This document shows, one piece after another, positions 1-38,425 of a stretch of DNA of 38,425 nt. Source of the stretch: a virus. The notes below the pieces were generated by a model. That model had not been told where the DNA came from. It was given only the letters and a program-made list of their open reading frames with translations, and did no database searches. Where the stretch lies: the IMG/VR virus record IMGVR_UViG_3300022701_000137, positions 1 through 38,425 of that record; one strand, written 5' to 3'. The position numbers and the translations under genes were made by a program. The first letter of the stretch is position 1. Each line of letters opens with the position of its first letter.

Positions 1-4
1 GTTC

Positions 5-27
5 GTGCGACATGTGCGATTGTGCGA
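5..27. repeat. Three GTGCGA direct repeats upstream of the small terminase gene
   Basis: The hexamer GTGCGA occurs at 5-10, 14-19 and 22-27, spaced 9 and 8 bp start to start, about 55 bp before the small terminase gene. In lambda-like phages the small terminase binds short repeated sites (cosB R sites) just upstream of or inside its own gene. The position therefore suggests a packaging recognition site, but this is inference and no cohesive-end nick sequence can be recognised. Confidence 0.35.
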
Positions 28-79
28 TAGCCCCAGACAACCACAAGGGCAACAGCACGGGTAGTAAAATCAATACCTT

Positions 80-538
80 ATGGAAGTGTCATACAGCCAA
101 TTAAGCCGACTGACCGGAAAAACTTACCGGACCATCAAATCCCGGTTAGAATCTGCTGGGCTAAAACCGATCAGTACCGGGGAAGCCGGGAGGGCTCACT
201 TGTGGGATTCTGCGGCAGCACTGGACGCTATTTATATTGGCGGCACAGATCAGGACAAATTGGACTTGAGCGCCGAACGTGCGCGTCTGGCGAAGGAGCA
301 GGCTGATAAATGCGAACTCGAAAACGCGGAGCGACGGAAAGAGTTGCTCCCGGCTGAATCCGTCAAAAAGCGCATCGTGGATATTATCACATCTGCAAAA
401 ACTCGGCTGTCCGGAATGCCGGCGAAGGTTTCCGCTTTAACTGACGACCTGGACGAAAGGCGGCGTATTTTTGCCGAGTCAAAATCAATTGTGGATGAAT
501 CTTTAACCGAACTCGGTAGAATTGAGGGATACAAATGA
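80..538 (+). CDS. Terminase small subunit, Nu1-like DNA-packaging protein
   Basis: This 152-residue protein would bind the packaging site on concatemeric DNA and load the large terminase. The N-terminal 45 residues (SYSQLSRLTGKTYRTIKSRL) form a winged helix-turn-helix like lambda Nu1. Residues 60-150 are charged and predicted mainly helical, with a KLDLSAERARLAKEQADK stretch typical of Nu1/DUF1441 proteins that mediates assembly. It is the first gene of the packaging module, followed by the large subunit after two small inserted ORFs. No convincing ribosome site precedes the ATG, so translation may be weak. The family call rests on motif pattern plus position. Confidence 0.82.
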   Translation: MEVSYSQLSRLTGKTYRTIKSRLESAGLKPISTGEAGRAHLWDSAAALDAIYIGGTDQDKLDLSAERARLAKEQADKCELENAERRKELLPAESVKKRIVDIITSAKTRLSGMPAKVSALTDDLDERRRIFAESKSIVDESLTELGRIEGYK

Positions 539-612
539 TCGAGTTAATTGTTTCAATAATAGCTCTATTTGTTTCTATCGTTGCTTTAGTCGCAGCGGTA
601 CTGAGGTCCTGA
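535..612 (+). CDS. 25-residue single-pass membrane peptide
   Basis: The ATG overlaps the small terminase stop as ATGA, so the peptide is probably made by translational coupling. The product (MIELIVSIIALFVSIVALVA, then AVLRS) is one hydrophobic helix with a short basic tail. Nothing identifies its function. Peptides like this occur in phages as holin-like, superinfection-exclusion or orphan small proteins. The perfect ATGA overlap and the absence of polar residues in the helix support it being real rather than a chance ORF. Confidence 0.5.
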   Translation: MIELIVSIIALFVSIVALVAAVLRS

Positions 613-640
613 CAAATATTGACCATCAAGAGATACCCAT

Positions 641-1090
641 ATGGAAGAAAAAATAACCCTCAGCAACTTTTTTAAACGAGTTTGCATCCACCCACATCCG
701 GAAACCAGGCTCGGTAAACTGAACCTGGCAGACGGTCTCATTGCTGATGGCAAGTTCAACGCCCGCTGGGACCTGAATATCGAACTCGATTTGACCGGTG
801 ACCTCTATGTCGGGAAATGGACCATGTTTGGCGCGGGCACAAAGATTTATACCCATGATCATTACCACTCCGGCCGAGACCCGCTCTTGCCTCAACAAGA
901 AAAAAAGGGAGTCAAATGGAAAAATAAAGTCATCGGCGACGATGTTTGGATTCATGGGGCAATAATTTTGTGCCAGGTGACACATATCCCGGACGGAGTG
1001 GTGGTCGGCGCCGGCGCCGTTCTCACCAAAAACCCTGGACCATACGAGATCTGGGCGGGGAATCCGGCAAAAAAAATAGGGGAGCGGTAA
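641..1090 (+). CDS. Hexapeptide-repeat O-acyltransferase (LbH family)
   Basis: A 149-residue left-handed beta-helix acyltransferase related to the maltose/galactoside O-acetyltransferase group. The hexad pattern is visible from about residue 40 onward (LDLTGDLYVGKWTMFGAGTKI). A THDHYH loop lies near residue 68, and the classic C-terminal signature is present (VIGDDVWIHGAIIL, GVVVGAGAVLTKN, WAGNPAKKIG). Such enzymes use acetyl-CoA to acetylate sugar hydroxyls. It sits between the two terminase genes, where lambda-like phages have nothing comparable, so it looks like a cargo gene. It might modify host surface glycan and change receptor availability (inference). It lacks the long N-terminal region of full-length acetyltransferases. 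Confidence 0.85.
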   Translation: MEEKITLSNFFKRVCIHPHPETRLGKLNLADGLIADGKFNARWDLNIELDLTGDLYVGKWTMFGAGTKIYTHDHYHSGRDPLLPQQEKKGVKWKNKVIGDDVWIHGAIILCQVTHIPDGVVVGAGAVLTKNPGPYEIWAGNPAKKIGER

Positions 1091-1094
1091 AATC

Positions 1095-3020
1095 ATGGAT
1101 TGCCAAGACTACACAGATAAAATCATTGACGAGTCGTTAAAATCCTGGGTACCAGCGCCAGATCTGATGCTTTCTGAGTGGGCGGACGCAAAGTTTTATC
1201 TTTCTCCTGAATCGGCAGCCGAGCCCGGCAAGTGGACAACATACCCGTACCAGCGAGGTCCGATGGATGCTATCACTGAGATACGAAACGAGCGTGTTAC
1301 GTGGAAGAAGTCGGCCCGGGTTGGATATACAAAAATGATCAACTGCGCCATTGGGTATCATATTGAGCACGATCCATGCCCGATGCTTGTTGTCCAGCCG
1401 ACGATTGAGGATGGGAAGGGTTATTCTCGGGACGAAATAGAGCCCATGATCCGCGACAACCCATCCATCAACCCGCTGGTTGCCGATGCAAAAAGCAGGG
1501 ATTCCGGCAACACGATCATGAAAAAATCGTTTCCGGGCGGGATTTTAAACATCATCGGCGCGAACTCTGCTCGAGGATTCCGTCGGCTGACCGTCAGAAA
1601 AGTGTTTTTTGATGAGGTCGATGGATATCCTCCGACCGCTGGCCAAGAGGGCGACCAAATAGCCCTCGGCATGAAACGGTCTGAAACATTCTGGAACCGG
1701 CAGGCAATTATCGGTAGTACGCCAACCGTAAAGGGATTGTCGCGGGTGTCCGATATCTTCGAGGAGTCCGACCGCCGTTTTTATTTCGTTCCTTGTCCGC
1801 ATTGTGGGCATTTTCAGACACTGGAGTGGGAAAGGATCAAATTTCCCGACAAAAACAACCTGGAGCGCATTTATTACGAGTGCGAACTCTGCCGTAAACC
1901 CATTGACCACCGAAAAAAACGGACGATGATTGAGCAGGGCGAGTGGCGAGCAACGCGGGATTTCAACGGCCACGCTGGTTTTTTACTTTGGTCAGCCTAC
2001 AGCTTTTCCCCTGGCGCCGCATGGTCGCAGATCGCCAAGAGATTCCTCGACGCCAACCAGCACTTTAAAGACACCGGCGACAACAGCAAGCTCAGGACCT
2101 GGACCAATACCGACAAAGGCGAGGAATGGGAGGAACGCGGCAAAGGGATTGACTCTATCGAACTGCTCTCAGGCAACAAAACGCCCATCGAGGAAGGCGT
2201 TGCCCCCGATGGCGTACTGGTGATCACATCCGGTTGGGATATCCAGGATGACCGCATTGAGGGAGAGATCCTCGGATGGGGCACTGGTGACGAAACTTGG
2301 AGCCTTGACTATGTGATTTTGTATGGCGACACCGAGCGTGAGGACGTCTGGAATCAACTTCACGAACAGATTTTCAAACGGGTTTTTGTCAGGTCCGGCA
2401 TCACCCGCATGCGGATTGCCTGTACCTGCGTTGACCATGGCGACCATTCGCACATGGTCGAAACGTTCGTAAAACCTCGCCAGGGCCGCCGAGTTTTCGC
2501 CTGCAAGGGCCGTTCGACCTACGGCGGGTCATTGGTCGGCAAGCCGTCGAAAAAGTCAATCCTCAAGGGTGTGATGCTATTTCCGACCGGTTCGGACGTG
2601 GCCAAAGAGATTATCATGTCACGGTTGGCTATCGAGAAGCCGGGGCCAGGCTATTGCCATTTCCCGGATCACTACGAGGATGAATATTTCCGGCAGTTGA
2701 CCGCCGAGGAAAAATTTACCGAGTACGTTAACGGCGCCAAGCGGTATGTATGGCGTCTGAAAAAAGGCGTGCGCAGGAATGAGGCGCTGGACTGCCGAGG
2801 GTTGAACCTTTATGCGAAAACGATCCTGAATCCCCGTTTTGATGTGATCCGCAAACGCCTGGCATCCAAAGAGGATGCGGAAATCAAAAAGCAGGTCGAG
2901 TATGAAACCGGCGAAACGGTGGAACAGGACACAGACGCCCATGATAAGCCGAAAAAAAACACCATGAAACGCGAACGGCCAGCGAAATCACGGCGGCGAG
3001 GCTTTGTGAGGCGCTACTGA
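1095..3020 (+). CDS. Terminase large subunit, lambda gpA family
   Basis: This 641-residue packaging motor couples ATP hydrolysis to DNA translocation and cuts the concatemer. Visible landmarks are the gpA-type Walker A variant KKSARVGYTKM (about residues 70-80), the Walker B VFFDEVDGY (about 170-178) and a zinc-binding CPHC...CELC pair (about 228-262). The C-terminal half contains the nuclease domain (SGWDIQDDRIEGEILGWG and the following DYVILYGD stretch), ending in a basic tail. Length matches gpA (about 640). A GGGGAGCGG ribosome site lies directly upstream. It is followed without a gap by a 64-residue ORF. Confidence 0.95.
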   Translation: MDCQDYTDKIIDESLKSWVPAPDLMLSEWADAKFYLSPESAAEPGKWTTYPYQRGPMDAITEIRNERVTWKKSARVGYTKMINCAIGYHIEHDPCPMLVVQPTIEDGKGYSRDEIEPMIRDNPSINPLVADAKSRDSGNTIMKKSFPGGILNIIGANSARGFRRLTVRKVFFDEVDGYPPTAGQEGDQIALGMKRSETFWNRQAIIGSTPTVKGLSRVSDIFEESDRRFYFVPCPHCGHFQTLEWERIKFPDKNNLERIYYECELCRKPIDHRKKRTMIEQGEWRATRDFNGHAGFLLWSAYSFSPGAAWSQIAKRFLDANQHFKDTGDNSKLRTWTNTDKGEEWEERGKGIDSIELLSGNKTPIEEGVAPDGVLVITSGWDIQDDRIEGEILGWGTGDETWSLDYVILYGDTEREDVWNQLHEQIFKRVFVRSGITRMRIACTCVDHGDHSHMVETFVKPRQGRRVFACKGRSTYGGSLVGKPSKKSILKGVMLFPTGSDVAKEIIMSRLAIEKPGPGYCHFPDHYEDEYFRQLTAEEKFTEYVNGAKRYVWRLKKGVRRNEALDCRGLNLYAKTILNPRFDVIRKRLASKEDAEIKKQVEYETGETVEQDTDAHDKPKKNTMKRERPAKSRRRGFVRRY

Positions 3021-3214
3021 TGGTTGATATTTTCCTCGATGGGAATCAGATATCTGTTGCGCTGAAGATCCAGAAACGGGACATCCCCTATTACGTCAAA
3101 GAGTATGGGATGCCCGCGTTTAAGGAAAAAGACAACGGGACGTGGAAAGCGATGAAAAAGGATTTGTATCATTGGGCGGTGGAGTATAAAGGGCGTTTTT
3201 TGGAGTGTAAGTAA
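3020..3214 (+). CDS. Small hypothetical protein downstream of the large terminase
   Basis: This 64-residue ORF starts on the last base of the large terminase stop (TGATG), implying translational coupling. The sequence (VDIFLDGNQISVALKIQKRD, then IPYYVKEYGMPAFKEKDNGTW) resembles the small MerR/excisionase-like or helix-turn-helix modules often found beside terminases. No firm family assignment is possible. It is the last gene before a 190-bp gap containing a repeat tract and a terminator-like hairpin. Confidence 0.6.
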   Translation: MVDIFLDGNQISVALKIQKRDIPYYVKEYGMPAFKEKDNGTWKAMKKDLYHWAVEYKGRFLECK

Positions 3215-3233
3215 CTTTTTGGAATGAAGATGG

Positions 3234-3266
3234 TTGATTTTGATAGCGACAACATCATACTATAAA
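3234..3266 (+). promoter_or_regulatory. Possible sigma70 promoter in the gap after the terminase
   Basis: Two overlapping candidates lie here: TTGATT (3234-3239) with TACTAT (3258-3263) at 18 bp spacing, or TTGATA (3240-3245) with TATAAA (3261-3266) at 15 bp. Both match consensus only moderately. The AT-rich gap between coupled gene blocks is a reasonable place for a promoter. The downstream hairpin at 3358-3406 would then act on this transcript. Confidence 0.25.
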
Positions 3267-3300
3267 CAATAATTATTGGACTAAAAACCCTGTCAATATG

Positions 3301-3340
3301 TTTTTTGCTGTTTTTTGCTGTTTTTTGCTGTTTTTTGCTG
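3301..3340. repeat. Four perfect tandem copies of TTTTTTGCTG
   Basis: A 10-bp unit is repeated four times without a mismatch, followed by a degenerate CATTTTAAGA. It lies in the non-coding gap between the terminase block and the head-tail joiner. The spacing is close to one helical turn, so the T6 tracts are in phase and should give intrinsic DNA curvature. Slippage during replication could change copy number. Confidence 0.85.
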
Positions 3341-3357
3341 CATTTTAAGAAAATACT

Positions 3358-3406
3358 AAAAACCCGTTGTATGGAAATATCATCGATAACCATACACGGG
3401 TTTTTT
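3358..3406 (+). terminator. Rho-independent terminator-like hairpin abutting a start codon
   Basis: The left arm AAACCCGTTGTATGG pairs with CCATACACGGGTTT (one bulged T), separated by a 15-nt loop, and is followed by a T6 run. This is the layout of an intrinsic terminator for the gene ending at 3214. The T run ends two bases before the ATG at 3408, so the hairpin also occupies the position where that gene's ribosome site should be. Confidence 0.7.
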
Positions 3407-3407
3407 A

Positions 3408-3953
3408 ATGGCAACGCCTGTTTTAGAAACCGAGCCGCTCAATTTTACCGCTGGCGATACCGTCAAATGGCGTAAACGACTATCCGACTACCCGGCTACA
3501 AGCTGGACGCTCTCCTACCACCTGGTGAAATCCTCAGATTATATTACCTTTGATGCTGCGAACGACAGCGGCGCGCACCTCGTTACCATTCCCGCCACCA
3601 CCTCCGCCGGTTATGGCGCAGGAGTCTACAGCTACCAGTCGAAAGTCACGGACGGATCTGAAACACTAACAATAGGCACCGGAAAAATTGAGATTTTGCC
3701 GGCATTTGCGAGCCAGTCGGACGGATACGATGACCGGTCGTTTGCCAAAAAAATGATTGATATTCTGGAGCCACTTTTCATCACGCTGGCATCCAAAGGG
3801 CACGCGTCCTACGAGATCGGCGGGAGGTCCATGACCTATTACACCAAAAAAGACCTCCGCGATGATTACAACCATTGGAAAGCCATCTACAACGCCGAGG
3901 AGCGCAGCGCGGGCCGCAAGTCCGGGTCCATTATCAGGGTGAGGTTTAACTGA
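3408..3953 (+). CDS. gpW-like head-tail joining protein with N-terminal beta domain
   Basis: A 181-residue protein just upstream of the portal gene. The C-terminal 50 residues (YEIGGRSMTYYTKKDLRDDY then HWKAIYNAEERSAGRKSGSI) follow the gpW pattern: short beta hairpin, then helix, then a basic tail. gpW plugs the portal and allows tails to attach. The N-terminal 100 residues are beta-rich and Ig-like (WRKRLSDYPATSWTLSYHLV), which lambda gpW (68 residues) lacks, so this is a fused or extended form. The ATG follows a hairpin/T-tract without a normal ribosome site, which may lower its expression. Family confidence is moderate. Confidence 0.65.
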   Translation: MATPVLETEPLNFTAGDTVKWRKRLSDYPATSWTLSYHLVKSSDYITFDAANDSGAHLVTIPATTSAGYGAGVYSYQSKVTDGSETLTIGTGKIEILPAFASQSDGYDDRSFAKKMIDILEPLFITLASKGHASYEIGGRSMTYYTKKDLRDDYNHWKAIYNAEERSAGRKSGSIIRVRFN

Positions 3954-3954
3954 T

Positions 3955-5421
3955 ATGTGGCCGTTTTCAAAAAAACAGAAGCGCAAAAAGCGCACAACCA
4001 GCCGCCGAGGCGCCTACAAGGCCGCAAATGTCACCCGTTTAACTTCAGGTTGGTCCCGGTCGAATCTCTCCGCTGATGCTTCGATCTATCCGGCGCTGCG
4101 ACTGTTGCGGGCAAGATCCCGCGACCTGGCCATCAATAACGACTATGGCAAGCGGTTTCTCAACCTCGTCAAGCAGAATGTGGTGGGACCTGATGGTATC
4201 CGGCTGCAGGTCCGTGCGAAAGACGCCACGGGCAATCTAAATTCGCCTATCAACGATGCGGTTGAATCCGGCTGGAAAGAGTTTTCAAAAAAAGGCGTAT
4301 GCACGGCCGACGGAAGGCTCTCCATGATAGATGTCAAACGTTTGATCGCAGAAACCATCCCGAAAGACGGCGAGGTTTTTGTCAGGACGCTGACCGGCTG
4401 GAAAAAGAACAGATTTCGTTTAGCTGTGCAAATCATCGAGGCTGATTATCTTGACGAGGAATTAAACAGGGTCCGCCGGAACGGCAACCGCATTCGCATG
4501 GGCGTGGAAATAGACCAATGGACGCGACCGGTTGCGTATTGGTTTTTAAAAGAGCATCCTCACGACTTTTTTTACGGCGAAGGGCATCAACGTAAAACCT
4601 ATCAGCGGGTGCCGGCTGCCGAGATTATTCATGCATATTTGGTTGAGCGGCCCGGACAGACGCGAGGGGTGCCCTGGATGGCCACGCCTGGAGAGCGACT
4701 CCACCACCTCGGAGGGTATGAGGAGGCTGAAGTCGTTGCCGCCCGTACAGGCGCCAGCAAAATGGGTTTTTTTAAAACGCCCGGCGGGGATGAATACACC
4801 GGAGATGACGGCGACGATGCAGAGGCGCCGGTCACCGAGGCTGAGCCGGGCACGTTCGAGCAACTTCCCGAGGGCTGGGAATTCATCAATTGGGACCCTG
4901 ACCATCCATCAACCGCATTTGAATCGTTTGTAATGGCCGTCCTGCGAGGAGTGGCAAGCGGGCTGAACGTTTCCTACGTCAGTCTTGCGAATGACCTGCG
5001 CGGTGTCAGCTATTCCAGTATCCGGCAGGGTGTCCTTGAAGACCGAGACGCCTGGCGATGCCTGCAAACGTTTTTCGTCGAAACCATTTGCCAGCAAATT
5101 TACGAGCGTTGGTTGCGGGCCTCTCTGTTGGCCGGTGCCATAGATGTTTCTTTCCTTGACTACCGAGAGCTAATCAATGCTGCCAGGTGGCAACCACGCG
5201 GCTGGGAATGGGTTGACCCTGAAAAGGAGGTCAACGCGGCTATCCTGGAGCGCCAGCATTTTTTTAATTCCTCGCAACGCATCATGGGTGCCCGTGGCCG
5301 TGATTTTTACGAAGTCGTGGAGGAAATCGAGCAGGAAAACGAAATGGTCGACTTCCCGGAACCGAAAGCCAGCGACCAAAAGGAAAACAACAATGGAAAT
5401 CAAAAAGATCAAGACGAATAA
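3955..5421 (+). CDS. Portal protein, lambda gpB family
   Basis: A 488-residue portal, the dodecameric ring at the capsid vertex through which DNA passes. Typical lambda-portal features are the basic N-terminus, the segment LRARSRDLAINNDYGKRFLN (about 45-65), the wing/stem region KRLIAETIPKDGEVFVR, and YLVERPGQTRGVPWMATP (about 225-242), a signature of this family. The C-terminus is acidic and Gln/Asn-rich. It starts 2 bp after the gpW-like gene, and its end overlaps the start of the protease-capsid gene by 29 bp. Length is slightly below lambda gpB (533). Confidence 0.93.
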   Translation: MWPFSKKQKRKKRTTSRRGAYKAANVTRLTSGWSRSNLSADASIYPALRLLRARSRDLAINNDYGKRFLNLVKQNVVGPDGIRLQVRAKDATGNLNSPINDAVESGWKEFSKKGVCTADGRLSMIDVKRLIAETIPKDGEVFVRTLTGWKKNRFRLAVQIIEADYLDEELNRVRRNGNRIRMGVEIDQWTRPVAYWFLKEHPHDFFYGEGHQRKTYQRVPAAEIIHAYLVERPGQTRGVPWMATPGERLHHLGGYEEAEVVAARTGASKMGFFKTPGGDEYTGDDGDDAEAPVTEAEPGTFEQLPEGWEFINWDPDHPSTAFESFVMAVLRGVASGLNVSYVSLANDLRGVSYSSIRQGVLEDRDAWRCLQTFFVETICQQIYERWLRASLLAGAIDVSFLDYRELINAARWQPRGWEWVDPEKEVNAAILERQHFFNSSQRIMGARGRDFYEVVEEIEQENEMVDFPEPKASDQKENNNGNQKDQDE

Positions 5422-7246
5422 ACTCTACCGGTCCATGTCGTTTGAGCGGGCCGATGTCGATGAGGAAAAGCGCACTGTTTCGCTCAGCTTTTCCAGTGAG
5501 GCGCCAGTAGAGCGGTATTTCGGCAAAGAAATTCTTTCCCACAAGACCGGGCACGCGGACATGAGTTTTATCTCATCCGGACGAGCCCCCTTGATCAAAG
5601 ACCACTACGGCAGTCAAATTGGCGTTGTCGATTCGGCCGAGATAAAAAGCGGCAAAGGCCGGGCCGTGGTCAGGTTTTCAAAGCGAGCCGAAGCCGATGC
5701 CGAGTTCCAGGATGTGCTTGACGGAATCAGAACGAACGTCTCCGTTGGATACCGCATCCGCAAGCTGCAACTCGAAAAAGAAGATGAGAAAGAGGGGCCT
5801 ACCTACCGAGCGGTGGATTGGGTCCCACTGGAAATATCCCTGGTTGACGTCCCGGCTGACATGAGCGTCGGTGTAGGACGATCGGAACAGGAACAGTTTG
5901 ACACCGAGATCATCGGAAAACGCTCCGAAACCATTGAAACAAAGGAGAATATACCCATGGAAAAGACTGCTGAAGAAGTCCGGCAGGAGATTGAAAAAGA
6001 GTACCAGAAAAAGAGCCGGGAAGAAATCGAAACAGCCCGCAACGAAGCCGTCAACGACGTGCGCGAGATCGTTGCCATCGGCGATGCACATGGTATGAGC
6101 GATGACGCCAACCGGTTCATCAATGAGGGCAAGTCCGCCCGCCAGTTCAAGGATTTCGTTCTTGAAAAAATGGCCGAGCGCGGCAACACGCCGGTTGACA
6201 CCGATCCGGACATCGGCCTTAACGACAAGGAAACCCGCCAGTTTTCTTTCCTCCGGGCCATTCGGGCGCTGGCGCATCCCGGAAACCGTGCATTCCAGGA
6301 GGATGCAAAGTTTGAGTTTGAGTGTTCAAAAGCTGTTGAGGATCGCTCCAAGCGCACCGCCAAAGGTCTTTTTGTGCCGACAGATGTTCTCCGGGCGCCC
6401 ATGCAACGTGATATGAACACACAGGTGGATACGGCCGGCGGTTATCTGGTGGATAACGTGCTTGCCGCCGGGTCATTTATCGAGACGCTTGAAAACTCAC
6501 TGGTATGTCGAAAGCTCGGCGCGATCATGTTGCGCGACTTGGTCGGCGACATGAGCATCCCGAAACAGACCGGCGGAGCGACAGCATACTGGATCACCGA
6601 GGGTGATGATATCACCGAGAGCGCCCCTACTTTCGGGCAGGTCGTTCTCCGGCCGATGGGTGTGGGTGCCTATGTGGACCTGACCCGCAAAATGATGCTG
6701 CAATCGAGCATGGATGTTGAGAACCTCGTTCGTAACGACATGGCGCTGCGACTTGCGCTGGCCATCGATCTGGCTGGGCTTTCCGGAACAGGTGCGGCTG
6801 GAGAACCAATGGGAATTCTCAACACCACCGGCATTGGCAGTGTGTCTATCAACGCTCAAAATGCGCCGGATTGGGGCGACATTATTGACCTGGAAACTGC
6901 CGTGAGTGTGGACAATGCTCTTACTGGCAGCCTTGCCTACACTGCGAACGCCACCATTCAGGGAAACATGAAACAGACCGTCAGACATGCCACGGCGTCG
7001 GTCAATTTTATCCTCGAAGGAAACACGCTCAATGGATACCCTTTCTATATGAGCAATCAGGTAACCTCGAAGTATATGATTTTTGGCAACTGGCGCGACC
7101 TGGTACTCGGATTCTGGAGTGGTGTGGATATCAATGTGGACACATCCAGCCTATCCACCAGCGGCGGCACGCGGATTGTTGCTATCCAGGATTGCGATGT
7201 GGCTGTCCGGCACGCGGAATCGTTCGCCAGCGGCTACCACGCATAG
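5393..7246 (+). CDS. Prohead protease fused to HK97-type major capsid protein
   Basis: The 617-residue polyprotein starts at the ATG at 5393 (AAAGGAAAAC just upstream) inside the end of the portal gene, although the frame stays open farther upstream. Residues 1-180 are a U35-type prohead protease with conserved elements PLIKDHYGSQIGVV (catalytic His candidate) and PLEISLVDVPAD (Ser candidate). Residues about 189-300 are a charged helical scaffold-like segment. Residues about 340-617 are an HK97-fold major capsid protein (AGGYLVDNVLAAGSFIETLE, GEPMGILNTTGIGS, HATASVNFILEGNTLNGYPF). Self-cleavage would release mature coat. An internal in-frame start lies at 5957. Confidence 0.92.
   Translation: MEIKKIKTNKLYRSMSFERADVDEEKRTVSLSFSSEAPVERYFGKEILSHKTGHADMSFISSGRAPLIKDHYGSQIGVVDSAEIKSGKGRAVVRFSKRAEADAEFQDVLDGIRTNVSVGYRIRKLQLEKEDEKEGPTYRAVDWVPLEISLVDVPADMSVGVGRSEQEQFDTEIIGKRSETIETKENIPMEKTAEEVRQEIEKEYQKKSREEIETARNEAVNDVREIVAIGDAHGMSDDANRFINEGKSARQFKDFVLEKMAERGNTPVDTDPDIGLNDKETRQFSFLRAIRALAHPGNRAFQEDAKFEFECSKAVEDRSKRTAKGLFVPTDVLRAPMQRDMNTQVDTAGGYLVDNVLAAGSFIETLENSLVCRKLGAIMLRDLVGDMSIPKQTGGATAYWITEGDDITESAPTFGQVVLRPMGVGAYVDLTRKMMLQSSMDVENLVRNDMALRLALAIDLAGLSGTGAAGEPMGILNTTGIGSVSINAQNAPDWGDIIDLETAVSVDNALTGSLAYTANATIQGNMKQTVRHATASVNFILEGNTLNGYPFYMSNQVTSKYMIFGNWRDLVLGFWSGVDINVDTSSLSTSGGTRIVAIQDCDVAVRHAESFASGYHA
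5942..5959 (+). promoter_or_regulatory. Internal ribosome site and ATG inside the protease-capsid gene
   Basis: AAGGAG (5943-5948) lies 8 nt before an in-frame ATG at 5957 (MEKTAEEVRQEIEKEYQKKS), one of the best ribosome sites in the late region. It falls exactly between the protease domain and the scaffold-like coiled segment. Initiation here would give a 429-residue scaffold plus capsid protein without the protease, like the nested lambda C/Nu3 arrangement. It would let coat be made in excess of protease. Confidence 0.65.
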
Positions 7247-7261
7247 CAACCAACCGGTAAC

Positions 7262-7283
7262 GGCCCGGCCGGTTCGGCGGGCC
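7262..7283 (+). terminator. GC-rich hairpin after the capsid gene
   Basis: GGCCCG (7262-7267) can pair with CGGGCC (7278-7283). No T run follows, so it is not a classical intrinsic terminator. It may protect the 3' end of the capsid message or attenuate transcription. Confidence 0.35.
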
Positions 7284-7314
7284 TCCGATTACACTTGAGA
7301 AAAGGAGAAACACC

Positions 7315-7752
7315 ATGCTCAAGGATTTTTTGAACAACGTGACCATCACACAGGTGGTTGATCCGGATACGGTTTCTGCCGATGCGGATGGCAGTGAGGT
7401 CGATCTGCAGGGGTATGATTCCGTTACGTTTCTGGCATTGGTCGGAGCGACGACAACCACTCTTTCATCCACAAATAAGGTCGAGCTTGAGGTGGAAGAA
7501 AGCTCAACCAGTGGTACTGGGTTCACGGATGTTGACGACAGCGACCTGGAAGGCGAGGTTTCTGGGACCAATGACGGATGCTTCGGCGTGATCGACGCGG
7601 CCGCCGATGACGATGCCGTTTTCTCCGTACAGTACCACGGCAGCAAGCGGTATGTCCGTCCGACAATCAACGTGGTTGGAACCGTCGCCACCGGGCCTCC
7701 CATCGGGATCGTCGCCATCAAACACGGATACAAGTACCCGCCCACCTCATAG
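7315..7752 (+). CDS. Hypothetical head/structural protein, possible capsid decoration
   Basis: A 145-residue acidic, beta-rich protein (LQGYDSVTFLALVGATTTTL, VELEVEESSTSGTGF) directly downstream of the major capsid gene, with the strong ribosome site AAAAGGAG. Position and composition fit a capsid decoration or accessory head protein, but no sequence signature proves this. A strong terminator (7785-7811) follows, so this gene and the capsid gene may form a high-expression transcript. Confidence 0.7.
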   Translation: MLKDFLNNVTITQVVDPDTVSADADGSEVDLQGYDSVTFLALVGATTTTLSSTNKVELEVEESSTSGTGFTDVDDSDLEGEVSGTNDGCFGVIDAAADDDAVFSVQYHGSKRYVRPTINVVGTVATGPPIGIVAIKHGYKYPPTS

Positions 7753-7784
7753 TTTACTGCCCAGGGCATTGACACCCATTTAAC

Positions 7785-7811
7785 GGCCCCGGTTTCGGCC
7801 GGGGCCTTTTT
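7785..7811 (+). terminator. Strong rho-independent terminator
   Basis: A perfect 8-bp stem GGCCCCGG/CCGGGGCC with a 6-nt loop is followed by T5. It separates the capsid/decoration block from the head-completion block and overlaps the leader of the gene at 7825. Late phage operons are normally antiterminated, so this probably gives graded rather than absolute termination. Confidence 0.85.
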
Positions 7812-7824
7812 GGAGAAAAACAGC

Positions 7825-8040
7825 ATGGACGCAAAAATTAAGCCGCTGACCGACACATATGCCTCCGGGCGGCCGCTGAAGGTTGGCAAGATCGAAACCG
7901 TATCCAGAGAGGATGCCGCCATCCTGATCCGTATGGGCAAAGCCATCCCGGTCAAGGACGATCCAGAACCTGTTGAAAAACAGGAAGTGGAAAAGTCCAC
8001 CCGAGGACGCAAGCCAAAGGCCACCGACAATGATGGATGA
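7825..8040 (+). CDS. Small hypothetical head-completion region protein
   Basis: A 71-residue protein starting at ATG 7825, with GGAGA at 7812-7816 as ribosome site; a TTG at 7810 in the same frame is less likely. The middle (SGRPLKVGKIETVSREDAAI then LIRMGKAIPV) is a compact motif common in short phage head proteins next to the capsid gene. The tail is charged and disordered (EKQEVEKSTRGRKPK). Function unknown. Its end overlaps the next gene by 11 bp. Confidence 0.65.
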   Translation: MDAKIKPLTDTYASGRPLKVGKIETVSREDAAILIRMGKAIPVKDDPEPVEKQEVEKSTRGRKPKATDNDG

Positions 8041-8326
8041 GGATCGGTCTGATTTTTTCGACACCGACGAGTTCGGGGAAACGGCCACCTATGCCGGCAC
8101 CTCGATCAACGTTGTCGAATACAGCACCGATGAGCGAAATACAGCCGGCGTGCCGTATCTCTCCCAGTCGATTTTCACCATCATGATTGATTCTGACGAT
8201 GTTGCATACCCCCGGCCCGGCGACGTGGTGACATTCAGAGGGTTCACTTGCAAAGTCGGAGACAACCCGCGATCCGAAGGAAAAGTGTGGATTGTGGACC
8301 TTGAGAAAGACCTAATCCAGATATGA
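8030..8326 (+). CDS. Head-tail attachment protein, Gifsy-2/gpFII-like
   Basis: A 98-residue protein (alternative start one codon later at 8033). It begins MMDEDRSDFFDTDEFGETAT and ends with a beta-barrel-like segment (YPRPGDVVTFRGFTCKVGDN). This pattern matches the small family mislabelled as Gifsy-2 ATP-binding sugar transporter-like protein, which occupies the gpFII slot that joins the filled head to the tail. Its position between the capsid genes and tail protein Z fits. The stop overlaps the next ATG as ATGA. Confidence 0.7.
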   Translation: MMDEDRSDFFDTDEFGETATYAGTSINVVEYSTDERNTAGVPYLSQSIFTIMIDSDDVAYPRPGDVVTFRGFTCKVGDNPRSEGKVWIVDLEKDLIQI

Positions 8327-8901
8327 CGGATTTCAGCGCACAAGTAAATCTCAACAAGACCGATGTGATCAAGGCCAAAGCGTTGCTGATCGGTATTAAG
8401 AACGGTTTTCCAAAGGCCATGGCGAGGGCGATCAACAATGCCGCCAGCGGCAGCCAGCGAGACATGATCAACTTGGCCCGCGACAGATACAACTACAAGG
8501 TTGCTGCGCTGAGATCCAGGATCAAGATCAACCGGGCAACATGGTCAAAACTATCCGGATCTGTGGTGTCCACCGGAAAAGGTGTCCATTTGTCTGAAAT
8601 CCTCGGCACACGGCAGACCGCCCAAGGCGTTTCCGTCGATGTGAAAAAGTCTACTGGCCGCCGGATTATCCCGCAGGCTTTTAAGTCAACAGGCCGCTAC
8701 GGCACCAACCAGGTGATTTACATCCGAGAAAGATCTGGCATCGGCAGGGTTCCAAGGACGCCAACAGACGCCATTTATGCACCGCATCCAGAAACCGTTT
8801 ACAACACGGATGAGAATTGGAACAGGCTGCAACTCCAAGCAAAAACACGTCTTGACGAGGAAATAGGGAAGCAAATCGACACCGCTTTGAAAGGCTACTG
8901 A
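8323..8901 (+). CDS. Minor tail protein Z-like
   Basis: A 192-residue protein similar to lambda gpZ (192 residues), needed to complete functional tails. The N-terminal region (KAMARAINNAASGSQRDMIN, then LARDRYNYKVAALRSRI) is characteristic of the prophage minor tail Z family, and the C-terminus is a helical ARLDEEIGKQIDTALKGY-like segment. It is translationally coupled on both sides (ATGA overlaps). Order Z then U then V is as in lambda. Confidence 0.85.
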   Translation: MTDFSAQVNLNKTDVIKAKALLIGIKNGFPKAMARAINNAASGSQRDMINLARDRYNYKVAALRSRIKINRATWSKLSGSVVSTGKGVHLSEILGTRQTAQGVSVDVKKSTGRRIIPQAFKSTGRYGTNQVIYIRERSGIGRVPRTPTDAIYAPHPETVYNTDENWNRLQLQAKTRLDEEIGKQIDTALKGY

Positions 8902-9356
8902 TGACCACCCGGCGGGAAACCATAATTGCATGGATCGACACAACACTTAGCGCATACTCGTTCACGACGATGACCAGTCCGTCCGTGCACCGAGGATTGC
9001 AGTTTTTCGACCCTGGCACCAATCCGCCACCGCTGATTTCCATTTTACCGAGGCCGGAGGAGTCTGAGCGCAATGCCTACGGCCAGATGGAGCACGTTTT
9101 TCCAGTGGACATTTCGGCCGTGGCCGTTCTCAGCTCCACCGGCAACCCATCCTCAACCGGCGAGTCGGTGCTCGGAGAGCTCATCAAGGCTGCGTACTCC
9201 GTGGCAACTTTGCCAGCAGCTATTGAGGATTACGTTTATTCCGGCGGCGGGATTGACAGCTATCCGGACGACTTGAGCCCTTTCATCATTACTGTGGGCA
9301 TCACCATCAACGTGCATTACAGCACTGATATCGGCAATCCAGACTCTCTTACATAG
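8901..9356 (+). CDS. Tail terminator protein, gpU-like
   Basis: A 151-residue protein in the lambda U position. It starts in the overlap of the Z-like stop and has the features of tail-terminator folds: an N-terminal helix (RETIIAWIDTTLSAY), a loop with PPPLISILPRPEE, and beta strands (VFPVDISAVAVL). It would cap the tail tube at its final length. Sequence evidence alone is modest; gene order supplies most of the confidence. Confidence 0.68.
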   Translation: MTTRRETIIAWIDTTLSAYSFTTMTSPSVHRGLQFFDPGTNPPPLISILPRPEESERNAYGQMEHVFPVDISAVAVLSSTGNPSSTGESVLGELIKAAYSVATLPAAIEDYVYSGGGIDSYPDDLSPFIITVGITINVHYSTDIGNPDSLT

Positions 9357-9363
9357 GAGGATT

Positions 9364-11076
9364 ATGAAAACACTGATCACAGGGCACCCGAGATCCGCAA
9401 CCGGTTTTTTTGCAATGCTGATGCAGGCTGCTGGCCTGGACATCGGGCATGAAAAAATCGGGGAAGATGGTATTTCTTCCTGGCTGCACATTGCGCCCGG
9501 CGGGTCCGTCCCGTGGGCCGGAGAGATCGAACGAATCGATTACGACCGTCTCGTCCACGTGGTCCGCAATCCTCTTGATGTAATCGCAAGCTCGCAGACG
9601 ATGTTTCCGGATGCGTGGGACTTCATTGAGAATTATTTCGCTGTCACTTTGCCAAAAAATATGATTGAGCGGGCAATGTTCACTTGGATCGAGTGGAACA
9701 AGCATGTTGAATCCATAAACCCAAACATCACGATCCGGGTTGAGGACGTCCGTGCTCAATGGTCCGACCTGATGAAAATACTCGGCCATGTCGCCGGATA
9801 CCCGGCAGAAGTTCGCCCCGGGTACAATTCAAGGCCGCACAACATGCTTTCATGGGCAGACCTTGAATCGGCCAACCCGGATATGTGCGATGCGGTGCGA
9901 GAAATGGCCGAACGATACGGTTACTCGACTCAGGACCAATGCGTAACCATTTCGGCGGCCATGATCGTCAAAAATGAGGAAAAGAATCTGGCCCGGTGCC
10001 TGGACTCCATTGCCGACTTGGTGGATGAAATCGTGATTGTGGATACTGGGTCCACCGACCGAACCGTTGATATCGCCGAGCGTTACGGCGCGAAGGTTTT
10101 CCACTCCCCCTGGCGCGATGACTTCAGTTTCCATCGCAACGAGAGCATCGGCTATGCTTCTTGCGATTGGATTTTGCGCATCGACGCCGATGAGGAGTTG
10201 ATCCTAAGCACAACACCGGACGTATTCCGGGCGCAGTTGGCCAGAGTCCCGGAGCGTATCGCATGCACCCGTAACCTGATGGAAGACATGCAGAGCGGTG
10301 GTGTGGCCATGACGTTCCAGCAAAACCATTTTTTCCGGCGTGGACGGGTGAGATACAAGAATCGAAAACATAACTATCCGGTTTTCGATGGTCCGGTTTT
10401 CCAATTGCAGGGAATAAAAACTCGGCATTACGGGTACGAAAAAGACCAGATTGCCGGGAAAAAAGAGCGAGACCTCAAACTGCTTTTAAAAATGCGCGAG
10501 GAAGATCCGGACAACTATCGGGTGCTGTATTACCTCTCCCAAACCTATGGCCACTATTACAAGGACAGCGAAAAAGCATTGAAATATTGCCAACAGTACA
10601 TTGAAACGGCAAAAGACAAAGAGGATTTTAACGGGGCCGCATATGTGACAATTGTTGAGATCGCAAAAGAATCCGGCCACCAGGAATTATCCGAAAAATA
10701 CCTCAACGAAGGATTGGATCGTTACCCGAATAGCCTGGACATCAACTTCCTGATGGTCCGCGAATCCGCCCTGGCCGGCGATGCCGACGGTGTGGAGCGC
10801 GGATGTGCCGGATATCTCAAAGCATACGACCAAATGAGACTGAGGCCGGCGGAAACAGATGGTCGGTTTACGTGGTTCTTTAACTCCGATGCACTGATTT
10901 ATGTACTGCACAAGGCGACGGTTTGCCACTTGCATCGTGGCATCGCCTACTTGGAACATTTTCACAAAAACGCACCGAACGCCTCAGACTCGGCGCGGGA
11001 TAGTATGATGGAGTGTATGCAAATCGACCTCGACAAGATCGGGGTTGGTGTCACCGTAAATAATTTGGCTGCCTGA
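9364..11076 (+). CDS. Sulfotransferase - GT2 glycosyltransferase - TPR fusion protein
   Basis: A 570-residue three-part protein inserted between tail terminator and major tail protein. Residues 1-190 resemble PAPS-dependent sulfotransferases: a phosphosulfate-binding-like loop TGHPRSATGFFAML (5-19) and a 3'-phosphate-binding-like VVRNPLDVIASS (about 62-73). Residues about 194-340 are a family-2 glycosyltransferase (ISAAMIVKNEEKNLARCLDS, EIVIVDTGSTDRT, and the metal-binding RIDADEEL near residue 272). Residues 380-500 contain TPR-like helices (YRVLYYLSQTYGHYYKDSEK). It has a strong AGGAGG ribosome site. It is not a known structural component and probably modifies virion or host glycans (inference). 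Confidence 0.82.
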   Translation: MKTLITGHPRSATGFFAMLMQAAGLDIGHEKIGEDGISSWLHIAPGGSVPWAGEIERIDYDRLVHVVRNPLDVIASSQTMFPDAWDFIENYFAVTLPKNMIERAMFTWIEWNKHVESINPNITIRVEDVRAQWSDLMKILGHVAGYPAEVRPGYNSRPHNMLSWADLESANPDMCDAVREMAERYGYSTQDQCVTISAAMIVKNEEKNLARCLDSIADLVDEIVIVDTGSTDRTVDIAERYGAKVFHSPWRDDFSFHRNESIGYASCDWILRIDADEELILSTTPDVFRAQLARVPERIACTRNLMEDMQSGGVAMTFQQNHFFRRGRVRYKNRKHNYPVFDGPVFQLQGIKTRHYGYEKDQIAGKKERDLKLLLKMREEDPDNYRVLYYLSQTYGHYYKDSEKALKYCQQYIETAKDKEDFNGAAYVTIVEIAKESGHQELSEKYLNEGLDRYPNSLDINFLMVRESALAGDADGVERGCAGYLKAYDQMRLRPAETDGRFTWFFNSDALIYVLHKATVCHLHRGIAYLEHFHKNAPNASDSARDSMMECMQIDLDKIGVGVTVNNLAA

Positions 11077-11091
11077 AAAAAGGAGAATACT

Positions 11092-12123
11092 ATGGCAACT
11101 TCCCAAAAAGGAAAAATTCAAATCGAGCTTGCCCGGACGCTGACCAACTACATAGCGATGACCGACTCCGGAGACCGGCAGATTTTCACCGCCGGTACGA
11201 TTTGGAGCGGCAAGGACGGATATGAACCCGATGTCCGTCCCAATGGCATTGTATCTGGCAACAACGTCATCTCAACTCACGCCAGTGATGACACCGTGAC
11301 GATTGCGGGATTCACAGCTTACAGTAAGGGTACTCTTCAGACGGTTGCGGCCACGTCTGCCACGGTCACCCGGCCGGGCACCGCCAGCTACAATCAGATT
11401 GTATCCGTTACCATGGCCAGTGACGGGAGCATCGCCACTGTGGATGGAACGGCGGCAACGGCGGCTTTCTCCACAACCAGGGGAGCTGACAGCGGGCCAC
11501 CCCTGATTTCTGCGAACTCAGTCGAAATTGGACAGATTCGGTTGTCCAGCTCGACGGCTGCGGCCATCGCGGCATCCGAGATTTACCAGGACCGAGGCAC
11601 GCATGCCGAGTTTTACGATTATCCGGCATGGGAGGAAAGTAACCTCGGGGATGGTGCTTATGCCGATGCCAGCGATCAGAAAAACTCGTACATCAAATTC
11701 AACGAGGCATTGCCTGCCAGTCACACCGCCAGTGCCGCCAAAAACGTATATATCAAATATTACACGCCGAGTTTTTCGACTATCGCCAAGACTGCCGACT
11801 TTGTTCCGGCGGAAACCAGCGTCAGTAAAACCTCGGAATCCTATTACGAGGGCCCCGGCGGATCAGGTGCTATCGGTTCAGTTAAAGCCGATTCCGTTGG
11901 TGATGCCACCTTTACCATGATGGCAAACGATGGCGTCACCGATGCTCTGCTGGCCGAGAAAAACGAAGTGGTTACCGTCAAATGGTATCCCAACGCCAAC
12001 AAGAGCCCGTACATGCTTACCCAGGGCACGCTGCAGGTTGACCGGGCATTCCCGATGTCCGGGCAGAACAAAATCAACGTCACTATCGGATGCGAGAATC
12101 CGAGCGTGGAGTTTAGCTCATGA
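11092..12123 (+). CDS. Major tail tube protein
   Basis: A 343-residue protein in the lambda V position, with a strong AAAAGGAG ribosome site. It begins MATSQKGKIQIELARTLTNY, is rich in Ser/Thr/Ala beta strands, and ends in an immunoglobulin-like segment (VVTVKWYPNANKSPYMLTQG). It is followed directly by the chaperone and tape-measure genes, a nearly invariant order. It is longer than lambda V (246), so it probably carries an extra surface domain (around residues 60-140). Confidence 0.75.
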   Translation: MATSQKGKIQIELARTLTNYIAMTDSGDRQIFTAGTIWSGKDGYEPDVRPNGIVSGNNVISTHASDDTVTIAGFTAYSKGTLQTVAATSATVTRPGTASYNQIVSVTMASDGSIATVDGTAATAAFSTTRGADSGPPLISANSVEIGQIRLSSSTAAAIAASEIYQDRGTHAEFYDYPAWEESNLGDGAYADASDQKNSYIKFNEALPASHTASAAKNVYIKYYTPSFSTIAKTADFVPAETSVSKTSESYYEGPGGSGAIGSVKADSVGDATFTMMANDGVTDALLAEKNEVVTVKWYPNANKSPYMLTQGTLQVDRAFPMSGQNKINVTIGCENPSVEFSS

Positions 12124-12620
12124 CACATGACGGCCTGACTCGGTTCCGAGAAACCGAGTACAAGCAACGCACCGAAGTGGTGCCGACGCCGGTTACAATT
12201 TTTCCGGCGCTGGCACCGCTTTTCATGGCCGGCGACCCCCAGGAGGTCGAAGTCAAGGCTCTGGAGGGTGAAGAAATCTACCGGGCCGATGTTCGGGTGG
12301 AGCAGAACCGGGACTTTGCCGAGCAGCTTCAAAAGGCGTTTTCCAAAGACGCGAAAGATCGGGTGGGCGCGGCGATGGCCATTCTCGGTCTGGATTCCGA
12401 TGAGGTGCCGGATCAACTGGTTTATGAGATCGCAGTTGTCGAGGACGGCGTGATCAAAATTGGCGGCAAAGATGCCAAGCTGGAGCAGGAAGATGTGGTC
12501 AAGCTGTTCAGAAATTGCCTGCCGGCGGCCCGGATGATCGGCAAAAAGATACTCAAGCTGTCTGGTATGGGGAATGTGCCGTTGGGGGAATTTACCGCCT
12601 CTGGAACAACCCCCGAGTAA
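12120..12620 (+). CDS. Tail assembly chaperone, gpG-like
   Basis: A 166-residue protein overlapping the end of the major tail gene (ATGA). It occupies the gpG slot directly before the tape measure, where siphoviruses encode a chaperone that wraps the tape measure. The centre (FAEQLQKAFSKDAKDRVGAA) is helical and charged. An overlapping ORF in the -1 frame continues to 12772, as expected for the programmed G/GT frameshift. Confidence 0.72.
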   Translation: MTHDGLTRFRETEYKQRTEVVPTPVTIFPALAPLFMAGDPQEVEVKALEGEEIYRADVRVEQNRDFAEQLQKAFSKDAKDRVGAAMAILGLDSDEVPDQLVYEIAVVEDGVIKIGGKDAKLEQEDVVKLFRNCLPAARMIGKKILKLSGMGNVPLGEFTASGTTPE

Positions 12621-12772
12621 GGGACGCATTATCCCTGTGTTCCAGGGGCATGAGCGGTCAGCGGTTTTTATATGAGGCAATTCCAGACATCTTTCCCTAC
12701 CGCTTAATGTCAGAGGTTGAGCGGGTGCTGTGGGGGATGCACTTCGACAGTATCAAAGAGGATAAAAAATAA
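12515..12772 (+). CDS. Tail assembly chaperone extension (gpT-like), probable -1 frameshift product
   Basis: This frame overlaps the gpG-like gene by 106 bp in the -1 frame and ends on the tape-measure start codon. The part beyond 12600 is protein-like (IYRLWNNPRVRDALSLCSRG, LYEAIPDIFPYRLMSEVERV). Candidate slip sites are CAAAAAG at 12542-12548 and the five-G run in TTGGGGGAA near 12580-12590; neither is a perfect X XXY YYZ heptamer. Independent initiation at the ATG at 12650 (AGGGGC upstream) is the alternative. Confidence 0.65.
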   Translation: MPAGGPDDRQKDTQAVWYGECAVGGIYRLWNNPRVRDALSLCSRGMSGQRFLYEAIPDIFPYRLMSEVERVLWGMHFDSIKEDKK

Positions 12773-15351
12773 TGGCCGACCTGAAACGTACAATTGAAAT
12801 CCTCTTTGAAGGTAAGAGCACGGTCGGCACGGCTGTTTCAAACGTCGGCAAAAGCCTCGACAAGCTCAACTATTCGGTTTCTCAGGTTGCACAACCCTTC
12901 GCAGATATCACCACATCGGTTGCCAAGGTGGATGCGGCGCTGGCGGCCTTGGCTGCCGGCGGCATCGCCTACGCCTTTAACGAATCCTCAAAGCTCCAGA
13001 CTGCCACTACCGAACTAAAAAAGGTTATCGGGGATGAAGTAGAATCCCTGGATGCTGCCAAGACGGCCGCCAAAGATCTTTCCAACCAGTATGGCGAATC
13101 TGCGGCATCTGTCCTGGCGTCTACAGCTATCTACAAACAGGCCGGGTTCGATATCAATGGGTCTATGACGCTGGCCAAGGACGGCATGGATCTTGTTATC
13201 GCCGGCAACCTTGAGGCGTCCAAGGCCAGCGAGATATTGATTGCATCGCTCAAAGGTTTTAGGGCGCCCGCAGAAGACGCTCGCCGGCTGATCGACATAC
13301 TAAACGAGGTTTCGAACAACTATGCCACGGACATCGAGCAACTCGGCATCGGCATGGCCGGTATATCTCCAATTGCCCGCACGATGGGATTCTCGTTTGA
13401 AGAAACGGCAGGAATTATTACGCCGGTTATTGAGATTTTCCGAAGCGGTGATGAGGCATCCAGGGCGCTGAAAACTGGTTTGCTGAAACTCATTGACGAC
13501 AGCAAGCCCGTTTCGGACGCGTTGGCAAGCATAGGCGTCTCTCAAAAGGACGCCAACGGGAACCTCCGTTCTGGCAAAGATATCCTCTATGACGTGGCCA
13601 AAGCATTTCAATCCCTTGAAGAACCGCAAAAACTATTCATTACTCAGCAGCTGGTGGGCATAGACCAGTCCGCCCGTATGGTGGAGGTTTTTAATGGTCT
13701 AAGCAAATCCACCGAGATTACAGCCGTTGCCATGCAGGCGGCCGGATCGGCGGCTAAGGAAGTCGCCGAGCGGTTAAAGGACCCGGAGGTGGCTGTCAAC
13801 CGGCTAAAAGAAGGCTTTAGCAATCTGGCATCCTCAATCGGTGATGAGTTCCAAGATGCTGGTGTCACTGCGGTAGATGGATTCACATCTATTCTTAACG
13901 CCCTTGAAAGAGAAGTTGATGGGGGTGCCTTTGATCCGATTTTAGACGCGCTGTCGGATTTTCTTGAAGGAATTGGCAGTGACCTTGAAAGCATTGCAGA
14001 GGCATTGCCGGAGGCGTTCGAGAATGTTGACTTTGATGGTCTTTTGGATTCGATAGGAGCCATCGGCGACACAATCGGGGGTATCTTTGATGGTCTGGAC
14101 CTTGGCGAACCGGATGACTTGGCCGAAGCCATCCAGCGGGTGGTTGATTCCCTGGAAAGCCTAACGCGGTTTTCCGATGAGATTGCAAGTGTCTTTATAT
14201 CCCTTGCAAAATATATCGGCGGAGCAATTGATACGTTCAACAGCCTTGACAAAAGTACCATCGAGACCATTGCCAAGATTACCGGCATAGGAGCGGCTAT
14301 TACAGCAATATCAGTGCCAGCAGCTGCCGCAACGTCCGCCATAAAGGGCCTCGGCAGTGTCCTGTCTCTCCTCGGCGCCGGGCCAGTGGTTGCGGCTGTA
14401 GCAGGGCTCGGAGTTGCCGTTTCAGGCATTGCCATCGGCACTGATAAGTTGATGGGTAAGCTTTATGACTGGATACACCGAAACGATGAAGTCTCGGAAT
14501 CCAGCAAAAAACTTGCGGCCGAGGTTGATGCGGACATTGCCAAAATTCGAGGTGGATATGATGAGGCGTCAAAGGCAACCGAAGGTTTCGGAGAAAGCGC
14601 CTATGATGCCAATTTAAAGACCGTCAATGCATTGGACAAGTCTTACGGGTCGGCGGAAAACCTTACTGAAAAGATGCGCGAGCTTGGCATCTTGGTTGAA
14701 GAAAAAAAAACGGTTGTAATCGACACGGCTGAGGCTAAGAAAAACCTTCAGGAGCTTGAATATTATCGGGAATCCACCGGGACATGGGAAACCATAAAAG
14801 TACCGATAGACACCACAGACGTCGACAATGCCAAAGAGGATATTGAAAAGGCCATACCCCCGGTTAAACGTCTGAAAATAGAGACCGATCTGCAAATTGC
14901 CAAGATCAAAGCGGATGCCGATACGGCCCAAGCGGCGTTAAAATTTAGGGCCGAGGTCGACGTTGCCGAGATCGAAGCTGCCGGAAAATTGGCGGTCCAG
15001 GTAGCCAGCAATATTTCGTCGATGTTCGATACAGCTGGTGGAACGATCAGCAGCCTTGCCAATTCGCTCACGGACGCCAGCGGGCTTTCGGAAAAATGGG
15101 ACATCCGGGAGCTTTTATCTGATCAGGGTGACTATCAAAAAGACCTCCTGCAGCAACAGAAAAAGCTAACGGCTGCACAAGTGGATTACCTGAATGCCAA
15201 GACCGACGCCATGAAAAAAGGTGAGGCCATGATCACCGTCAGCGGTGACGGCCTCCAACCGCACCTTGAGATGATCATGTGGGAGATATTCGAGGCGATC
15301 CAGGTACGGGCGACACAGGAAGGAATTGACCAGTTACTTTTAGGCGCTTGA
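12772..15351 (+). CDS. Tail tape measure protein
   Basis: An 859-residue protein that sets tail length. The N-terminal 330 residues match the TP901/PhageMin_Tail type: AASVLASTAIYKQAGFDING, ATDIEQLGIGMAGISPIART and RSGDEASRALKTGLLKLIDD. A central Gly/Ala-rich hydrophobic region (about 500-560: IGAAITAISVPAAAATSAIK) provides membrane-interacting segments, and the C-terminal part is coiled-coil rich. The relatively small size predicts a short tail of roughly 125 nm by the usual 0.15 nm per residue rule. The ATG overlaps the preceding stop. Confidence 0.93.
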   Translation: MADLKRTIEILFEGKSTVGTAVSNVGKSLDKLNYSVSQVAQPFADITTSVAKVDAALAALAAGGIAYAFNESSKLQTATTELKKVIGDEVESLDAAKTAAKDLSNQYGESAASVLASTAIYKQAGFDINGSMTLAKDGMDLVIAGNLEASKASEILIASLKGFRAPAEDARRLIDILNEVSNNYATDIEQLGIGMAGISPIARTMGFSFEETAGIITPVIEIFRSGDEASRALKTGLLKLIDDSKPVSDALASIGVSQKDANGNLRSGKDILYDVAKAFQSLEEPQKLFITQQLVGIDQSARMVEVFNGLSKSTEITAVAMQAAGSAAKEVAERLKDPEVAVNRLKEGFSNLASSIGDEFQDAGVTAVDGFTSILNALEREVDGGAFDPILDALSDFLEGIGSDLESIAEALPEAFENVDFDGLLDSIGAIGDTIGGIFDGLDLGEPDDLAEAIQRVVDSLESLTRFSDEIASVFISLAKYIGGAIDTFNSLDKSTIETIAKITGIGAAITAISVPAAAATSAIKGLGSVLSLLGAGPVVAAVAGLGVAVSGIAIGTDKLMGKLYDWIHRNDEVSESSKKLAAEVDADIAKIRGGYDEASKATEGFGESAYDANLKTVNALDKSYGSAENLTEKMRELGILVEEKKTVVIDTAEAKKNLQELEYYRESTGTWETIKVPIDTTDVDNAKEDIEKAIPPVKRLKIETDLQIAKIKADADTAQAALKFRAEVDVAEIEAAGKLAVQVASNISSMFDTAGGTISSLANSLTDASGLSEKWDIRELLSDQGDYQKDLLQQQKKLTAAQVDYLNAKTDAMKKGEAMITVSGDGLQPHLEMIMWEIFEAIQVRATQEGIDQLLLGA

Positions 15352-15352
15352 T

Positions 15353-15709
15353 ATGATTTTTCTCAGCAAAACATCATCTGACGCAACATCAAGCGGCAGC
15401 CTTGCCATCCGAAATTATAAGGTTTCTGGCGACTTTGACGGATTGGCCCGCATCAGCAGGACCAAACTGCTCGACGGAAATACTGACGTTTCCCATTACG
15501 GCGCCACCGAGCTCGACCGAGACCTACCTATTGATTGCCGATTGTCCGAATCAAACCGAGCGATTTTAAAAGACTGGTGGTCAAATGCAACACTCCTCCG
15601 CATATCCTATTGGGACGGGACTTTTAACGGATATATCGAGCGTCTACAAATATCCAGAGACGGAACGACGAGCATATCCTTTATCTTCACAGAGGATTTC
15701 ACATCATGA
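15353..15709 (+). CDS. Tail protein downstream of the tape measure
   Basis: A 118-residue beta-rich protein starting 1 bp after the tape-measure stop. It contains WWSNATLLRISYWDGTFNGY and ISRDGTTSISFIFTEDFTS, the latter resembling the C-terminal beta sheet of distal tail or gpM-type proteins. Position in lambda corresponds to gpM. Exact role is uncertain. It overlaps the next gene by 4 bp. Confidence 0.65.
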   Translation: MIFLSKTSSDATSSGSLAIRNYKVSGDFDGLARISRTKLLDGNTDVSHYGATELDRDLPIDCRLSESNRAILKDWWSNATLLRISYWDGTFNGYIERLQISRDGTTSISFIFTEDFTS

Positions 15710-16224
15710 AAAACAAGCATCAGAAAATAACGATTTCGAGCCAATGGCATGTTGAGCACTGGCGGGGCGATGATATGATTTCTGAGCGAGTCGAGGAAAA
15801 CATATGTCCAAACGCATACATTGACCACGTGTTGGATGTAGTGCACAGCGGCGGCACGGCGGTTGCGACATGGTACGTAGCGCTGTTTTCGGACAATCAT
15901 ACTCCGGCAGCAGGTGACACCTATGCAACGCCCGGATACACCGAGGCGACCAGCTATGATGAGGCAACGCGGCCCGTTTGGACCGAGGCGGGGGTATCTT
16001 CTCAATCAATCACCAACAGCGCCAGCAAAGCTAATTTTACGATGAACGGTAACGATGCATCGATCTATGGCGCGGCGCTGGTGAGTAGCCCTACTCCTGG
16101 GAACACAGCCGCTACCGGGAATGTTTTAGGCCCGGTTTCTCAGTTTTCCGGCGGAGCCATCTCTGGCATATCAGATGATGACGTCCTAAAAATTTACATC
16201 ACAATATCTGGAAGTGATGTATAG
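15706..16224 (+). CDS. Tail accessory protein, paralogue of the 22672 gene
   Basis: A 172-residue protein sharing long stretches with the protein at 22672-23193: TWYVALFSDNHTPAAGDTYA versus TWYVALFENDHTVAAGNTYA, then ATPGYTE.T.YDEATR and SSQSITNSA.KA.FTM. This module (about residues 50-130) is known from several phage tail-associated hypothetical proteins. The N-terminal 45 residues differ between the copies. It probably belongs to the tail tip or fibre network (inference). Confidence 0.7.
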   Translation: MKNKHQKITISSQWHVEHWRGDDMISERVEENICPNAYIDHVLDVVHSGGTAVATWYVALFSDNHTPAAGDTYATPGYTEATSYDEATRPVWTEAGVSSQSITNSASKANFTMNGNDASIYGAALVSSPTPGNTAATGNVLGPVSQFSGGAISGISDDDVLKIYITISGSDV

Positions 16225-16231
16225 GTAAAAC

Positions 16232-17731
16232 ATGGCGTACGAGTGGGATCAAAAACATTCAAATTTCACCTTTTCGAATAATAACCGGACAGTAACCAAA
16301 ACTGACGGAAATTCCTTTGCGGCTAATTGCGTCATATCGGATTGGTCGAAAACGTCCGGGAAATGGTATTTTGAAATCAAGGCCGACGATGCCGGGAGCA
16401 ACTCTCGATGGGGCGTGTGCAAAGTCGCATCCGGGACCGACTACACAATAGATGATTATCCCGGTAAGGACGAATCGTGGGGGCTGTATTTTATTGGGTC
16501 CACAATGCGGGTTTACCATGACGCCCTGCTCGTTTCGACGCTGACCGATACGCATTCCTTGTCCGAAGATGACATAATCCAGATCGCACTGGACCTCGAA
16601 AACAATAAAATCTGGTGGGGGATTAATAATACATGGCTCGATAGTGGCGATCCTGCGGCCGGAACAAATGAACACATATCGGACGCAACGCTGGCAACAG
16701 AAATATCAGCGACGGCTCAAACCTACGCGATCGGAGAGGTTTTTACCTCTCAATTTAAAAATTCTGAGCTTACATATTCTCCACCGTCTGGATTTTCAGC
16801 ACCGGATCAGGTGGGGGAAACAACAGACGGGATCTCTGCCGAAATCGGCCTCTCAGATTCTGCCATCATTTATGGAGAAGCCGAATCTCCTGCTGGTTTG
16901 GGCCTTGGAGATGTGACCGGTGCCAACGTCGAGCAAACAATCGGTATCACCAATACGTTTGGATTAGATGATTCCTCGTTCGTTTTTGGATACCCGGACA
17001 GTCCCGGTGATGGGGTCGGCATAAACGACTCAATCGGATTAAATTTTGAGCGGAGATTCGGGGTCGCAAACACCATTGGGTATAGTGATTTATCTGATGC
17101 CTCGCGAGAAATTACAATCGGGTTTGAAGAAACCATTGGATTGTCTATCGTAAACGAGCAGCATAACCACACTGTTTGGTTGCTACAAAACAGTGATAAA
17201 TCTGTCTATCGGTTTTACGGCACATTGACCGGCGAGAATGATGGTCTGGCCGATTACGATCTGCCGGGGATGCGAAATTTTCAGTTTCGGTCCCGGTCTG
17301 GCGATGCGTCATATCTCTCTATCGTTCTTCCATATTCGGCGGCGGCGCTTTCGGCCATTTCTGCCCGACAAAACGGGCGGCTTATCGTTGAGATGGTGGC
17401 CATTGTGGGCGGCGTGGAATCTCTGCGGGAAACGCTCATTGAGACGGATTTTTATTCTGTGCGGTATGACCTTGGTAGCCTCAACCGCAGCATATCCGTT
17501 GTCGGGTATCGTACGCAAACCTATGGCGGCCAACGGGTGACGCTGGAAAACATCGTCACCGAAACGATGCTGGCCGACGGGCGGATGCAGTACCGGTGCG
17601 CCCGGCCGGATTGGTATCTCAAACCGGGCGACACGGCGGTGAATGGATCGGACGAAATCACGGTCGGAACGATCAATTGCATTATCGGGCCAACCAGGCA
17701 GTACATGGAAGTGCAAGAGGCGGATGCGTGA
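16232..17731 (+). CDS. SPRY-domain tail protein
   Basis: A 499-residue multidomain protein. Residues about 1-185 match a SPRY/B30.2-like fold (GKWYFEIKADDAGSNSRWGV, then WGLYFIGSTMRVYHD, then IIQIALDLENNKIWWGINNT). Residues 195-310 hold imperfect repeats of the form IGLSDS/GLGLGDV/IGITNTFGLDD. The C-terminal 190 residues (VWLLQNSDKSVYRFYGTLTG and the rest) resemble a tail-tip beta domain. Phage SPRY domains are generally binding modules, so host surface recognition is likely. Its stop overlaps the next ATG. Confidence 0.75.
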   Translation: MAYEWDQKHSNFTFSNNNRTVTKTDGNSFAANCVISDWSKTSGKWYFEIKADDAGSNSRWGVCKVASGTDYTIDDYPGKDESWGLYFIGSTMRVYHDALLVSTLTDTHSLSEDDIIQIALDLENNKIWWGINNTWLDSGDPAAGTNEHISDATLATEISATAQTYAIGEVFTSQFKNSELTYSPPSGFSAPDQVGETTDGISAEIGLSDSAIIYGEAESPAGLGLGDVTGANVEQTIGITNTFGLDDSSFVFGYPDSPGDGVGINDSIGLNFERRFGVANTIGYSDLSDASREITIGFEETIGLSIVNEQHNHTVWLLQNSDKSVYRFYGTLTGENDGLADYDLPGMRNFQFRSRSGDASYLSIVLPYSAAALSAISARQNGRLIVEMVAIVGGVESLRETLIETDFYSVRYDLGSLNRSISVVGYRTQTYGGQRVTLENIVTETMLADGRMQYRCARPDWYLKPGDTAVNGSDEITVGTINCIIGPTRQYMEVQEADA

Positions 17732-19539
17732 TGGGCAAAGCAACCATCATAAACGAAACCGGCAGCGGGCTTTATACGGTTCAGGTCAATCATGATTTGG
17801 ACCGGACGCAGGCCATGCTCGCACGTCTGGACGCCATGATATCAGCCGTTGATGCGCGGATCGCCGCAGAGACCGACACTGCCGTTTTGGCCCGGCTAAA
17901 CGCCAGAAAAGGTGCGCTTGAAAAACAGCGAGAGCGAGTTCGGGTGGCCTTGAACAAAGATTATACGACAAGCGCATGGTGCGCGGATCTCACCGAAGGG
18001 TTGTCCGGAGAAATCGGCACGATTGAACCGGCGGCAGAGCTGAAAAACGGCATTAACCTCCGGCCAGGCTTCGCCGGGGATTCGGCCCATAGTCCGACTC
18101 GGGACGGCCAAGCAACGCCCATGCTGTCATTGCCTGTGGCCGACGCCATGAGAAATTTTGCGATCATGCCGGCCATACAAAAATGGCGACCGACATATAG
18201 ATATGGCACGGTTTCGAATTTAGACCAAAACACCGACACCTGCACCGTGACGCTGGAAGCGGTTGCCTCATCGATGCAGAATCTTGATGTCAATCGTAGG
18301 ACAGTGCTGAATGATGTCGAAATTGATTATATGAGCTGCAATTCTGCGGCGTTCGAAAATGGGGATGACGTGATCGTCGAATATCGACCCTATGACGATG
18401 AGGGCGAAACTAAAGGCCAGCCGTATGTTATCGGGTTTAAAGACAACCCAAGGGCCTGTGGGTGGAATCTTAAAATCAACACTATCAACGGGATTGATTT
18501 TTCCGGGCATACAAACAATGAATATTATTTACGGATCATTCAGCCAATTGAAACACAGATTACTCACTATGCGAAAGGAACGTATACCGAGGATTTTACC
18601 GTTGTCGGGGATGAGCAAAAAATTGATTCCGTTGGATATGCTCATGTTGATCCGGTTTCTGACGTTTCGATAGACAATGATCAACCGATATATGTTCAGA
18701 TCCGAAATCCGCAGCTATGGACGTATTGGACAACGGATTATAGAGGTAGTATCCCTGATCACGGAGTTGTGTTTCCATCCGGAGCCCAATGGGACTCATT
18801 GCCATCTGGGGATTTGGGTGATTATGATTATTTGCTGGACAGTGTTCCGTGGGTCACAGTTTCCGAAGTCGACCTGCAGTCCGTAGAAACTTCTACAATC
18901 ACCGACGCAGAATTGAACGAGTATAGCGGTTTTTTGGTCAATCCGACCGGAATTAAATTGCTGAAGGCAACTTATGAAAAATGGAATTACAACGATATCG
19001 TTTGCGACTTTTGTGCGTATGCCTGGCCATTAGATGCAAGTGTGCACGCAGAATATGATGAAGCCATCGTCAAAAATGTAGATATAAGCAAAAAGCCTAA
19101 CGGAGAGCTTCAAGATTCGTTCAATTACGAACCTCTGTATGATGTTACTGTTGCAGAATGCGGATGTTCTCCCCTTATATCGGCGTACTGCGAGGCGGCA
19201 AACGCATATGGAATGGCGAGAAAATTTATTTCCTACACCGGCGGAGGACAGTCTGGGGACTCGGGCTATACTTTTCCTTGGCAAAGGACGGTTGGGAGCC
19301 CGGCAATATTGGCAAGCCGGTTGGGACTCGACCTTTCTCCGTTCGATCCGTCATGGCGCGGGGTTGATGCTACATGGGATTATGGGTCATTTTACATTTT
19401 CACCGAAAGAGTCGGAACGTATCCAGATTACTGTGATGAGGGCGAAGGCGCCGGCATAGGTTACCCTAATATTTACACATGGGAACGTGGCAAAGACATG
19501 AACTGGGTAGCGGTCGATTTATCGTCTGAGTATTTATAA
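17731..19539 (+). CDS. Large tail-tip structural protein
   Basis: A 602-residue protein whose ATG overlaps the previous stop (TGATG); the reading frame is open 45 codons farther upstream, but the coupled start is preferred. Residues about 30-75 form a coiled coil (ARLDAMISAVDARIAAETDT). Residues about 145-240 look like a beta-barrel domain (YRYGTVSNLDQNTDTCTVTL, VIVEYRPYDDEGETKGQPYV). The remainder is beta-rich with paired cysteines (DFCAYAW, ECGCSP). It belongs to the baseplate or tail-tip block but no named family is recognised. Confidence 0.7.
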   Translation: MGKATIINETGSGLYTVQVNHDLDRTQAMLARLDAMISAVDARIAAETDTAVLARLNARKGALEKQRERVRVALNKDYTTSAWCADLTEGLSGEIGTIEPAAELKNGINLRPGFAGDSAHSPTRDGQATPMLSLPVADAMRNFAIMPAIQKWRPTYRYGTVSNLDQNTDTCTVTLEAVASSMQNLDVNRRTVLNDVEIDYMSCNSAAFENGDDVIVEYRPYDDEGETKGQPYVIGFKDNPRACGWNLKINTINGIDFSGHTNNEYYLRIIQPIETQITHYAKGTYTEDFTVVGDEQKIDSVGYAHVDPVSDVSIDNDQPIYVQIRNPQLWTYWTTDYRGSIPDHGVVFPSGAQWDSLPSGDLGDYDYLLDSVPWVTVSEVDLQSVETSTITDAELNEYSGFLVNPTGIKLLKATYEKWNYNDIVCDFCAYAWPLDASVHAEYDEAIVKNVDISKKPNGELQDSFNYEPLYDVTVAECGCSPLISAYCEAANAYGMARKFISYTGGGQSGDSGYTFPWQRTVGSPAILASRLGLDLSPFDPSWRGVDATWDYGSFYIFTERVGTYPDYCDEGEGAGIGYPNIYTWERGKDMNWVAVDLSSEYL

Positions 19540-19560
19540 ATATTTATGTAAAAATTAATA

Positions 19561-19937
19561 TGCCAGGAAGATTTAACCATTAACAGCAAGAGGACAATAT
19601 TATGGCTGATGATAGCAGTGAGATCGTAAAAGAGCAGTCCGAATCCGTAGCCGCGTCCAACCTCAAGACCCTTGGGGATGGACCTGCATTCTATACCAAC
19701 ATGGCCTTCGCCAATGCCGTCGCGCATCAAAACGCGCTGCAGCAAATCCAGGCTGCAATAGTCGGCAAGGTGGCCGAAAGCATTATCAACGTCAGCCCCG
19801 CCGAGGGTGGAGCCGATGCCGCAGCCTTGGGACAATTGGCCAAGATGCTACAGATGACTCCACCTCCGACCAATATTCCGACCCAGGGTCAGTAAAATGA
19901 TAATTACCAGCTATTGCTCTATTAAGTCTTCCTGGCA
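19561..19937. repeat. 11-bp inverted repeat flanking a small gene
   Basis: TGCCAGGAAGA (19561-19571) recurs exactly in inverted orientation as TCTTCCTGGCA (19927-19937). The two copies bracket the RebB-like gene at 19602-19895. No transposase is present. The layout may be a remnant of insertion or a pair of recombination points used to acquire this gene. Confidence 0.5.
19602..19895 (+). CDS. RebB-like (R-body family) small protein
   Basis: A 97-residue Ala/Gln/Asn-rich helical protein. The block NLKTLGDGPAFYTNMAFANA then VAHQNALQQIQAAIVGKVAE has the GDAPA...AHxNAxxAQQQ-style pattern of the RebB R-body family. R-bodies are coiled protein ribbons first known from Caedibacter phage-like elements. 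The match is from memory and partial: typical RebB proteins repeat the AQQQ motif more clearly. It has a good ribosome site (AGAGGAC) and is flanked by inverted repeats, which suggests acquisition as a unit. Confidence 0.4.
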   Translation: MADDSSEIVKEQSESVAASNLKTLGDGPAFYTNMAFANAVAHQNALQQIQAAIVGKVAESIINVSPAEGGADAAALGQLAKMLQMTPPPTNIPTQGQ

Positions 19938-19960
19938 CTTGACGGGTAATAGCTGGTAAT
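19903..19960. terminator. 13-bp perfect inverted repeat after the RebB-like gene
   Basis: ATTACCAGCTATT (19903-19915) pairs perfectly with AATAGCTGGTAAT (19948-19960) around a 32-nt loop that contains the right flanking repeat TCTTCCTGGCA. The stem is followed by ATTTAT rather than a T run. It could be a transcript-end hairpin or the secondary-structure end of a mobile element. Confidence 0.5.
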
Positions 19961-19987
19961 ATTTATCAGTAAAAAATGGACAATTAA

Positions 19988-20245
19988 ATGGGAGTAACCC
20001 TTGAACCGATTACAAAGATTATACGTGGCGGACCAGGACATGAGAAATTTGGTGATCCCTATGCCTGGTCCGCTACGCTTTGTATCGACGGAGATTCAGT
20101 GCATATTAAGGGACTGTCGGGACGGTTTACACTGGCTGATGCCAGGGAAGTGCAACGGGTGCTGAAAGATGCTGGCTATTTACTGGGGTCCTGGGAACGG
20201 ATAAAAAATGGTAAGGTTTGTTATTTTGAAAGAGAGATAAAATAA
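19988..20245 (+). CDS. Hypothetical phage protein
   Basis: An 85-residue globular protein (ITKIIRGGPGHEKFGDPYAW, SVHIKGLSGRFTLADAREVQ, RVLKDAGYLLGSWERIKNGK). This arrangement of a short beta sheet with one helix occurs in small phage hypothetical proteins near the tail fibre genes. No function can be assigned. It is spaced 9 bp from the next gene. Confidence 0.65.
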   Translation: MGVTLEPITKIIRGGPGHEKFGDPYAWSATLCIDGDSVHIKGLSGRFTLADAREVQRVLKDAGYLLGSWERIKNGKVCYFEREIK

Positions 20246-20254
20246 GGAGAAAAC

Positions 20255-20551
20255 ATGGCTTACACTGCTGTTGTCGAAAAGAAATCTGTTAATAAAATTA
20301 GCGATAATATCTACTCTGTTTCCGTTGAGTTGACGGTCAACGACGGTCAAGACGATGTTTTCTCAACTACAGCATCGGCAAAATATAATAGCAACACAGC
20401 AAACATGGACGACATTAAATCTGCTCTTACCGCTGACATAAAAGACAAATGGGATAAGTGGGCGGCAGAAAACAATATTTACACAGCAAGCGCCTTTAAC
20501 ACAATGGTCGGAGAAATCCAGACACAGGCAAATAACTATATTAATCAGTAG
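20255..20551 (+). CDS. Hypothetical phage protein
   Basis: A 98-residue protein with ribosome site AAGGAG. It has an N-terminal beta hairpin (NIYSVSVELTVNDGQDDVFS) and a C-terminal helix (IKSALTADIKDKWDKWAAEN). This is a recurrent layout for small tail-fibre-adjacent proteins. No motif permits a functional call. Confidence 0.65.
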   Translation: MAYTAVVEKKSVNKISDNIYSVSVELTVNDGQDDVFSTTASAKYNSNTANMDDIKSALTADIKDKWDKWAAENNIYTASAFNTMVGEIQTQANNYINQ

Positions 20552-20560
20552 AGGTAAGTC

Positions 20561-20974
20561 ATGGCTCTTGGAATGACAGTAGTAAACGGGACAGTAATCG
20601 AATCTTCTGAAAGTGTTGCTACGGCGTCGATTGAATGGGCCAGCGATACAGGTGGAACAGTTATTAATGCTGGATCTGGGGAATGGTTTCAAGTCGTCAA
20701 TATCCAGGTTTCGGTTACGTTCCATGCGTCAGCTACAGGTGATTGCCTTGTTCATGTTCGGAAATCCTCGGACGGAGGCACCACAGAAGATACCGAAGAT
20801 GAAGGTACTTATCTTGGGACGGTGCCTGTGTCTGCTGGCAACACCGTAACGAAATCATGGGATGTTTACGACTTCGATTATCTCGACGTTGCACTTGAGA
20901 ATGAGGATGCCGCTCAAACTGCTACGTGGTCTGCGAAATACGCTGGTGTTAAAATCACTGGGATGGACACCTAA
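20561..20974 (+). CDS. Hypothetical beta-rich tail accessory protein
   Basis: A 137-residue protein with an even beta-strand pattern (WFQVVNIQVSVTFHASATGD, CLVHVRKSSDGGTTEDTEDE, DVYDFDYLDVALENEDAAQT). It resembles small jelly-roll or C2-like phage proteins that attach to fibres. Its stop shares a base with the next start (TAATG), implying coupled translation with the large fibre protein. Function is inferred from position only. Confidence 0.65.
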   Translation: MALGMTVVNGTVIESSESVATASIEWASDTGGTVINAGSGEWFQVVNIQVSVTFHASATGDCLVHVRKSSDGGTTEDTEDEGTYLGTVPVSAGNTVTKSWDVYDFDYLDVALENEDAAQTATWSAKYAGVKITGMDT

Positions 20975-22656
20975 TGCCATTGATCGTCGGTAGATACTAC
21001 CGGGGCAAGCCCGGACAGAAACCCCGTCAATGGGGGCCGGTGAGTAGTGTCTGTTCGGGGGTGCAGAATTACTGTGAGAATGTGCTGGGCGTCGAGTCAC
21101 CAGCTATGCTATTGCCTGTGTGGAAAGGGGCTGGTCTTCCATATAATTATGGCTCAAATCCTCAGCAAATCGATCCCAACGGAATACTCACATCAACCAC
21201 AGGTATGGTGTGGACCAGCCAGGGTATTCGCTCAACAATAAATGGCACAGTCGTTGAATTTGAATTTCCAACAGGTTTTGAGGTGCGGGAGAATATTGCT
21301 CCTGCAACGCTATGGGCAGAGTTGGATTTGCAGGTGCGTGGTGATGCAGATCCTGTACAACTGGGACTTAATAGTAGAGCATCCAACCGTTCATACGCAT
21401 TAGCTCAATCAAACTCTGCTGATTATAGATTCAATGTTTCGTGGCACCGTGTTACATCTGGATGGCAGACATACGGCTCCAATGTAAAATCAATGATCAT
21501 CACTAGTCTGGCAGTGGATGATCATTATATCTATTGCGACGGCAATGAGTGGCTCACCGATGCAACAGATACCAGTTATGCGCTTGACTATGATTACAAA
21601 TATTTTCAACTGATGGGGACAGATGACGGACCCTGGGGCATCAAAATTGCGGGTTGGTGGAATTGTGGTTTAACAGCCGATCAATCAGCACGATTGTCAG
21701 ACGACCCCTACGGCATGATTCAGCCATATGCGCCGACTATCTACAGTTTTCCGTCGGCATCTGCGGGTGGGACGACCTACCAGACTACTGCATCCGACGG
21801 ATTCGATATGGGCGAATCCCTGGCCCGCATTGCCACATTGCAAGGCGCGGCGAGCGACGGACTAAACGCTGGGGAATCGATCGGCAAAACCGCACAGATG
21901 CTGGCGGCGTCGGTGGACGGCGCCCAATTATCGGACATCGGCGCCCGGATCGCAACGCTGCTCGGTTCGGCCAGCGACGGGGCTGTCCTATCCGACACTG
22001 GGATTGCGGATGTCGGGCTATTTATCACTGCCACGGACGGCGTTTCCATCGGGGATCAATCCTCTGCCAACGCTCAATTGAAATCTGCCACCATAGACGG
22101 CGTGAGCCTCGGCGACAGCATCGCCGTTGCCGCTGCGCTGGTTGCCCTGGCCGTTGATGGCGCTGATCTATCGGATGCGGCAGCTGCAGATACTGAGGGG
22201 ATTTTTGAGAAAACCGTAACCGATGGAATTTCCATGTCCGAAAATGTGGCAAGCCGTGCGGGTTTTCTCTCTGCTGTAGCGGATGCGTTCGATCTGTCGG
22301 ACACCGCACTGACCGTGTTGTCGATGATCGTCACCGCCGAGGATGGGATCTCACTTTCGGACCTGGCGGCGGTCGTTTCCGGGTTGATCAGCGTAACCGC
22401 CTTGGATGAATTCACGGTTTCGGATTCCGGGGCCGTTCGGGCGGATTTCACAGTTACAACTTCAGACGGGGCGACATTCGCAGATGCCGTCAGCGCCGTG
22501 ATGACGTTGACGGCCTTGGCAACAGATGCTTTCAACCTTGGAGATGCAGCGATTCATATTTTGGCCCAGGGGGTTGTGTCGGTTTCCTTTTCTCTCAAAA
22601 AAGCACAAATCAATTTTACCATAAAATCATCAAGGGTTACATTTACGTCTCATTAA
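20974..22656 (+). CDS. Tail fibre-like protein with lectin-like head and degenerate repeats
   Basis: A 560-residue protein. Residues about 60-240 have a concanavalin/laminin-G-like composition (TLWAELDLQVRGDADPVQLG, HYIYCDGNEWLTDATDT), which suggests a carbohydrate-binding domain. Residues about 265-520 contain roughly twelve 20-24 residue repeats of the form ASDG-x-x-(L/M)-(G/S)-(E/D)-x. The last 40 residues (VSVSFSLKKAQINFTIKSSR) form a short cap. Similar repeat phrases occur in the SPRY protein at 16232. It is probably a tail fibre or receptor-binding protein. Confidence 0.65.
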   Translation: MPLIVGRYYRGKPGQKPRQWGPVSSVCSGVQNYCENVLGVESPAMLLPVWKGAGLPYNYGSNPQQIDPNGILTSTTGMVWTSQGIRSTINGTVVEFEFPTGFEVRENIAPATLWAELDLQVRGDADPVQLGLNSRASNRSYALAQSNSADYRFNVSWHRVTSGWQTYGSNVKSMIITSLAVDDHYIYCDGNEWLTDATDTSYALDYDYKYFQLMGTDDGPWGIKIAGWWNCGLTADQSARLSDDPYGMIQPYAPTIYSFPSASAGGTTYQTTASDGFDMGESLARIATLQGAASDGLNAGESIGKTAQMLAASVDGAQLSDIGARIATLLGSASDGAVLSDTGIADVGLFITATDGVSIGDQSSANAQLKSATIDGVSLGDSIAVAAALVALAVDGADLSDAAAADTEGIFEKTVTDGISMSENVASRAGFLSAVADAFDLSDTALTVLSMIVTAEDGISLSDLAAVVSGLISVTALDEFTVSDSGAVRADFTVTTSDGATFADAVSAVMTLTALATDAFNLGDAAIHILAQGVVSVSFSLKKAQINFTIKSSRVTFTSH

Positions 22657-22671
22657 AAAAGGAGATTTTTC

Positions 22672-23193
22672 ATGGAAAAAGCAAAAATAAAAATTGGCGG
22701 GCATTTCGACGTTGTTTGTAAAGGGCCTGACGGCCAGGAGAAATGGCGCGAAAATACCCACAATCTTTTCACAAACGAAGGGCTTGACAATTTGCTGAAC
22801 GTCTATTTCCACGGCGCCACCCAGCTTACCACGTGGTACGTGGCTCTTTTCGAGAACGATCACACGGTTGCAGCGGGCAACACCTATGCAACGCCCGGAT
22901 TCACTGAGTGCACGGCATACGATGAGGCGACCCGGCAGGAATATGAGGAGGCTGCGGCCAGTTCTCAGAGCATCACGAACAGCGCGAACAAAGCCACGTT
23001 CACGATGAGCGCCACCAAAACAATTTACGGTGCGGCGCTGGTAGGTGGGGGAACGGCAGCAACGACCAAAGGCAACACAGCCGGCGGAGGGGTCCTGGCG
23101 TGTGCCGCTCAGTTTTCCTCATCCCGTGGAGTTGAGGATGACGACACGCTGGAAGTCACCTATACCGTTTCGGCCGCTGACGACGGGAGCTAA
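22672..23193 (+). CDS. Tail accessory protein, paralogue of the 15706 gene
   Basis: A 173-residue protein with ribosome site AAAGGAG. Its central module is homologous to the gene at 15706 (TWYVALFENDHTVAAGNTYA, SSQSITNSANKATFTM, YGAALVGGG). The N-terminus (KIKIGGHFDVVCKGPDGQEK, ENTHNLFTNEGLDNLLNVYF) matches the common form of this family better than the upstream paralogue. Two divergent copies in one genome suggest an old duplication rather than assembly error. Confidence 0.7.
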   Translation: MEKAKIKIGGHFDVVCKGPDGQEKWRENTHNLFTNEGLDNLLNVYFHGATQLTTWYVALFENDHTVAAGNTYATPGFTECTAYDEATRQEYEEAAASSQSITNSANKATFTMSATKTIYGAALVGGGTAATTKGNTAGGGVLACAAQFSSSRGVEDDDTLEVTYTVSAADDGS

Positions 23194-23196
23194 ATT

Positions 23197-23538
23197 ATGC
23201 CAGTCACAGTAGCAACTCCGGCAAATGAAAAGAGCACTTTGGTGATCACTGCCAGTTTCACCGATGAGGCTGGCAGTGCCGTCACTCCGGACTCGATTGC
23301 CTGGACACTGACGAACGACGGCGGTCGGAACATCATCAATAGACGTGAGGATGTTTCGGCAACGCCGGCATCGTCGGTGAATATCGTGCTATCCGGTGAC
23401 GACCTGGCGCTCTCGAATGACGCGGACGCCACCAGGCGGTTGACCATCGAGGCAACCTACACATCAACGTATGGCTCTGGATTGCCGCTTAAAGAGTCCG
23501 TCAGTTTCACCGTAAGCAACATCAATGCGGTGACATAA
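23197..23538 (+). CDS. Ig-like beta-sandwich hypothetical protein
   Basis: A 113-residue protein with the strand pattern of an immunoglobulin-like domain (KSTLVITASFTDEAGSAVTP, SIAWTLTNDGG, LTIEATYTSTYGSGLPLKES). It begins 3 bp after the preceding stop. Ig-like accessory domains are common in tail decoration proteins. No specific family is claimed. Confidence 0.65.
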   Translation: MPVTVATPANEKSTLVITASFTDEAGSAVTPDSIAWTLTNDGGRNIINRREDVSATPASSVNIVLSGDDLALSNDADATRRLTIEATYTSTYGSGLPLKESVSFTVSNINAVT

Positions 23539-23553
23539 AAAGGAGTTTTTCTC

Positions 23554-24042
23554 ATGAAAAAAAATGCGATTGCGATTGCAATACTGTTGATTTTTATCCT
23601 GCCGACGATGGCCTTGGCTGCGGGTGCGGTTTGCACGTTTTCCGATCCGGTTTATTACGGTCAACTCAAATGCGTGATTTCGGTTACATGCACGGCTGAT
23701 GATACAAATCATTTGTTTCCCGACACCGCATGGGATTCTGACCTGATTGAGGACTTGCAAGATGGGGATTGGTATTTAACATCATTTAAGACGTTTCCAG
23801 GTGCAACACCTCCGACCGATGCAACAGACCTTTCTCTTGAGGATTCTGACGGTCTGAATGTATTGGGTGCCAGCGGCACGGATGCGCTTGACGCCACATC
23901 GACCTTAGAAAAATTCGTTGAAAATTCGGATTCCGTAACCCGTCCATGGCCTATTTTAAATGGAGTGACACAAAAAATAACTAATAATTCTGTTGATTCT
24001 GCGATTGTGACCATTGACTATATCTTTGAGCGCGGGAAATAG
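23554..24042 (+). CDS. Predicted exported protein of unknown function
   Basis: A 162-residue protein with a clear signal peptide: KK at the N-terminus, a hydrophobic core (IAIAILLIFILPTMA) and a likely cleavage site near residue 22 (ALA-AG). The mature part has three cysteines (AVCTF, LKCVI, VTCTA) and a beta-rich remainder. Ribosome site AAAGGAG precedes it. An exported phage protein among tail and lysis genes could act on the cell envelope or in superinfection control, but nothing identifies it. Confidence 0.65.
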   Translation: MKKNAIAIAILLIFILPTMALAAGAVCTFSDPVYYGQLKCVISVTCTADDTNHLFPDTAWDSDLIEDLQDGDWYLTSFKTFPGATPPTDATDLSLEDSDGLNVLGASGTDALDATSTLEKFVENSDSVTRPWPILNGVTQKITNNSVDSAIVTIDYIFERGK

Positions 24043-24109
24043 AAGAGGTGACATATGGAAATGCTGACGTTGATGCCAGCAACTTTGTCGTTGTAGCAAG
24101 GGAGAATGT

Positions 24110-24469
24110 ATGCCGACTGAGAACTTTCATTGTGTTGATCACGGGGAATGCAAAAACAGAATCGCAACGCTGGAGAAAAAAACGGATACTACTTGCCATG
24201 GTATAAAAACAGCTCATAAAGAAGTTGAACAACGAGTGAGGACGACAACATTTCAATGGGTGATCGGGTCTATTTGCGCGGTGATAATTATCGCATTTGG
24301 CGTTCAATGGAGCATTTTGCTTGAGATCGGACGGGGTGTATCAGCGATGGACAAACAAATCGGTGTTTTGAGTGTAAAAGTAGAAGGGCTAAAAGAGAAA
24401 GTCAAAGAGAATAGATACTCTCAAATGCCTGATCGATGGAGCAACCATAATGATGAGGGGGATAATTAG
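24110..24469 (+). CDS. Membrane-anchored coiled-coil protein of the lysis region
   Basis: A 119-residue protein with one transmembrane helix (WVIGSICAVIIIAFGVQWSI, about residues 57-76) followed by a coiled coil (LSVKVEGLKEKVKENR). The N-terminal part has CVDHGECKNRIATLEKK and KTAHKEVEQRV. This layout is typical of holin-associated or XhlA-like haemolysin proteins in phages. It directly precedes the holin candidate, which supports a lysis-related role. Confidence 0.6.
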   Translation: MPTENFHCVDHGECKNRIATLEKKTDTTCHGIKTAHKEVEQRVRTTTFQWVIGSICAVIIIAFGVQWSILLEIGRGVSAMDKQIGVLSVKVEGLKEKVKENRYSQMPDRWSNHNDEGDN

Positions 24470-24491
24470 CCCAAATGTAAAGGAGATTTTT

Positions 24492-24725
24492 ATGATTCAA
24501 ATTTTGAAAGATTTTTTCAGCCAGAATGTTCGACGAATGTTTTGGATGATGGTTTTGTGTGTCCTCGTTGGAATCATGTTCTGGGCAGGACAAGCAGAAA
24601 AAGCTATCGATTGGATTGTCGCCTTGGCTGCGGTAGCATTGACACAAATCCGGTCGAACAATGCCAACCCTGAATTGACTCCACGTGATCCTATCCCAAA
24701 AAAAGATACTACCGGCAATGGTTAA
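24492..24725 (+). CDS. Holin candidate, small membrane protein
   Basis: A 77-residue protein starting at ATG 24492 behind AAAGGAG. A strongly hydrophobic stretch (MFWMMVLCVLVGIMFWAGQA) is followed by a second apolar segment (DWIVALAAVALTQI) and a polar tail. Two closely spaced helices and a charged tail fit class II holins. It is the last rightward late gene. No endolysin accompanies it, so the call rests on topology and position. Confidence 0.5.
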   Translation: MIQILKDFFSQNVRRMFWMMVLCVLVGIMFWAGQAEKAIDWIVALAAVALTQIRSNNANPELTPRDPIPKKDTTGNG

Positions 24726-24940
24726 TAACAGATCATTTTAGGCCTTCGAGGCGGCCTTTTCTTCCCCCAGTCCGAGTATTTACTACACCGCCCGCCGGGG
24801 TCGGTGATCACCTTGCCACCGTGAGCCCGGCAGGCGCTTTTGAACCCGCTGGACGGCAACCAGTAACGATGGCAGCACGTCCAGCAACATTCTTGTTTAA
24901 AATCCACCTGCGAACGGGTCCCTTCCTCCCTTGTCTCCAT
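24722..24940 (-). CDS. Cysteine-rich small protein, putative zinc-binding
   Basis: A 72-residue protein with the pattern CCWTCCHRYW...SACRAHG...GRCSKYSDW, consistent with a small zinc ribbon. It overlaps the RecT-like gene end by 44 bp. An in-frame GTG (VDFKQECCWTCC) preceded by GGGAGGAAGG is an alternative start. Its stop interlocks with the stop of the convergent holin candidate. Cysteine and tryptophan spacing argue for a real gene; its partner is unknown. Confidence 0.6.
   Translation of the reverse strand: METREEGTRSQVDFKQECCWTCCHRYWLPSSGFKSACRAHGGKVITDPGGRCSKYSDWGKKRPPRRPKMICY
24740..24761 (+). terminator. Terminator at the junction of convergent operons
   Basis: AGGCC (24740-24744) pairs with GGCCT (24753-24757) followed by TTTTC. 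It lies just past the holin candidate and inside the 3' end of the convergent Cys-rich gene. It would end the rightward late transcript. Confidence 0.45.
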
Positions 24941-26501
24941 CGTTGTCGGCGGACTCCTGCTCGTTGAATTTTGCGATCAAATCTTGCAACTGATCTTTCC
25001 CCATGGCGTCAATGTTCTGGGAAATAATTCCGGCGGCAACGCGGGCGCGATCCCATTTGCCACTGTGCTTTTTTTTCAGGTCCTTAACAAAATCGACTAG
25101 CTTTCGTCTTTCGGACGGTTCCGGCTGTTCCTCCTGCTCGGCCGGGTCGCCCGGCTGGTATCCCCGTAAATATTCGATAAATGACTTGATATCCTCCAGC
25201 GCCCGAAGGTAGACGTCCCGGGCCGACCCTCCGGATGTTTTGATGCAGTATTGCACGTAATCGTTGACCTTTGGCAGTTCGCTATCCTCGACACCTTGCT
25301 GGGCCAGGGCCTGGAAAAACCGCTCATTGGTGGATAATTGGCCGGTGGGTTTATCCTCTGGCGGCTCCTGGCTGGCGGCCAGGATGTCCTTGTGCACGTC
25401 CTTTGGCATCCGGTTTTCGGTTGGGATACCCATATCCTCTGCAACAGCTTTCACCTTGAGCGCCTTTGGCGGGTAATAACGTCCCATTATCCTCTCAGTT
25501 CGGGGGTCCCAATCCGGGTCTGGCTGGGGCGTGATATCTCCCATATCTTCGGTTCCTACTTTTTCGACTGGCGCCGTATTGTCCGCCGGCTCGGATTTTT
25601 TCTTGTCCGCTACATCCAATTCGATGGCCGCTGCGGCGATGCTGCCGGCGGGTTTTTTAAGTGATTCCGTCAGGATGTCAGCAACCGTCCGATCCTCATT
25701 GTCCGACAGATGATAAATCAATCGGCTGTTCATTGCCCATGACTCGTCGCTTTCAATGCCAGCGGCGGACAAATGTTTTTTCAGCCTGTCCCATAGTTCA
25801 GATTCGGACGGCGGATCACTCTTTGAGAAATCCGGTCCAGCCGTCTCTGTCGGCTTGCGATCTGCCAGTGCCTGTTCGAGATCGCCGGCATCGTTCCCAC
25901 TGGCGGTTTCGTATGTGCCGTTGTCGGATTGCCTGAGATCCACGTCATAATCCATGACCTCCTCTGTGGTGCGCAACCCCTTGAGAACGTCGCCGAAGCC
26001 ATCCCGCAACACCCAGGACCTGGCCCGCATCTGAAGCATACGCTTCGGGTACTGACGCCAAGGGCCCTCTTTTTTCCAAAGACCGGCGGCCTTGGCATCA
26101 GAGATGGAAAACTCACGCTCGATGTGTTCGTTGTCGCGCTCGGCCACGGCCACGGCGGTGAAATCATCATTGGGGAAAGAGCCCTTGAACGTCTCAGAGA
26201 ACGATTTCAGCTTGCCGGATGCCCTGACCAGTCCGAGCACAGAATCCCCCCATATGGACGGCCTGCCGTTGATCACGGCGATGTTTTGCACGGCCTGCAT
26301 GGGGGCAAGACCAATCTCAAGCCCCATCTGAACGGCCACAAAGACCGACTCGGGACGGCTGACGCCTCTGGGCATCATGCCGGACTGCGACATAATGGTT
26401 GCCATGCGCCACAGTCCCTCGAAGTTGTTCGGAATGAGTCCTCCGGTTTGGGCCATTTTCATCAAGGGTTTTTCTGTTTTTTTTTCTGGTAGATTGTCCA
26501 T
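24897..26501 (-). CDS. RecT-like single-strand annealing recombinase with extended acidic tail
   Basis: A 534-residue protein. Residues about 10-200 match the RecT family of DNA-annealing proteins (PESVFVAVQMGLEIGLAPMQ, AVINGRPSIWGDSVLGLVRA, QYPKRMLQMRARSWVLRDGF, then GLRTTEEVMDYD). The remaining 330 residues are acidic and low in conservation, unlike the usual 270-310-residue RecT. They contain short helical segments such as LVDFVKDLKKKHSGKWDRAR. It would pair with the RecE-like exonuclease encoded upstream. The start follows AAAAGGAGGG. The tail might contact SSB or replication proteins (inference). Confidence 0.88.
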   Translation of the reverse strand: MDNLPEKKTEKPLMKMAQTGGLIPNNFEGLWRMATIMSQSGMMPRGVSRPESVFVAVQMGLEIGLAPMQAVQNIAVINGRPSIWGDSVLGLVRASGKLKSFSETFKGSFPNDDFTAVAVAERDNEHIEREFSISDAKAAGLWKKEGPWRQYPKRMLQMRARSWVLRDGFGDVLKGLRTTEEVMDYDVDLRQSDNGTYETASGNDAGDLEQALADRKPTETAGPDFSKSDPPSESELWDRLKKHLSAAGIESDESWAMNSRLIYHLSDNEDRTVADILTESLKKPAGSIAAAAIELDVADKKKSEPADNTAPVEKVGTEDMGDITPQPDPDWDPRTERIMGRYYPPKALKVKAVAEDMGIPTENRMPKDVHKDILAASQEPPEDKPTGQLSTNERFFQALAQQGVEDSELPKVNDYVQYCIKTSGGSARDVYLRALEDIKSFIEYLRGYQPGDPAEQEEQPEPSERRKLVDFVKDLKKKHSGKWDRARVAAGIISQNIDAMGKDQLQDLIAKFNEQESADNDGDKGGRDPFAGGF

Positions 26502-26538
26502 TAAATTCCCTCCTTTTTATGGTTGTTAATTTCAGTAG

Positions 26539-26961
26539 CTACCTACGTTCTAAAATAAGAAGCCCCTTCTTAGTAAATCCACACTTCGACCATCCGGCGC
26601 ATATATAACACCAGCCGGGATTCCGCGATTTGACAGCCTCGCCCCGAACGTAAGTGTAGTGCCTTTCACCAGGCCATATAAAATCAGCAATGGCGTCTGC
26701 CTCTCGGATAAGGTCCGATGAGAGGATTTCCGATTCGTTACGAAATATTGAACAATTGATGCCATTTTCTCCCGATGCGTCAATGAACTTTCGCCACACG
26801 AACAGGGCCGTCCTTTTCGGCGTCGTGAGGACGATGTGCTCCCCAGGCCCGACGAATTTTTTGGGCTTCCGGCCGTCTTTGTAGTGATAGCAACTGTAGT
26901 GTCTTTCATACATTTGTCTGAGTTCTGGCTCTCCATCTTGCCCCACTATCCAATGCGCCAT
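26539..26961 (-). CDS. Hypothetical phage protein with Trp/Cys-rich C-terminus
   Basis: A 140-residue protein between the RecT-like and RecE-like genes. It contains PGEHIVLTTPKRTALFVWRK and a C-terminal NPGWCYICAGWSKCGFTKKG. Paired cysteines (CYIC and a single CGF) suggest possible metal binding. This protein type is seen in phage recombination cassettes but has no assigned role. The location makes a recombination accessory function plausible. Confidence 0.65.
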   Translation of the reverse strand: MAHWIVGQDGEPELRQMYERHYSCYHYKDGRKPKKFVGPGEHIVLTTPKRTALFVWRKFIDASGENGINCSIFRNESEILSSDLIREADAIADFIWPGERHYTYVRGEAVKSRNPGWCYICAGWSKCGFTKKGLLILERR

Positions 26962-26981
26962 TAGGTATTAACTCCTCCGAA

Positions 26982-27908
26982 TTAAACACCTTCATGCAAT
27001 TTTTTGTAAGCCCATTCAGGCAACCCAACCTGCTGAATCCGATCAGGAACGCCCGGCCAATTATTATGCTTGTCGCACCACGCCAAGCGGCCCATGGTGC
27101 GCATAACCTCCTTTTTTCCGAGACCGATGAACTCCTCTGTCGCTTGAAAAACGGCCACCTCGTGAGGCGGGTTAATTTCCACCACCACAAACACATAGTG
27201 CGCTCGGCGTGTTCTGTCTGTGACCATGTCCGTCCCCCGGAGTGTGAGTGCGGCCGACCAATGATAATGGAGGTTGTGGGCTCTGCGCTCCCACGACTCC
27301 TGATCAATGGCCATCCCCTCAGTTTTAAGATCCGTAAAAATGTTTTCCGCAGGCATGTAGTCCGGCCGGCATTTCATCGTAATTTTGTGCGGCTTTTCAT
27401 CATCGTGAAACTGGTCAAATTCCATGTAATGATATCCAGTGTCGTACTCCACTTTGTTACCGTAAAATGTTTCATCCCAAAAGAACGACACCTCCGGCCG
27501 CCCGCCCGTGAGCAGCTCACGAGCCTTGCTGTGATCAGGGTTGTCCAGCACGTTGTCCCTGATTCTGAGCACCATATCGCGGTCTGTTTGGGATACGATG
27601 GCCTTGTTTTCCGGCTGTGAGGATGCCCATTCCTTGTATGCCTTGGTGGATTTGGCCCCGTTTTTTCCGAGCACCTCCGGCGGGATAATGGCGATTTCGG
27701 ACTCAAACTTTTCCGGTTCCAGGATCGCAGTGTGGACGGCCGTTCCGAGGTCAAAATGGGTTTTGCGCTCGCGGTGTTGTCTGTGCCAAATCATGTAATA
27801 TGGGTATCTTGCGAAATCCGACAGCGAGGACTTACTGTAACTGGCATGGTGGCCGTGGTAGTCATTTGAACACATATTTTCGTAAATACCTGGTTTTATG
27901 TCTTTCAT
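26982..27908 (-). CDS. RecE-like PD-(D/E)XK exonuclease (DUF3799 type)
   Basis: A 308-residue protein similar to the exodeoxyribonuclease VIII C-terminal domain. Landmarks are the N-terminal YSKSSLSDFARYPYYMIWHR, LGTAVHTAILEPEKFE (about 53-68), the nuclease core KCRPDYMPAENIFTDLKTEG (Asp, Asp-Leu-Lys as PD-(D/E)XK) and the C-terminal QVGLPEWAYKKL. It would resect double-stranded ends 5' to 3' and hand single strands to the RecT-like partner. Its start overlaps the upstream stop (ATGA). Confidence 0.88.
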   Translation of the reverse strand: MKDIKPGIYENMCSNDYHGHHASYSKSSLSDFARYPYYMIWHRQHRERKTHFDLGTAVHTAILEPEKFESEIAIIPPEVLGKNGAKSTKAYKEWASSQPENKAIVSQTDRDMVLRIRDNVLDNPDHSKARELLTGGRPEVSFFWDETFYGNKVEYDTGYHYMEFDQFHDDEKPHKITMKCRPDYMPAENIFTDLKTEGMAIDQESWERRAHNLHYHWSAALTLRGTDMVTDRTRRAHYVFVVVEINPPHEVAVFQATEEFIGLGKKEVMRTMGRLAWCDKHNNWPGVPDRIQQVGLPEWAYKKLHEGV

Positions 27909-28228
27909 TTCGACCCACCCTTTCCAGTCAACTCTACTGACCGATCTCCGCTCCGAAGCTCAACCTTTTCAACCCCATTGAACGGCAGCTCTCGCTGGTT
28001 CTCAATGACGACAAAGCTATCGCCGTCTTTCACTCGGCTCTCAACGTAATTGATCTGATATGTGACCATGACCCCGTCCTTGTGCGGCCTGAATTTCAGG
28101 CCAATGTTGATGCCAATCTCATCTTGTTCGAGGAATGACCGGTTTATTGACGGCAAATATGAATACAGCAGATCTTTGATCCCTTCCGTTGATTTGTCGA
28201 TTGTTTTTTCGCCTATTTTGTTTTCCAT
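27905..28228 (-). CDS. Hypothetical early phage protein
   Basis: A 107-residue protein. The start at 28228 is chosen because GAAGGAGGG lies directly upstream, although the frame is open to about 28342. The sequence (DLLYSYLPSINRSFLEQDEI, GLKFRPHKDGVMVTYQINYV) is an alpha/beta pattern shared by small early phage proteins near recE/recT cassettes. No function is assigned. It is translationally coupled to the RecE-like gene. Confidence 0.65.
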   Translation of the reverse strand: MENKIGEKTIDKSTEGIKDLLYSYLPSINRSFLEQDEIGINIGLKFRPHKDGVMVTYQINYVESRVKDGDSFVVIENQRELPFNGVEKVELRSGDRSVELTGKGGSK

Positions 28229-28308
28229 GTTTTCCCTCCTTCTGGATTTTGAATCCCCGCCCACCCGCAAGGGGCCTATCCCCAAGGAGCTAACGGGGTG
28301 CCAGCTCA

Positions 28309-29253
28309 CTATGCGAACAGTTCGAGCTGTTCTTCTTTGCATTTTACAGACTCAAGGTTTTTGATGGCACAATCAAAATATGATTTTTTTAGCTCAATCC
28401 CTATAAATTTTCTCCCCATAGATATGGATTGATACCCTTCACTGCCTATGCCAGCAAATGGACTCAACACAACATCTCCTTTGTTCGACCATAGCTCAAG
28501 ACACCTTGCAATTGTGTCCAATTGCAACGGACAAATATGCCTCTCATCGTTTTTTTCTCTCGCCATTTTTACATTGAGTGTGTTCGTTTGATTAATGTCA
28601 AACCATACAGGCGAGGCATACCGTTGCCAGACTTTATGCGAATATTTGTTTACCCTCGGATTGTTGCTTTTTGGCAACTTCGGCATCTTCATATCTCCTA
28701 TGTAACGTTCAAAGCCCCTGCCGTGAGAAACGGGCTCTATATTTTCTCCCGGCTTGCGCATGGTGACTACATAATCGGGCAACCCCATTGCGCAACGAGT
28801 GGAGTCTTTTGATATTTGTTTGTGCGCCAACGTTATGTTTTTTGTTCTTACGGCTTGCACAAGGGGATCTTTCCAAATACAAACCTCTGAGTGATAAATA
28901 AAACCAAATCTCTGAAAGATTCTTATCAGATCTCCACGAAAGTCTTTTATACCAATATACCCATCATGGCCAATCGTCGCTGGAATATTCATGCAATGGA
29001 AAGATACAAGCCTGCCAGTTTTTAAAACGCGATATAATTCTGGCACAAGAAAAGAAAAGTGCTCTGCAAATTCCTCATCCGTTTTGCAATTGCCCATGTC
29101 TCGTTCAGAATTAGAATATGTAAACAAGGACGCGAACGGTGGCGAAAAAATGGAATAATGGATAGACTCATCATCAAAACCACCCAAAACCTCAACGCAA
29201 TCTCCTTGATACATTGCCCAATCTTCGCCGAATTTTTGATTTTCTACACTCAT
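28309..29253 (-). CDS. DNA methyltransferase, N4/N6 amino-type (beta class)
   Basis: A 314-residue site-specific methyltransferase. Motif order is IV first (FSPPFASL, residues 36-43) then motif I late (LSPFAGIGSEG, about 263-273) with FIGIELKKSYFDCA after it, which defines the beta class. SPPF suggests N4-cytosine or N6-adenine chemistry. The central 100 residues form the recognition region. It lacks a restriction partner, so it probably protects phage DNA. Its ATG overlaps the helicase stop (TAATG), giving tight coupling. Confidence 0.9.
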   Translation of the reverse strand: MSVENQKFGEDWAMYQGDCVEVLGGFDDESIHYSIFSPPFASLFTYSNSERDMGNCKTDEEFAEHFSFLVPELYRVLKTGRLVSFHCMNIPATIGHDGYIGIKDFRGDLIRIFQRFGFIYHSEVCIWKDPLVQAVRTKNITLAHKQISKDSTRCAMGLPDYVVTMRKPGENIEPVSHGRGFERYIGDMKMPKLPKSNNPRVNKYSHKVWQRYASPVWFDINQTNTLNVKMAREKNDERHICPLQLDTIARCLELWSNKGDVVLSPFAGIGSEGYQSISMGRKFIGIELKKSYFDCAIKNLESVKCKEEQLELFA

Positions 29254-30635
29254 TATACCCTCATGAAGTCTGGTTTTTTTATCGTAATTTTTGGCTCATA
29301 TTTCGTTGTCTGCCGCGATGTTTTTTTTATTTCGGACTTCATCAATATTCTCATATGATCAATCATCCCAGAAAACATATCTTGCATATCCTTTTCTTTT
29401 CTTTTTATGTTCAAGACTACATTTCCCTCTCTCTCGCCAGTAATAATATATGCGTTCACGGGTCGATTCTGACCGAATCTCCAGCACCGCCTTACCGCCT
29501 GATAATATTGCTCGAAAGAATCAGATAATCCCACGAAAGCCATGTTCGCGCAGGATTGGAAGTTCATGCCAAGACCAGCAATTGACGGCTTACTGACAAG
29601 ACATTTTATTTTACCGTCTGCAAAATCAATCATGGAACGCTCTTTATGAGATGGTTTATCAGCGCCCTTTACCTCAACTGAGCCGTAAATTTTGGATGCA
29701 AGCGCAGATGACTCATCATTAAGGTTGCACCACGCTATCCATGTTTCGTTTGATTTGTTTATTAATTCTGCGGTTATTGCTACACGTTCTTCCATTGACT
29801 CTTTTCGTGCGGATCTACGCTCAGACAGTGTGCTGGCTGGCTCCACAAATAAAGTTTCTCTTTGCCCTGTAAAAGGAATCGTCATCTCTTTGATGTTCAA
29901 TGGAGGAAGTACAAATCCGTTATTCTCAAAACCTATGTCGGATGGTTTTTGAATCATGACCGACCATGACGAAAGCCACTCCCAAAAGACACTGTTTGAA
30001 ACGTGCCCTTTTAGCCTCCAACAATTTGTTGTATGGCCTGTGTCATTGATGAAAAACATTGATAGCATTTCTGGCCTGGTCATTATCCCCAAAAACTCAG
30101 ATGTATTACCAAGCTCTGTGTAATCATTCGGTGATGGTGTCGCTGTGCAGCAAAGTTTGTATTTAGTGTTTAAAAAAGAACCAATTATTTTATTTCGTAT
30201 TTTTCCCGTGAAGTTTTTTAGTATAGAAGATTCATCAAGAACGATACCAGAAAAAAAAGACGGATCAAAGTTATCCAGCTTTTCATAATTGGTTATATTT
30301 ATGCCATTGATAACGTCTTCATGTTGCCTGCAAATGTTTACATCAACACCGAGTTTTTTCCCTTCTCTCCTTGTTTGCTTTGAAACCGCCAGTGGGGCCA
30401 ATATTAGAACCGGTGAATCCGTTTCTCTGTTTATAATCCTTGCCCATTCAATTTGTTGAAAGGTTTTTCCAAGACCACAATCCTCGAATAATGCGCAACG
30501 ACCTCTTTTTAATGACAACCGCACGAGTTCTTTTTGCCAGTCAAAAAGCATAGGGTTGACTTCGTCGGATTCAATATCGAATCCAATGGCGCCCTCCGAT
30601 ATTGTTTTTTTGCCTAAAAATTCGCTATAATCCAC
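29253..30635 (-). CDS. SNF2-type DEAD/DEAH-like helicase
   Basis: A 460-residue SF2 helicase. GTG at 30635 is preferred because GGAGG lies 6 nt upstream, inside the preceding gene. Motifs are I EDCGLGKT (51-58), II VLDESS (132-137), III CCTATPSPND and VI QAVRRCWRFGQ. The central Trp/aromatic segment matches phage SNF2-like helicases that often neighbour a methyltransferase. It could remodel protein-DNA complexes at replication or modification sites. It overlaps the upstream gene by 11 bp. Confidence 0.88.
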   Translation of the reverse strand: MDYSEFLGKKTISEGAIGFDIESDEVNPMLFDWQKELVRLSLKRGRCALFEDCGLGKTFQQIEWARIINRETDSPVLILAPLAVSKQTRREGKKLGVDVNICRQHEDVINGINITNYEKLDNFDPSFFSGIVLDESSILKNFTGKIRNKIIGSFLNTKYKLCCTATPSPNDYTELGNTSEFLGIMTRPEMLSMFFINDTGHTTNCWRLKGHVSNSVFWEWLSSWSVMIQKPSDIGFENNGFVLPPLNIKEMTIPFTGQRETLFVEPASTLSERRSARKESMEERVAITAELINKSNETWIAWCNLNDESSALASKIYGSVEVKGADKPSHKERSMIDFADGKIKCLVSKPSIAGLGMNFQSCANMAFVGLSDSFEQYYQAVRRCWRFGQNRPVNAYIITGEREGNVVLNIKRKEKDMQDMFSGMIDHMRILMKSEIKKTSRQTTKYEPKITIKKPDFMRV

Positions 30636-30981
30636 CGTCAACCTCCATCGTATCAGGATCAAGATTCCGGATTTTAATACCAAGCTTCAGAGCATAGTCT
30701 ATTTCTCGCCTAATTCCACGCGACATCGCCCATCCGGGCGCCTGGACGATGACCATTATGTCGCACTCTTTCAGCCAATCCAGATCAAGATTGACCCAAA
30801 AATCGGAGTCATTGTGATTGTCCATATATTTGGCTATCGGGTGGCTCATGCTGATCGGGGAAAACACCGAAAATTTGTTTGAAACAAACCACGCCGAGAC
30901 CTCGTTGACCAGTTCAAACCTTGCTTCTCTGACCGTTGCGTCCGGATGGCTGTATGGGCATGCAATGTAAATCCTTTTCAT
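30625..30981 (-). CDS. DUF1937/DUF4406-like protein (nucleoside deoxyribosyltransferase-like fold)
   Basis: A 118-residue protein starting at MKRIYIACPYSHPD, with GGAGG in the leader. The N-terminal signature IYIACPYSHPD, the middle VFSPISMSHPIAKYMDN, and CDIMVIVQAPGWAMSRGIRREI are typical of small proteins structurally related to nucleoside 2-deoxyribosyltransferases. Members are often in phage nucleotide-metabolism or early regions; a base-exchange activity is unproven. It overlaps the helicase start. Confidence 0.8.
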   Translation of the reverse strand: MKRIYIACPYSHPDATVREARFELVNEVSAWFVSNKFSVFSPISMSHPIAKYMDNHNDSDFWVNLDLDWLKECDIMVIVQAPGWAMSRGIRREIDYALKLGIKIRNLDPDTMEVDGGL

Positions 30982-30983
30982 AT

Positions 30984-31172
30984 TTAAACCCTCCAGAATA
31001 GGCCATACAGTAGCACCGCAAACCCGAAAACAATCAGGCTGTAAGATACGACCTGGACGAATATGTTTATCCAGTTTTCGCGGACCCACCAGCCGACATC
31101 AACGATAGTTGTCCACATCGAGTACAGGACCATTTTGAAGGCTTCCCGTCGGTTAAAATCAACACACATCAT
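30984..31172 (-). CDS. Small membrane protein
   Basis: A 62-residue protein starting at tandem ATGs (31172 or 31169) after GGGGAGG. The C-terminal half is one hydrophobic helix (FVQVVSYSLIVFGFAVLLYG), and the N-terminal half has amphipathic tryptophans (MWTTIVDVGWWVRENW). The start overlaps the stop of the upstream 57-residue ORF. Role unknown; early phage membrane proteins often mediate exclusion. Confidence 0.55.
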   Translation of the reverse strand: MMCVDFNRREAFKMVLYSMWTTIVDVGWWVRENWINIFVQVVSYSLIVFGFAVLLYGLFWRV

Positions 31173-31342
31173 ACCACCTCCCCGAGGAATGAAATCTCTG
31201 TCCGTCGTTCCGGATAAAAACAAATCCTCATGTCGTCCCGGCCGTTATCCTCGATCTGCATCCTTCCGGCGCCACAAGCTGTTTTTTCCACCTGTCGCCG
31301 GAACCGCCAGTCTCTGATTATCACCGTCTCAATTCGTTGCAT
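31169..31342 (-). CDS. Small basic early protein (57 residues)
   Basis: Reads MQRIETVIIRDWRFRRQVEK then TACGAGRMQIEDNGRDDMRI and ends FLGEVV. An AAAGGA ribosome site sits 6 nt upstream, and the stop overlaps the next ATG. It has no recognised family. The good ribosome site and coupling support it despite its small size. Confidence 0.55.
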   Translation of the reverse strand: MQRIETVIIRDWRFRRQVEKTACGAGRMQIEDNGRDDMRICFYPERRTEISFLGEVV

Positions 31343-31428
31343 CGTTTTTCCTTTTTTTTAAAGTAGCGCCCGCCCCGTCGTTCGGGACAAACGATGGAAG
31401 GAAACCGGCACATCCCGTCATTCCCCAT
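31321..31428 (-). CDS. Possible 35-residue ORF
   Basis: The frame gives MGNDGMCRFPSIVCPERRGG and a basic tail. It has no ribosome site and overlaps the next gene by 22 bp. Two cysteines and an Arg-rich tail could indicate a tiny metal-binding peptide. The frame stays open upstream to a stop near 31500, so this may equally be an unused frame. Confidence 0.2.
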   Translation of the reverse strand: MGNDGMCRFPSIVCPERRGGRYFKKKEKRCNELRR

Positions 31429-31502
31429 CAACGGCCCGCTAAGGCCGGCTATCCATCGCCCATCCGGTGGCCAACCGGCAGAGGCGCTTATTTTTCTGTT
31501 TT

Positions 31503-31543
31503 ACCCATCCCCGGCGGCGTTGCACCGCCGTTACAGGATGGGT
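31503..31543 (-). other. Strong two-stage hairpin downstream of the Tas-like gene
   Basis: ACCCATCC (31503-31510) pairs with GGATGGGT (31536-31543), and inside it CGGCGG (31512-31517) pairs with CCGCCG (31525-31530). The 14 base pairs, mostly GC, lie in the 150-240-nt gap after the Tas-like gene. No T run follows on either strand, so it is a structured RNA element or processing site rather than a normal terminator. Confidence 0.45.
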
Positions 31544-31580
31544 GTGGTTTATGCCGGTTTCTCAGGCCGGCTGGTTGGTT

Positions 31581-32393
31581 TTATGCTGCATGTTTATGGC
31601 CAAGGTATTCCTCTTGATATGGCTCTCTTACCGGCAACCCTTCGATCGTTCTCCATGCGACGTAAAGGTCTTTCAAAAACATCTTTATCATATATCGTTT
31701 TGCTGCCTTGTGCCTATGATCCTTTGTTGTTTGGTTCCATGCCACAAACTCTTTTTTGCCTCCCTTTTTGGTCACTTCAACAAAGTTCTCAGATTGGGCC
31801 AATCGTTCTTTGTATGGGTAGTAATATTTCAGGGCATAAGGTGACTTAGCTTTTATAAATCCTTCTGCGAGAACACCCACCATTGCTTTTCTAAGGCGCT
31901 TGTTGAACGGGGCAACAAAACCAGACGTTAGTTTATCGCCGCGAATCATTTTATCAGTCGTGATATAGCTAAACGTACCGTCTTTGTTCTCTTTCCGTTT
32001 TTTGCCGACTACCATACCAGGATTCAATCCTGTAAATTGCCACATCTTTGAGACAGTAGTGGCAATCTCTATGTTATACTCTGCGATAATCCAACCCGCT
32101 GCGATTGGCCCAACACCCTTAACCTTGGAAAGGTATTCGTTGTAAATTTTGAATCTTTTGAGAACCTTTTTCAGTTTCTTTTCAATCTTATTTTCTTGTT
32201 CTTTCGCAGCTTTGGAAATGTCCACAAACATTTCATGATCTTCGACACTGATTACTCTTGCTGTTTTAATATCTTGTGTTGTACCGTCTGCTTTTCTTCC
32301 GATTCTGTTGTCTGTCCTTGTCCTCATTGATTGAAAGTCTTCGCGAAGTCTGACCAACATTCTTACGGCGGTTACATCTTCTCTGTTTTGCAT
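31581..32393 (-). CDS. tasA: TasA-like RNA-guide-associated protein (IS110/Nop-like, no nuclease domain)
   Basis: The ATG at 32393 is chosen because GGAGGGG precedes it; the open frame running farther upstream is array sequence. The 270 residues comprise a helical region (50-85, VISVEDHEMFVDISKAAKEQ then ENKIEKKLKKVL), then an IS110 Transposase_20-like block LSKVKGVGPIAAGWIIAEYN (88-107) with MWQFTGLNPG (117-126). A basic insert and C-terminal RLRKAMVGVLAEGFI and KRYMIKMFLKDLYVAW follow. The N-terminal DEDD/RuvC domain of IS110 transposases is absent, and no HNH is seen. In TIGR-Tas systems such Nop-domain proteins bind dual-spacer guide RNAs; the nuclease-less form is TasA. The adjacent 36-bp-period array strongly supports this reading. 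Confidence 0.75.
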   Translation of the reverse strand: MQNREDVTAVRMLVRLREDFQSMRTRTDNRIGRKADGTTQDIKTARVISVEDHEMFVDISKAAKEQENKIEKKLKKVLKRFKIYNEYLSKVKGVGPIAAGWIIAEYNIEIATTVSKMWQFTGLNPGMVVGKKRKENKDGTFSYITTDKMIRGDKLTSGFVAPFNKRLRKAMVGVLAEGFIKAKSPYALKYYYPYKERLAQSENFVEVTKKGGKKEFVAWNQTTKDHRHKAAKRYMIKMFLKDLYVAWRTIEGLPVREPYQEEYLGHKHAA

Positions 32394-32411
32394 GACCCCT
32401 CCTTTTTGGTT

Positions 32412-33032
32412 TGTTCGCTCTTGTGCGATGTGTTCATCTCTGTTTTTGGCTCGCTCCATCATTTTGTGTTTATCATGCCATTTGGCTCGCTCGTCCACGA
32501 TGTGTTCATCGATCTGCCTGGCTCGCTCGGGCTGCCTGTGTTTATCAACGGTCTTGGCTCGCTCCAGCGGTATGTGTTCATCGATTTGCTTGGCTCGCTC
32601 AAAGGGTATGTGTTCATCACCCTTTTTGGCTCGCTCGACTATCTTGTGTTCATCAAGCTCTTTGGCTCGCTCCATCAGTTTGTGTTTATCATGCCATTTG
32701 GCTCGCTCTTGTGCGATGTGTTCATCAGGAGGTATGGCTCGCTCGCACTGAATGTGTTTATCTTGTTTTCTGGCTCGCTCCGAAGGCTTGTGTTTATCGA
32801 CCTATTTGGCTCGCTCTGGCAGCCTGTGTTTATCGCGCCTTGTGGCTCGCTCCAGCTGATTGTGTTTATCATTTTTTTTGGCTCGCTCTATTGAAATGTG
32901 TTTATCGGCGCCTTTGGCTCGCTCCAGTTGATTGTGTTTATCGCCAATCTTGGCTCGCTCGTCCACTGTGTGTTCATCAATGGTTTTGGCTCGCTCGAGG
33001 TCCGTGTGTTTATCCCGAAAAATGGCTCGCTC
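32412..33032 (-). repeat. TIGR-like array, 36-bp period with two alternating repeats and two alternating spacers
   Basis: On the plus strand each unit is TGGCTCGCTC, 8 variable nt, TGTGTTYATC, 8 variable nt. Seventeen perfect GGCTCGCTC copies begin at 32448 and recur every 36 bp to 33024, plus a degenerate TGTTCGCTC at 32412. Seventeen GTGTTYATC copies run from 32430 to 33006 (ten with TTATC, seven with TCATC). This gives 34 short spacers with no length variation. Read with the operon, repeats are GAGCGAGCCA and GATRAACACA. The array starts one base after the ParB-like stop and ends at the Tas-like ribosome site, so it is probably co-transcribed. Size and dual-spacer layout equal the 36-nt tigRNA unit. 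Confidence 0.92.
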
Positions 33033-33033
33033 G

Positions 33034-33720
33034 TTATGCCGCAACCTTCTCAAGAATCTTATTTATAGCGTCGCTCAATTCCTGCAACGAACTCATGGTT
33101 TTTTCATCGGTAACGTCAATCCAGCCGTTGTTGATCCATCGAACAATCTGAGATGCCATAGAACAAACCGGGACGCCTCGATCCCGACGGACATGCTCGT
33201 TGTATTTTTTTTGAGGGATCTCCTTGCCGATAATGCTTTCTGCACCGCGTTTGATCGGCCGATTGTTTTTTGTCTTGCCGTTACCGATTACGACAACAGT
33301 AAATTCTGCCAGCCTCTTGATTTTACCGACAGGTATATTCAAAACTTTGGCAATGACTTCCGGTTCATCGCCATATTTCAATAATTTTTGGGCAATGGCC
33401 TTTTGGGAGAACCCGCTTAACGGTGCTCCATGTGCTGAATTTTCCTCGGCGAACCTTCGGATGACCGAAGCCTCATCTTTGAACTTTTCGGCTATAACTT
33501 CGATCTCGTGGTCTGGACCGAATTCCTCCATATACATGGTTACTCTGTGATTGCCACTGACCACCCGTTTAGTTTTCTGTTCGATGATTACCGGAGGGAA
33601 AACAGCTCCGCTCCTTGCCGCTTGACGATAGGTCGATACATAATAGATGTTGATTGGACGAAGCTCCAACAGCTTTGGATCAATAACCAAATCCCCTGCA
33701 CGTACTTTTTGTTTTGTCAT
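33034..33720 (-). CDS. ParB-like nuclease/DNA-binding domain protein
   Basis: A 228-residue protein preceded by AAGGAGGAG. Residues about 1-95 match the ParB N-terminal domain (LELRPINIYYVSTYRQAARS, VVSGNHRVTMYMEE; the SGNHR box corresponds to the CTP/nuclease motif). Residues 100-140 form a helix-turn-helix (SQKAIAQKLLKYGDEPEVIA, KVLNIPVGKIKRL). The C-terminal part resembles phage ParB-like regulators. Its stop lies one base from the first array repeat. It may regulate the operon or act with the array; many phages carry such proteins independently. Confidence 0.82.
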   Translation of the reverse strand: MTKQKVRAGDLVIDPKLLELRPINIYYVSTYRQAARSGAVFPPVIIEQKTKRVVSGNHRVTMYMEEFGPDHEIEVIAEKFKDEASVIRRFAEENSAHGAPLSGFSQKAIAQKLLKYGDEPEVIAKVLNIPVGKIKRLAEFTVVVIGNGKTKNNRPIKRGAESIIGKEIPQKKYNEHVRRDRGVPVCSMASQIVRWINNGWIDVTDEKTMSSLQELSDAINKILEKVAA

Positions 33721-33730
33721 TTTCTCCTCC

Positions 33731-33802
33731 TTAGATATGTTTTGCCAAAACCATAAACAGCATCATGGCGCCTAAAAGGAATATTCCAATTGCCCTAAGC
33801 AT
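33731..33802 (-). CDS. 23-residue hydrophobic peptide
   Basis: The product (MLRAIGIFLLGAMMLFMVLA then KHI) begins 1 bp after the stop of the preceding 49-residue gene, and its stop lies inside the ribosome site of the ParB-like gene. The tight spacing supports translation. It is one membrane helix of unknown role. Confidence 0.45.
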   Translation of the reverse strand: MLRAIGIFLLGAMMLFMVLAKHI

Positions 33803-33803
33803 T

Positions 33804-33953
33804 TTATATCCTGTCCACAATTACAGCAGCCAGGATTGCCAACGGCCCAAACAGCATGCCCAGAAAGAACCATGCAGCTCCGCTTCGCCCTTTGTTGCTG
33901 GCTATGTATGCTGATATAGCTCCAAAAATTACCCAGATAATAATAAATTCCAT
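33804..33953 (-). CDS. 49-residue two-helix membrane protein
   Basis: Starts at 33953 after AGGAGGAAGC. Two apolar segments (FIIIWVIFGAISAYIAS and AAWFFLGMLFGPLAILAAVI) are joined by a basic NKGRSG turn. This hairpin-like topology with Gly spacing is typical of small phage and bacterial membrane proteins such as superinfection immunity factors. No firm family. Confidence 0.6.
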   Translation of the reverse strand: MEFIIIWVIFGAISAYIASNKGRSGAAWFFLGMLFGPLAILAAVIVDRI

Positions 33954-34004
33954 GTTTGCTTCCTCCTTGTTTGGTGGTTTTTTCATTTTGCATCCAGGGG
34001 TCGG

Positions 34005-34721
34005 TTAAAACTCGACAGCCTCCTGGCGGGTCATAAAGAAATGAATGCCGTGAGAACACTCATTATACCAACTCGGATCGTAGCTATTCGGCCAGACTTG
34101 TTCCCCGGTTCGATACCGAAAACCTTGGCCAATCCATGCACCGCACTCCTGTAATTTTTCCCCATCGCGCTCAATTTCCAAAACGATAGCCATTTCAGAA
34201 CGACATTTGCGCGAACCAACCGCGTTACACCTACGGGCGAACCACGGGATTTTTAATTTTATGATTGCACTCATATAGCCCTGTTTCCATGCGATAAATG
34301 TTCCTGATGGGGGACAGGATCGGAAGTGTGCGTAAACCTCAACCGGTATCCCTGTAGCTCCGCGCAAGTTAGCTCCGGACAAGTTAGCTCCACGCAGGCT
34401 GGCTCCGGACAAGTTAGCTCCACGCAGGCTGGCTCCGGACAAGTTAGCTCCACGCAAGTTAGCTCCGCGCAGGCTGGCTCCGTGCAAGTTAGCTCCGTAC
34501 AAGTTAGCTCCGTACAAGTTGGCTTCGTGCAAGTTAGCTCCGTACAAGTTGGCTTCGCGCAAGTCGGCTCCGCATAAGTTGGCTCCGCGCAAGTCGGCTC
34601 CGCATAAGTTGGCTCCGCGCAAGTCGGCTCCGCATTCCATCGCCGCCAAAACAGTCTTTCCCGTTGTGTTGTGCTTCGACTCAAACAGGATGTCACCCGT
34701 ATATTCGTTTCTTATCTTCAC
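34005..34721 (-). CDS. Pentapeptide-repeat protein
   Basis: GTG at 34721 with GAGGAGG 8 nt upstream is preferred over the longer open frame. The 238-residue product has about 18 pentapeptide repeats of the A(D/N)LxG type (residues about 28-120), which form a right-handed quadrilateral beta-helix. The C-terminal 115 residues (FIAWKQGYMSAIIKLKIPWF, CSHGIHFFMTRQEAVEF) are the domain usually following such repeats in phage proteins. Some pentapeptide proteins mimic DNA and inhibit gyrase; this one has no such evidence. It is the first gene of the leftward operon. Confidence 0.85.
   Translation of the reverse strand: MKIRNEYTGDILFESKHNTTGKTVLAAMECGADLRGANLCGADLRGANLCGADLREANLYGANLHEANLYGANLYGANLHGASLRGANLRGANLSGASLRGANLSGASLRGANLSGANLRGATGIPVEVYAHFRSCPPSGTFIAWKQGYMSAIIKLKIPWFARRCNAVGSRKCRSEMAIVLEIERDGEKLQECGAWIGQGFRYRTGEQVWPNSYDPSWYNECSHGIHFFMTRQEAVEF
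34356..34633. repeat. 15-bp tandem repeats coding the pentapeptide helix
   Basis: Units like AGCTCCGCGCAAGTT recur about 18 times, some in identical blocks (for example the CGGACAAGTTAGCTCC units and the CGCATAAGTTGGCTCC units). DNA-level identity beyond what the protein requires points to recent expansion by slippage or recombination. Confidence 0.85.
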
Positions 34722-34777
34722 TTTCGTTCCTCCTCTGTTGGGTTGGTTTATTTGGTGGTTTTTTTTGAGTATGGTTG

Positions 34778-34808
34778 TAGATAGCATGCCCGTTTTGGCC
34801 CTGTCAAG
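34778..34808 (-). promoter_or_regulatory. Leftward early promoter candidate
   Basis: On the minus strand TTGACA (34807-34802) is followed after 18 bp by TATCTA (34783-34778). The -35 box is perfect but the -10 is weak. It would drive the long leftward operon beginning with the pentapeptide gene at 34721, giving about a 50-nt leader. Confidence 0.4.
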
Positions 34809-34838
34809 CATTTTTTTCACGAAAATAGTACTTGACAG
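34801..34838. promoter_or_regulatory. Operator-like dyad CTGTCAAG / CTTGACAG
   Basis: A perfect 8-bp inverted repeat at 34801-34808 and 34831-34838, 22 bp apart. Each arm contains one of the divergent -35 boxes. A protein binding both arms would control both early promoters together; the neighbouring small HTH protein is the natural candidate. Confidence 0.5.
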
Positions 34839-34858
34839 TATTTTTTTTTTAATATATT
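34832..34858 (+). promoter_or_regulatory. Rightward early promoter, nearly leaderless
   Basis: TTGACA (34832-34837) and TATATT (34853-34858), 15 bp apart; TATTGA at 34855 gives 17 bp. Transcription would start within a few bases of the ATG at 34868. No ribosome site precedes that ATG, so the message is probably leaderless, as for lambda cI from PRM. Confidence 0.5.
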
Positions 34859-34867
34859 GAATTCCAC

Positions 34868-35065
34868 ATGGAAACCACAATTAAAAAAATCACACCGGAA
34901 ATAGAATCCAAGCTTGTAAATATTTTTGGGAACAAGGACAAGGCTGCCAGGGGGATCGGTATTACATATCGGCGGTTCTGTCAGATCCGGCAACGGGACG
35001 AGGTTCTCAACCGCAGGCTTGCTATGGTAATCCAATATGTCTTAAGCCAAAATCGAAATAATTAA
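34868..35065 (+). CDS. Small helix-turn-helix regulator candidate
   Basis: A 65-residue protein with a HTH-like segment (NKDKAARGIGITYRRFCQIR, about residues 22-41) and a following helix (LNRRLAMVIQYVLSQ). Size and position at the divergent early promoters fit a Cro-like or early regulator. No classical CI/Cro signature is present. The start lacks a ribosome site, and the promoter predicts a leaderless message. Confidence 0.6.
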   Translation: METTIKKITPEIESKLVNIFGNKDKAARGIGITYRRFCQIRQRDEVLNRRLAMVIQYVLSQNRNN

Positions 35066-35076
35066 TGAGGCGCCGC

Positions 35077-35238
35077 ATGACTCAAGCCAGCATCAACAAG
35101 CTCGTCGAGTTGGAGCGCAAACGATCAACAATGGTGCTCGAACTGGATGCGATCGAAAAACAAGCTGAGCAGTTACGGATAGCTATCGAAGCATTGACAC
35201 GGGAAATCCTCGCAGAGGTTCGGATGGCCGGATCATGA
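35077..35238 (+). CDS. 53-residue coiled-coil protein
   Basis: The frame (NKLVELERKRSTMVLELDAI, KQAEQLRIAIEALTREILAE) is a clear heptad-patterned coiled coil. GAGG lies 6 nt before this ATG; an in-frame ATG at 35065 overlapping the previous stop is an alternative. The stop overlaps the next start (ATGA). Role unknown. Confidence 0.55.
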   Translation: MTQASINKLVELERKRSTMVLELDAIEKQAEQLRIAIEALTREILAEVRMAGS

Positions 35239-35618
35239 TCGTCAGTGACGCCGAATATTGGCAGACAGTCCAGGACCGTGCCAGCATGGGTAATGGTATC
35301 ACGTCCAGCCCATGCCGAACCTGCCCGCATTACGGCACACCTCCAGCCATATGCCGGGATTATCCAGATTGCCCGCTCAATCACCGCGAGCCGGTGGATT
35401 CGATGCGAAACCATCCGCCCAATAAACGCAGACGCGGCAAGGCAGCTATCAAACGAGACAAAATGATAATCAAATTAGTCAACGAGGGGCTCTCCTATGC
35501 GGAGATAGCTCCTCTTTTTCGTTTGAGGGAAAATACTGTTGCTTGTATCATTTATCGTGCGATATCGCGCGGTGAGGATGTGAGGCACATTAGGCCGGGG
35601 CCGAAGGAGAAACCATGA
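35235..35618 (+). CDS. Cys-rich and helix-turn-helix protein
   Basis: A 127-residue protein with an N-terminal cysteine cluster (SPCRTCPHYGTPPAICRDYP, then DCPL; possible zinc site) and a C-terminal HTH (IIKLVNEGLSYAEIAPLFRL, ENTVACIIYRAI). This suggests a DNA-binding regulator of early functions. It is coupled on both sides. Confidence 0.65.
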   Translation: MIVSDAEYWQTVQDRASMGNGITSSPCRTCPHYGTPPAICRDYPDCPLNHREPVDSMRNHPPNKRRRGKAAIKRDKMIIKLVNEGLSYAEIAPLFRLRENTVACIIYRAISRGEDVRHIRPGPKEKP

Positions 35619-35797
35619 CTGCCAACATTGAAGAAATAATAGAGCGTGAAGATAGAATAGCGCATCTTAGGAAAATTGAGAGTGACCTACTTGACGCGCA
35701 TCTTGATGAAACGTCGGTTGCTAAAAAACTTTCGCTGGCTGAAATGCTGATTTCGTTGCGGCAACGGGAATGGATGATCCGGGGGGGTGTCGTTTAA
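35615..35797 (+). CDS. Small hypothetical early protein
   Basis: A 60-residue charged helical protein (IEEIIEREDRIAHLRKIESD, LSLAEMLISLRQREW). It overlaps the HTH gene's stop and the next gene's start. No family recognised; operon position suggests a replication accessory role. Confidence 0.55.
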   Translation: MTANIEEIIEREDRIAHLRKIESDLLDAHLDETSVAKKLSLAEMLISLRQREWMIRGGVV

Positions 35798-36534
35798 TGA
35801 GTTCTGAACGTCGACCTTGGTTTCCATGGTACCCAAGAGATTTCGGCCAAGACGAGAAGGTAAGAGCACTCTCCGATGACGCAGAATTAATTTACCGAAG
35901 GGTACTTGATGTCATGTGGCAAGCAAGCGACCTGCATTTGCCATGCAATTGCAGAACACTTGCAAACCAAGTGGCACGCGGTTGGACGTCAGAACGGTTC
36001 AATGATGCGTGGGAAGAGATCATGATGCCCGGTTTTGAATTGTTAAAAACCACCGATGACGGTCAAAAAGTGTACTCAAAACGACTTAAAAGAGAGGCAG
36101 AAAAGATAGAAAAATTATCAAAAAAACGGGCAGATGCTGCACATGCAAAGCACTTGCAGTGCAAATGCAGGAAAGATGCACATCACATGCACTGCCATAC
36201 AGATACAGATACAGATAAAGAACTACCCCCTATATCCCCCAAGGGGGGGAACGGCTACGACATCAATTTTGAAAGGTGGTGGAAACACTATCCGAAAAAA
36301 GTCGGAAAAGATGCCGCTTACCGTTCCTGGAAAAAAGCAACGAATAAAGCCTCAAACTCAAAACTCATAGAATCAATAAAAGAACAGATCGAAAAAAAAC
36401 ATTTTCAAGGCAAGGATGGATCTGACTATGTACCAAATCCAGCCACATGGTTAAACCAGGGACGATATCAAGATGAAATCGAAGAAACAAAACATAGCGA
36501 CGTTGAAAACATCATTGGGAAGAGGCTTGCATGA
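35797..36534 (+). CDS. DUF1376 replication-region protein
   Basis: A 245-residue protein; the ATG at 35797 overlaps the preceding stop. Residues 1-110 match DUF1376 (PWFPWYPRDFGQDEKVRALS, AELIYRRVLDVMWQASDLHL, a winged-helix replication initiator-like domain). A His/Cys-rich linker (KHLQCKCRKDAHHMHCHTDT) separates it from a C-terminal DnaT-like segment (FERWWKHYPKKVGKDAAYRS, NPATWLNQGRYQDE). It directly precedes the DnaB gene, fitting a helicase loader or initiator role. Confidence 0.8.
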   Translation: MSSERRPWFPWYPRDFGQDEKVRALSDDAELIYRRVLDVMWQASDLHLPCNCRTLANQVARGWTSERFNDAWEEIMMPGFELLKTTDDGQKVYSKRLKREAEKIEKLSKKRADAAHAKHLQCKCRKDAHHMHCHTDTDTDKELPPISPKGGNGYDINFERWWKHYPKKVGKDAAYRSWKKATNKASNSKLIESIKEQIEKKHFQGKDGSDYVPNPATWLNQGRYQDEIEETKHSDVENIIGKRLA

Positions 36535-37823
36535 ATCTACCTCACAACATCGATCTCGAAAAAAGCATCATCTCTCATTGCCTAATTGTTGGACCGGCTG
36601 AAATCGTCGATTCTGTTTGCCCGGATGATTTTTACAACGCCTCGCATCAAAAGCTGTTTGCACACATCGTTGAAACCCACGCCAGGGGTGAACCAGTGGA
36701 CGCGCCGGCGTTGATTGGTACGGGTATGTCAGCGGGTGACGTTGCCAGGATCATGGAATATCCGGTTGCAACCGACCCGGAACCGGCATGCAAAAAACTA
36801 AAAGACCTGTCCACCATCCGAAAAACAATCTTTGCGGCCAGTAATATCGTAACCAAGTGCGCTGGATACAAAAACAACCAGGATGCGGCCAGTATCGTAA
36901 ACGATGCTCAAAGCTCGATTCTTGCCATCGAGGCTGGCGTGCAAGGTGATTGTTGGCAAAAGATCGGGCCGGCGTGCTCCGAAACGGTAGAACATCTGGA
37001 AAAACTGAGTCAGAACAAAGGTGAAATAACCGGCGTTACATCAGGATATCCGCTTGTTGACAGGATAACGGGCGGTTTCCAGAAATCGGACTTAATTATT
37101 CTGGCCGCCAGGCCGGGCATGGGAAAAACGGCGCTGGCTCTTAACATCGCCGAGAACGCAGCTAAAATACATACACCGGTTGCCTTTTTTTCGCTTGAGA
37201 TGTCCCTGCATCAACTCAACTGCCGCATTATTGCACGTGGGGCCAGACTTAACTCAAAGCAACTCCGTAATGGACGGGTTCAAAAAGACGATTGGGTACG
37301 GATAAATAACAGCGTTGCTAAACTGTATAGTCTGCCGCTATATATCGACGACACTCCAGCACAGCATTACATGGAGATCCGGCGCCGTACGAGGAAATTG
37401 AAGCGTGAGCGCGGTATCGGGATGGTAATTATCGACTATCTCCAGCTTGCGCGTGGCGACAATCCGCAGTTTAGAGAGCGTGAGGTATCCAGCATATCAC
37501 AAGGACTGAAAGCCATGGCAAAAGAGATGGACATCCCCGTGATTGCGCTGTCACAACTCAACCGAAAGCTGGACGACCTGGCGGAAAAGCGGCCGAGCAT
37601 ATCTCATTTGAGGGAGTCTGGTAGTTTAGAGCAGGATTCGGATATTGTGGTTTTTATTCACCGCGATGATTATTACGACCGCAAAGATGATAACCCTCGG
37701 AAAGGTGTTGCTGAAATTATTTTTGCTAAACACCGCAATGGACCTACGGGATGGTGCCCGTTGGCATGGATTCCGGAACAGAGTGCATTTGAAATATTCC
37801 AAGGAGAATATAAGCCGAAATGA
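36531..37823 (+). CDS. Replicative DNA helicase, DnaB type
   Basis: A 430-residue hexameric helicase. The N-terminal domain (DLEKSIISHCLIVGPAEIVD) is followed by the RecA-like ATPase with Walker A ARPGMGKTAL (about 192-201), FFSLEMSLHQLNCRI, Walker B MVIIDYLQLARG (about 298-309) and the Q/H-motif ALSQLNRKLD and SGSLEQDSDIVVFIHRDDYY. Length agrees with phage DnaB homologues. It overlaps the DUF1376 gene by 4 bp. Confidence 0.95.
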   Translation: MNLPHNIDLEKSIISHCLIVGPAEIVDSVCPDDFYNASHQKLFAHIVETHARGEPVDAPALIGTGMSAGDVARIMEYPVATDPEPACKKLKDLSTIRKTIFAASNIVTKCAGYKNNQDAASIVNDAQSSILAIEAGVQGDCWQKIGPACSETVEHLEKLSQNKGEITGVTSGYPLVDRITGGFQKSDLIILAARPGMGKTALALNIAENAAKIHTPVAFFSLEMSLHQLNCRIIARGARLNSKQLRNGRVQKDDWVRINNSVAKLYSLPLYIDDTPAQHYMEIRRRTRKLKRERGIGMVIIDYLQLARGDNPQFREREVSSISQGLKAMAKEMDIPVIALSQLNRKLDDLAEKRPSISHLRESGSLEQDSDIVVFIHRDDYYDRKDDNPRKGVAEIIFAKHRNGPTGWCPLAWIPEQSAFEIFQGEYKPK

Positions 37824-37948
37824 TTGGCCACGGCGTTGCGGCTCCTTCACACGGTGACCGGCGCATCGTGAAACCCCAGTCCTACCTGGTCCGCATCGCC
37901 AATCATCGACCGCCAGGTGGGGCAACGCCGGAACAAAAACTATGTTAA
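37820..37948 (+). CDS. 42-residue basic protein
   Basis: It begins at the ATGA overlapping the DnaB stop and reads MIGHGVAAPSHGDRRIVKPQ then SYLVRIANHRPPGGATPEQK and ends LC. A 7-bp overlap couples it to the VRR-NUC gene. No family known; likely real because of the tandem coupling. Confidence 0.5.
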   Translation: MIGHGVAAPSHGDRRIVKPQSYLVRIANHRPPGGATPEQKLC

Positions 37949-38337
37949 TATCCAATATTACAAACAAACTACCTCATAGATCAGAACATGAGGAACAGGT
38001 TACACTGTTTGAATGGGCCGCGATACAATCCTACGCACAGCCTGAGCTTGCTCTCATGCGTGCTATCCCGAATGGTGGGCATCGTGACATCCGTGTTGCC
38101 AGAAAACTCAAGGATGAAGGCGTAAAGGCTGGTACGTTTGATATCCTTTTACCGGTTGCACGTATTGGCTATCATGGATTGTGGATTGAGATGAAGGTCG
38201 GCAAGAACACACTCACGAAGGAACAGAGACAGTTCATGGTTGATATGGAGACGCAGGGCTATCGTTGCTCGGTTTGCTATAGTTGGGAGGCTGCGGCTGA
38301 CGAACTGCTGCTGTATCTGGCTGGGGATCGGCGGTGA
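37942..38337 (+). CDS. VRR-NUC domain nuclease
   Basis: A 131-residue standalone VRR-NUC (PD-(D/E)XK) protein, the usual phage form. The diagnostic elements are EEQVTLFEWAAIQ, RAIPNGGHRDIRVARKLKDE, GVKAGTFDILLPV (Asp), GLWIEMKVGKNTLTKEQRQF (Glu-x-Lys) and the terminal AADELLLYL. It probably resolves branched intermediates during replication or packaging. Confidence 0.9.
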   Translation: MLISNITNKLPHRSEHEEQVTLFEWAAIQSYAQPELALMRAIPNGGHRDIRVARKLKDEGVKAGTFDILLPVARIGYHGLWIEMKVGKNTLTKEQRQFMVDMETQGYRCSVCYSWEAAADELLLYLAGDRR

Positions 38338-38425
38338 TGGTAAATCCGTCACAGCTCCCGTCGCTGTCCAGATTGCCAAAAAGGGATTCTACGGTTCCGA
38401 AGATATGAGTTATCTCAAGCAGTTT
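38321..38425 (+). CDS. Partial ORF running off the end of the window
   Basis: In the frame from 38321 the sequence reads LGIGGDGKSVTAPVAVQIAK then KGFYGSEDMSYLKQF, which is protein-like. There is no ordinary start codon in front of it, so it begins in the VRR-NUC 3' end by an unusual start or an assembly error. If the contig is circular, it would continue across position 1 as VRATCAIVR and stop at 28-30. Function unknown. Confidence 0.4.
   Translation, partial: MGIGGDGKSVTAPVAVQIAKKGFYGSEDMSYLKQF

What the first reader, a model, noticed from the sequence alone, without database searches (positions are those of the whole stretch)
31581..33032. Phage-borne TIGR-Tas-like system of the nuclease-less TasA type
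A 621-bp array with exact 36-bp periodicity has two alternating constant 10-mers and two alternating 8-nt spacers. It is followed on the same strand by an IS110/Nop-like protein without RuvC or HNH. Known TIGR-Tas systems (Faure et al., Science 2025, recalled from memory) use 36-nt guide RNAs with two short spacers and Nop-domain Tas proteins related to IS110. The new points here are the minimal TasA form, tight embedding in a leftward phage early operon, and possible partners (ParB-like protein, methyltransferase, helicase, RecE/RecT). A nuclease-free version may be used for binding or silencing rather than cutting (inference).
Basis: partly seen in the sequence, partly recalled or inferred. 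Interest (0 to 1): 0.97.

Follow-up and report, generated by a model that had tools for sequence, protein, structure and literature searches.

The report
Phage TIGR-TasA RNA-guided system with ParB
A bacterial virus carries a compact set of 17 paired short guide sequences plus a guide-binding protein without a cutting domain; it belongs to a family described in 2025, and what these guides aim at in nature is still unknown.

Summary
Minus strand 33032→32411 holds 17 exact 36-nt units: edge GAGCGAGCCA, 8-nt spacer A, loop GATRAACACA, 8-nt spacer B. The array fills the gap between a ParB-like gene's stop and the Shine-Dalgarno of a 270-aa protein. That protein passes the NCBIfam TIGR-Tas cutoff, matches solved TasH and TasR by sequence, and its model (pLDDT 91) has TasH, TasR and IS621 as best structural matches; no RuvC or HNH part is present. 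It is a TIGR-TasA system. Its supposed novelties (nuclease-free TasA, phage location, ParB partner, 10-nt repeats) are already in Faure et al. 2025, so it is a new member of a known kind. Of the proposed partners only ParB is supported (beside tasA in 9 of 20 relatives, always same-strand). New here: edge halves of neighbouring units covary across the seam (768 units), which marks the functional RNA unit and argues against a coding repeat; and arrays are hypervariable (two phages about 95% identical share 2 of 16 and 27 guides). Target searches (own phage, 2 Mb of related phages and host segments, 2.6 Mb of one relative's host chromosome) were negative. Likely function: guided binding or silencing of rival elements (inferred).

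The parts
33034..33720 (-). tasParB: 228-aa ParB-like protein, first gene of the operon (possible extension upstream)
   Evidence: PHROG 1033 ParB-like, E 3.7e-5. AlphaFold model pLDDT 90, best Foldseek matches pNOB8 ParB-N, Caulobacter ParB, KorB, Noc. Same-strand homologs near tasA in 9 of 20 relatives.
32411..33032 (-). TIGR array: 17 units of 36 nt (edge GAGCGAGCCA, spacer A 8 nt, loop GATRAACACA, spacer B 8 nt), closed by a degenerate edge
   Evidence: Direct parse; 17 matches against 0 in shuffles; same edge repeat in relatives.
32411..32420 (-). terminal degenerate edge repeat GAGCGAACAA, just before the tasA leader
32673..32708 (-). unit 10 (AATGGCAT / AACTGATG); near-copy of unit 16
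   Evidence: Same spacer A, spacer B differs by 1 nt.
32457..32492 (-). unit 16 (AATGGCAT / AAATGATG); near-copy of unit 10
32394..32410 (-). tasA leader with Shine-Dalgarno-like AAGGAGGGG before ATG 32393
   Evidence: sequence
31581..32393 (-). tasA: 270-aa Nop-domain Tas protein without nuclease domain
   Evidence: NF052498 132.5 bits, cutoff 100; TasH 21kl E 1.5e-15, TasR 9mty E 4.6e-11; model pLDDT 90.6, top Foldseek hits TasH, TasR, IS621.

Best explanation
This is a TIGR-TasA system of the tasParB type in a tailed-phage genome. The operon tasParB-array-tasA is read leftwards as one transcript. The array is cut inside each edge repeat into 36-nt tigRNAs of about the form AGCCA-spacerA-GATRAACACA-spacerB-GAGCG. 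Their ends pair with each other (edge positions 3-8 and 4-7) and each loop closes by its own 3-8 pair. A TasA dimer holds one tigRNA; spacer A pairs with one DNA strand and spacer B with the other, over about 16-18 bp. With no nuclease domain, TasA probably binds, unwinds and bends the target without cutting, and with its ParB partner blocks transcription, replication or inheritance of rival mobile DNA. Shown here: genes, array, family, fold, repeat pairing, linkage to ParB. Inferred from Faure et al.: processing and the target rule. Inferred only: one transcript, no cutting, role of ParB, rival DNA as target.
For: NCBIfam NF052498 above its cutoff. Sequence matches to solved TasH and TasR. 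Foldseek top hits TasH E 2e-12, TasR 9e-8, then IS621. Relatives carry 36-nt dual-repeat arrays with the same edge. Seam covariation: positions 3-8 pair in 761/768 units and 4-7 in 746/768; 1/1000 and 0/1000 within-locus permutations reach these. The window loop swaps G-C for T-A at the box C/D pair. ParB beside tasA on the same strand, before or after it. Faure et al. showed 36-nt processing for TasA, and tandem two-strand targeting for TasR and TasH (PMC12045711). No match of guides to own DNA or to a relative's host, as expected if foreign DNA is the target.
Against: No target was found for any guide, so the rival-DNA role is unproven. No RNA data exist for this array. The TasA-ParB link is genomic only. 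Faure et al. saw no phage or conjugation block with TasR in E. coli, only plasmid loss. The array lacks the terminator they call typical (none evident at its end).
Confidence: 0.6

Rival explanations
1. Same TIGR-TasA machinery, but its job is inside the phage or host: guides regulate the phage's own genes or host genes through partial pairing, as a programmable repressor.
For: TasA has no nuclease and sits in an apparent early operon. Window guides show a mild excess of weak matches (up to 4 mismatches of 16) to the own genome at the predicted zero gap: 97 against 71.6, 0 of 300 shuffles.
Against: No own-genome match with 2 or fewer mismatches in the window. The weak excess vanishes at other gaps and in the other loci and fits multiple testing. 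Guides of one lysogen's TasA do not match 2.6 Mb of its host chromosome. Arrays turn over too fast for fixed housekeeping targets.
Confidence: 0.2
2. Same machinery used as an RNA-guided DNA-bending aid to recombination, integration or DNA partition with ParB, not against rivals.
For: Faure et al. suggest the 180-degree bend could aid integrases. ParB is the only recurrent neighbour.
Against: Seventeen different fast-changing guides do not suit one fixed att or parS site. No recurring palindromic site in the window. No guide match in own DNA.
Confidence: 0.12
3. The array is a protein-coding repeat: 36 nt is 12 codons, and one frame reads ERAKxxDKHxxx almost without stops into tasA.
For: That frame has 1 stop in 207 codons and runs in frame into tasA.
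Against: The same frame has a stop in unit 7. Stop triplets in spacers are not depleted in any one frame across 764 guide pairs (5.4, 5.6, 6.1%). Edge halves covary between neighbouring units as RNA pairs. A strong Shine-Dalgarno sits at ATG 32393.
Confidence: 0.02
4. The protein is a decayed IS110 transposase and the repeats are unrelated.
For: Weak hits to Transposase_20 (E 0.088) and the IS110 model (32.9 bits against a cutoff of 140).
Against: The gene is intact, scores over the Tas cutoff, is conserved with arrays in dozens of phages, and its fold is closer to TasH and TasR than to IS621.
Confidence: 0.01

Closest known systems
TIGR-TasA with tasParB (Faure et al. 2025, PMC12045711)
   Same: Solo-Nop TasA, dual-repeat array with 10-nt repeats, ParB-like gene in the operon, phage setting, array between the two genes.
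   Different: Loop boxes are GAT...ACA (T-A closing pair) while the edge keeps G-C; spacers are 8 nt; no terminator evident at the array end.
SpTIGR-TasH of Salicola phage CGphi29 (HQ634153; PDB 9w04, 21kl)
   Same: Nearest annotated phage relative (34% over 176 aa), best Foldseek match, 16-nt combined spacers.
   Different: TasH carries an HNH nuclease; this protein does not.
TaTIGR-TasR (PDB 9mty)
   Same: Nop domain, tandem spacers, seam pairing of edge halves.
   Different: TasR has an N-terminal RuvC; its repeats start UG and end CCA, here they start GA and end CA.
IS110/IS621 bridge-RNA recombinases
   Same: Shared Nop-like RNA-binding fold (Foldseek E 7e-4).
   Different: No DEDD/RuvC domain; no bridge RNA or transposon ends noted (not searched in depth); under the IS110 cutoff.
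Spirochaetaceae MAG contig PUOW01000095 (L021)
   Same: Closest relative found: array-tasParB-tasA-array, TasA 69%, ParB 42%, same edge repeat.
   Different: Loop GAGAAACCCA; arrays on both sides of the gene pair; no guide shared.

Membership tests
TIGR-Tas | array of two alternating 8-12-nt repeats separated by short spacers (mostly 9 nt; 16-18 nt combined) | tested here: met
   10-nt repeats, 8-nt spacers, 17 units
TIGR-Tas | adjacent Nop-domain Tas protein | tested here: met
   NF052498 over cutoff; TasH/TasR by sequence and fold
TIGR-Tas | box C/D motifs that match between edge and loop and pair, edge halves pairing across processed ends | tested here: met
   GA...CA in both repeats; T-A for G-C swap in loop; seam covariation in 768 units
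TIGR-Tas | processing to 36-nt tigRNA | not testable with these tools
   needs small-RNA sequencing
TIGR-Tas | spacers A and B pair with opposite strands of one target | tested here: inconclusive
   no natural target found
TIGR-Tas | array ends in truncated edge and rho-independent terminator (typical, not obligatory) | tested here: inconclusive
   degenerate last edge present; no terminator-like site at the array end on its strand; tasA follows
TasA subtype | no HNH or RuvC domain | tested here: met
   270 aa; aligns to TasR residues from about 118 on, so the N-terminal RuvC part is absent; no nuclease family hit
TIGR-TasA with tasParB | parB-like gene in operon with tasA | tested here: met
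   same strand, ParB fold, conserved linkage
IS110 transposase | N-terminal DEDD domain and passing IS110 score | tested here: not met
   32.9 bits against cutoff 140; no N-terminal nuclease domain in the model
CRISPR-Cas | single repeat type of about 25-36 nt with long spacers and Cas proteins | tested here: not met
   10-nt dual repeats; no Cas hit among the genes scanned; no Rfam match

The most novel reading that the evidence does not exclude
TasA acts as an RNA-programmed loader for the ParB-like protein: each tigRNA turns a chosen sequence on a rival element into an artificial parS site where ParB accumulates and silences or disturbs the partition of that DNA, with a hypervariable guide bank re-aimed between closely related phages.
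Probability: 0.12. Interest if true: 0.88.

Novelty: new member of a known kind. Interest (0 to 1): 0.42.

Why it matters
The system is known, but its natural targets and the job of nuclease-free TasA and its ParB partner are open. This locus is compact and intact. The comparative set built here gives two handles: a covariation rule that fixes the guide unit in the TasA/ParB branch, and sister phages about 95% identical whose guide banks are almost wholly different, a natural experiment for finding targets and the way arrays change.

Tried and rejected
Targets: own window at spacer gaps -1 to 3; 20-21 related loci against themselves and each other; 723 guides against 2.08 Mb, made up of related phage DNA and 0.4 Mb of two Spirochaetota chromosomes; guides of two Spirochaetota prophages against 0.4 Mb around both prophages and against 2.6 Mb of one of those chromosomes; a three-variant guide pattern in 139 genomes of that family. 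All at chance level. An exact 16-mer scan of IMG/VR gave only scattered chance-like hits. Period-3 differences between paralogous guides looked like tracking of coding targets but failed on a larger set. Apparent stop depletion in spacers was an effect of base and dinucleotide make-up. Coding reading of the array rejected. parS-like recurring palindromes in the window: none. No notable intrinsic fold of three tested tigRNAs. ParB as a sole query in IMG/VR found no relative, so it could not be asked whether this ParB occurs without tasA.

Full report
Observation. The minus strand from 33032 to 32411 holds 17 complete units of exactly 36 nt: edge GAGCGAGCCA (17/17 exact), an 8-nt spacer A, loop GATRAACACA (17/17, one A/G position), an 8-nt spacer B, and then a degenerate closing edge GAGCGAACAA. 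The combined motif occurs 17 times and never in 100 dinucleotide shuffles. The array starts one base after the stop of a ParB-like gene (33720-33034) and ends just before AAGGAGGGG and the ATG of a 270-aa protein (32393-31581). No further copy of the motif and no known Rfam RNA is in the window. The window is a virus record of 38,425 bp with terminase, portal, capsid, RecT and DnaB genes and no exact terminal repeat of 12 bp or more.

What the protein is. It scores 132.5 bits against NCBIfam NF052498 (TIGR-Tas, cutoff 100) and only 32.9 against the IS110 model (cutoff 140). By sequence it matches the solved TasH (21kl, E 1.5e-15) and TasR (9mty, E 4.6e-11); with a 22-sequence profile these become 1.5e-24 and 1.9e-23. 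The AlphaFold model (pLDDT 90.6, pTM 0.84) has TasH (E 2e-12), TasR (9e-8) and IS110-type recombinases such as IS621 (7e-4) as its only credible neighbours. It aligns to TasR only from about residue 118, so the N-terminal RuvC part is absent, and no HNH was found. By the published definition this is TasA.

Partner. The upstream gene has a ParB-type fold (best matches pNOB8 ParB-N, Caulobacter ParB, KorB, Noc). With a profile, 9 of the 20 related loci first fetched carry it (two of them the same phage), always on the strand of tasA, either before or after it. Of the other suggested partners, methyltransferase, SNF2 helicase and DUF1937 recur together in one locus (L008, 5.7-7.9 kb away), RecE and RecT in none. 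So only ParB is supported as a partner.

Relatives and the array as RNA. IMG/VR gave 19 close loci, then 105 by profile, of which 80 were kept. At least 67 of the 83 other loci parsed carry 36-nt dual-repeat units (some of the rest have other repeats), mostly with the edge (R)AGCGAGCCA. The closest relative is a Spirochaetaceae MAG contig with array, tasParB, tasA and a second array (TasA 69%, ParB 42%). Two Spirochaetota chromosomes of a single contig carry more distant systems. In 768 distinct units, position 3 of the downstream edge pairs with position 8 of the upstream edge in 761 (G-C 561, A-T 127, G-T 73), and position 4 with 7 in 746. Permuting edges within each locus reaches these counts in 1 and 0 of 1000 runs; pairing inside one edge, or in the opposite sense across the seam, is worse. 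In the first 232 units all five units whose downstream edge has A at position 3 have T at position 8 of their own edge. The functional unit is therefore half-edge, spacer A, loop, spacer B, half-edge, as in the TasR structure of Faure et al.. In the window the loop uses T-A where the edge uses G-C at the same box C/D pair. The coding rival fails: the best frame has a stop in unit 7, and stop triplets are not depleted in any frame of the spacers.

Guide evolution. Within arrays some guides are near-copies: units 10 and 16 share spacer A and differ by one base in spacer B; units 9 and 17 share spacer B but not A. Over the set, pairs alike in both halves exceed chance (in the marine family 12 against 1.4 at up to 4 differences), so units are copied and diverge. 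Between marine phages L119 and L120 the aligned 16.9 kb are 95.2% identical, but the arrays share 2 guide pairs of 16 and 27; the matched part of TasA is identical. L110 and L111 (92.8%) share two guides, one at a different place in the array. Arrays are thus hypervariable loci. I did not find this in the main-text passages of the discovery paper that I read, but its supplements were not readable here.

Targets. With the published rule (target = spacer A followed by the reverse complement of spacer B, gap 0-2), no guide set has matches above chance in its own phage, in other related phages, or, for two Spirochaetota prophages, in the DNA around them and in 2.6 Mb of one of their host chromosomes. 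One set of three near-copies has no match in 139 genomes of that family. A mild excess of weak matches of the window guides to the window (97 against 71.6) did not repeat in other loci and is treated as multiple testing. A hint of three-base periodicity between sister guides did not hold on a larger set.

Mechanism. Shown: gene layout, family, fold, absence of nuclease, repeat pairing, ParB linkage. From Faure et al. (PMC12045711): 36-nt processing for TasA, TasR and TasH; tandem two-strand targeting without a PAM for TasR and TasH; a 180-degree DNA bend for TasR, thought likely for TasA. Inferred: TasA binds without cutting; with ParB it silences or destabilises rival mobile DNA. The absence of self and host matches and the fast turnover of guides fit rival elements better than housekeeping targets, but this is indirect.

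Novelty. Faure et al. already report TasA as the commonest effector, phage-borne loci, tasA-tasParB operons, 10-nt repeats, and arrays upstream, downstream or between the two genes. The locus is a new member of a known kind. The added value is the seam covariation in this branch, the hypervariability between sister phages, and a bounded set of negative target searches.

Noticed in passing
L119 and L120 (IMG/VR marine phages): Phages with about 95% identical DNA and identical matched TasA share only 2 guide pairs of 16 and 27; the array middle is replaced while both ends are kept. The cause of the turnover is unknown.
   Followed up: partly
L110:4499-4890 and L111:4088-4404: A TasA group with another repeat (ATGTATCA / AGAAATCCA-like) shows shared guides at different places in the array of phages 92.8% identical.
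   Followed up: partly
window 34005-34880 minus: Pentapeptide-repeat protein just upstream of the operon, with an 18-copy 15-bp tandem repeat at 34357-34633.
   Followed up: no
window 28309-31089 minus: Cassette of DNA methyltransferase, SNF2-type helicase and DUF1937 protein recurs in L008 (41-55% identity), also some kilobases from a tasA.
   Followed up: partly
L007:3705-4147: A different tandem repeat with strong 12-base sub-periodicity (TAGCGTGNNGNN) about 5 kb upstream of tasA, not a TIGR array.
   Followed up: no
L059:1040-1220 (G327, Spirochaetota chromosome): Three guides of one prophage array are variants of each other in both spacers (ACGGCCACG/AGCGCCGGG and two relatives); no target in 139 genomes of the family.
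   Followed up: yes
L021:2292-4280: Second TIGR array downstream of tasA in the closest relative; one guide there differs from an upstream one only at three adjacent bases of spacer A.
   Followed up: no
window 3299-3340: Four perfect tandem copies of the 10-mer TGTTTTTTGC between two structural genes.
   Followed up: no
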